Shown: positions 1-35,420 of the stretch, piece by piece
Position numbering within the stretch: position 1 is the first letter of the stretch
Layout of the letters: every line of letters starts with the position of its first letter
From: Planctomycetota bacterium
GTDB lineage: Bacteria > Planctomycetota > Phycisphaerae > Sedimentisphaerales > Anaerohalosphaeraceae
Assembly: GCA_016873215.1 (NCBI GenBank)
Contig: VGXU01000026.1
Location: 1-35,420 of the forward strand
DNA length: 35,420 nt
Direction of reading: 5' to 3'
Made by a program: the position numbers and the translations under genes
Notes under the pieces: generated by a model
What the model saw: the letters and a program-made list of their open reading frames with translations, nothing else
Databases searched by the model: none
What the model was told of the DNA's origin: nothing

Positions 1-20
1 CTCTACAGTCATAAGTTTAC
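1..20 (+). repeat. Left terminal inverted repeat of the IS
   Basis: CTCTACAGTCATAAGTTTAC pairs as an inverted repeat with the reverse complement of 1869-1888, CTCGACAGTCACAAGTTCTC, at 16 of 20 positions. It lies just outside the transposase stop codon. The repeat could extend to the left of the window. Confidence 0.7.
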
Positions 21-21
21 A

Positions 22-1449
22 TTAGGCAGCTTTCTTGTCAATCCCTTTATTTTTGCGCGTTTTTTGCTTTTGTCGAATTAATTGTGTTATCAAGTCTTTG
101 GCGAAACCGTATAAATTGTTTTTCAGGATATTGGTCAAAGCGGTTCGTGTTACAAATTCTGACGGCGTTTTTGCTGAAAATGTTCTGAGCCAGCAATTGG
201 CCTTGGTCTTTACTTGTGCCGGAAACTTTTTTGCGATCAGCTGCAGCATGCCCAGTACGAGCAGTTGGACATTGACGAATTTCTCGATAGCCGCAAGAGT
301 ATTTCTGGTTTGTGTTGGATTTGAGGAATTCTGCTCTTGCTCTTGTTTTTTCTTTGGACGGCGCGATGCCGGGCTGAGGTAGTGCGACCAGAAGTGGTAG
401 GCCATCGCCCCCAGCGTATTTTTAAGCGTATCAAACATGGTCTCGATGGTTACTCGCCGGCAGTAGAGTTGTATCGCCGTCGCCGGATCAAGGGTAAGGT
501 CGGAAGTCATCAAAATAATACGGCCGCGAGAGGTCTCCACCAGAATAAAACGCAGCATTCCTTTGACGGGCTTCCAGAGTAAATCAAGGACAAGGTAGCG
601 AACAGTTTCGCTTTTATCGTAGATATCGGCTTGCATTGTCTGAAAAGCATACCTGCTGGCGGTAGAATCAAAAAGTGTGGTCAATTTTATTTTAGTGCCA
701 TATATTTTTGTTCGTCCTTTTTGGTGCTTTTTCCGTGCCGGCGGTGTATGGTGGGCGACAACATTTTTCTTTGCCCGCGTCAGAATGTGAACGACGTTGT
801 CGATGCCGTTGAGTTGCTCGGCTGCGGCTGAGAATACCGGCCCCACGGCAAAATAGGCGTCAAGCACCAGATATGCTTTTGTTCCCATAGCCAGGGCCGT
901 TTGCTTAGCCGTTTCAATAATTTGGACGGTTTTTGGCAGCAGTCGTTTTTCCTCAGAACTCGCCACAAGCGTCAATCCTTCCTGTATAGTAGCCCAAAGC
1001 GGCACAGCGAAGTATTTGTCACACGCCTGAACCAGTAGCGAGATACAACCCCAATGATGACCTCGAAAGTAGGAAGGTTTGCTGCCGGTTTCTGAATCTT
1101 GGTGCAAGGTGGTTACTGCCGGCATTTTACGTCCGTCTTTGGGTGTCTTGGTATGGTCGCCAAGCATGACCAAACGATCCGCGACACGATAGGCGACATT
1201 TTGTTGAACCAGCCACCGCCACCAGATCGGCATGATTGTTTCAATGCTCCATGCGGTCGAATGGAAAAAATGCAGCAGGCAGGGATAGGTCTCCGGCGCC
1301 AAGGCCAGAGCCCGGATTATTGAGCTGACACCGAAAGTATCTGTTCGCAGAATGAGTCCGGCAAAGACCACTACAAACCAGCAATACGTTGCCTGCCTTG
1401 AAAATGCCGGCCGCATGAACAGCAGAAAGCGTTTGAGTTCTTCGAGCAT
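22..1449 (-). CDS. IS4-family DDE transposase
   Basis: This 475-residue protein would catalyse cut-and-paste movement of the surrounding IS. The DDE catalytic triad can be placed at D98 (in GDHTKT), D197 (in LVLDAYF) and E336. The region around E336 fits the IS4 signature exactly: Y329-(2)-R332-(3)-E336-(6)-K343. The length is normal for IS4 transposases and no frameshift or internal stop is seen, so the enzyme is probably intact. The C-terminus is rich in Lys and Arg, as expected for a DNA-binding tail. The start codon at 1449 has a good ribosome site (AAAGGA) about nine bases upstream on the - strand. A promoter reading into it is visible at 1545-1518. The family is confident; the subgroup is not resolved. 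Confidence 0.9.
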   Translation of the reverse strand: MLEELKRFLLFMRPAFSRQATYCWFVVVFAGLILRTDTFGVSSIIRALALAPETYPCLLHFFHSTAWSIETIMPIWWRWLVQQNVAYRVADRLVMLGDHTKTPKDGRKMPAVTTLHQDSETGSKPSYFRGHHWGCISLLVQACDKYFAVPLWATIQEGLTLVASSEEKRLLPKTVQIIETAKQTALAMGTKAYLVLDAYFAVGPVFSAAAEQLNGIDNVVHILTRAKKNVVAHHTPPARKKHQKGRTKIYGTKIKLTTLFDSTASRYAFQTMQADIYDKSETVRYLVLDLLWKPVKGMLRFILVETSRGRIILMTSDLTLDPATAIQLYCRRVTIETMFDTLKNTLGAMAYHFWSHYLSPASRRPKKKQEQEQNSSNPTQTRNTLAAIEKFVNVQLLVLGMLQLIAKKFPAQVKTKANCWLRTFSAKTPSEFVTRTALTNILKNNLYGFAKDLITQLIRQKQKTRKNKGIDKKAA

Positions 1450-1484
1450 GTCGGAATCCTTTCAAAATAATTTTATTTTTTTGC

Positions 1485-1545
1485 TTGACATCCATTGTCG
1501 ACATAACTATGCTATATAGCATAGTCTTGGTAAATAAATAGTCAA
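1485..1545. promoter_or_regulatory. Overlapping divergent promoters sharing an 18-bp palindrome
   Basis: On the + strand TTGACA (1485-1490) and TATGCT (1508-1513) are 17 bp apart and face the DUF6788-like gene. On the - strand TTGACT (1545-1540) and TATGCT (1523-1518) are 16 bp apart and face the transposase. Both -10 boxes lie inside the perfect palindrome CTATGCTATATAGCATAG (1507-1524). Occupation of one promoter must exclude the other, and a dimeric protein binding the palindrome would block both. Confidence 0.7.
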
Positions 1546-1564
1546 GTAAGAAAGGACAAAAAAG

Positions 1565-1852
1565 ATGGAAAAAAGTGAGCTGGCAAAAATGAATCGACGG
1601 GTCAAAACACTTCAAAAGCAACTGGATACAGTAGGCCCTGTGATGCGCGGCAGTGTGGTGATCATAGGAACACGCAACAAGCAGCCGTACTTCTCACTCA
1701 ACAAGAACAAAAAGACCTGCCTGATTTATCTGGGAAAAGAGAAGGAAGATACGGCCAGACAATATTCGCAAAACTACAAGAAACTTCTTGAGATTGTTGA
1801 GGAAATGACTATACTCAATATGACACTATTAAAAGAAAATGCCTGCCCGTAA
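1565..1852 (+). CDS. Small DUF6788-like protein carried by the IS
   Basis: This 95-residue charged protein has an N-terminal helix likely to form a coiled coil (residues 1-22), then GPVMRGSVV, then a strand-rich section with QPYFSLNKNKKT, and a C-terminal helix. This order resembles the DUF6788 family, which I recall as small proteins often found near transposases; the Cys-x-Cys pair many members carry is absent here. It has a good ribosome site (AAAGGA at 1551-1556) and its own sigma-70-type promoter at 1485-1513. It lies inside the IS inverted repeats, divergent from the transposase. No function is known to me. A role in regulating or assisting transposition, perhaps by binding the shared palindrome, is only a guess. 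Confidence 0.65.
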   Translation: MEKSELAKMNRRVKTLQKQLDTVGPVMRGSVVIIGTRNKQPYFSLNKNKKTCLIYLGKEKEDTARQYSQNYKKLLEIVEEMTILNMTLLKENACP

Positions 1853-1868
1853 CGCGAAATTGGGCGGC

Positions 1869-1888
1869 GAGAACTTGTGACTGTCGAG
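1869..1888 (-). repeat. Right terminal inverted repeat of the IS
   Basis: Read on the - strand this is CTCGACAGTCACAAGTTCTC, matching the left end at 16 of 20 positions. It lies 17 bp after the stop codon of the DUF6788-like gene, which places that gene inside the element rather than beside it. Confidence 0.7.
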
Positions 1889-1925
1889 ATATGCACACAT
1901 GATACGCATTTTTAAGGAGAAAGAC

Positions 1926-3950
1926 ATGTTTCTTGATTTTCTGGTATTTGGCATTTTTGTGGCGTGTGTAGTTGGCATTGGGATGTATAAGAGCCGTCAT
2001 GAAGCCACCGGCGAGGATTATTTTCTGGCCGGGCGGGGATTGAGCTGGTGGCTGATTGGTTTTTCATTGATTGCGGCCAATATTTCCACGGAACAGTTCG
2101 TGGGGATGTCCGGTAATGCGGCCAGTCATGTGGGGCTGGCTATCGCCAGTTATGAGTGGATGGCTGCGATTACACTGATTGTAGTCGCCTTTGCATTTCT
2201 TCCATACTTTTTGAAGGCAGGCATTTATACGATGCCGGAATTTCTTGAGCATCGTTATAACACGACCACAAGAACCATTATGGCCGTGGCGATGATGTTT
2301 ATGTATATGTTGCTGCTGGGGTCTGTCACCTATTCTGGTGCGTTGACGATTCGAAGCCTGGCAGAGCAATTATGGGGTCTGAAAATCAGCCTGGCGATTG
2401 CTTCCATTGCAATTGGTTTGATTGCAATGATTTATGTTGTAACCGGCGGGTTGAAGGCGTGCGCCTGGGCGGACCTGATTCAGGGAAGCGCACTGATTGT
2501 CGGCGGCGCCGTGATTATGTTCTTTGCGTTTGACAAGCTGGGCAGCGTGACGGAGGCGTCAACTATTGTGGACGTCAAAACCGGCGCTGTAGCCGTGGTG
2601 CAACTGGAAGAAGGCCAGGGCGCGGTAGGGCGTTTTATGGATCTGAATCGGGTGCGTTTAAATATGTTTTTGCCGGATACGGACTCGGTATTACCCTGGA
2701 CGGCCCTTTTGCTGGGATTGTGGATTCCGAATTTTTATTATTGGGGATTAAATCAGTATATTACACAGCGTACTCTTGGTTCAGCTTCTCTGGCACAGGG
2801 ACAAAAGGGGATTGTATTTGCCGCATTTATGAAACTGCTGATTCCGTTTGTGATAGTGATACCGGGTATTATCGCCTTTAATCTTTTTGCCAAAAATATG
2901 CAATTCGAGGCCGTGTATGATAATGCGCTGGTGATTGCCAAATATCTCAAAGCCAATCCTCAAACCCTGCTTGTTGATGTGGTGGAATCGCCGTCGGAAG
3001 AGGCGATCGCAAGCTGGCCATCGGGGCGATTCATGCTGGCCATATTTGAGCACCAAGAGGCAGTCAAGTCATTGAAGACCAAAAATATATACGTTCTTCC
3101 ACTTATCAAAAGCGATTATGAAACACTCAGTCCTGAGGAATTTACGGTATTTACATCAGATGATAAATCCTGGAATTTTGTGTTTCCATCTTTGGATGCG
3201 GAACTGAAAGCTTATAATGAAAAGACTCAGGCCGCGGCGGCAATCGGAGGTAAAACAGTAACGACGGAGAAATTTATCGCTCACAAATACGATACCGCTC
3301 TGGCTCAATTATTGGGCAATGTTTTACCGCAGGGCAATGGGATTGTGGGATTTGTTTTGGCGGCGCTGCTGGGAGCGGTGGTCAGTTCACTGGCCGCGAT
3401 GCTGAACGCAGCATCCACGATTTTCAGTATGGATATTTACAAGAAATTTTTGAATCCTGAAACGACACAGAAGCAGCTTGTGCTGGTGGGCCGTATTTCC
3501 GTTGTGGTATTTGTTCTTATAGCGGTCTTTCTGGCTCCGTGGCTTGGCAATCCAAAAATCAGCCACAGCATTTTTACCATTATCCAGGAAAGCCAGGGAT
3601 TTATCTCGCCGGGTATTCTTGCGGTGTTTGCGTTTGGCTTGCTGGTGCGAAAGGCGCCGCCGATGGCGGGGGTTCTCGGACTGCTGACCAATATCGTGTC
3701 GTACGGCGTTCTTAAGGTTGCCGTTCCTCAGGTTCAGTTTCTCAACCGTATGGCGATTTGTTTCGGTTTGTGTCTGGCCGTGATGGCTTTCATCACATTG
3801 GTACGTCCTCTGGCTCAACCGATCGAATTTAAGCACAACACTTCGATTAACCTGGAAAGCTCCAAGGGAGCACTTCTGGCAGGAATCGTGGTTGTGATTG
3901 TGACGTTGATTTTATACGTTATTTTCAGTCCGCTGGTCCTTGCCAAATAA
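1926..3950 (+). CDS. Sodium/solute symporter (SSS, SGLT-like), probable sugar importer
   Basis: This 674-residue inner-membrane protein of the sodium:solute symporter family has many hydrophobic helices. Family marks are the N-terminal GEDYFLAGRGLSWW segment, ANISTEQFVGMSG in the first core helix, and VVSSLAAMLNAASTIFSMDIYK, which corresponds to the helix that supplies sodium ligands in vSGLT. The start was set at 1926 because AAGGAG at 1914-1919 sits six bases upstream; an ATG nine codons earlier lacks such a site. It is about 130 residues longer than vSGLT because of a hydrophilic insert around residues 324-453. The kinase gene follows after 9-12 bp, so the pair probably imports and phosphorylates one sugar. 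The substrate is likely galactose or a related sugar, inferred from the kinase only. The IS ends just upstream. Confidence 0.85.
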   Translation: MFLDFLVFGIFVACVVGIGMYKSRHEATGEDYFLAGRGLSWWLIGFSLIAANISTEQFVGMSGNAASHVGLAIASYEWMAAITLIVVAFAFLPYFLKAGIYTMPEFLEHRYNTTTRTIMAVAMMFMYMLLLGSVTYSGALTIRSLAEQLWGLKISLAIASIAIGLIAMIYVVTGGLKACAWADLIQGSALIVGGAVIMFFAFDKLGSVTEASTIVDVKTGAVAVVQLEEGQGAVGRFMDLNRVRLNMFLPDTDSVLPWTALLLGLWIPNFYYWGLNQYITQRTLGSASLAQGQKGIVFAAFMKLLIPFVIVIPGIIAFNLFAKNMQFEAVYDNALVIAKYLKANPQTLLVDVVESPSEEAIASWPSGRFMLAIFEHQEAVKSLKTKNIYVLPLIKSDYETLSPEEFTVFTSDDKSWNFVFPSLDAELKAYNEKTQAAAAIGGKTVTTEKFIAHKYDTALAQLLGNVLPQGNGIVGFVLAALLGAVVSSLAAMLNAASTIFSMDIYKKFLNPETTQKQLVLVGRISVVVFVLIAVFLAPWLGNPKISHSIFTIIQESQGFISPGILAVFAFGLLVRKAPPMAGVLGLLTNIVSYGVLKVAVPQVQFLNRMAICFGLCLAVMAFITLVRPLAQPIEFKHNTSINLESSKGALLAGIVVVIVTLILYVIFSPLVLAK

Positions 3951-3962
3951 AGGAGTTTTGTG

Positions 3963-5210
3963 GTGAAAACAGCATTTCAAGTGACAAACGATAAAGAGGC
4001 GTTTTTGGCGCTGAAGAAAATCGCCGCCAAAAAGAAAATCGATATCAAGGGCGCCAAGGTCCGGCGGACGTCGTCGCGGTTTTGCCTTGGCGTTGAACAT
4101 GGTGATTATAACGGTACCGAATTGTTTGGCGTGGGAACGGACCGATTCATCTGGATGGCGTATAAGCCCAACGGCACGTCAAAAATGCGGCTGTACAGCG
4201 AGAATTTCCCCGGCGACGGTGTTGTGGAGTTCGAGCTGGGCAATGTGCCGGCGTCAAAGACAGTCGCTGACAGTTGGGCCAGATTCCCTTACGGTGTCGA
4301 TTATATCCTGCGTAACGCCGGGTATAATCTCAAGCAGGGTATCAATGCCGTGCTGCTGGGCAATATTCCCGGCGGCGGGATGAGCCGCTCGGCATCACTG
4401 TCGCTGAACCTGATTTTGTCGGTGCTGGACGCCAACGGCATCGTCGAAAAAGACCAGATGAAAATCGTCGATATGGCCCAGTTGGTGGAAAATGAGTACA
4501 TCGGTTCGCCGTGCGGGAAATTGGATCAGATTATGATATTTTTTGCCAAAGCGGGAATGGGGACACATTACAATCCTGCCACGCGGTCGATTAAATATGT
4601 CAAGCTCGGCAGCAAGGCGAAAGATTTTCGTATCGTCGTGATGGATACGGGAACGGTTCGTCCGGGTCTGGAGAAATCCACGTATAAAGTCCGCCGGGCG
4701 GAATGCGAAGAGATGGCTCAAAAGGCCAGGGATGCCGGGTTTGGAATTAATTGCCTTGCCGATATTCGCGAAGAAGCGTTGTATCAGCAAATCAAAGCTC
4801 GCTTTGAAAAGGGATTTCCGCATCTTGTGGACCGGATGACCTATATCTTCAAAGCGCAGATGCGGTTTTACAAGATGATGGCGGCATGGAAGCGAGGCGA
4901 TATCGCGACGGTCGGGAAGGTATTCCGCGACGACGGTATTGGCCTGCGGGACGAGTACAAAATTTCCGGGCCGGAACTGGAAACGATGTGCGATATCGTC
5001 CGCACGGTGCCGCAGGTGCTGGGCGAACGGATGCTGGGCGGCGGGGACAAGGGTGCGGCCGGGGCGCTGGTTCTGGCAGACGGGGCAGGCGCTTTGAAAA
5101 AGGCGGTCGAGACGGCTTATCCGCGGAGTCGGCCGGACTTCGCCGATAAGTTCGCCGTGCATACCTGTAAGGTGGTCGATGGTGTTAAGGTTTTCGAAAA
5201 AGGACTGTAA
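3963..5210 (+). CDS. Galactokinase-type GHMP sugar kinase
   Basis: This roughly 415-residue cytosolic GHMP-superfamily kinase probably makes a sugar 1-phosphate with ATP. Three galactokinase motifs can be aligned. The first is a modified sugar-binding signature around R39 and GVEHGDYNG (E45, H46, D48). The second is the phosphate loop GNIPGGGMSRSASL near residue 136. The third is GERMLGGGDKGAAGALV near the C-terminus. D188 in CGKLDQ matches the catalytic Asp of galactokinase. The signature is degenerate: the usual APGRVN is SSRFC and EHTDY is EHGDY, so the true sugar may differ from galactose. Two GTG codons (3960 and 3963) could start it; the second is better spaced from AGGAG at 3951-3955. 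It is co-transcribed with the symporter. Confidence 0.75.
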   Translation: MKTAFQVTNDKEAFLALKKIAAKKKIDIKGAKVRRTSSRFCLGVEHGDYNGTELFGVGTDRFIWMAYKPNGTSKMRLYSENFPGDGVVEFELGNVPASKTVADSWARFPYGVDYILRNAGYNLKQGINAVLLGNIPGGGMSRSASLSLNLILSVLDANGIVEKDQMKIVDMAQLVENEYIGSPCGKLDQIMIFFAKAGMGTHYNPATRSIKYVKLGSKAKDFRIVVMDTGTVRPGLEKSTYKVRRAECEEMAQKARDAGFGINCLADIREEALYQQIKARFEKGFPHLVDRMTYIFKAQMRFYKMMAAWKRGDIATVGKVFRDDGIGLRDEYKISGPELETMCDIVRTVPQVLGERMLGGGDKGAAGALVLADGAGALKKAVETAYPRSRPDFADKFAVHTCKVVDGVKVFEKGL

Positions 5211-5239
5211 GTCGTTTTTTTAAAAAGAGTTGCCATCAG

Positions 5240-5268
5240 AAGGCTCGCTGATTCGGCGGGCCTTTTTT
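5240..5268 (+). terminator. Intrinsic terminator of the sugar operon
   Basis: An 8-9 bp GC-rich stem (AAGGCTCGC pairing with GGCGGGCCTT, with G-U pairs allowed) is followed by six T residues, 30 bp after the kinase stop codon. It separates the sugar operon from the regulator gene. Confidence 0.85.
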
Positions 5269-5285
5269 GTTTTTAAAAATGGCAA

Positions 5286-5328
5286 TAACAAAATTGTATT
5301 TTATTTTAAATATGCTACAATTTTGTTA
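5286..5328. promoter_or_regulatory. Paired palindromic operator ahead of the sigma-54 activator gene (pair A)
   Basis: Two ACA-N4-TGT sites, ACAAAATTGT (5288-5297) and ACAATTTTGT (5317-5326), lie 29 bp apart start to start. They belong to the same motif found ahead of both amt operons and glnN. This pair has no GG-N10-GC sigma-54 element downstream. The second site contains TACAAT, a possible sigma-70 -10 box, so binding would likely block rather than activate transcription. Autoregulation is inferred. Confidence 0.7.
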
Positions 5329-5377
5329 AGTATTAAACTGCATGAATAACCCAAAAACGCACGGGAAGGTCGGAATT

Positions 5378-6898
5378 ATGGCAAAAAAACTTGCCCGGGA
5401 AGTAGAATTACTGGCCGATGTGGCCAAGGCATTTGCGGAATCGTTAAATCTGGAAGCGACGCTCGAATCCATCCTCAAGTCGCTGGATACACATCTGAAG
5501 TTTGAACGGGGTATTGTCACACTGCTCAATCCCGATAGTGAAATGATTAATATCAAGGTGGCGCACGGGATTACGGAGGAATCTAAAAAGGCTGTGACTT
5601 TCCGGGTAGGCGAAGGCATCACGGGGCTTGTGGTGCAGACCGGCAAAGAGGTCGTGGTGCCGGATATTCGTCTGGACCCGCGGTTCCTGGCCAAAACGGG
5701 CGACCGGCAGATTCCCAAAGGCCGCAAGATTGCTTTTATCTGCGTTCCCATCAAGCTGGAGGGGCAGACGGTTGGCGCAATCAGCGCGGATAAAAAGGTT
5801 GGGCCGGAAGAAGATTTTGAATCCCATGTGCGATTATTGGAAGTCATTGCCGCGATGATTGCCCAGGCGGTCAAGCTCAATAAAAGTATCGAGTCCGACA
5901 AAAAACGGCTTCGGAATGAAAACGAACGTCTGCTGCGGGAATTAAAAACCAAGTTCAAGGTGCAGAATATGATCGGCACCAGCAACGCCATCCAGGAGGT
6001 GTATCGGCTGATTTACCAGGTGGCCAACAGCAACGCGACGGTTCTGATTCGCGGCGAAAGCGGTACGGGTAAAGACCTGGTGGCCCATGCGATTCATTAT
6101 AACAGTCTGCGCAGCGATAAGCCGTTTATTAAGGTCAACTGCACGGCGCTGCCGGATACGCTGCTGGAAAGCGAACTGTTCGGCCACGAGAAGGGCGCTT
6201 TTACGGGGGCCGTGGAGCGGAAGCTCGGACGCTTTGAGCTGGCTCACGGCGGGACAATTTTTCTGGATGAGATCGGCGATTTTTCAATCAATTTACAGGT
6301 CAAGCTGCTGCGGATAATTCAATTTCGTGAATTTGAAAGGGTTGGCGGAACCGAAACGATTAAATGTAATGTGCGAATCATCGTGGCGACCAATAAAAAC
6401 CTTGAGGAAGGCATTCAGAATAAAGTGTTCCGCGAAGATTTGTATTATCGCATCAACGTTTTTCCGATATTTATTCCGCCACTGCGGGACCGCAAGGATG
6501 ATATCATGCTGCTGGCGGATTACTTCGTGGGGCAATATGCCGGCGAAAACGGCAAGCCTATTACGCGGATTTCGACGCCGGCCATTGAAATGCTTACGAG
6601 TTATCACTGGCCCGGCAATGTGCGAGAACTGGAGAACTGCATCGAGAGGGCGGTTCTGGTCTGTGATGGTGATGTCATCCGTTCGGACCACATGCCTCCG
6701 TCACTGCAAATGGTGCAAAAGACACAAAGTACCGATGGGCTGACGCTCGCCGAGCGTGTGGCCACGCTCGAAAAAGAGATGATTGTCGATGCGCTGAAGA
6801 AGACCGGCGGCTGTCAGCGTCGCGCTGCTAAAGAACTGGGAGTGACTGAACGTATCTTTGGCTACAAAATCCAGAAATATAACATCCTGAGAAAATAG
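5378..6898 (+). CDS. GAF-domain sigma-54-dependent activator (NifA-like), likely nitrogen regulator
   Basis: This 506-residue cytosolic transcription activator has three domains. A GAF sensor domain spans about residues 10-165. A linker helix then leads to an AAA+ domain with Walker A GESGTGKD (226-233), the sigma-54-contacting GAFTGA loop (273-278), Walker B GGTIFLDEIGD (291-301) and the arginine segment FREDLYYR. The C-terminus is a Fis-type helix-turn-helix (about 477-501, CQRRAAKELGVTERIFGYKI). There is no receiver domain, so control is by ligand or partner rather than phosphotransfer; PII is a candidate partner, as for some NifA proteins. The O2-sensing Cys cluster of rhizobial NifA is missing and no nif genes are nearby. 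The start at 5378 is preferred over 5342 because GGAAGG lies eight bases upstream. Paired palindromes precede it and all three sigma-54 promoters that follow. Confidence 0.9.
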   Translation: MAKKLAREVELLADVAKAFAESLNLEATLESILKSLDTHLKFERGIVTLLNPDSEMINIKVAHGITEESKKAVTFRVGEGITGLVVQTGKEVVVPDIRLDPRFLAKTGDRQIPKGRKIAFICVPIKLEGQTVGAISADKKVGPEEDFESHVRLLEVIAAMIAQAVKLNKSIESDKKRLRNENERLLRELKTKFKVQNMIGTSNAIQEVYRLIYQVANSNATVLIRGESGTGKDLVAHAIHYNSLRSDKPFIKVNCTALPDTLLESELFGHEKGAFTGAVERKLGRFELAHGGTIFLDEIGDFSINLQVKLLRIIQFREFERVGGTETIKCNVRIIVATNKNLEEGIQNKVFREDLYYRINVFPIFIPPLRDRKDDIMLLADYFVGQYAGENGKPITRISTPAIEMLTSYHWPGNVRELENCIERAVLVCDGDVIRSDHMPPSLQMVQKTQSTDGLTLAERVATLEKEMIVDALKKTGGCQRRAAKELGVTERIFGYKIQKYNILRK

Positions 6899-6922
6899 AT
6901 GTTTTGCTAAAAAGTCGATATG

Positions 6923-6967
6923 TTACAATAATGTAGATGGCATTGTTTTATACTACAATAATGTAGT
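6923..6967. promoter_or_regulatory. Paired enhancer palindromes ahead of the porin-amt-glnK operon (pair B)
   Basis: TTACAATAATGTAG (ACA at 6925) and CTACAATAATGTAG (ACA at 6955) are nearly identical and exactly 30 bp apart. CTACA and TGTAG are perfect inverted half-sites. The pair ends about 126 bp upstream of the -24 GG of the sigma-54 promoter, a normal distance for an enhancer-binding activator. Confidence 0.8.
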
Positions 6968-7017
6968 TGTCTAAACAATAAAATACAACTTCGATGTCTT
7001 GCAGTTTAATGAACGGA

Positions 7018-7055
7018 CTCCTTTAAATTTTTGTATCCTCTTTATTCTAAAGGAG
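7018..7055. repeat. 8-bp inverted repeat between enhancer pair B and its promoter
   Basis: CTCCTTTA (7018-7025) and TAAAGGAG (7048-7055) form a perfect inverted repeat with a 22-bp A/T-rich spacer. It lies between the enhancers and the promoter, where bending proteins such as IHF usually act. The right arm looks like a ribosome site followed by ATG and two more codons before a stop (MRI). No function can be assigned. Confidence 0.35.
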
Positions 7056-7088
7056 ATAGAAAAAAGATGCGAATTTAAATATCACGTC

Positions 7089-7104
7089 TGGCATACCTGT
7101 TGCT
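7089..7104 (+). promoter_or_regulatory. Sigma-54 promoter of the porin-amt-glnK operon
   Basis: TGGCATACCTGTTGCT has the -24 GG at 7090-7091 and the -12 GC at 7102-7103, with the required 10-base gap, and matches the TGGYAYR-N4-TTGCW consensus. Transcription would start near 7114, about 64 bases before the first start codon. Confidence 0.85.
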
Positions 7105-7177
7105 TTACTTCTTCTGTAACGAAAAAACAATGTAAGTGCATCTAAATAAACTAAACATTGTGGAAATGGAGAAAGAA

Positions 7178-8080
7178 ATGAGCAAAACAAGAACAGTAAA
7201 AATGGTGTTTTGTGCAATGGTATTGCTGGCAAACTGTATGGGGATGGCGGCCGATGATGCTCCCGTGACTCCGGCGGTATCCGACGGACCTTCGCTGGGC
7301 TTCAATGTTTCGACGGCGTTTATGAGCAAGTATATCTGGCGCGGGCAGCTGCTCAACGACGACTATGTGATGCAGCCGTCCGTCGGCGCCAGTTACGGCG
7401 GTTTATCGGCATCCCTGTGGGGTAACGTCGATATGACTAATTATCACAGGCAGCGAGATGGAGGTGGAGTCAGCTATGGTCACAGTAATGAGTGGGAATT
7501 TACGGAATATGACTGGACGATTGGTTATGCCGACAAGATTCCGGGTTCCGATATCCTGAAGTATTCGGTTGGTGTGATTTATTATTATTTCCCGAGCGGT
7601 ACAGATGAGGGTATTTTGGCACATGATACGACAGAAGTTTACGCCGGTCTGGGGCTGGATACATTCTTAAGTCCCACTGTGACATTGTATCGTGATATCG
7701 ATGAATTTGATGGTACTTATGCCGCATTCAGCGTCAGTCATGCGATAGAGAAGATTTTTGAGTTGTCGCCGGATATGCCGGTGGGGATGACGGCTTCGGC
7801 CAGTGTCGGATGGGGCAGCGCATCTTACAATAAAGGCTACTGGGATTCTACTCAGACGTTCGAGAAGGGAAGTTCATTACAGGATTTAACGGTGTCGGTC
7901 GGTTTTCCGGTTGTTGTTATGGGCTGGACGGTAACACCGAGTGTGAACTATGTGACACTGCTGGATAGTGATATTCGCAAGACGGACGCATACTCGAATG
8001 GCAGTATAGCCGGACATTCTACGAATAAGACGTGCAGCGATTATTTTTTTACCGGTTTGACGCTTTCACGAAGTTTCTAA
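7178..8080 (+). CDS. Secreted outer-membrane beta-barrel protein (porin-like), first gene of the amt operon
   Basis: This 300-residue protein has a signal peptide (basic start, hydrophobic MVFCAMVLLANCMGMAA, cleavage likely after Ala24). The rest is rich in Gly, Ser, Tyr and alternating hydrophobic residues, and it ends in Phe (TLSRSF), as outer-membrane barrels usually do. The FNVSTAFMSKYIWRGQ stretch resembles the start of TorF/Gcw_chp-type putative porins, which is the best family guess. The start at 7178 is chosen because GGAG lies six bases upstream; an in-frame ATG 14 codons earlier has no such site. It is the first gene after a sigma-54 promoter and is followed 31 bp later by amt, so it may admit ammonium or a nitrogenous solute through the outer membrane. 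That role is inferred from position. Confidence 0.65.
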   Translation: MSKTRTVKMVFCAMVLLANCMGMAADDAPVTPAVSDGPSLGFNVSTAFMSKYIWRGQLLNDDYVMQPSVGASYGGLSASLWGNVDMTNYHRQRDGGGVSYGHSNEWEFTEYDWTIGYADKIPGSDILKYSVGVIYYYFPSGTDEGILAHDTTEVYAGLGLDTFLSPTVTLYRDIDEFDGTYAAFSVSHAIEKIFELSPDMPVGMTASASVGWGSASYNKGYWDSTQTFEKGSSLQDLTVSVGFPVVVMGWTVTPSVNYVTLLDSDIRKTDAYSNGSIAGHSTNKTCSDYFFTGLTLSRSF

Positions 8081-8111
8081 ACAGGCAAATTCAATAGAAA
8101 GGAAAGAATAT

Positions 8112-9533
8112 ATGGGACTGCGAAGAATAAACAAAAACGTTTTAGGATTGAGTATTTTGCTGTTCATGCTTTTGGGCGGGGCGGCGCTGGCAGATGAGGC
8201 CGCCCCCGCTGCGGCCGCTGAGGTGGTGATTAAGACCTCCGATCTTAAAGTTGGCATGGATACAATGTGGGTTATGCTGACTGCATTTCTGGTCTTTTTT
8301 ATGAATCTTGGTTTTGCAGCGGTGGAATCCGGATTTGCCCGTGCCAAAAACTGCGTGAACATCATGTCGAAGAATTTTGTTGTGTTCGCCGTATCATCGA
8401 TAGGTTTTTTGATCCTTGGATGGGGTTTGATGTTCGGCGATGGAAGCGGTTTGGTTGGGCTTAAAGGATTGTTCATGGCCAGCGGTGCGGATAACTCGCC
8501 CGCCACAGGCAGCGCTTATCAAGGGGTTTACTCTGCGATCTCCTGGACTGGAGTGCCATTCTGGGCCAAGTTCTTCTTCCAATTAGTGTTCTGCGGCACG
8601 GCAGCAACCATCGTATCGGGAGCGGTTGCCGAACGGATCAAATACCTGTCGTTTATTGTCTTTTCGTTTGTGATGGCGATGGTGATTTATCCGGTGGTGG
8701 GACACTGGGTCTGGGGCGGCGGCTGGCTGGCAAAAATGGGAATGTTCGATTTTGCCGGATCTACGGTAGTGCACTCTGTCGGGGGATGGGCGGCGCTGGC
8801 AGGGGTTATTATACTCGGTCCGCGAATCGGTAAATTCTCAAACGGTACAATCAAATCAATTCCAGGACATAACCTGTCTTTGGCGACTGTTGGAACATTT
8901 GTATTGTGGTTCGGATGGTTCGGGTTTAATCCCGGTTCAACCATGGCCGCCGATCCCGGTGCGATCAGTCATATTGCGGTAACAACCAATACGGCCGCTG
9001 CTGCGGCGATTTTCACTGCTACGCTTATGTCTTATCTGCTGCTGGGCAAACCTGACCTGGGTATGACATTGAACGGATGTCTTGCGGGGCTTGTGGCAAT
9101 TACGGCACCCTGTGCGTATGTCAGTGTCGGCAGTGCCCTGATTATCGGTTTAATCGCCGGCGCCCTGGTGGTACTGGCTGTGCTGATGTTTGACCGGCTG
9201 CGTCTGGATGACCCGGTGGGCGCCTTGTCCGTTCACCTTGTCAATGGTGTGTTTGGAACGATTTGTGTGGGTCTGTTTGCCCAGGATAAGATTACCGGAA
9301 CGGCCACCGGAAACGGATTGTTTTACGGCGGCGGTTTTGCCTTGCTCAAAGCTCAATTGGCGGCTGTTGTTACCGTAGGAATCTTTGTGTTCCTGATGTC
9401 GATTGTTGCATGGGTTGCCATAAAGGCAATTATGGGAGTGCGTGTATCACGTGAAGAAGAGCTTCGCGGCTTAGACATCGGCGAACATGGCAACGAAGCC
9501 TACAGTGGATTCCAAGTCTTCAGTACAATGTAA
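8112..9533 (+). CDS. amt: Ammonium transporter (Amt)
   Basis: This 473-residue inner-membrane Amt/MEP/Rh family protein conducts ammonium or ammonia across the membrane. A cleavable signal peptide is visible (residues 1-27, ending GGAALA before DEAAP), followed by eleven expected transmembrane helices. The pore twin histidines are H221 (DFAGSTVVHSVGG) and H375 (GALSVHLVNG). It is clearly diverged from the second Amt at 10201: HSVGGW replaces HINAGI around the first His and VHLVNG replaces VHGIGG around the second. The ribosome site is AAAGGAAAG, ending about six bases before ATG. It lies between the porin-like gene and a PII gene, which normally encodes its gatekeeper. Confidence 0.95.
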   Translation: MGLRRINKNVLGLSILLFMLLGGAALADEAAPAAAAEVVIKTSDLKVGMDTMWVMLTAFLVFFMNLGFAAVESGFARAKNCVNIMSKNFVVFAVSSIGFLILGWGLMFGDGSGLVGLKGLFMASGADNSPATGSAYQGVYSAISWTGVPFWAKFFFQLVFCGTAATIVSGAVAERIKYLSFIVFSFVMAMVIYPVVGHWVWGGGWLAKMGMFDFAGSTVVHSVGGWAALAGVIILGPRIGKFSNGTIKSIPGHNLSLATVGTFVLWFGWFGFNPGSTMAADPGAISHIAVTTNTAAAAAIFTATLMSYLLLGKPDLGMTLNGCLAGLVAITAPCAYVSVGSALIIGLIAGALVVLAVLMFDRLRLDDPVGALSVHLVNGVFGTICVGLFAQDKITGTATGNGLFYGGGFALLKAQLAAVVTVGIFVFLMSIVAWVAIKAIMGVRVSREEELRGLDIGEHGNEAYSGFQVFSTM

Positions 9534-9553
9534 TTTAATTGGAGAAAACGATT

Positions 9554-9895
9554 ATGAAACTGATTATTGCTTATATACAACCGCACAAACTGGAAGAAGT
9601 CAAAGCCGCTCTGGCCAAAGCCGAAGTGGGAAAGATGTCCGTGACGAACTCGCTGGGCTGCGGTGCCCAGATGGGCTATGAAGAAAGCTATCGCGGCGTC
9701 AAGTTCGAGGTGAATCTGCTCAAGAAAATACGTCTTGAGATCGCCGTCAACGAAAGTTTTGTTGACAAGACCGTAAATGCCATTATCTCGGCGGCACGGA
9801 CCGGTCAGATTGGCGACGGCAAGATATTTATTGTTGAACTTGCGGAGTGTATCCGCATTCGCACCGGCGAGAAAGGTTCCAACGCCATCGGCTGA
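9554..9895 (+). CDS. glnK: PII signal protein (GlnK/GlnB family) without Tyr51
   Basis: This 113-residue trimeric PII protein binds ATP/ADP and 2-oxoglutarate and usually blocks the Amt pore when nitrogen is ample. It has the family N-terminus [16 protein letters not shown], the B-loop [11 protein letters not shown] and the C-terminal [13 protein letters not shown]. The effector residues Gly37, Gln39 and Lys58 are present. In the T-loop ([14 protein letters not shown]) Tyr46 is kept, but position 51, the uridylylated Tyr in enterobacteria, is Phe; position 49 is Val, not the phosphorylated Ser of cyanobacteria. It should therefore signal by ligands only. The start at 9554 fits GGAG nine bases upstream. 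It follows amt by 20 bp. Confidence 0.95.
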
Positions 9896-9922
9896 TAGGC
9901 TTTCCAAAAACAAGCAGTTGGA

Positions 9923-9967
9923 TTACAAAAACGTAGTCGATTCTTGTTTATATTACAAAAATGTAGG
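9923..9967. promoter_or_regulatory. Paired enhancer palindromes ahead of amt2 (pair C)
   Basis: TTACAAAAACGTAG (ACA at 9925) and TTACAAAAATGTAG (ACA at 9955) are exactly 30 bp apart. The first has one base off in its right half (CGT for TGT). The second ends 93 bp before the -24 element at 10057. The 30-bp spacing is shared with pairs B and D. Confidence 0.8.
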
Positions 9968-10055
9968 ATTTAAAAAGAAATGCGGTTTTGGAGATAGATT
10001 TGTATCTCTATTTCCTGCAAAAAGTTACGAATGCGTCAAGTTTCTTTGTGGTGTC

Positions 10056-10071
10056 TGGTATGGGCTTTGCT
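10056..10071 (+). promoter_or_regulatory. Sigma-54 promoter ahead of amt2
   Basis: TGGTATGGGCTTTGCT has GG at 10057-10058 and GC at 10069-10070 with a 10-base gap and fits the sigma-54 consensus. The expected start site is near 10081. That leaves a 120-base leader before amt2, which contains an intrinsic terminator. Confidence 0.85.
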
Positions 10072-10112
10072 ATACCTGTTCCGAAAGAAGCCTGATACAG
10101 AACGAATCAATG

Positions 10113-10150
10113 CCCTCGGCTTCGGTGCAAACGGAAGCCGGGGGTTTTTT
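10113..10150 (+). terminator. Intrinsic terminator inside the amt2 leader (possible attenuator or sRNA end)
   Basis: An 11-bp stem (CCCTCGGCTTC with GAAGCCGGGGG, one G-U pair) is followed directly by TTTTTT. It lies about 32-70 bases downstream of the predicted sigma-54 start and 51 bp before the amt2 start codon. Transcripts from that promoter should either stop here, giving an RNA of about 70 nt, or be allowed through by an unknown signal. It could also stop read-through from the preceding glnK operon. Confidence 0.8.
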
Positions 10151-10200
10151 AGTGTGACTCTGTTTTTAACAAAAGCATGAATTTTTTGGAGAACAGCAAA

Positions 10201-11535
10201 ATGAGAAAGAGAAATGTATGGTGGATTGCGCCGGCGATGCTGTTGTTGATGCTATCGACAGGCGTACTGGCGGACGAAGCAACTCCTGCTGCCGCGCCGA
10301 CTGCGAAGATTGATACCGGCGACACATCGTGGGTGCTGATCAGCTCGGCGATGGTGATGCTGATGACGCCGGGACTGGCATTCTTTTACGGCGGGCTGGT
10401 CCGCAGGAAGAACTACCTCAACGTCCTGATGCAATGTATGATTATCCTGGCCGTGCTGAGTATTCAGTGGGTGGTTATCGGCTATAGTCTGTCGTTTGCG
10501 CCGGGGAGCAAATGGATAGGCGGTCTGCAATGGATGATGCTTAAAGGTGTCGGGCTGGAACCCTACGCGGATTATTCCACGACGATTCCGCATCAAGCGT
10601 TTATGGTATTTCAAATGATGTTTGCGGTGATTACGCCGGCGCTGATTATCGGCGCGTTTGCCGAGCGAATGAAGTTTTCGGCGTTTCTGATTTTTACCGT
10701 GCTGTGGGCGACGTTTGTCTATGATCCGGTGGCGCACTGGGTCTGGGGTATGGGCGGCATTCTTCGGAATCTTGGCGCGCTGGATTTTGCCGGCGGTACG
10801 GTGGTGCATATTAATGCGGGCATCGCGGCGCTGGTGACCGCGCTGGTCATTGGCAAACGCAAAAGTGTTGACAAGCATCCGATTCCGCCGCATTCGCTGC
10901 CGTTCAGCGTTCTCGGCGCGGCATTGCTGTGGTTTGGCTGGTTTGGATTCAACGCCGGAAGCGCGTTGGGCGCCAACGGCATTGCGGTCAATGCTTTTGT
11001 GGTGACTCATACAGCGGCTGCGGCCGCGGCGCTGACCTGGGCTTTGATTGACTGGCGGATTCACGGGGCACCAACGATGCTGGGAACCATTTCCGGCGCG
11101 GTGGGCGGGCTGGTTGCGATTACACCTGCGGCGGGATTTGTCGGCGTGGGCAGCGCCATCATCATCGGTGTTATGGTCAGTGTCTTTTGTTTTCTCGCCG
11201 TCAGTTGGCTCAAACCGAGATTTGGATACGATGATTCGCTGGATGCGTTCGGCGTACATGGCATCGGCGGATTCTGGGGAGCATTGGCGACGGGGTTATT
11301 CGCGTCTAAAGCAATCAACCCCGCCGGGGCCGACGGGTTATTTTTCGGCAACCCCAAACAATTCGTGATTCAGCTTGCCGCATCGCTGGTGACTGTCGTG
11401 TATGCATTCATTATCACTCTGATTCTGTACAAGGTGGTGGACCTGTTTATCGGTGTTCGCGTCAGCGACAAAGAAGAGGCAATGGGCTTAGACGTGACAC
11501 AGCACAATGAACGTGCTTATACGGCGCTGGAATAA
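10201..11535 (+). CDS. amt: Ammonium transporter (AmtB type), second copy
   Basis: This 444-residue Amt channel is closer to the classic AmtB pattern. A signal peptide ends at about Ala24 (STGVLA before DEATP). AFFYGGLVRRKN, HWVWGMGG, DFAGGTVVHINAG (H203) and DAFGVHGIGG (H353) give the twin-His pore. The C-terminal tail (GVRVSDKEEAMGLDVTQHNERAY) is the segment that transmits the activation signal and contacts PII in this family. The start at 10201 is preferred because GGAG at 10188-10191 is nine bases upstream, while the ATG at 10177 has no ribosome site. It is paired with its own PII gene 35 bp downstream. Control should be by the sigma-54 promoter at 10056 and by the terminator in the leader. 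Confidence 0.95.
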   Translation: MRKRNVWWIAPAMLLLMLSTGVLADEATPAAAPTAKIDTGDTSWVLISSAMVMLMTPGLAFFYGGLVRRKNYLNVLMQCMIILAVLSIQWVVIGYSLSFAPGSKWIGGLQWMMLKGVGLEPYADYSTTIPHQAFMVFQMMFAVITPALIIGAFAERMKFSAFLIFTVLWATFVYDPVAHWVWGMGGILRNLGALDFAGGTVVHINAGIAALVTALVIGKRKSVDKHPIPPHSLPFSVLGAALLWFGWFGFNAGSALGANGIAVNAFVVTHTAAAAAALTWALIDWRIHGAPTMLGTISGAVGGLVAITPAAGFVGVGSAIIIGVMVSVFCFLAVSWLKPRFGYDDSLDAFGVHGIGGFWGALATGLFASKAINPAGADGLFFGNPKQFVIQLAASLVTVVYAFIITLILYKVVDLFIGVRVSDKEEAMGLDVTQHNERAYTALE

Positions 11536-11570
11536 TTTCTGAAATTGACCACTATACGGGAGATATAAAT

Positions 11571-11912
11571 ATGAAACTGGTTATAGCCATTATTCAGCCG
11601 CACCGGCTGGAAGAAGTTAAAGAAGCATTATACAAAGCGGAAGTCAATCTGATCACTGTATCCGAGGTCTTTGGACATGGTCGTCAGGGCGGCGTGACGG
11701 AAGTTTATCGCGGCTTTAAGGAAACGGGCAACCTGCTGCGGAAGATTCGTCTTGAGATTGCCGTCAATGATAGTTTTGTCGATCCGACCATCAAGGCGAT
11801 CACTCAGGGTGCCCGCACCGGCGAGATCGGCGACGGGAAAATTTTTGTCCTCGACCTGGAACAATGTGTTCGCATCCGCACCGGTGAAAAGGGAAGTGCT
11901 GCGATTGGATAA
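11571..11912 (+). CDS. glnK: PII signal protein (GlnK/GlnB family), second copy, without Tyr51
   Basis: This 113-residue PII protein has MKLVIAIIQPHRLEEV, a T-loop GRQGGVTEVYRGFKETGN, the B-loop TGEIGDGKIFVLDLEQ and the C-terminal [13 protein letters not shown]. Gly37, Gln39 and Lys58 for ATP/2-oxoglutarate binding are present. Position 51 is Glu, so the uridylylation site is absent here too; Tyr46 remains. The T-loop differs clearly from the first PII, so each may be matched to its own Amt. GGGAG lies eight bases before ATG. It is the last gene of the amt2 operon. Confidence 0.95.
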   Translation: MKLVIAIIQPHRLEEVKEALYKAEVNLITVSEVFGHGRQGGVTEVYRGFKETGNLLRKIRLEIAVNDSFVDPTIKAITQGARTGEIGDGKIFVLDLEQCVRIRTGEKGSAAIG

Positions 11913-11965
11913 CCCTGCTTTACAAGAGCGCGCGGGCCTAAACGGGCTAAAGAGCAGGATGATTC

Positions 11966-12010
11966 CTACAATTTTGTTTTTTGCGGAGTTGAAAAATACA
12001 ATTTTGTAGA
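11966..12010. promoter_or_regulatory. Paired enhancer palindromes ahead of glnN (pair D)
   Basis: CTACAATTTTGTTT (ACA at 11968) and ATACAATTTTGTAG (ACA at 11998) are exactly 30 bp apart. The second ends 92 bp before the -24 element at 12099, almost the same geometry as pair C ahead of amt2. Confidence 0.8.
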
Positions 12011-12017
12011 ATTTGTG

Positions 12018-12045
12018 CCTGTTCTGAAGACAGGTGCGGTTTTTG
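12018..12045 (+). terminator. Possible weak terminator after the second glnK
   Basis: A short stem CCTGTT/GACAGG with loop CTGAA is followed, after five bases, by a run of five T. It is the only terminator-like element between the second glnK and the glnN promoter. The stem is short and the gap before the T-run is poor, so this is tentative. Confidence 0.3.
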
Positions 12046-12097
12046 TAACTCGTTTATTTTGAATAAGATACGGTTGTTAATATGGAAATTTTCGTAT

Positions 12098-12113
12098 TGG
12101 CACGTGGTTTGCG
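12098..12113 (+). promoter_or_regulatory. Sigma-54 promoter of glnN
   Basis: TGGCACGTGGTTTGCG matches the sigma-54 consensus TGGCACG-N4-TTGC perfectly, with GG at 12099-12100 and GC at 12111-12112. The expected start near 12124 leaves a leader of about 390 bases before glnN. Confidence 0.9.
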
Positions 12114-12123
12114 AATAAGTTTA

Positions 12124-12345
12124 TACAACTGAAGTTAAGTGAAAATGAAGAACCCAAAAATGACGACAACCGGGGGGTTACGGGTTGACCTGTTGGAAAA
12201 AGGTGCGGTAGGGACAACAGGAGTTGTCCAGGCAGGTTCATCCGAGATCAAGTCGCTTATTTGGGATACCTTGCCGAATAACGGCGTTTTTGGTGTTCTT
12301 CATGCGGGCCGGCTTCGGCGCTCGTCGGGGCCGGCTCTTAATTGA
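12124..12345 (+). promoter_or_regulatory. Structured leader of the sigma-54 glnN transcript
   Basis: CAACAGG (12215-12221) can pair with CCTGTTG at 12189-12195. The overlapping GGACAAC (12212-12218) can instead pair with GTTGTCC at 12223-12229 (7 bp, 4-base loop). The two hairpins exclude each other. Further down, a GC-rich hairpin is built on GCCGGC at 12308-12313 and 12330-12335, followed by TCTTAATT, which is too weak for a standard terminator. A 66-68 codon open frame also runs from 12139/12145 to 12345 but has a weak ribosome site and no recognisable product. Switch-like structures upstream of glnN suggest RNA-level control; a known riboswitch class was not recognised. Confidence 0.45.
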
Positions 12346-12399
12346 AGCATGGAAAAGTCGTGTATTACGGATACGTTTTCTCAGTTGGAATGCGCTTGC

Positions 12400-12427
12400 T
12401 TGACTTGCTTGGTGTGAAGACTATAAT
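12400..12427 (+). promoter_or_regulatory. Second, sigma-70-type promoter of glnN
   Basis: TTGACT (12400-12405) and a perfect TATAAT (12422-12427) are separated by 16 bp. Transcription would start near 12434, about 82 bases before glnN. The start lies at a stem GCTGCC (12432-12437)/GGCAGC (12471-12476). It gives glnN basal expression independent of the sigma-54 promoter. Confidence 0.75.
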
Positions 12428-12515
12428 AGGTGCTGCCGGTAAAGGCGATAAACATCAATAAATCTCCTGGGGCAGCGAAAAATAAAGAGACCGATATTTT
12501 TATGGAGATGCAGTA

Positions 12516-14621
12516 ATGGAGACACCAAAATGTACATCTGAAATTTTTGGAATTAATGTGTTTAATGACGCTCTAATGCGAGAGAGGCTTCCGAAGAATA
12601 TCTATAAAGCATTTGTTTCCGCTCGCAAGGGGCATCAGGAAATGACGCTGTCGGTGGCGGATGTTATCGCTAACGCGATGAAGGACTGGGCGATTGAGAA
12701 GGGCGCAACGCATTATTGCCACTGGTTCCAACCGATGACGGGCCTGACGGCGGAAAAACACGATGCGTTTATTAATCCCACGCCGGATGGAAAAACCATT
12801 CTCGAGTTCAGCGGCAAGGAACTGATCAAAGGCGAGCCGGATGCATCGTCATTTCCATCGGGCGGCCTGCGTGCCACGTTTGAAGCCCGCGGTTATACGG
12901 CATGGGATATTACATCGCCGGCGTTTGTTCGAGAGAACGGCAAGAATATCATCCTTTACATTCCGTCGGCATTCTGCAGTTATACGGGCGTGGCACTGGA
13001 CAAGAAAACGCCGTTGCTGCGTTCAATGGAAGCCCTGAGCAAACAGGCGGTTCGTGTGTTGAAGGCGTTGGGAAATACCAGCGTTAGCGCGGTGGCGGCA
13101 ACGCTGGGCCCTGAGCAGGAGTATTTCCTGGTGGACCGGAAATTTTTTGATAAGCGGCTGGATCTGCTGCTGGCCGGTCGGACGCTGTGTGGCGCTCCGT
13201 CGCCCCGCGGACAGGAGATGGAAGACCATTACTTCGGTTCGCTGCACGAGCGTGTAGCAAACTTTATGAACGAGGTCAATGTCGAACTGTGGAAGCTCGG
13301 CGTTTCCGCCAAGACGCAGCACAATGAAGTTTCCCCGGCGCAGTATGAACTGGCTCCGGTTTTTGCCACCGTTAACGTCGCGACGGACCATAATCAATTG
13401 ACGATGGATGCGATGCAAAAAATTGCGTTGCGGCATGGGTTTGTCTGTCTGCTGCACGAAAAGCCGTTTGCCGGTGTTAACGGTTCCGGCAAGCACAATA
13501 ACTGGAGTATGTGCACCGATACGGGCATCAATCTGCTGGATCCGGGCAATACGCCGCATGACAATATGGTGTTCCTTGTTTTCCTGTGTGCGGTGATTCG
13601 CGCGGTTGATAAATACGCCGGGATACTGCGGGCATCCGTTGCCACGCCTGCCAACGACCATCGGCTGGGTGCCAATGAAGCACCGCCGGCGATTGTGTCG
13701 ATATTCCTGGGTGAACAATTGACCGACATCTTTGAGCAACTTGCCAGCGGCAAAGCCAAAAGCAGCAAGCAGGGCGGTGAAATGAAAGTCGGCGTCACGA
13801 CGCTTCCGCCGCTGCCCAAGGACAGTACCGACCGCAACCGGACCAGCCCGTTTGCCTTTACCGGCAACAAATTTGAATTCCGGATGGTGGGTTCGTCGCA
13901 ATCCACGGCAGGGCCGATGTTTGTGCTTAATACCATTGTAGCGGACATTCTGTCGGAAGTCGCCGATGAGCTTGAAAAAAGCAAGAATATCAATGCCGAT
14001 ACCCAAAAACTGCTGCAACGGATCGTCAAAGAACACGCACGGATTATCTATAACGGCGACAACTATGTCGAAGAGTGGGCCAAAGAAGCTGAAAAACGAG
14101 GTTTGCCAAATGTCCGTTCCAGTGTAGATTCCATTCTTACTATTTATAGCCCTGAACATATTAAGCTGTTCAGCAAGCACAATGTGCTCAGCAAGGTGGA
14201 ACTGCACGCCCGGATGGAAATACTGCTGGAGAACTATGCCAAGACCCTCAACATTGAAGCCAAGACGATGCTCCAGATGGGCCGGCGTCAAATTTTGCCT
14301 GCGGCGATAGCATTTGCCGGTAAAGTGGCCTGCGCGATGAACAGCATGACCACAGCCGGTGTAAAGCCCGAGGCACAAAAGGCATTACTAAAGAAAGCCA
14401 ACGACCTGATTGCAGAACTGAGCGAGGTGCTGAATGTGCTGCAGGTTGCCGTGGCTAAGGCGAAAGAGACGGACAAGGCCGACAAGAAGGCCGACGCCTA
14501 CCGGGACAAAGTCGTTCCGGCGATGGTGGAAGTCCGCCGGGTCGCCGATGAACTGGAAACAATTGTGGATGCCGAGTTGTGGCCGATGCCGACATACGCC
14601 CAAATGCTGTTTATCCGGTAA
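12516..14621 (+). CDS. glnN: Glutamine synthetase type III
   Basis: This 701-residue enzyme makes glutamine from glutamate, ammonium and ATP. The length and motifs identify the large GlnN/GSIII class rather than the 450-residue GlnA. These are THYCHWFQPMTGLTAEKHDAF near the N-terminus, the metal-binding GPEQEYFLVD and NEVSPAQYELAPVF, KPFAGVNGSGKHNNWS, ANDHRLGANEAPPAIVS, and NRTSPFAFTGNKFEFRMVGSS. GSIII enzymes are not controlled by adenylylation as GlnA is, so control is expected mainly at transcription, matching the sigma-54 and sigma-70 promoters upstream. GGAG at 12504-12507 is eight bases before ATG. It is a single-gene unit closed by a terminator. Its glutamine feeds the operon that follows. 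Confidence 0.97.
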   Translation: METPKCTSEIFGINVFNDALMRERLPKNIYKAFVSARKGHQEMTLSVADVIANAMKDWAIEKGATHYCHWFQPMTGLTAEKHDAFINPTPDGKTILEFSGKELIKGEPDASSFPSGGLRATFEARGYTAWDITSPAFVRENGKNIILYIPSAFCSYTGVALDKKTPLLRSMEALSKQAVRVLKALGNTSVSAVAATLGPEQEYFLVDRKFFDKRLDLLLAGRTLCGAPSPRGQEMEDHYFGSLHERVANFMNEVNVELWKLGVSAKTQHNEVSPAQYELAPVFATVNVATDHNQLTMDAMQKIALRHGFVCLLHEKPFAGVNGSGKHNNWSMCTDTGINLLDPGNTPHDNMVFLVFLCAVIRAVDKYAGILRASVATPANDHRLGANEAPPAIVSIFLGEQLTDIFEQLASGKAKSSKQGGEMKVGVTTLPPLPKDSTDRNRTSPFAFTGNKFEFRMVGSSQSTAGPMFVLNTIVADILSEVADELEKSKNINADTQKLLQRIVKEHARIIYNGDNYVEEWAKEAEKRGLPNVRSSVDSILTIYSPEHIKLFSKHNVLSKVELHARMEILLENYAKTLNIEAKTMLQMGRRQILPAAIAFAGKVACAMNSMTTAGVKPEAQKALLKKANDLIAELSEVLNVLQVAVAKAKETDKADKKADAYRDKVVPAMVEVRRVADELETIVDAELWPMPTYAQMLFIR

Positions 14622-14659
14622 GCGGTTGGCGATATAAAATTCCAACAATTAAAGGACTT

Positions 14660-14699
14660 AAAGCCCTGTCGGATGGATGTCATTCGGCGGGGCTTTTTT
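14660..14699 (+). terminator. Intrinsic terminator of glnN
   Basis: AAGCCCTGTCG pairs with CGGCGGGGCTT (11 bp including G-U pairs) and is followed by TTTTTT, 38 bp after the glnN stop codon. Confidence 0.85.
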
Positions 14700-14755
14700 G
14701 TCATTGATTGACGGTCTCCGGTCGGATGATTTAACAAACGGAAGGGGATTGATTC

Positions 14756-14784
14756 TTGACAGTTTTTCCGGTTTTTGCTAAACT
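14756..14784 (+). promoter_or_regulatory. Sigma-70-type promoter of the gltB operon
   Basis: TTGACA (14756-14761) and TAAACT (14779-14784) are 17 bp apart, 55 bp before gltB. No paired palindromes and no GG-N10-GC element were seen here, so this operon appears to sit outside the sigma-54 circuit. A five-codon frame (ATG ACG AGA CGA TAA, 14822-14836) ends three bases before gltB. Confidence 0.75.
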
Positions 14785-14839
14785 ATCCCGAATTTTGTGA
14801 GTTCGGGGAACAGATTCCCTAATGACGAGACGATAAAGC

Positions 14840-17800
14840 ATGAATCAGACACCTGAAAATCAGGGTTTATATGAGCCTTCCCAAGAACACGATGCCTGCG
14901 GCATCGGTGCGGTGGTGAATATTTCCGGCCGCAGAGATCATACGATTCTCGACTATGGCAAAGAAATTTTATTAAACCTGCATCATCGCGGTGCCGCCGG
15001 CGCTGACAATATCACCGGCGATGGGGCGGGAATTCTGTTTCAAATTCCTCATGAATTTTTTCAGTCCGAATGCAGGAAGCTGGAGATAACACTGCCGCAG
15101 CCGGCGATGTATGGGGTAGGGATGGTTTTTGACAGTCGTGATTTTCATATTCAGGCCCGCTGCGACGCGATTCTGGAAAAGGCGATTGAGTATTATGGGA
15201 TGAAAGTATTGGGCTGGCGTGATGTGCCGGTCAAAAATGATTGTCTTGGTCCCATTGCCCTGCGTGCCGAACCGGCCATCAGGCAGATTTTTGTTGACGG
15301 CAGGGGGTTTCAGAGTGAAGAACTTGAACGTCACCTGTTCCTGGCCCGCCGGCGCGCGGAAAAACAGGTTGCCGGCGTTCTCGGCAAAGACGGAAGCGAT
15401 TTTTATGTTGCCTCGCTGTCGTGCCGAACGATTTGCTATAAAGGCATGTTTATGGCCTGGCAGTTGTTCGCGTATTATCCGGATTTGTCGGATGAACGCG
15501 TGGCTTCTGCTCTGGCGATTGTGCATCAGCGGTACAGCACCAACACCTTTCCCAACTGGCAGTTGGCTCATCCATTCCGCTGCATCGCCCACAACGGCGA
15601 AATCAATACGCTCAGCGGCAACCGCAATTGTATGCGGATGCGTGAGAAATATCTGGAATCCACGGTTCTCGGCGACGACCTGTCCGATTTGATACCAGTA
15701 CTGACGCCCGGCGCCAGCGACTCGGCCAATTTTGACAATATGCTGGAACTGCTGGTTCGCGCCGGCCGCAGTATGCCGCATGCGATGATGATGATGATTC
15801 CGGAGGCATTTGGTGCGCGTTATCACATCAGCACGGATAAACGTGCGTTTTATGAATACCATTCTACGATTATGGAACCGTGGGACGGTCCCGCCGCGAT
15901 GGTCTTTACCGACGGGCGTTTCCTTGGCGGTACGCTGGACCGAAACGGTCTTCGTCCGTGCCGGTATCTTGTGACGACCGATGGGCTGGCGGTGGTGGCC
16001 AGCGAGGCGGGCGTGATTGAATTTCCGCCGGACAAGATTCGACAAAAGGGACGTCTTCAGCCCGGCAAGATGTTTCTGGTCGATACGGAAGAGGGCCGCA
16101 TTATTACCGACCCTGAAATCAAGAGTAAAATTGCCCGCCAGAAGCCCTATCGCCGCTGGCTGGAAGAGAACCGCATAGAACTGCGGGGATTGTTTGACAC
16201 GCCGGAAGTTGCCGTGACGGATACCAAGTCGCTGTATGTACGGATGCGGACATTCGGATATACCCGTGAGGAAGTAAGGATGATTATCGCCCCGATGGCC
16301 CGCAACGGTCAGGAGCCTGTCGGCTCGATGGGCAACGACGCGACGCTGGCGGTGCTGAGCGACCGGCCCCGGCTTTTATATGATTATTTCAAGCAATTAT
16401 TCGCGCAGGTGACCAATCCGCCGATCGACCCCTTGCGGGAAGGTCTGGTGATGAGCCTGATGAGCTACACCGGCAGGAAGCGCAATATTCTGGAAGAAAC
16501 TCCGCAGCACTGCCGTCAGTTAAAACTGCCGCACCCGATGCTAACGAATGAAGATTTGATTCGGCTGCGCAATGTCAAACATGGCGATTTCAAGATTGCC
16601 ACGCTGCCGATATTTTTTGACGCGTATTCCAATGACCCCGGGAGAAATCTGGAAAGGGCGATGGAAAAGCTGCTGGCCGCGGCGCAGAAGGAAATTGAAA
16701 ACGGCGCATCCCAGTTGATTCTCAGCGACCGGGAGGTGAATCCGGAAAAGACGCCGATACCGGCCTTGCTGGCGGTGTCGGCGGTACATCACGGCCTGAT
16801 TGAAAAGGGTCTGCGCGGCGAAGTGGGTCTGATTGTTGAAACGGGCGAGGCCCGCGAGGTGATGCATTTCTGCCTGCTGTGCGGCTACGGCGCCAACGCC
16901 ATCAATCCGTATCTGATATTTGAGATGCTGCCGGAATTGCAGCGTCAGGGCGAACTGCCCGCGGGTGTGGAAGCGGCTCAGTTCACCGACCAATATATCG
17001 CCGCAGTCAAAAAAGGTCTTCTGAAAGTGATGAGCAAGATGGGTATCTCGACGCTGCGCAGTTATTTTAACGCCCAGTTGTTCGAGGCCATTGGATTAAA
17101 TAAAGAAGTGGTAGATCAGTACTTTACCGGCACCGGCTCACGCATTGAAGGCGTCGGTTTGCATCAAATCGCGACGGATGCGATTCGGCGGCACCAGGAG
17201 GCGCATCAGCCGCGCAGGCCGGGCGAACTGGAACTGGATTTCGGCGGAGATTATCATTTCCGCTGTGACGGTGAACGGCATCTGTGGAATCCGACTACAA
17301 TCGCTTCTTTGCAGCATGCGGTGACCAATAACGACCCGAAGGCTTACGACCAGTTCAGCCGGGCGATCAATGAACAGGATAAAAACCTGTACACCTTACG
17401 GGGATTGTTTGAATTTGGGCCGGGCCAGTCCGTGCCGCTGGATGAAGTTGAGCCGGCAACGGCAATTGTCAAGCGATTCTGTACCGGCGCAATGAGCCAC
17501 GGTTCCATCAGCAAAGAAGCCCACGAATGTATGGCGGTAGCGATGAACCGGCTGGGCGCGATGAGCAATACCGGCGAAGGCGGCGAAGACGCTGAACGAT
17601 ACAAGCCCGAACCTAACGGTGATTCCCGTAATTGTGCCATTAAGCAGGTTGCCAGCGGGCGGTTCGGCGTGACGATTCATTATCTGACTAACGCGAAGGA
17701 ATTGCAGATTAAAATGGCGCAGGGCGCCAAGCCCGGCGAGGGCGGTCAGCTTCCTGGACATAAGGTGACGGATGAAATCGCGAGATTACGGCATTCCACT

Positions 17801-19396
17801 TCCGGCGTGACGCTGATTTCGCCGCCGCCGCATCACGATATTTATTCGATTGAGGATTTGGCGCAGTTGATTTATGACCTCAAGTGCAGCAATCCTTCGG
17901 CCAAAGTTTCGGTCAAGCTGGTTTCTGAAATCGGTGTGGGTACGATTGCCGCCGGTGTCAGTAAGGGCGGCGCCGACGAAGTGCTTATCAGCGGCCATGA
18001 CGGCGGAACGGGTGCAAGCCCGCTGTCGTCGATTAAACATGCCGGCTGCCCGTGGGAAATCGGCCTGGCTGAAACGCAGCAGGTGCTGGTTCTCAATGAG
18101 CTGCGCGACCGGATTCGGGTTCAGGTGGACGGTCAGCTTCGCACCGGCCGCGATGTTGTGATTGGGGCGATGCTCGGGGCCGAACAATTTGGATTTGGGA
18201 CAGTGGCGCTGGTGACGATAGGCTGTACGCTGCTTCGCAAGTGTCATGAAGGCGCCTGCACCTACGGCATTGCCACGCAGGAACCTGAGCTTCGTAAACG
18301 TTTTCGCGGCAAACCGGAATACATCACACGGTATATGCTGTTTGTGGCCGAGGAAGTCCGGCAGATTATGGCTCAACTGGGCTTTCGGAAATTTGAGGAT
18401 ATGATTGGCCGGGCCGATCGGGTGTGTATGAAAAAAGCTGTGGAGCATTACAAGACCAAAGGTCTGGATTTCTCGAAGATTCTGTATGTGTCCGAAGCAA
18501 AAGACCCCAAAACGATTCGTCTGAGCCGTACCCAGCCGGATCGCCTGGCGGACCATCTCGACTGGGAGATTATTAAAAAATGCAAGCCTGCGATAGAGGA
18601 AGGCCGCAAGGTTGAATTGGGAATGCCGATTCGCAACGTCAATCGGACGGTCGGCACTATTTTGAGCAGCAAGGTGACTAACCGAAGAGGTCCCGAGGGG
18701 CTGCCTGAAGATACGATTGATATTACGTTTCACGGTTCGGCGGGGCAGAGTTTCGGGTCGTTTCTGGCGCCGGGAATTACCCTGCGTTTGGTCGGTGAGA
18801 GCAACGATTACTTAGGTAAGGGGTTGTCGGGCGGTAAAATTATCGTGGAGACGCCGCCGGACTCGCCGTTTATGGCCCACGAAAATATTATTGTCGGCAA
18901 TACGCTGCTGTATGGGGCTACCGCCGGCGAGGTGTATATCAATGGTATGGCCGGCGAGCGGTTCTGCGTGCGGAACAGCGGGGCCACGGCTGTCGTAGAA
19001 GGTATAGGCGACCACGGGTGCGAATATATGACCGGCGGGCTGGTCGTGGTGCTGGGTAAGACCGGCTGCAATTTTGCCGCGGGCATGAGCGGTGGTATCG
19101 CCTATGTTCTCGATGAAATGCAGTTGTTCGATACGTTGTGCAATCTCGATATGGTGGATTTGGAAAATGTCTGGCGGCAGGAAGATAAAGACCTGCTTTA
19201 CCAGTTGATTACGAAGCATGAAAAAATGACGCGAAGCAGTCGTGCCAGACGTATTTTGAACGCCTGGCCCGATATGGTCGGGCGTTTCGTCAAAGTGATT
19301 CCAATTGATTATCGCAAGGCTCTGGAACGGATGCGCGCCCAGGAACGCCGTTCCACGGAGCAGACGCCGGCGACGGAAGAGGTGTTCCATGTCTAA
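14840..19396 (+). CDS. gltB: Glutamate synthase large (alpha) subunit
   Basis: This 1518-residue enzyme transfers the amide of glutamine to 2-oxoglutarate to give two glutamates, working with GltD. A short propeptide (residues 1-19) precedes the class II amidotransferase nucleophile Cys20 (EHDACGIGAV). The amidotransferase domain is followed by the central domain and the FMN/synthase domain (for example TGEGGEDAERY, GAKPGEGGQLPGHKV, SGHDGGTGASP). The 3Fe-4S cysteines are C1129, C1135 and C1140 (CTLLRKCHEGAC). The C-terminal glycine-rich beta-helix domain contains GDHGCEYMTGG. The length is normal for bacterial GltB. The ribosome site is weak. The gene overlaps gltD by eight bases and opens an operon of glutamine-using enzymes. 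Confidence 0.97.
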   Translation: MNQTPENQGLYEPSQEHDACGIGAVVNISGRRDHTILDYGKEILLNLHHRGAAGADNITGDGAGILFQIPHEFFQSECRKLEITLPQPAMYGVGMVFDSRDFHIQARCDAILEKAIEYYGMKVLGWRDVPVKNDCLGPIALRAEPAIRQIFVDGRGFQSEELERHLFLARRRAEKQVAGVLGKDGSDFYVASLSCRTICYKGMFMAWQLFAYYPDLSDERVASALAIVHQRYSTNTFPNWQLAHPFRCIAHNGEINTLSGNRNCMRMREKYLESTVLGDDLSDLIPVLTPGASDSANFDNMLELLVRAGRSMPHAMMMMIPEAFGARYHISTDKRAFYEYHSTIMEPWDGPAAMVFTDGRFLGGTLDRNGLRPCRYLVTTDGLAVVASEAGVIEFPPDKIRQKGRLQPGKMFLVDTEEGRIITDPEIKSKIARQKPYRRWLEENRIELRGLFDTPEVAVTDTKSLYVRMRTFGYTREEVRMIIAPMARNGQEPVGSMGNDATLAVLSDRPRLLYDYFKQLFAQVTNPPIDPLREGLVMSLMSYTGRKRNILEETPQHCRQLKLPHPMLTNEDLIRLRNVKHGDFKIATLPIFFDAYSNDPGRNLERAMEKLLAAAQKEIENGASQLILSDREVNPEKTPIPALLAVSAVHHGLIEKGLRGEVGLIVETGEAREVMHFCLLCGYGANAINPYLIFEMLPELQRQGELPAGVEAAQFTDQYIAAVKKGLLKVMSKMGISTLRSYFNAQLFEAIGLNKEVVDQYFTGTGSRIEGVGLHQIATDAIRRHQEAHQPRRPGELELDFGGDYHFRCDGERHLWNPTTIASLQHAVTNNDPKAYDQFSRAINEQDKNLYTLRGLFEFGPGQSVPLDEVEPATAIVKRFCTGAMSHGSISKEAHECMAVAMNRLGAMSNTGEGGEDAERYKPEPNGDSRNCAIKQVASGRFGVTIHYLTNAKELQIKMAQGAKPGEGGQLPGHKVTDEIARLRHSTSGVTLISPPPHHDIYSIEDLAQLIYDLKCSNPSAKVSVKLVSEIGVGTIAAGVSKGGADEVLISGHDGGTGASPLSSIKHAGCPWEIGLAETQQVLVLNELRDRIRVQVDGQLRTGRDVVIGAMLGAEQFGFGTVALVTIGCTLLRKCHEGACTYGIATQEPELRKRFRGKPEYITRYMLFVAEEVRQIMAQLGFRKFEDMIGRADRVCMKKAVEHYKTKGLDFSKILYVSEAKDPKTIRLSRTQPDRLADHLDWEIIKKCKPAIEEGRKVELGMPIRNVNRTVGTILSSKVTNRRGPEGLPEDTIDITFHGSAGQSFGSFLAPGITLRLVGESNDYLGKGLSGGKIIVETPPDSPFMAHENIIVGNTLLYGATAGEVYINGMAGERFCVRNSGATAVVEGIGDHGCEYMTGGLVVVLGKTGCNFAAGMSGGIAYVLDEMQLFDTLCNLDMVDLENVWRQEDKDLLYQLITKHEKMTRSSRARRILNAWPDMVGRFVKVIPIDYRKALERMRAQERRSTEQTPATEEVFHV

Positions 19397-20813
19397 GACA
19401 AAAGGTTTTCTTGACTATACACGGCAGTCCGTCGGCTACCGGCCGGTGGAAGTGCGGGTCGGGGATTATAAGGAAATAGAAATTCCGCTGACGCCCGAAG
19501 CGATCAAGCAGCAGGTGTCGCGTTGTATCGACTGCGGTATCCCGTTCTGTCACGGCACGGGTTGTCCGATACGCAACAATATTCCGGAATTTAATGACCT
19601 GGTGTATCAGGGTCGGTGGAAACAGGCCTGTGAAGTGCTGCATTCGACCAACAATTTTCCTGAAATCACTGGGCGGATTTGTCCGGCGCCGTGTGAAACA
19701 TCTTGTACGCTGGCGATTAACGACAAGCCGGTGACGATTCGGCATATCGAATATCAGATTGTCGAGCGGGCGTTTGCGGAAGGATGGATAGTGCCTCAGC
19801 CGGCGGCGGTCAAGACGGGCAAAACCGTCGCGGTCATCGGTTCAGGTCCGGCGGGCCTTGCCGCGGCTCAGCAGCTTGCCCGGGCCGGCTATGATGTTTC
19901 GGTCTTTGAACGCGATGAAAAGCCCGGCGGCCTGATGCGTTACGGCATTCCCGATTTCAAAATGGAAAAGCATGTTCTCGACCGTCGGCTTGAGCAAATC
20001 AAAGCCGAGGGTGTCAGGTTTCATACCGGCGTCAACGCCGGAGTGGATATCTCATCGCACTATCTGCAGAAGATGTACAATGGCATTTGTATTACGATGG
20101 GTGCGGGCAAGCCCCGCGATTTAGCCATTCCCGGACGAGAACTGCCGGGGATTCATTTTGCGATGGCGTTTTTGACGCAGCAGAATAAACTGCTCGCTGA
20201 TGAGACTGTTGAAACCTCCGGACTGATTAATGCCGGTCGTAAAAATGTTCTCGTTATCGGCGGCGGCGATACGGGCAGCGATTGTGTCGGAACGTCCCGC
20301 AGACAGGGAGCCAAATCAATTACGCAGATAGAAATTTTGCCTCAGCCGCCGGAAAGCCGCCCGGCGGATACGCCGTGGCCGATGTGGCCGCGGCAGATGC
20401 GGACCTCGTCTTCCCATGAGGAAGGCTGCGACCGCCGCTGGAATATTCTGACTAAAAAATTTGTCGGCGACTCGACCGGTGTCAGAGAAGTTCACGCCTG
20501 CAAAGTGGAATGGAAGCAGGAAAACGGCCGGTGGGTAATGACCGAAGTGCCAGGTTCCGATTTCGTTATTGGGGCCGAACTGATTCTGCTGGCGACGGGA
20601 TTTGTCCACGTTGAGCATAACCAACTAATTCGGAATTTGAACGTCGTACTGGATGACCACGGCAATATCAAGGTCAATCATTACCAGTCGAGCGTTCCGT
20701 CAGTGTTTGCGGCCGGCGATGCCGTGTCAGGCGCGTCGCTGGTGGTTCGCGCGATTGACAGCGGGCGTCAGGCTGCCGAAGCGATGGACCGATGGTTTCG
20801 TCGGACCGCCTGA
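19389..20813 (+). CDS. gltD: Glutamate synthase small (beta) subunit
   Basis: This 474-residue flavoprotein passes electrons from NAD(P)H to GltB. The N-terminal iron-sulfur cysteines are C46, C49, C54, C59 (CIDCGIPFCHGTGC) and C98, C102, C106 (CPAPCETSC). The FAD-binding loop is GSGPAGLAAA near residue 151. A second nucleotide loop (VLVIGGGDTGSDC) binds NAD(P)H. The C-terminal VFAAGDAVSGASLVV closes the FAD site. The start at 19389 gives the usual GltD N-terminus and overlaps the end of gltB (ATGTCTAA), so the subunits are translationally coupled. An in-frame ATG 28 codons earlier only adds Arg-rich sequence from within gltB. Confidence 0.96.
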   Translation: MSKTKGFLDYTRQSVGYRPVEVRVGDYKEIEIPLTPEAIKQQVSRCIDCGIPFCHGTGCPIRNNIPEFNDLVYQGRWKQACEVLHSTNNFPEITGRICPAPCETSCTLAINDKPVTIRHIEYQIVERAFAEGWIVPQPAAVKTGKTVAVIGSGPAGLAAAQQLARAGYDVSVFERDEKPGGLMRYGIPDFKMEKHVLDRRLEQIKAEGVRFHTGVNAGVDISSHYLQKMYNGICITMGAGKPRDLAIPGRELPGIHFAMAFLTQQNKLLADETVETSGLINAGRKNVLVIGGGDTGSDCVGTSRRQGAKSITQIEILPQPPESRPADTPWPMWPRQMRTSSSHEEGCDRRWNILTKKFVGDSTGVREVHACKVEWKQENGRWVMTEVPGSDFVIGAELILLATGFVHVEHNQLIRNLNVVLDDHGNIKVNHYQSSVPSVFAAGDAVSGASLVVRAIDSGRQAAEAMDRWFRRTA

Positions 20814-20833
20814 CGAAGCGAGGATTAAAAGTA

Positions 20834-22501
20834 ATGGCGATACGGATAGCGCTGGTACAGTGTAATGCCACAGTAGGCGACCTTGGCGGCAACGCGGCAC
20901 TCGTTCGTAGTTATGCCGACCAGGCACAGACTTATGGGGCGCAGGTCGTTGTGTTTCCTGAACTGTGCCTGTGCGGTTATCCGCCAGAAGATTTGCTCCT
21001 GCGTCCGCAGTTTCTGCAGGATACGCAGTACGCTCTGGACCAGTTGGCGATGAGCCGGCAGGGGCCGGTTTTACTGGTCGGATTTGCCGAACAGCAGGAT
21101 GGGCCTACGCATAATTCGCTGGCCGTGATTCGGGACGGCAAAATTGAGGCGGTTTATCGCAAAGGGCTGCTGCCCAATTACGGCGTGTTTGATGAGAAAC
21201 GGTATTTTTCCGCCGGTTTTGAGCCGGTGATTGTGGATATCAATGGCGTCAAGCTGGCGCTGTCGATTTGCGAAGACATCTGGACAATCGACTGGCTGGA
21301 GCGATTTTTGGACGGTCGGGAATTCGATACGATAATCAACGCCTCGGCATCGCCGTTTTACGCCGGGAAAATTCGTCAGCGACAGGACATCGTCGGACGC
21401 TGCGCGAAACATTTCAAAAGGCCGGTGCTGTATTGCAACATGGTCGGCGGACAGGACGAACTGGTTTTTGACGGGCGCAGTATGGCCGCCGATGCACAGG
21501 GAAATATCTTGGCGTGTGCCAAGGCTTTTGAGGAGGATATTTTCTACGCGGATATCGAAGTTAAAGGCGGCGAACGGATTATTTCCGTGCCGCAGGAGAC
21601 TTCATCTGTGGTTTCACAGCCCTCTGTGGACCCGGTGTCGGAAGTCTGGCAGGCGCTGGTTCTGGGCACGCGGGATTATGTCCGCAAAAATGGCTTCAGC
21701 AAAGTAATGATTGGTCTCAGCGGCGGTATCGATTCAGCCCTGACGGCGGTTATCGCCGTCGAGGCGTTGGGCAAAGAAAATGTTGTCGGTGTGACAATGC
21801 CGTCACGTTTTAACAGTCCGGACACGCAGTCGGATGCGCAAAAACTGGCCGGGAATCTGGGTATTCAGTTTCACAGTCTGCCGATTGAGGGCGTACTGAA
21901 AAATTTCAGCGAAGTTTTGTCTGTCGTGCCGGGGTGGGATGAAAAAGGCCTGGCGTATGAAAATCTGCAGGCCCGCATTCGCGGCAGCCTGATGATGTCG
22001 CTGTCCAATCAATTGGGCCATCTGGTGCTGACCACCGGCAATAAAAGCGAAACGGCGGTGGGCTACTGCACCCTGTACGGCGATATGGCCGGCGGATTTG
22101 CGGTGATTAAAGACGTGCCCAAAACACTGGTATATCAGTTGAGCAATTATGTCAATAAAACGAGCGGCCGCGAAGTCATTCCGCAAAGTACCGTCGACCG
22201 GATTCCATCTGCGGAGTTGCGCGACAATCAGAAAGACAGTGATTCGCTGCCGGAATACGATGTGCTGGACGCGGTCTTGCAGCGGTATATCGAGCAGGAA
22301 AAATCGCCGTTGGAAATGATAGATGAAGGTTTTCCGGCCCGCACCATCGGGCGCGTGATTCGCCTGGTGGATTTGGCGGAGTACAAGCGACGGCAGTCTC
22401 CGCCGGGAATCAAAATTACGCCGCGGGCTTTCGGCAGAGACCGTCGGATGCCGATCACCAACCGTTATCGGCCGGGACCGTCTGGCCAAAACGGAGCATG
22501 A
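20834..22501 (+). CDS. nadE: Glutamine-dependent NAD+ synthetase
   Basis: This 555-residue two-domain enzyme hydrolyses glutamine and uses the ammonia to amidate deamido-NAD to NAD. The N-terminal nitrilase-type glutaminase has the Glu-Lys-Cys triad E43 (VVFPELCLCGYP), K110 (YRKGLLPNYGVFDE) and C146 (SICEDIW). The synthetase domain has the ATP loop SGGIDS (296-301) and TTGNKSETAVGYCTLYGDMAGG. The start at 20834 gives the expected MAIRIALVQCN beginning. It follows gltD by 20 bp and precedes carB by 28 bp with no terminator, so it is co-transcribed with other glutamine amidotransferases. Confidence 0.95.
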   Translation: MAIRIALVQCNATVGDLGGNAALVRSYADQAQTYGAQVVVFPELCLCGYPPEDLLLRPQFLQDTQYALDQLAMSRQGPVLLVGFAEQQDGPTHNSLAVIRDGKIEAVYRKGLLPNYGVFDEKRYFSAGFEPVIVDINGVKLALSICEDIWTIDWLERFLDGREFDTIINASASPFYAGKIRQRQDIVGRCAKHFKRPVLYCNMVGGQDELVFDGRSMAADAQGNILACAKAFEEDIFYADIEVKGGERIISVPQETSSVVSQPSVDPVSEVWQALVLGTRDYVRKNGFSKVMIGLSGGIDSALTAVIAVEALGKENVVGVTMPSRFNSPDTQSDAQKLAGNLGIQFHSLPIEGVLKNFSEVLSVVPGWDEKGLAYENLQARIRGSLMMSLSNQLGHLVLTTGNKSETAVGYCTLYGDMAGGFAVIKDVPKTLVYQLSNYVNKTSGREVIPQSTVDRIPSAELRDNQKDSDSLPEYDVLDAVLQRYIEQEKSPLEMIDEGFPARTIGRVIRLVDLAEYKRRQSPPGIKITPRAFGRDRRMPITNRYRPGPSGQNGA

Positions 22502-22529
22502 ATAAAATTTCGCATGAGGATACCAAACA

Positions 22530-25500
22530 ATGCCAAAACGCAATGACATTCGAAAGGTTCTGATTATCGGCTCCGGTCCGATAGTCATCGGGCAGGCCTG
22601 TGAGTTCGATTATTCCGGCACACAGGCCTGTAAAGCGCTGCGCAAACTGGGATACCAGATTGTGCTGGTCAATTCTAACCCGGCGACGATTATGACCGAC
22701 CCGGGAATGGCGGACGTGACGTATATTGAGCCGCTGAATGTGCAGACAATGGAGAAAATTATCGCCAAGGAACGCCCGGATGCGCTGCTGCCGAATCTGG
22801 GTGGCCAGACGGGCCTGAATCTGTCGTCGGAACTGTCCAAGAAAGGCATCCTTGAGAAATACAACGTGCAGATTATCGGTGTCAAAGAAGACGCCATCGA
22901 ACGCGGCGAAGACCGACAGATTTTTAAGGACACGATGACGTCTCTGGGTATTGAAACGCCCAAAAGCGAAATTGCCTACAATATAAAAGATGCCGAACAC
23001 ATTGTTCAGAGTATTGGTCTTCCATGCGTGATTCGGCCCGCCTATACGATGGGCGGCACCGGCGGCGGCTTAGTCTATAATATGGAGGAATTCCGCACGA
23101 TTGTCAGCCGGGGCCTTTCGGCCAGCCTGGTGGGGCAGGTGCTGATTGAAGAATCCGTCGAGGGATGGGAAGAACTGGAACTGGAGGTTGTCCGCGACGC
23201 CAAAGGGCAGAAAATCACCGTCTGTTTCATAGAAAATATCGACGCGATGGGCGTCCATACGGGCGATTCATTCTGTTCGGCTCCGATGCTGACGATAGAG
23301 TCGAAACTTCAGAAGAAACTTCAGGACTATTCCTACGCCATCGTGGATGCCATCGGCGTTATCGGCGGAACGAATATCCAGTTCGCCCACGACCCCAAAA
23401 CCGGCAGAGTGGTGGTCATCGAAATCAACCCGCGCACATCGCGGTCGTCGGCGCTGGCGTCCAAGGCGACGGGTTTTCCCATCGCGATGGTGTCATCGAT
23501 GCTGGCCGGCGGCCTGACCCTCGATGAAATTCCATACTGGCGGGACGGCACGCTGGAAAAATACACGCCGTCGGGCGATTACGTTGTTATCAAATTTGCC
23601 CGCTGGGCGTTTGAAAAATTTCGCGGCATCAAAGACCAGCTTGGTACCCAGATGCGCGCCGTCGGCGAGGTAATGAGCATTGGCAAGACGTACAAGGAAG
23701 CGTTCCAGAAGGCCATTCGTTCCCTGGAGAACGGCCGGTATGGACTTGGTTTTGATAAGGATTTTCATGCCAAATCGCTGAACGAACTGATGGCTATGCT
23801 GGCGGTTCCAACCAGCCAGCGGCAGTTCGTGATGTATGAAGCTCTTCGCAAAGGAGCAGATGTCAACGAACTGTATCAAAAGACGTATATCAAGCCCTGG
23901 TTTATTCAGCAGATGAAAGAACTGGTTGAACTGGAAGAAAAAATTCTGAAGTATAAAAACAAATCGCTGCCGAAAGAGCTTTTGATTCAGGCCAAAAAGG
24001 ACGGTTTCGCCGACCGGTATCTGGCTAAATTGCTGGCTGTGCCGGAAAAGGAAATTCGTCAGCAGCGTGTTGCGCTGGGTGTGGTGGAGGCATGGGAGCC
24101 GGTGCCGGTCAGCGGTGTGGAAAACGCTGCGTATTATTATTCCACTTACAACGCCGCCGACAAAGTGCAGTCCAGCAGCCAGAAAAAAGTGATGGTTCTG
24201 GGCGGCGGTCCCAACCGCATCGGGCAGGGCATTGAATTTGATTACTGCTGTGTTCATGCGGCCTTTGCGGTGCGCGATATGGGCTATGAGACGATTATGG
24301 TCAACTGTAACCCGGAAACCGTCTCGACGGATTACGATACCTCCGACAAGCTGTATTTTGAGCCGCTGACAGTGGAAGATGTGCTCCAGATATACAACAA
24401 GGAAAAACCCGAAGGCGTCATCGTTCAGCTTGGCGGGCAGACGCCGCTGAATATCTGTAAGGAACTGGAACAGGCGGGCGTGAAGATTCTGGGTACGTCC
24501 ACCGAGTCGATAGACCTGGCCGAAGACCGCGACCGTTTCCGCAAAGTTATTGAAAAGCTGGGTATTCCCCAGCCGGCTTCCGGCATGGCCAGCAATCTGA
24601 AAGAAGCGCTTGCCATCGCCGGTAAAATCGGCTATCCGCTGATGGTCCGGCCGTCTTATGTTCTCGGCGGACGCGGTATGGAGGTGGTTCACGATGAAGA
24701 AATGCTGACACATTATGTCAATGCCGCGGTGGATATTTCTCCCGACCGTCCCATCCTGATTGACAAGTTTCTTGTCAATGCCCTCGAAGTGGAAGCCGAC
24801 GCGATTTCCGACGGCAAAGAAGCCTTTATCCCGGCCATTATGGAACATATTGAACTGGCCGGGATTCACTCCGGCGATTCGGCCTGTGTCCTGCCGCCGG
24901 TGTCTATCCCGGAGAAACATTTGAAGACTATTGCAGAATACACAAAAAAAATCGCAATGGAACTGAAAGTGTGCGGGCTGATTAACATCCAGTACGCCAT
25001 CGCCGACGACAAGGTTTATATTCTGGAAGCCAACCCCCGCGCCTCGCGGACAGTGCCGCTGGTATCCAAGGTCTGCAATATCCAGATGGTTCGCATCGCC
25101 GTGCAGTTAATGCTCGGGAAGAAACTGTCGCAGTTGAATCTTGTTCACAAAAAGATTCCGCACTTCGGCGTCAAGGAAGCGGTCTTTCCGTTCAATATGT
25201 TTCCGGAGGTGGACCCCATTCTCGGCCCTGAGATGCGTTCCACCGGCGAGGTCCTCGGCATCGCGGATTCATCGGGACTTGCATTTTACAAGGCTCAGGA
25301 AGCCGCCCAGCAGTTTCTGCCGCTGGCTGGAAGCGTGCTGATTTCCGTGGCGCAGCCGGACAGGACAAATGTTCTTGAAACGGCTCGTCTGCTGCAAAAA
25401 ACCGGCCTTGCAATTCTGGCCACCGAAGGGACGCAGCAATATCTGGCGGAAAACAAAATCCAGGCGGAAAAAATTCTCAAGCTGCACGAGGGACGCCCCA

Positions 25501-25730
25501 ATATCACGGATGCGATTATGAATGGCCGGATTAAATTAGTCATTAATACGCCGATTGGTAAACAAAGCACCACCGACGATTCGTACATCCGCAAAACGGC
25601 GATAAAATACAAGCTACCGTATATTACCACCACTGCGGCAGCCCTGGCGGCGGCCAAAGGCATTCTGGCCTGCAAAGAAAAGAAACGCGACGTCAAGTCA
25701 CTTCAGGAATATCATCGAGAGATTGTATAA
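22530..25730 (+). CDS. carB: Carbamoyl-phosphate synthase large subunit, first (divergent) copy
   Basis: This 1066-residue enzyme makes carbamoyl phosphate from bicarbonate, ammonia and two ATP. Both ATP-grasp halves are complete: [17 protein letters not shown] and [24 protein letters not shown] in the first, [20 protein letters not shown] and [15 protein letters not shown] in the second. The C-terminal MGS-like allosteric domain has [15 protein letters not shown] and INTPIG. It differs from the next copy in the first half: [20 protein letters not shown] here against [20 protein letters not shown] there. It resembles the type I remember from Bacteroidota. It is a full, undamaged gene, so the pair probably serves different pathways (arginine and pyrimidine). 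GAGG lies upstream of ATG. Confidence 0.92.
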
Positions 25731-25740
25731 AAGGAAAGTT

Positions 25741-28700
25741 GTGCCGAAACGAAAAGACATAAAAAAGATTTTGATTATCGGTTCGGGGCCGATTGTCATC
25801 GGTCAGGCCTGCGAGTTTGATTACTCCGGCGCCCAGGCCTGCAAGGTTCTGCGCAAGGAAGGCTATAAGGTCATCCTGGTCAACAGCAACCCGGCTACGA
25901 TTATGACCGACCCGGAACTGGCGGACAAGACTTATATCGAGCCGATTACACCGGAGATGGTCGCCAAAATCATCGAGAAAGAGCGGCCCGACAGCCTGCT
26001 GCCGACGCTGGGCGGACAAACGGGGTTAAATACCGCCGTAGCTCTTGCCGAAAGCGGCGTGCTGAAAAAATACAAAGTCAAACTGCTTGGCGCCGATTTA
26101 AAGGCCATCAAACGGGCCGAGGAGCGTGACCGTTTCAAAAAAATCATCCAGGACATCGGCTTAGATGTACCGCAAAGCGGCTACGCCCATTCGCTGGATG
26201 AGGCGATTAAAGTTGCCGAAGAAATCGGCTTTCCGGTGATTATCCGGCCGTCCTATACGCTGGGCGGTATGGGCGGCAACGTCGCCTACAATATCGAGGA
26301 ATACAGGCGTATGGCACAGTGGGGGCTGGACCTCAGTCCCCGGCATCAGATTCTGGTCGAAGAGTCCGTAGTCGGCTGGAAGGAATTCGAGCTGGAGGTG
26401 ATGCGCGACCGCAAAGACAACGTCGTGATTGTCTGCTCGATTGAAAATCTCGACCCGATGGGCATTCACACCGGCGACAGCATCACCGTTGCCCCGGCCC
26501 AGACGCTGACCGACAAAGAATATCAGATTATGCGCGACGCCTCGCTGAAAATTATTCGTGCCATCGGCGTCGAGACCGGCGGCTCGAATATCCAGTTTGC
26601 CGTCAGTCCCAAAAACGGGAAATTATACGTTATCGAAATGAATCCCCGCGTCTCGCGCAGCTCGGCGCTGGCCTCCAAGGCCACGGGATTTCCGATTGCC
26701 AAAATTGCGTCGCTGCTGGCGGTGGGTTATACGCTCGACGAGATTCCCAACGACATTACTAAAAAGACGCCGGCCTGTTTTGAACCGACGATTGACTATG
26801 TTGTGGTCAAATGGCCGCGGTTTACATTTGAAAAATTCCCGGCCACAAGCCCTGAGCTGACGGTGCAGATGAAATCCGTCGGCGAGGCGATGTCCATCGG
26901 ACGTACCTTCAAAGAATCGTTTCAAAAGGCCATTCGTTCGATGGAAATCGACCGTTATTCGCTTGACGCCAAACACATCAAGCCCGGCCTGAATGATGAA
27001 CAAATCAATGAACGGCTCCGGAAAAATTACTGGGACAAACTCTGGTATGTTGCCGAGGCCTATCGGCGTAAATTCACCACCGAGCGGATTTATGAGCTGA
27101 CGCATATCGACCCGTGGTTTCTTAATCACATCCGTGACATCGTAGAGATGGAAGCGAACCTCTTTGCCGGCGGGCTGGAAGAACTGATGCCTGAATTGCT
27201 GCGGCAGGCCAAGCAGTGGGGGTTTTCCGACAAGTACCTGGCGATGAAATTCGGCGTGGAAGAAACGGAGATTCGCAAAAAACGGTTTGATGCCGGCATC
27301 CGCGCCGTCTATAAAATGGTCGATACCTGCGGCGCCGAGTTTGAAGCGGCGACGCCGTATTTATATTCGACTTTTGAAACCGAGTGCGAGGCCAACCCGA
27401 CAAAACGCCGGAAAATTATGATTCTGGGAGGCGGCCCAAACCGTATCGGGCAGGGTATTGAGTTTGACTATTGCTGTGTCCACGCGGCCTTTGCGCTCAA
27501 GGAAATCGGCGTCGAATCCATCATGGTCAACTGTAACCCGGAAACCGTTTCGACCGATTATGATACGTCCGACCGGCTGTATTTTGAGCCTTTGACGTTT
27601 GAGGATGTGATGTCGATTGTCGAGACGGAAAAGCCCGACGGCGTGATTGTACAGTTCGGCGGCCAGACGCCGCTCAAATTATCAAAATCCCTGTACAAAG
27701 CGGGTGTGCCGATTATCGGCACGTCGCCCGAAAGCATTCAAAAGGCCGAAGACCGCAAATTATTCAATCAGCTTGTGGACAAGCTGGGCCTCCTGCAGCC
27801 GGCCGGCGCTACGGCGATGACGTATGAACAGACGCTGAAAGTCGCGGGCAACCTGGGCTATCCGGTTTTAGTTCGGCCGTCGTTTGTGCTGGGCGGCCGT
27901 GCGATGCATATTGTCTATGATGAGTCGGCGTTGAAAGCCTGTGTGCGGGAAGCGCTGGAGGTCTCCGGCGAACATCCGATTCTGATTGACAAGTTTCTCG
28001 ATGATGCGACCGAGCTGGATGTCGATGCCATTTGTGATGGCAAGACCGTCGTCATCGGCGGTGTGATGGAACATATCGAGGAAGCCGGCGTTCATTCCGG
28101 CGACAGCGCCTGTTTTCTTCCGCCGGTGTCGCTCAAGCCCGAAATTATCGCCGAGGTCAAACGGCAGACTAAAATGCTGGCGATGGAATTGCAGGTCAGA
28201 GGCCTGATTAATATCCAGTTCGCCGTCAAAGACGACAAAATTTATATCATCGAAGTCAACCCGCGCGCCTCGCGGACGATTCCATTTGTCAGCAAGGCCA
28301 TCGGTGTTCCGCTGGCGAAATTGGCCGCCAAGGTGCAGGCGGGAATGACACTGGAAGAATTGGGTTTTACCGAAGAAGTCTCTCGAAATTATTATTCAGT
28401 CAAAGAAGCGGTCTTCCCATTTATGAAGTTCTCCGGGGCGGATGTGATTTTAGGCCCCGAAATGCTTTCGACCGGCGAAGTGATGGGCATTTCCGACGAT
28501 TACGGCATTGCCTATGCCAAATCGCAGATTGCCGCCGGGTGCAGTTTGCCGACGAAGGGCACGGTTTTTATCAGTGTCCGCGACGCCGACAAAGCCCGCG
28601 GCATTCAGGTCGCCAAAAAATTGCTTGAACTGGGATTTAAAATTCTGGCCACGCGCGGCACCTGCATTGAGCTGATTAAGAACAATATCCCTTCGGAATT

Positions 28701-28953
28701 CGTGCGCAAGGTGGTCGAAGGCCGGCCCAACGTGGTCGATTTGATGATTAACAACGAGGTGGATTTGATTATCAACACTACCATCGGCGAACAGACGATA
28801 AAGGATTCATTTCCGATTCGCCGGACGGCGCTGGATCGTCAGATTCCGTATTTTACCACGATTCGCGGCGGCCTGGCCGTCGCGCGCGCCATCGAAGCTT
28901 TGCAAAAGGAAAAATTAACCGTCAAAGCGATACAATCCTATTACAGGAAATAA
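25741..28953 (+). CDS. carB: Carbamoyl-phosphate synthase large subunit, second copy
   Basis: This 1070-residue CarB is of the more usual (E. coli-like) type, with [35 protein letters not shown] in the first half. Catalytic segments are complete: [15 protein letters not shown] and [15 protein letters not shown] for the two ATP sites, [19 protein letters not shown], and an allosteric domain with [15 protein letters not shown] and INTTIG. A GTG start at 25741 is chosen: it gives a VPKRKD beginning parallel to MPKRND of the first copy and has AAGGAAAG just upstream. A TTG six codons earlier overlaps the previous gene but has no better site. It lies 10 bp after the first carB and 6 bp before carA. 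Confidence 0.94.
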
Positions 28954-28959
28954 ATACCT

Positions 28960-30114
28960 ATGCCGCAGAACAAAGCGATACTTTTATTGGAAGATGGAAC
29001 AGTGTTTGAAGGCCGGTCCTTTGGTGCCGAGGGTGTTGCCGTCGGAGAAGTGGTCTTTAATACGTCGATGGCCGGCTATCAGGAAATCACCACCGACCCG
29101 TCGTATTATGAGCAGATTCTCACAATGACCTATCCGATGATCGGCAACTACGGTACCAACGCACTGGACTGGGAATCGAGAAAGGTTTTTTGCTCCGGCT
29201 TCATCGTCAAGGAAAACTGTCCTATGCCCAGCAACTGGCGAAGCGAAAAATCCTTCAGCGATTATCTGAGGGAAAATAAGGTTGTCGGTCTGGAGGGCAT
29301 CGATACGCGCAAACTCGTCCGGCATATCCGCAATGAAGGTGCGATGCGGGGGATTATTTCGTCGTCGGAACTGAATATTGGCGTACTTAAAAAGAAACTC
29401 GGAGCATACCCCGGCTTGGTCGGACGCGATATCGTCAAGCAGGTCACGCTCGGCCAATCCTATAAATGGGACAAAGGTGTCGTCGATGTGCTGGCGGATA
29501 AAGAACTCAAGCCCGCCAAGAAATATAAAGTGATAGCGATGGATTACGGCATTAAACAGAATATACTGCGGCTGCTGGTGTCCCACGGCTGCAAGGTCGA
29601 GGTAATGGGCGCCGAGGCGACTGCCAAACAAATTCTGGCCAAAAAGCCCGACGGCATATTTTTAAGCAATGGCCCTGGCGACCCGGCGGCGGTGACTTAC
29701 GCCATCAATACGATTCGCGATTTGCTGGGCAAACTGCCGATCTTCGGCATCTGTCTGGGCCATCAGCTTCTGGGGCTGGCGCTGGGCGGCAAAACGTATA
29801 AGTTAAAATTCGGCCATCGCGGCGCCAATCATCCCGTCAAGAATCTCGATACCGGCGCCGTCGAAATCACCAGCCAGAACCACGGCTTTTGCGTGGACAT
29901 CGATTCGCTGGCCGGCAAAAATGTGGAATTGACGCACATTAATCTCAACGACAATACGCTGGAAGGTCTGCGTTGCAAAAAGCTCAAGGCGTTTGCCGTG
30001 CAATATCACCCCGAAGCCTCGCCCGGCCCGCACGATTCACACTATCTGTTCAATCAGTTCACTGCATGGATGGATAAGGTCAAAAAGCGAAAAAGTAAGC
30101 CGTTGTTATATTGA
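28960..30114 (+). CDS. carA: Carbamoyl-phosphate synthase small (glutaminase) subunit
   Basis: This 384-residue subunit hydrolyses glutamine and channels ammonia to CarB. The N-terminal CPSase small-chain domain contains LLEDGTVFEGRSFGA and FNTSMAGYQEITTDPSY. The C-terminal class I amidotransferase has the triad C265 (FGICLGHQLLGLALGG), H350 and E352 (YHPEASPGPHDSHYLF). Only one carA is present for two carB genes, so it may serve both large subunits. The order carB-carB-carA is the reverse of the common carA-carB. Only a weak stem-loop (GAAGC/GCTTC near 30130-30145) follows, so the operon end is not sharply marked. Confidence 0.95.
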   Translation: MPQNKAILLLEDGTVFEGRSFGAEGVAVGEVVFNTSMAGYQEITTDPSYYEQILTMTYPMIGNYGTNALDWESRKVFCSGFIVKENCPMPSNWRSEKSFSDYLRENKVVGLEGIDTRKLVRHIRNEGAMRGIISSSELNIGVLKKKLGAYPGLVGRDIVKQVTLGQSYKWDKGVVDVLADKELKPAKKYKVIAMDYGIKQNILRLLVSHGCKVEVMGAEATAKQILAKKPDGIFLSNGPGDPAAVTYAINTIRDLLGKLPIFGICLGHQLLGLALGGKTYKLKFGHRGANHPVKNLDTGAVEITSQNHGFCVDIDSLAGKNVELTHINLNDNTLEGLRCKKLKAFAVQYHPEASPGPHDSHYLFNQFTAWMDKVKKRKSKPLLY

Positions 30115-30174
30115 CACGACAAGCTTAATGAAGCGTCTCTGCTTCGGGTTATTTCCTTAAAGACATACTAAATA

Positions 30175-32415
30175 ATGCTCGAATTTATGAATAAATATTC
30201 CGTTTTTTTGGTATGTTTTGCTTTAGCGGCAAGCACGCTGCTGGTCTTTTGGCAGGTGCGTACTTTCGACTTTGTCGATTTTGACGACCATGACTATGTC
30301 TATAATAATCAGCACGTTTCAGGCGGACTGACCTGGGATGGTATTATCTGGGCATTCACTTCCGGTCATGCGTTTAACTGGCATCCCATGACATGGCTTT
30401 CCCTGATGCTCGATTGTGAGTTATTCGGCGTCAATCCCGGCCGGATGCACATAGTCAATGTGGTTCTGCATCTTGCCAACACCTTACTGTTGTTTGCGGT
30501 TCTCAGTAAAATGACCGGCTCCTTATGGCCGAGTGCGTTTGTTGCCGCCGCCTTTGCCCTGCATCCGATGCACGTCGAATCGGTCGCATGGATAACCGAA
30601 CGCAAGGACGTTCTGAGTACCTTTTTCCTGCTGCTGACCCTGGCCGCTTATGCCGGATATGTCAAACGCCCGTCCGTTTTCAAGTATATAATATCGCTTA
30701 TCTTTTTCGCGCTGGGTCTTATGGCAAAGCCGATGCTGGTGACGCTGCCGTTGGTACTGCTGCTTTTGGATTATTGGCCACTGAATCGATTTGATTCCCT
30801 GCCGGTAAGTGCCTCTGGTCGCCAGCCCAGAAAACTCGCCTCTCCTCCGACCGGCCGTGTGATTTGGTATAGAATGCTGATCGAAAAAATCCCTTTCTTT
30901 GCTCTCGCGGCTCTATCAAGTGGTATTACGTTCATTGTTCAGCTGGCCGGGGGCGCAATTAAGGATGTCACTACTCTTTCTTTGGCAAGCAGGGCTGCCA
31001 ATGTCTTCCTGTCCTACTTACGATATCTGGGTAAACTTTTCTGGCCGCAAAATCTTGCGGTATTTTATCCTTTTGACGCTCACCATTTTTCGTTCCGGCA
31101 GATTGCACTGTGTGCGATACTGCTGCTGAGTATATCCGTTTTTGTGATTCGTTTTGGGCGAACACAAAGGTATTTACCGGTGGGCTGGTTCTGGTTTGTG
31201 ATCACACTGATACCCGTGATAGGATTGGTTCAGGTTGGCGGCCAGGCTTTTGCCGACCGTTATACTTATATACCCTATATCGGTCTTTTTATCATGATAG
31301 CCTGGGGTCTGCCGGAACTGTGTTCGAAATGGCCCTATCGAAACGCAACCCTCGGCGTCACCGCGGCCCTTGTGCTGACTGCTCTGGGAATAGGTACATA
31401 CCGACAGGCAGGCCATTGGAATAACAGCATAACCCTTTTTTCTCACGCCATCAAAGTCACGAAAAATAATTATCGTATACACAATAATCTTGGCATTGTT
31501 TACAGCAAGCTTTGTCGATGGCAGGAGGCGATAGAGGTCTACGAACAAGCCATACGAATCAAGCCGGATTACGCCGAGGCACACTATAATCTTGGGAATG
31601 CTTACAGCAATCTTGGCCGCAGACAGGAGGCGATAGAGGCTTACAGACAGACGATACGAATAAAGCCGGACGAAGCCGAGGCATACAATAATCTTGGCAA
31701 TGCATACGCCACTTTTGGCCGCTATCAGGAGGCGATAGAGGCTTACAGGCAGGCGATACGAATAAAGCCTGAGTGCGCTGATACACACTATAATCTTGGT
31801 ATTATTTACGGCAATCTTAGCCGCTGGCAGGAGGCAATAGAGGCCTGTACGCAGGCGATAAGAATCAAACCGGATTTCGCCGAGGCATACAATAATCTTG
31901 GTAATGCTTACGTCAATCTGAGTCGCCGGCAGGAGGCGGTAGAGGCCTTCAACCAGGCGATACGGCTCAAGCCGGATGACGCCAAGGCATACGATAATCT
32001 TGGCAATATTCTTCTATCTGAAGGAAATTTCGGCGAGGCGATACGCCAAATAAAACGCTCCCTTGAAATAGAACCGAATAATATCGGCACAAAGAATAAC
32101 CTGGCATGGATGCTTGCCGTTTGTTCCGACCCGGCGGTCCGGGATCCTTCCGAGGCGATTCGTCTTGCGCAGGAGGCATGCACCGCAACAAACTCCATGA
32201 ACTTCAGCGTGCTTGACACACTTGGAGCTGCCTATGCCTCGGCCGGCAGATTCGCCGAGGCAATTGAGACCGCCAGGACTGCTTTGGCCCTTGTCGATAC
32301 TAAAGACCGTTCAAAGATCAAGGATGACATTCAGCATCGTCTTACCTTTTATACTCAGGGCAAACCATATATCGAATCAGCACAAAAACGTCCCGGCGAC
32401 CCCAATAAACCGTAG
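30175..32415 (+). CDS. TMTC-like membrane protein with C-terminal TPR repeats, copy 1
   Basis: This 746-residue protein has an N-terminal half with about ten hydrophobic helices, resembling GT-C/PMT-type glycosyltransferases and eukaryotic TMTC proteins. An acidic loop FVDFDDHDYVYNN follows the first helix, where GT-C enzymes place their catalytic acidic residues; HPMHVESVAWITERKDVLS is another family mark. The C-terminal half has six regular 34-residue TPRs (about residues 433-636), each near NLGNAYxxLGRxQEAIEAYRQAIRIKPD, then two degenerate ones ending VLDTLGAAYASAGRFAEAIETARTAL. A protein glycosyltransferase role is plausible but unproven. The start could also be the ATG at 30187; neither has a strong ribosome site. 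It is the first of three tandem homologues. Confidence 0.75.
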   Translation: MLEFMNKYSVFLVCFALAASTLLVFWQVRTFDFVDFDDHDYVYNNQHVSGGLTWDGIIWAFTSGHAFNWHPMTWLSLMLDCELFGVNPGRMHIVNVVLHLANTLLLFAVLSKMTGSLWPSAFVAAAFALHPMHVESVAWITERKDVLSTFFLLLTLAAYAGYVKRPSVFKYIISLIFFALGLMAKPMLVTLPLVLLLLDYWPLNRFDSLPVSASGRQPRKLASPPTGRVIWYRMLIEKIPFFALAALSSGITFIVQLAGGAIKDVTTLSLASRAANVFLSYLRYLGKLFWPQNLAVFYPFDAHHFSFRQIALCAILLLSISVFVIRFGRTQRYLPVGWFWFVITLIPVIGLVQVGGQAFADRYTYIPYIGLFIMIAWGLPELCSKWPYRNATLGVTAALVLTALGIGTYRQAGHWNNSITLFSHAIKVTKNNYRIHNNLGIVYSKLCRWQEAIEVYEQAIRIKPDYAEAHYNLGNAYSNLGRRQEAIEAYRQTIRIKPDEAEAYNNLGNAYATFGRYQEAIEAYRQAIRIKPECADTHYNLGIIYGNLSRWQEAIEACTQAIRIKPDFAEAYNNLGNAYVNLSRRQEAVEAFNQAIRLKPDDAKAYDNLGNILLSEGNFGEAIRQIKRSLEIEPNNIGTKNNLAWMLAVCSDPAVRDPSEAIRLAQEACTATNSMNFSVLDTLGAAYASAGRFAEAIETARTALALVDTKDRSKIKDDIQHRLTFYTQGKPYIESAQKRPGDPNKP
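31471..32082 (+). repeat. Six tandem 102-bp TPR-coding repeats
   Basis: Six in-frame units of 102 bp encode canonical TPRs. DNA similarity between units is high (for example the recurring CAGGAGGCGATAGAGGC). The corresponding array in copy 2 (about 33783-34292) has five units. The protein lengths differ by exactly one 34-residue unit, less one extra residue in the copy 2 acidic loop. Confidence 0.8.
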
Positions 32416-32446
32416 CTCACTTGCCTGATAGCCCGCTTTTCGCTTC

Positions 32447-32475
32447 TTGACAGCCGAGTTTTTTGTAAATACACT
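32447..32475 (+). promoter_or_regulatory. Sigma-70-type promoter of TMTC/TPR copy 2, start at the ATG
   Basis: TTGACA (32447-32452) and TACACT (32470-32475) are 17 bp apart. The start codon is at 32484, so transcription beginning 6-7 bases after the -10 box would start one to three bases before the ATG. No ribosome site is visible, suggesting a leaderless or nearly leaderless mRNA. Confidence 0.6.
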
Positions 32476-32483
32476 GTTAATCT

Positions 32484-34625
32484 ATGTTCGAGTCTCTGAA
32501 AAAATCTGCGCTGATTTTTATCTGTTTTGCTTTAACGGCAAGCACGCTGCTGGTCTTTTGGCAGGTACACACATTTGATTTCGTCAATTTTTTTGATGAT
32601 GATGACTATGTCTCTAACAACCAACACGTTTCAGGCGGGTTGACCGCAGAAAACATCCGCTGGGCATTCACTTCCGGCCATGCGGCCAACTGGCATCCCC
32701 TGACATGGCTTTCCCTGATGCTCGATTGCCAGATGTTCGGCCTTCATCCCGGCCGGATGCACCTGGTCAATGTGGTTCTGCATCTTGCCAACACTCTGCT
32801 GCTTTTTATGGTTCTCAGTAAAATGACCGGCTCCTTATGGCCCAGCGCGTTTGTTGCCGCCGCCTTTGCCCTGCATCCGATGCACGTCGAATCAGTCGCA
32901 TGGATAACCGAACGCAAGGACGTGCTGAGTACCTTTTTCCTGCTGCTGACCCTGGCCGCTTATGCCGGATATGTCAAACGCCCGTCCGTCTTCAAGTATA
33001 TAGCCTCGCTTATCCTTTTTGCGCTGGGTCTTATGGCAAAGCCGATGCTGGTGACGCTGCCGATTTTACTGCTGCTGCTGGACTATTGGCCGCTGAATCG
33101 TCTTGATTCCCTGCCGGCAAAGACCTCTGGCCGCCAGCCCAGAAAACTCGCTTCTCCTCCGGCCGGCCGTGTGATTTGGTATAGGATAGGGATCGAAAAA
33201 ATCCCTTTCTTTGCTCTCGCGGTTCTATCAAGTGGTATTACGTTAATTGCTCAGCGGGCCGGGGGCGCAATTAAGGATGTCACTGCTCTTTCTTTGGAAA
33301 GCAGGGCTGCCAATGTCTTCCTGTCCTACTTACGATATCTGGGTAAACTTTTCTGGCCGCAAAATCTTGCGGTATTTTATCCTTTTGACGTCGACCGTTT
33401 TTCGTTCCTGCAGATTGCGCTGTGTGCTTTGCTGGTGTTCGGTATATCCGTTTTAGTGATTTGTCTGGGGCGAACACGAAAGTACTTGCCGGTGGGCTGG
33501 TTCTGGTTTGTGATCACACTGATACCCGTGATAGGATTGGTTCAGGTTGGCGGTCAGGCTTTTGCCGACCGTTATACTTATATACCCTATATCGGTCTTT
33601 TCGTCATGATTTCCTGGGGTCTGCCGGAACTGTGTTCGAAATGGCCCTATCGAAACGCAACCCTCGGTGTCACCGCGGCCCTTGTGCTGACAGCTCTGGG
33701 AATAGGTACATACCGACAGGCAGGCCATTGGAATAACAGCATAACTCTTTTCTCTCACGCCAGCGAAGTCACGAAAAACAATTTTACTGCGAACAATAAT
33801 CTGGGCGCTGCTTACAGCCATCTTTGTCGATGGCAGGAGGCGATACAGGCCTTTAAACAAGCGATACAATTCAAACCGGATTTCGCCGAGGCATACTACA
33901 ATCTTGGCATTGCTTACATCAACCTTGGCCGCTGGCAGGAGGCGATGGAGGCCTGTAAGCAGGCAATACAATTCAGGGCGGAATACGCCGAGGCTCACAA
34001 TAATCTTGGCACTGCATACGCCAATTTGGGCCGCTGGCAGGAAACAATAGAGGCTTACAGGCAGGCGATACGAATAAAGCCGGATTTCGCCGAGGCATAC
34101 TATAATCTTGGGAACACTTACGTCAATCTGAGCCGCCGGCAGGAGGCGATAGAGGTGTACAGGCAGGCGATACGAATCAGGCCGTATTACGCCAAGGCAC
34201 ATTACGATCTCGCCAATACTCTCCTGTCTGAGGGGAATTTCGGCGAGGCGATACGCCACCTAAAACGCTCCCTTGAAATAGAACCGAACAATATCGGCGC
34301 AAAGAATAACCTGGCATGGATGCTTGCCGTTTGTTCCGACCCGGCGGTCCGGAATCCTTCCGAGGCGATTCGTCTTGCGCAGGAGGCATGCACCGCAACA
34401 AACTCCATGAACTTCAGCGTGCTTGACACACTTGGAGCTGCCTATGCCTCGGCCGGCAGATTCGCCGAGGCAATTGAGACCGCCAGGACTGCTTTGGCCC
34501 TTGTCGATACTAAAGACCGTTCAAAGATCAAGGATGACATTCAGTATCGTCTTACCTTTTATACTCAGGGCAAACCATATATCGAATCAGCACAAAAACG
34601 TCCCAGCGACCCCAACAAACCGTAG
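32484..34625 (+). CDS. TMTC-like membrane protein with C-terminal TPR repeats, copy 2
   Basis: This 713-residue paralogue of copy 1 has the same plan: an acidic loop (FVNFFDDDDYVSNN) after helix 1, multiple membrane helices to about residue 430, then five regular TPRs and two degenerate ones. It has one TPR fewer than copy 1. Conservation is uneven. The region around 33500-33740 and the last 300 bp are nearly identical in DNA to copy 1, while other parts differ at many positions, as expected after gene conversion. Like copy 1 it could be a GT-C-type protein glycosyltransferase; no substrate can be inferred. It has its own promoter 10 bp upstream and no ribosome site. Confidence 0.75.
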   Translation: MFESLKKSALIFICFALTASTLLVFWQVHTFDFVNFFDDDDYVSNNQHVSGGLTAENIRWAFTSGHAANWHPLTWLSLMLDCQMFGLHPGRMHLVNVVLHLANTLLLFMVLSKMTGSLWPSAFVAAAFALHPMHVESVAWITERKDVLSTFFLLLTLAAYAGYVKRPSVFKYIASLILFALGLMAKPMLVTLPILLLLLDYWPLNRLDSLPAKTSGRQPRKLASPPAGRVIWYRIGIEKIPFFALAVLSSGITLIAQRAGGAIKDVTALSLESRAANVFLSYLRYLGKLFWPQNLAVFYPFDVDRFSFLQIALCALLVFGISVLVICLGRTRKYLPVGWFWFVITLIPVIGLVQVGGQAFADRYTYIPYIGLFVMISWGLPELCSKWPYRNATLGVTAALVLTALGIGTYRQAGHWNNSITLFSHASEVTKNNFTANNNLGAAYSHLCRWQEAIQAFKQAIQFKPDFAEAYYNLGIAYINLGRWQEAMEACKQAIQFRAEYAEAHNNLGTAYANLGRWQETIEAYRQAIRIKPDFAEAYYNLGNTYVNLSRRQEAIEVYRQAIRIRPYYAKAHYDLANTLLSEGNFGEAIRHLKRSLEIEPNNIGAKNNLAWMLAVCSDPAVRNPSEAIRLAQEACTATNSMNFSVLDTLGAAYASAGRFAEAIETARTALALVDTKDRSKIKDDIQYRLTFYTQGKPYIESAQKRPSDPNKP

Positions 34626-34656
34626 CTCACTTGCCTGATAGCCCGCTTTTCGCTTC

Positions 34657-34685
34657 TTGACAGCCGAGTTTTTTGTAAATACACT
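34657..34685 (+). promoter_or_regulatory. Sigma-70-type promoter of TMTC/TPR copy 3, start at the ATG
   Basis: This is the same promoter as that of copy 2: TTGACA (34657-34662), 17 bp, TACACT (34680-34685), with the start codon at 34694. It is part of the duplicated spacer. Confidence 0.55.
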
Positions 34686-34693
34686 GTCAATCT

Positions 34694-35420
34694 ATGTTCG
34701 AGTCTCTGAAAAAATCTGTGCTGATTTTTCTCTGTTTTGCTTTAACGGCAAGCACCCTGCTGGTCTTTTGGCAGGTACACACATTTGATTTCGTCAACTT
34801 TTTTGATGATGCTGACTATGTCTATAACAACCAACACGTTTCAGGCGGGTTGACCGCAGAAAACATCCGCTGGGCATTCACTTCCGGCCATGCGGCCAAC
34901 TGGCATCCCGTGACATGGCTTTCCCTGATGCTCGATTGCCAGATATTCGGCCTTCATCCCGGCCGGATGCACCTGGTCAATGTGGTTCTGCATCTTGTCA
35001 ATACCCTGCTGCTTTTTATGGTTCTCAGTAAAATGACCGGCTCCTTATGGCCGAGTGCGTTTGTTGCCGCCGCCTTTGCCCTGCATCCAATGCATGTGGA
35101 ATCGGTAGCGTGGATCACGGAGCGCAAGGATGTGCTGAGTACCTTTTTCCTGCTGCTGACCCTGGCCGCTTATGCCGGATATGTCAAACGCCCGTCCGTT
35201 TTCAAGTATATAATATCGCTTATCTTTTTCGCGCTGGGTCTTATGGCCAAGCCGATGCTGGTAACGCTGCCGTTGGTACTGCTGCTGTTGGATTATTGGC
35301 CGCTGAATCGTCTTGATTCCCTGCCGGCAAAGACCTCTGGCCGCCAGCCCAGAAAACTCGCTTCTCCTCCGGCCGGCCGTGTGATTTGGTATAGGATAGG
35401 GATCGAAAAAATCCCTTTCT
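34694..35420 (+). CDS. TMTC-like membrane/TPR protein, copy 3 (partial, runs off the window)
   Basis: The open frame starts with ATG at 34694 (MFESLKKSVLIFLCFALTAS) and continues without a stop to the window end, giving 242 codons of the membrane half. The acidic loop reads FVNFFDDADYVYNN. The first 480 bp follow copy 2 closely. The stretch at about 35190-35295 instead carries copy 1 bases (FKYIISLIFFALGLMAKPMLVTLPLVLLLLDYW). The final part returns to copy 2 bases (LNRLDSLPAKTSGRQP). This mosaic is visible directly. The TPR half is expected beyond the window. Confidence 0.75.
   Translation, partial: MFESLKKSVLIFLCFALTASTLLVFWQVHTFDFVNFFDDADYVYNNQHVSGGLTAENIRWAFTSGHAANWHPVTWLSLMLDCQIFGLHPGRMHLVNVVLHLVNTLLLFMVLSKMTGSLWPSAFVAAAFALHPMHVESVAWITERKDVLSTFFLLLTLAAYAGYVKRPSVFKYIISLIFFALGLMAKPMLVTLPLVLLLLDYWPLNRLDSLPAKTSGRQPRKLASPPAGRVIWYRIGIEKIPF

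Follow-up and report, generated by a model that had tools for sequence, protein, structure and literature searches.

A DUF6788 gene inside an insertion sequence encodes a candidate repressor acting on its own and on the transposase promoter

Results

The insertion sequence and its two genes

The window analysed in this study, meaning the whole stretch of 35,420 nucleotides, is one complete contig (C26) of the 123 contigs of a nearly complete Planctomycetota genome. Its first 1888 bp (positions 1-1888) are an insertion sequence, and the contig starts exactly at the left end of this element. The left terminal inverted repeat CTCTACAGTCATAAGTT is located at 1-17 on the forward strand and the right one (reverse complement CTCGACAGTCACAAGTT) at 1872-1888 on the reverse strand, the right end being an imperfect inverse of the left with 15 of 17 positions identical. 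A gene at 22-1449 on the reverse strand encodes a DDE-type transposase of 475 aa (IS4/IS701 superfamily), while a gene at 1565-1852 on the forward strand encodes a DUF6788 protein of 95 aa, which is proposed below to be an element-encoded repressor. Since the terminal repeats sit at 1-17 and 1872-1888, the small gene lies inside the element and is a passenger gene.

Two other contigs of the same genome carry parts of this locus. The last 127 bases of contig C33 (28245-28371) are the left end of the element, preceded by a left flank of its own. The first 43 bases of contig C3 (2-44) match window positions 1888-1930, the right flank, and are followed by other DNA without the element. In our reading, the sampled population contains at least one more junction and a target site that is unoccupied. 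An empty target site on one contig and a left end on another are a sign of recent movement or of mixed strains. Because the contig begins at the element, its own target duplication is unreadable; a duplication of 7-8 bp, ATATGCA or ATATGCAC, is expected.

The control region

Between the two genes, two divergent promoters stand face to face, and their -35 boxes delimit a block of 61 bp (1485-1545). The promoter toward the DUF6788 gene (1485-1513, forward strand) consists of TTGACA at 1485-1490, a 17-nt spacer and TATGCT at 1508-1513, with the same hexamers and spacing in two relatives (L055 and L056). The promoter toward the transposase (1518-1545, reverse strand) consists of TTGACT at 1545-1540, a 16-nt spacer and TATGCT at 1523-1518, with the same hexamers and spacing in L055. 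Both were read directly and were recovered by a promoter scan with 10/12 and 9/12 matches; the scan, which is weak when taken alone, gave 4 sites against 1.0 in shuffles. No terminator-like site was found in window positions 1400-1900.

Both -10 boxes are held in a perfect palindrome of 20 bp, ACTATGCTATATAGCATAGT, at 1506-1525, the proposed operator. Its core is the 18-mer CTATGCTATATAGCATAG at 1507-1524, and A1506 and T1525 lengthen the symmetry to 20 bp; the two TATGCT boxes occupy the arms, four bases apart. The first-pass annotation had claimed that a DUF6788-like gene and the transposase diverge from a shared 61-bp promoter block with both TATGCT boxes inside one palindrome, and direct reading of the sequence confirmed both claims. 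We infer that simultaneous occupancy of both -10 boxes by two polymerases should be impossible, and that a single protein bound to the palindrome would cover the pair.

The 18-mer is unique in the 35,420 bases when 3 mismatches are allowed, and 0/100 shuffles gave a second match. The best intergenic palindrome of the window was reached in 0/100 shuffles by a narrower search and in 3/200 by a wider one that admitted longer loops and odd ones. By itself the window's palindrome exceeds chance only moderately, and the relatives decide.

The DUF6788 protein

The small protein is a member of Pfam DUF6788 (PF20586) by the curated gathering cut-off (32 bits vs 27.2), and 31/31 small proteins of alignment A2 match this family at E 0.1 or better. 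Pfam gives no function for PF20586. In the literature searched, a set that leaves most subscription journals and ISfinder outside, the term DUF6788 was absent and no title was recognised as describing a shared-operator DUF6788 system.

The AlphaFold model of the window's protein (pLDDT 90.7) consists of a helix, three strands and a long helix, and the model of the L065 protein (pLDDT 94.1) has the same order of helix, three-strand sheet and long helix. Foldseek returned no match at E 0.001 or better for either predicted structure. The best VIA structure matches were coiled-coil or prefoldin-like, and an AP2 domain (6sy0; Z 4.2, 47 residues, rmsd 3.6) stood among unrelated matches. No recognised DNA-binding domain was found in fold searches of solved and viral structures with the two models, an absence that is no proof, and a PDB sequence search with the DUF6788 protein gave nothing below E 0.48. 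The PHROGs family phrog_36 ('transcriptional regulator') was matched by 4/31 members (best 6.3e-6) and was set aside as too thin and perhaps a coiled-coil effect. The window's small protein had no resolvase match in Pfam, NCBIfam or PHROGs; a PHROGs 'integrase' family was weakly matched by 3/31 relatives (best 0.022).

Relatives of the element

Transposase alignment A1 matched 45 loci in a set with one genome per species and one viral contig. These matches, the window, three further loci (L043, L044, L046) and four plasmid records made up the 54 transposase loci that were examined. L009, L011 and L053 were dropped because they duplicate other loci; L010 (coinciding with L057), the partial or weaker matches L012-L020 and the later-found L131 stand outside the set. 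A first scan of genome contigs with the window's transposase alone found no relative, and scans of viral contigs with the small-protein alignments A2 and A3 found none, while A1 gave its one viral locus. In the dropped L009 (position 2253 onward, genome G074) the relative breaks off near the transposase end, and by eye the next DNA resembles a different, IS66-like element.

A divergent DUF6788-like ORF was called with a purpose-built HMM at a score over 60 bits. Seven of the 54 loci are incomplete, being truncated or cut off on the side that matters (L023, L057, L061, L087, L096, L097, L099), which leaves 47 testable. The divergent DUF6788 gene is present in 37 of these 47, in L098 in broken frames only. 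The other ten comprise a tandem arrangement (L074), an internal deletion (L084), degraded remnants (L072, L082, L094, L021, L022) and a different ORF in its place (L071, L100, L093). At L071 (2439-2822) and L100 (2441-2824) this is a 127-aa ORF, alike between the two and without a Pfam match; at L093 (2443-2876) other short ORFs occupy the place, within the element.

The hosts span many phyla and are mostly metagenome bins; those named include Planctomycetota, Hydrogenedentota, Acidobacteria and Terriglobia, Desulfotignum, Beta- and Gammaproteobacteria, Spirochaetia, Nitrospira relatives and Fibrobacteria. In L056, from a Hydrogenedentota metagenome bin, a 60%-identical transposase is combined with the operator type of the window, a possible transfer between phyla.

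A pair of terminal repeats around both genes was found in 23/37 elements (11 or more of 17 positions), and in two more (L067, L092) by a looser search; the other 12 showed no enclosing pair, and some of those contigs end close to the genes. The first-pass annotation had asked whether the small gene is always inside the repeats, and it is inside wherever a pair was found. Common ends among the relatives are CTTGAGAGTACCGAGTT-like. Target duplications could be read in nine elements, with 8 bp in L056 and L060 and 7 bp in L063, L068, L069, L073, L078, L083 and L091. Some elements reach about 2.2-2.4 kb through about 400 additional bases that separate the end of a gene from the terminal repeat, beyond the small gene in L058, L059, L060, L064 and L077 and beyond the transposase in L063, L065, L085 and L086.

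Family placement

The transposase scored above the Pfam cut-offs for DDE_5 (35.2 bits) and DDE_Tnp_1 (29 bits). All NCBIfam scores were below cut-off: for the IS701 models, 154.9 bits with NF049999 (IS701_3; cut-off 170) and 40.4 with NF033540 (cut-off 150), and for the IS4 model NF033592, 34.6 (cut-off 115). The first-pass label 'IS4' is therefore not secure, the best NCBIfam match being of IS701 type. The transposase holds a Y-(2)-R-(3)-E-(6)-K motif (YCRRVTIETMFDTLK), a spacing that we take to be the IS4-family motif; in the transposase of L011 the K is missing at this place. The IS4 subgroup with passenger genes is presumably IS231.

According to the accessible part of PMC2266710, one IS4 subgroup carries passenger genes, in extra DNA before the transposase, so the earlier statement that IS4 elements normally carry only the transposase does not hold for the IS231 subgroup. 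The window's element thus resembles IS4 in the YREK-type motif and, like IS231-type elements, in bearing a passenger gene; it differs in its weak match to the IS4 model, and the accessible part of PMC2266710 describes IS231 passengers without a shared operator. In the same part of that source, IS701 elements have target duplications of exactly 4 bp and a length of 1400-1550 bp, whereas the window's element is 1888 bp long and the nine relatives have 7-8 bp. Because of these duplications the window's group is not classical IS701, although the nearest NCBIfam model is IS701_3. The ISPepr1 subgroup of IS4 is listed there with 7-8 bp duplications and YT-AA-YTT ends (PMC2266710, accessible part); the duplication length agrees with that of the window's group, while the ends CTCTACAG and CTTGAGAG are off the listed consensus.

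The promoter palindrome among the relatives

The best palindrome of each of the 37 intergenic regions (one per place) was compared with 200 dinucleotide shuffles. It was equalled in at most 2/200 shuffles in 24/37 elements and in 0/200 in 19/37. Among the 13 elements that miss the 2-of-200 threshold, the window (3), L044 (4), L059 (5) and L069 and L090 (7 each) come near, L043, L075, L070 and L078 reached 18 to 33 of 200, and L062, L081, L085 and L098 are far off. The palindrome of L086 is doubtful, with 2/200 in the wider search vs 63/100 in the narrower.

The exact pattern ATAGC-N8-GCTAT occurs in 23/37 elements, and the full 18-mer ATAGCATATATATGCTAT is exact in 13/37, from several phyla. 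A promoter palindrome thus recurs in most relatives that have a DUF6788 gene, and neither of the two findings that the first-pass annotation had named as refuting its reading was made. The two nearest relatives of the window (L055, L056) have the window's version, with the half-sites in the opposite order to most relatives (GCTATGCTATATAGCATAGC); in L056 the palindrome is 30 bp long and perfect. Where the half-sites vary, both arms change, as in TGTATC...GATACA (L091, L075), CCTAGC...GCTAGG (L083) and CCGATAGC...GCTATCGG (L024). By a loose criterion without shuffle control, the palindrome overlaps a candidate -10 box in at least one direction in most elements. In L068 a perfect intergenic palindrome of 38 bp results in two identical opposed promoters, TTGCTA-17-TATAAT.

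In the eight relatives that have lost an intact DUF6788 gene to degradation or replacement, no palindrome is significant (lowest count 31/200, L022). These eight are not all independent, as L072 and L094 come from one strain, L021 and L022 are related and so are L071 and L100. At L084, which has the internal deletion in the small gene, the palindrome is intact (2/200). By eye the terminal repeats are unlike the palindrome, which is what one would expect of a palindrome not bound by the transposase.

The exact operator pattern TATAGCAT-N4-ATGCTATA was tried as a predictor of the module and rejected. It matched one of 392 Planctomycetota genomes (L101) and 19 viral stretches (L102-L120), and none of these 20 matches holds a DUF6788 gene or a transposase of this group, a single HMM hit at E 0.13 (L119) being taken as chance. 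The operator motif alone is therefore no predictor of the module, and its matches in such large collections look like chance.

DUF6788 beside other transposases and recombinases

The family search found DUF6788 in 26/392 genomes of the phylum, 11/62 of one order and 1/4 of one class (overlapping sets); the whole-genome search with the same PF20586 model missed the window's gene and so under-reports the window's subgroup. Of 28 distinct neighbour ORFs (8 scanned with NCBIfam alone, 18 with Pfam alone, 2 with both), 12 match transposase models, 11 have no match and 4 have non-transposase matches (one each at L029, L122, L129 and L130). The transposases include an IS1634 type (L025, 199.5 bits, above cut-off), IS4_1 types (L026, 266, and L030, 137.5, above cut-off; L027, 106.4, below), an IS1182 type (L031, 239.9, cut-off 270), an ISKra4 type (L028, 129.8, cut-off 205) and IS4/IS1380-like or DDE proteins (L036, L037, L041, L045, L048, L051). 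The L032 neighbour matches DUF4277, an N-terminal domain also present in L051, and tblastn detected relatives of the L025 IS1634-type transposase in the DNA of L032, L051, L052, L054 and L121 as well.

Plasmids were searched with five DUF6788 proteins; four found one Polaromonas record and the fifth found four other records. In four Burkholderiales plasmids (L136-L139) DUF6788 is annotated between a DUF5372 (Y4bD/Y4pK) gene and a recombinase, centrally within a serine-recombinase cluster; three of these four plasmids were inspected by eye, and none showed a strong palindrome. Five of 12 enlarged loci from outside the window's group were inspected for repeats: convincing pairs enclose both genes in L140 (ISKra4-like) and L143 (IS4_1), L151 has a weaker pair, and L148 and L149 have none that convinces. 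No target duplications were found for these five.

Outside the window's group, 35 DUF6788 genes were tested by comparing the stretch from -140 to +12 with 60 shuffles (L126, with no settable start, was dropped). A palindrome at ≤1/60 was found upstream in 12/35, inside the gene in 1/35 and downstream in 1/32; the other 23/35 have no significant palindrome upstream. L030 was counted via an apparent terminator of the upstream gene, and its CCGATAGC palindrome lies closer to the start. The operator CCGATAGC-N9-GCTATCGG is common to L027 and L030 (IS4_1), L028 (ISKra4) and L135 (neighbour unknown), and the DUF6788 proteins of L027, L030 and L028 are 49-53% identical (54/102, 51/105, 54/105). L024, which belongs to the window's transposase group, has CCGATAGC-N8-GCTATCGG together with a cysteine-bearing DUF6788 like those of L027, L030 and L028 (46/88 and 44/82 identical).

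Similarity of the protein and similarity of the operator were correlated over 51 loci (r = 0.60, 0/2000 permutations), a non-random sample made up of the window's group (36, weak palindromes included) and 15 loci picked for a visible or significant palindrome. For pairs from different transposase families r was 0.485 (641 pairs, 0/2000), and without six hand-chosen operators it was 0.448 (394 such pairs, 4/2000); loci with unknown neighbours each counted as a family of their own, and the label permutations ignore relatedness among loci. The tie between the palindrome and DUF6788 is non-random and spans several transposase families.

Discussion

A proposed role for DUF6788

We propose here a regulatory role for DUF6788 (PF20586). 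It appears fairly probable that the small gene encodes a transcriptional repressor that binds the palindrome and controls both its own promoter and that of the transposase. The DUF6788 protein would very likely sit as a dimer on the palindrome holding the -10 boxes of both promoters, and its binding would shut off the DUF6788 gene and the transposase gene together. After entry into a new cell both genes would be expressed until the DUF6788 protein accumulates and would then be silenced, and this silencing would limit transposition. We infer dimerisation, DNA binding, repression as the direction of control and the effect on the transposition rate from the sequences; repression would be the natural sign, because the palindrome covers the -10 boxes. 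One regulator would fit three facts, namely a gene fixed in the element, a palindrome that recurs over large distances and their coupling beside unrelated transposases. Weighing against the repressor are the 13/37 elements that miss the shuffle threshold, the 23/35 other DUF6788 genes lacking a significant upstream palindrome, the intact palindrome of L084 next to its gutted small gene, the plasmids with DUF6788 among serine-recombinase genes, and two predicted structures with no convincing likeness to a known DNA-binding domain.

The first-pass annotation had left a choice between a regulator and an accessory factor of transposition. The regulator is favoured, since the palindrome follows DUF6788 across unrelated transposase families. 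A DUF6788 protein serving as an accessory (end binding, target choice or assembly of the complex), which happens to autoregulate and represses the transposase secondarily, would suit its company with several transposase families and with serine recombinases; we consider it unlikely, as a long transposase ORF is kept where DUF6788 was lost or replaced (L071, L100) and nothing operator-like is seen by eye in the terminal repeats. Transposase autoregulation is known in other insertion sequences, and the elements in which the palindrome recurs were grouped by their transposase, so the transposase itself might bind the palindrome and regulate both genes while DUF6788 has another role. This seems improbable when palindromes with the same core accompany DUF6788 beside unrelated transposases (L027, L030, L028), when transposase genes that lack DUF6788 (L071, L100, L093) have no significant palindrome, and when, by eye, the palindrome has no likeness to the ends, the obligatory binding sites of the transposase.

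Two readings dispense with a protein on the DNA palindrome. The symmetry could be the mere look of two overlapping opposed -10 boxes, giving mutually exclusive promoters free of any repressor, and in the window and L055 both TATGCT hexamers do lie inside the palindrome. We regard this as quite improbable: the symmetry exceeds the hexamers (30 bp in L056, 38 bp in L068), most relatives have the half-sites in the opposite order with N8 spacing, altered half-sites change on both sides (L091, L083, L024, L076), and palindromes also occur in tandem DUF6788-transposase elements without a divergent transposase promoter (L027, L028, L030). In such tandem elements CCGATAGC-N9-GCTATCGG stands just after the likely -10 box and would be transcribed, as would suit an RNA hairpin in leader transcripts that guards against read-through or offers DUF6788 an RNA site. 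The palindrome of the window's group, however, overlaps the -10 boxes and would lie mostly outside either gene's own transcript, and the lack of a terminator-like site at 1400-1900 points the same way, so that a hairpin is very improbable.

Beyond the window's group, the repressor reading may be extended to a portable repressor-operator module taken up by IS701/IS4-like, IS1634, IS1182 and ISKra4 elements, perhaps also by serine recombinases, with a co-evolving operator and a general function as a brake on copy number; we give this extension about an even chance. Most small insertion sequences are thought to be self-limited through the transposase or antisense RNA. If the proposal is true, a dedicated repressor gene with an operator co-evolving across unrelated transposase families would give simple insertion sequences a new way of restraining themselves, Pfam DUF6788 would gain a function, and many natural protein-operator pairs would be at hand for studies of specificity.

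Comparison with known systems

The Tn3 family offers two parallels. As described in the accessible part of PMC7157771, TnpR acts on the shared tnpA-tnpR region, binding there and repressing the two genes. With TnpR-res the window's element has in common a second gene, often divergent from the transposase in Tn3 elements, whose product binds, or in the case of DUF6788 would bind, the shared promoter region (PMC7157771, accessible part). TnpR itself is a resolvase, with res serving as a recombination site too, whereas the window's DUF6788 protein has no resolvase match, and the window's element is a small DDE-type insertion sequence with a single short palindrome. The same source, in its accessible part, describes toxin-antitoxin passengers of the Tn3 family whose antitoxins bind palindromes in their own promoter, these too being small passengers located within the region that controls the transposition module (PMC7157771). 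The window's element differs in having one gene only, with no toxin partner seen beside DUF6788 inside it.

TnpR of Tn3 is the best functional parallel to the role proposed for DUF6788, though the two proteins are unrelated. New here is that DUF6788 also adjoins transposases of other families (IS1634, another IS4 type, IS1182, ISKra4), often with a promoter palindrome, and DUF6788 is probably a travelling brake on transposition.

Follow-up and report, generated by a model that had tools for sequence, protein, structure and literature searches.

ANTAR proteins account for most of what is known about attenuation in the leaders of nitrogen genes, and NrsZ is an example of a nitrogen-related small RNA driven by sigma-54. 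In a published survey, ANTAR targets were found upstream of the genes encoding PII proteins and ammonium transporters (PMC3369931). In addition, the small RNA GlnZ originates from the glnA 3'UTR (PMC9731577). The locus analyzed here is part of a nitrogen cluster in a 35,420-nt stretch of planctomycete DNA (hereafter, the window), where a strong intrinsic terminator lies between a predicted sigma-54 start and the second ammonium transporter gene.

The nitrogen cluster comprises, in this order, the genes of a sigma-54 activator, a porin-like ORF, amt1, glnK1, amt2, glnK2, type III glutamine synthetase (glnA) and glutamate synthase. According to Pfam matches, the sigma-54-dependent activator (5342–6898) has GAF, AAA+ and Fis-type HTH domains, the ammonium transporters amt1 (8112–9533) and amt2 (10201–11535) match PF00909, and the PII proteins glnK1 (9554–9895) and glnK2 (11571–11912) match PF00543; all five genes are on the plus strand. 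The type III glutamine synthetase gene, which has a sigma-54 promoter upstream, occupies positions 12516–14621. A Shine-Dalgarno sequence of amt2, GGAG, is located at 10188–10191 (plus strand), and the sequence from GGAG through the start codon is identical in G011, the nearest relative, which belongs to the same genus. The amt2 product reaches 73–75% with transporters of Omnitrophota versus 33–46% with most transporters of its own family; this closer relation to Omnitrophota suggests an old transfer or paralogy.

Three sigma-54 sites, all on the plus strand, were found in the cluster: TGGCATACCTGTTGCT (7089–7104) upstream of the porin-like/amt1/glnK1 unit, with no strong terminator behind it, TGGTATGGGCTTTGCT (10056–10071) upstream of amt2, and TGGCACGTGGTTTGCG (12098–12113) upstream of glnA. 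The amt2 element matches the -24/-12 pattern TGGYRYR-N4-TTGCW without mismatches and predicts a start at about 10082, in agreement with the sequence-only reading, which had placed a sigma-54 start near 10081. Each site is preceded by a pair of enhancer palindromes, namely, two copies of TACAATAATGTA (6924–6965), TACAAAAACGTA and TACAAAAATGTA (9924–9965), and a third pair for glnA (11967–12008). The spacing within the pairs is exactly 30 bp (6924/6954, 9924/9954 and 11967/11997), and they are located 135, 102 and 101 bp upstream of the sites at 7089, 10056 and 12098, respectively. Of only five copies of the palindrome TACAWNNWTGTA in the whole genome (2.69 Mb), four belong to the nitrogen cluster. 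The genome also encodes RpoN, and the activator encoded at 5342–6898 is probably the reader of the palindromes, judging by its adjacency. Thus, the attributes of an enhancer-dependent sigma-54 promoter are all present: a TGG-N9-TGC element with activator sites upstream of it, and genes for RpoN and for an AAA+ activator in the genome. The combination of palindrome pair and sigma-54 site, including the arrangement upstream of amt2, is kept across relatives of the order.

Several other features were noted around these promoters. An inverted repeat, GGTATGG..CTATACC (10056–10077), shares sequence with the amt2 sigma-54 element; it folds no better than shuffled sequences. A weaker terminator (12013–12039) is located between the glnA enhancer pair and the glnA sigma-54 site. 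Between the latter site and glnA there is a 66-codon open frame (12145–12342) without a Pfam match, which contains a GC hairpin (12308–12335) and is followed by a sigma-70-like site with an 11/12 match (12400–12427).

The intrinsic terminator in the amt2 leader (10113–10150, plus strand) consists of an 11-bp stem with arms at 10113–10123 and 10134–10144, a 10-nt loop GGTGCAAACG at 10124–10133, and T6 at 10145–10150. The 46-nt hairpin has a folding energy of -26.7 kcal/mol versus -12.3 ± 2.3 kcal/mol for shuffled sequences (z -6.2); none of 200 shuffles was equally stable, and none of 300 shuffles of the leader yielded an equally strong terminator. A GC-rich stem followed by a U-run and stability beyond chance are the sequence marks of an intrinsic terminator. 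The 11-bp stem, the T6 run and a product of about 70 nt had been correctly proposed from the sequence alone, the predicted RNA being about 69 nt long. A rule-based terminator scan overlooked the element only because it allowed loops of up to 8 nt. No T-run accompanies the stem on the minus strand, and the terminator is therefore expected to act on rightward transcripts only. No terminator was found in the window sequence between the glnK1 stop codon and the amt2 enhancer pair, a point that the sequence-only reading had not raised, so that the element at 10113–10150, located 218 nt past the glnK1 stop and 30 nt behind the amt2 transcription start, is the sole terminator between amt1-glnK1 and amt2. 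The distance from promoter to start codon in the window (145 nt) is among the longest, the median for 55 leaders with enhancers being 89 nt. The hairpin has no duplicates in its own genome and hence is not a repeated element; CGGCTTCGGYGC occurs in seven copies genome-wide that form no clear family. A search in Rfam 15 detected no leader, riboswitch or RNA family at the gathering score; weak matches with an animal microRNA family and BjrC68 were far below the threshold and were discarded.

Conservation of the leader was analyzed by a blast search of positions 10040–10200 against 161 genomes of the order, including that of the window. The order belongs very probably to Planctomycetota, since the contig of one of its members, G117, is in part identical to JALORE010000015.1, a record from a Planctomycetota MAG. 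Positions 10082–10150 have no counterpart at meaningful E-values in the 160 other genomes, and the best match outside the window was short and weak (E 0.0016 over 30 bp). No counterpart was found in G011 either, the amt2 of which is 82% identical. A covariance model of amt leaders from genus g2 gave no match in the window. A strong leader terminator was detected in only two of 64 distinct sigma-54-type amt leaders, in the window (-26.2 kcal/mol in this comparison) and in G019, a genome of the same family; conservation of 10081–10150 in relatives, which the sequence-only reading had proposed as a check, was therefore not borne out, as the leader terminator is absent even in G011. The terminator of G019 (-19.4 kcal/mol, T5) follows a divergent upstream gene, and the motif TTCCGAAAG near the predicted start site is common to both leaders.

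In G011, glnK1 is directly followed by a strong terminator, then by the enhancers and a short leader without a terminator. Nearly all relatives of the order that were compared likewise have the terminator ahead of the enhancers, where it ends the amt1-glnK1 unit. Among the glnK-to-amt gaps listed, those of families f7 and f2 and of genomes G117 and G141 have a terminator or a terminator-like hairpin upstream of the promoter. The f7 gaps between glnK2 and glnA are mostly devoid of a terminator, and because of this the separation of glnK1 from amt2 looks specific. In other gaps of family f1 (G011 glnK2-amt3, G025 and G028), a hairpin encloses the enhancers. There, hairpins of the upstream glnK unit surround the enhancers of the next unit (L011 in G028, L009 in G025 and L113 rc 4690–4726 in G011), meaning that enhancer and terminator occupy the same DNA and that such interleaving is common in this family.

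The simplest account of the terminator's history appears to be displacement, not independent gain and loss. We consider the chances about even that the terminator of the amt1-glnK1 unit now lies behind the amt2 promoter, where it would insulate amt2 and passively attenuate it. In relatives, the equivalent terminator would close the amt1-glnK1 transcript ahead of the amt2 enhancers; in the window lineage, its position behind the amt2 start would give it two jobs. The first would be to stop amt1-glnK1 read-through into amt2. Secondly, a terminator between the amt2 start and amt2 must also lower amt2 transcription, and amt2-glnK2 would be expressed only to the extent that transcripts initiated by sigma-54 pass it. 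Such a passive attenuator would scale amt2 below amt1, with the 69-nt RNA as a by-product. This reading presumes that the hairpin terminates in vivo and that read-through is unregulated. In favor of it are the strength of the hairpin, the order-wide layout, the arrangement in G011 and in the other gaps described above, the empty spot ahead of the amt2 enhancers, and the long leader of the window. Against it, 218 nt past the glnK1 stop is far for a simple 3' end, and a terminator that mostly cuts amt2 expression would be costly unless read-through were adjusted. In addition, the leader terminator of G019 cannot serve an upstream operon because the upstream gene is divergent; together with the shared TTCCGAAAG, this makes G019 the best argument for leader terminators with a role beyond insulation.

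A possible, though distinctly less probable, explanation is that read-through is controlled by a signal, a protein or the ribosome, amt2 then requiring both sigma-54 initiation and antitermination. The position of the terminator within the leader is consistent with this, as are the terminator in G019, which has no upstream unit to end, and the presence of TTCCGAAAG near both start sites. A 15-codon ORF (10110–10157) passes through the stem but has no Shine-Dalgarno sequence, and an alternative pairing, GAAGCC/GGCTTC, forms transiently during RNA growth but gives a fold about 15 kcal/mol weaker than the terminator. Moreover, the terminator is not conserved in G011 or in 62 of the 64 leaders, and neither an ANTAR domain nor an Rfam leader at the gathering score was detected. 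As a candidate antiterminator, the 6-nt GAAGCC/GGCTTC pairing was rejected, since equally good ones occurred in 26% of shuffles, that is, at chance level. The leader comparison revealed no mutually exclusive antiterminator conserved in relatives, nor were ANTAR hairpins, a leader peptide or a riboswitch found in the amt2 leader. Thus, the attenuator proposed earlier holds insofar as the layout makes amt2 dependent on read-through, provided that the terminator works, while nothing positive was found for its regulation.

It is very improbable that the 69-nt RNA is itself a functional sigma-54-driven small RNA of nitrogen stress, with amt2 transcripts coming from another source. A sigma-54 start followed by a strong terminator would indeed yield a discrete RNA of about 69 nt with a free 5' third, but the leader is not conserved in the 160 genomes of the order or in G011, it is also the natural amt2 5'UTR, and amt2 has no other consensus promoter. 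A search for Hfq in seven genomes of the order gave no match, while five positive controls were detected. An NrsZ-like RNA would be discrete, short and conserved and would have targets in trans, and positions 10082–10150 are unconserved; with no counterparts and no Hfq found, the small-RNA idea of the sequence-only reading gained no support.

Very improbable, too, is that the 10056 site does not drive amt2 and that the promoter of this gene lies past the terminator. The -24 box TGGTATG is weaker than TGGCACG, and matches to the consensus are by themselves no more frequent than chance: with one mismatch permitted, the window contains five matches to the sigma-54 pattern versus 5.8 expected. For this reason the case for the amt2 promoter rests on context, and this context, namely, the enhancer palindromes at a conserved distance and the homologous layout in dozens of relatives, argues strongly for the 10056 site. 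An amt2 promoter 3' of the terminator had been named beforehand as the finding that would speak against the whole scheme; the scan of 10150–10200, between terminator and amt2, gave no consensus sigma-70 or sigma-54 match.

ANTAR-type antitermination, as at amt/glnK genes of Firmicutes and some deltaproteobacteria, is unlikely for amt2 and the least probable of all explanations: each of six genomes with hairpins in amt or glnK leaders but lacking a clear sigma-54 site has ANTAR proteins, and these genomes served as positive controls, but no such domain was found in the window's own genome (99.86% complete) or in G011, and inspection by eye against the published definition of two hexaloop (A1..G4) hairpins, the second overlapping the terminator (PMC3369931), revealed no dual hairpin with A1/G4 hexaloops, only a 4-bp hairpin being predicted upstream of the terminator.

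In f7, another family of the order, the glnK1 3'UTR contains GGCACCACTTCC, which is complementary over 11–12 nt to the Shine-Dalgarno region of amt2. The element is present in eight glnK-to-amt2 gaps of six genomes, in each case better than all 200 shuffles, and has the form GGCACCACTTCC(A)n..AGTGCC in gaps L152, L153, L154, L155, L156 and L157. Two pairs are altered on both sides (GACACC/GGTGTC in G149 and GGTACC/GGTACC in G154), exact matches outside amt loci are few and lie within coding sequence, and in G153, where no glnK1 unit precedes amt2, the ribosome site lacks the motif. These data, from few independent lineages, suggest that amt2 translation is limited by the RNA of the first unit, acting either in cis through read-through or in trans; the element is a candidate for antisense control of amt2, by a 3'UTR-derived RNA or by read-through. 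A similar pairing in the window, TTTCCAAAAA with TTTTTGGAGA, had a p of 0.07 and was not accepted.

Other recurrent leader and 3' elements were observed. In family f2 (L161–L165, L171), the terminator-like hairpin after glnK has a conserved loop, CCACGGCTGG, that is complementary to CAGCCG(T) in the leader or start region of the amt gene downstream; in L171 both partners are changed (ATGGCTG / CAGCCAT). A further complementarity, between CTCTGTGCC and the ribosome site GGCACAGAG, was seen in G065 (p 0.005) and G062 (p 0.03). Leaders of the first sigma-54 unit in family f1 (L114 3078–3140, L203, L208, L211, L216, L218 and others) share ACAGGCCTG near +30, in many cases within the loop of a hairpin whose stem varies; because the motif is palindromic, it may function either as an RNA loop or as an activator site downstream of the start. 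It is absent from the window's 7089 leader. The amt leaders of genus g2 (L204, L205, L206, L207) have a common 6–7 bp hairpin with a loop near UGNNGUGU, followed by a CCGNAAGA-like sequence, with two pairs showing both-sided changes in the four sequences.

Tentatively, and with a rather low probability, the second ammonium-transporter operon may be held down after initiation throughout the order by RNA elements connected with the first operon, with a device specific to each family. If so, the devices would include the amt2-leader terminator in the window and the f7 glnK1 3'UTR complementary to the amt2 Shine-Dalgarno sequence, and the window terminator would represent one version of a hierarchy that generally holds between the two transporter units. 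A strong terminator behind a sigma-54 promoter, with no ANTAR protein detected, would amount to a two-gate control of ammonium uptake or, alternatively, to one terminator that insulates one operon while throttling the next. The palindrome pairs 30 bp apart, together with sigma-54 sites, define a compact nitrogen regulon conserved through this uncultured planctomycete order.

Compared with the known systems, the window resembles the ANTAR leader attenuators (NasR/nasF, EutV/eutP; PMC3369931) in having an intrinsic terminator between the start and nitrogen genes, including those of ammonium transporters and PII, but differs in the lack of dual hexaloop hairpins and of a detectable ANTAR protein. 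As with NrsZ, a sigma-54 start and a terminator would yield a short RNA; unlike NrsZ, this RNA is unconserved, coincides with the amt2 5'UTR and is not accompanied by a detectable Hfq. Only the f7 element is similar to GlnZ (PMC9731577), in that a 3'UTR element from one nitrogen operon is complementary to the mRNA of another nitrogen gene; in a genomic setting where no Hfq was found, this candidate differs in pairing with the adjacent amt2 Shine-Dalgarno region. Finally, the locus shares with sigma-54 glnK-amtB promoters of the NtrC/NifA type the paired palindromes, the -24/-12 element, the amt-glnK unit and the adjacent gene of an AAA+ activator, and is distinguished from them by the palindrome TACAWNNWTGTA, the 30-bp spacing and the terminator within the leader.
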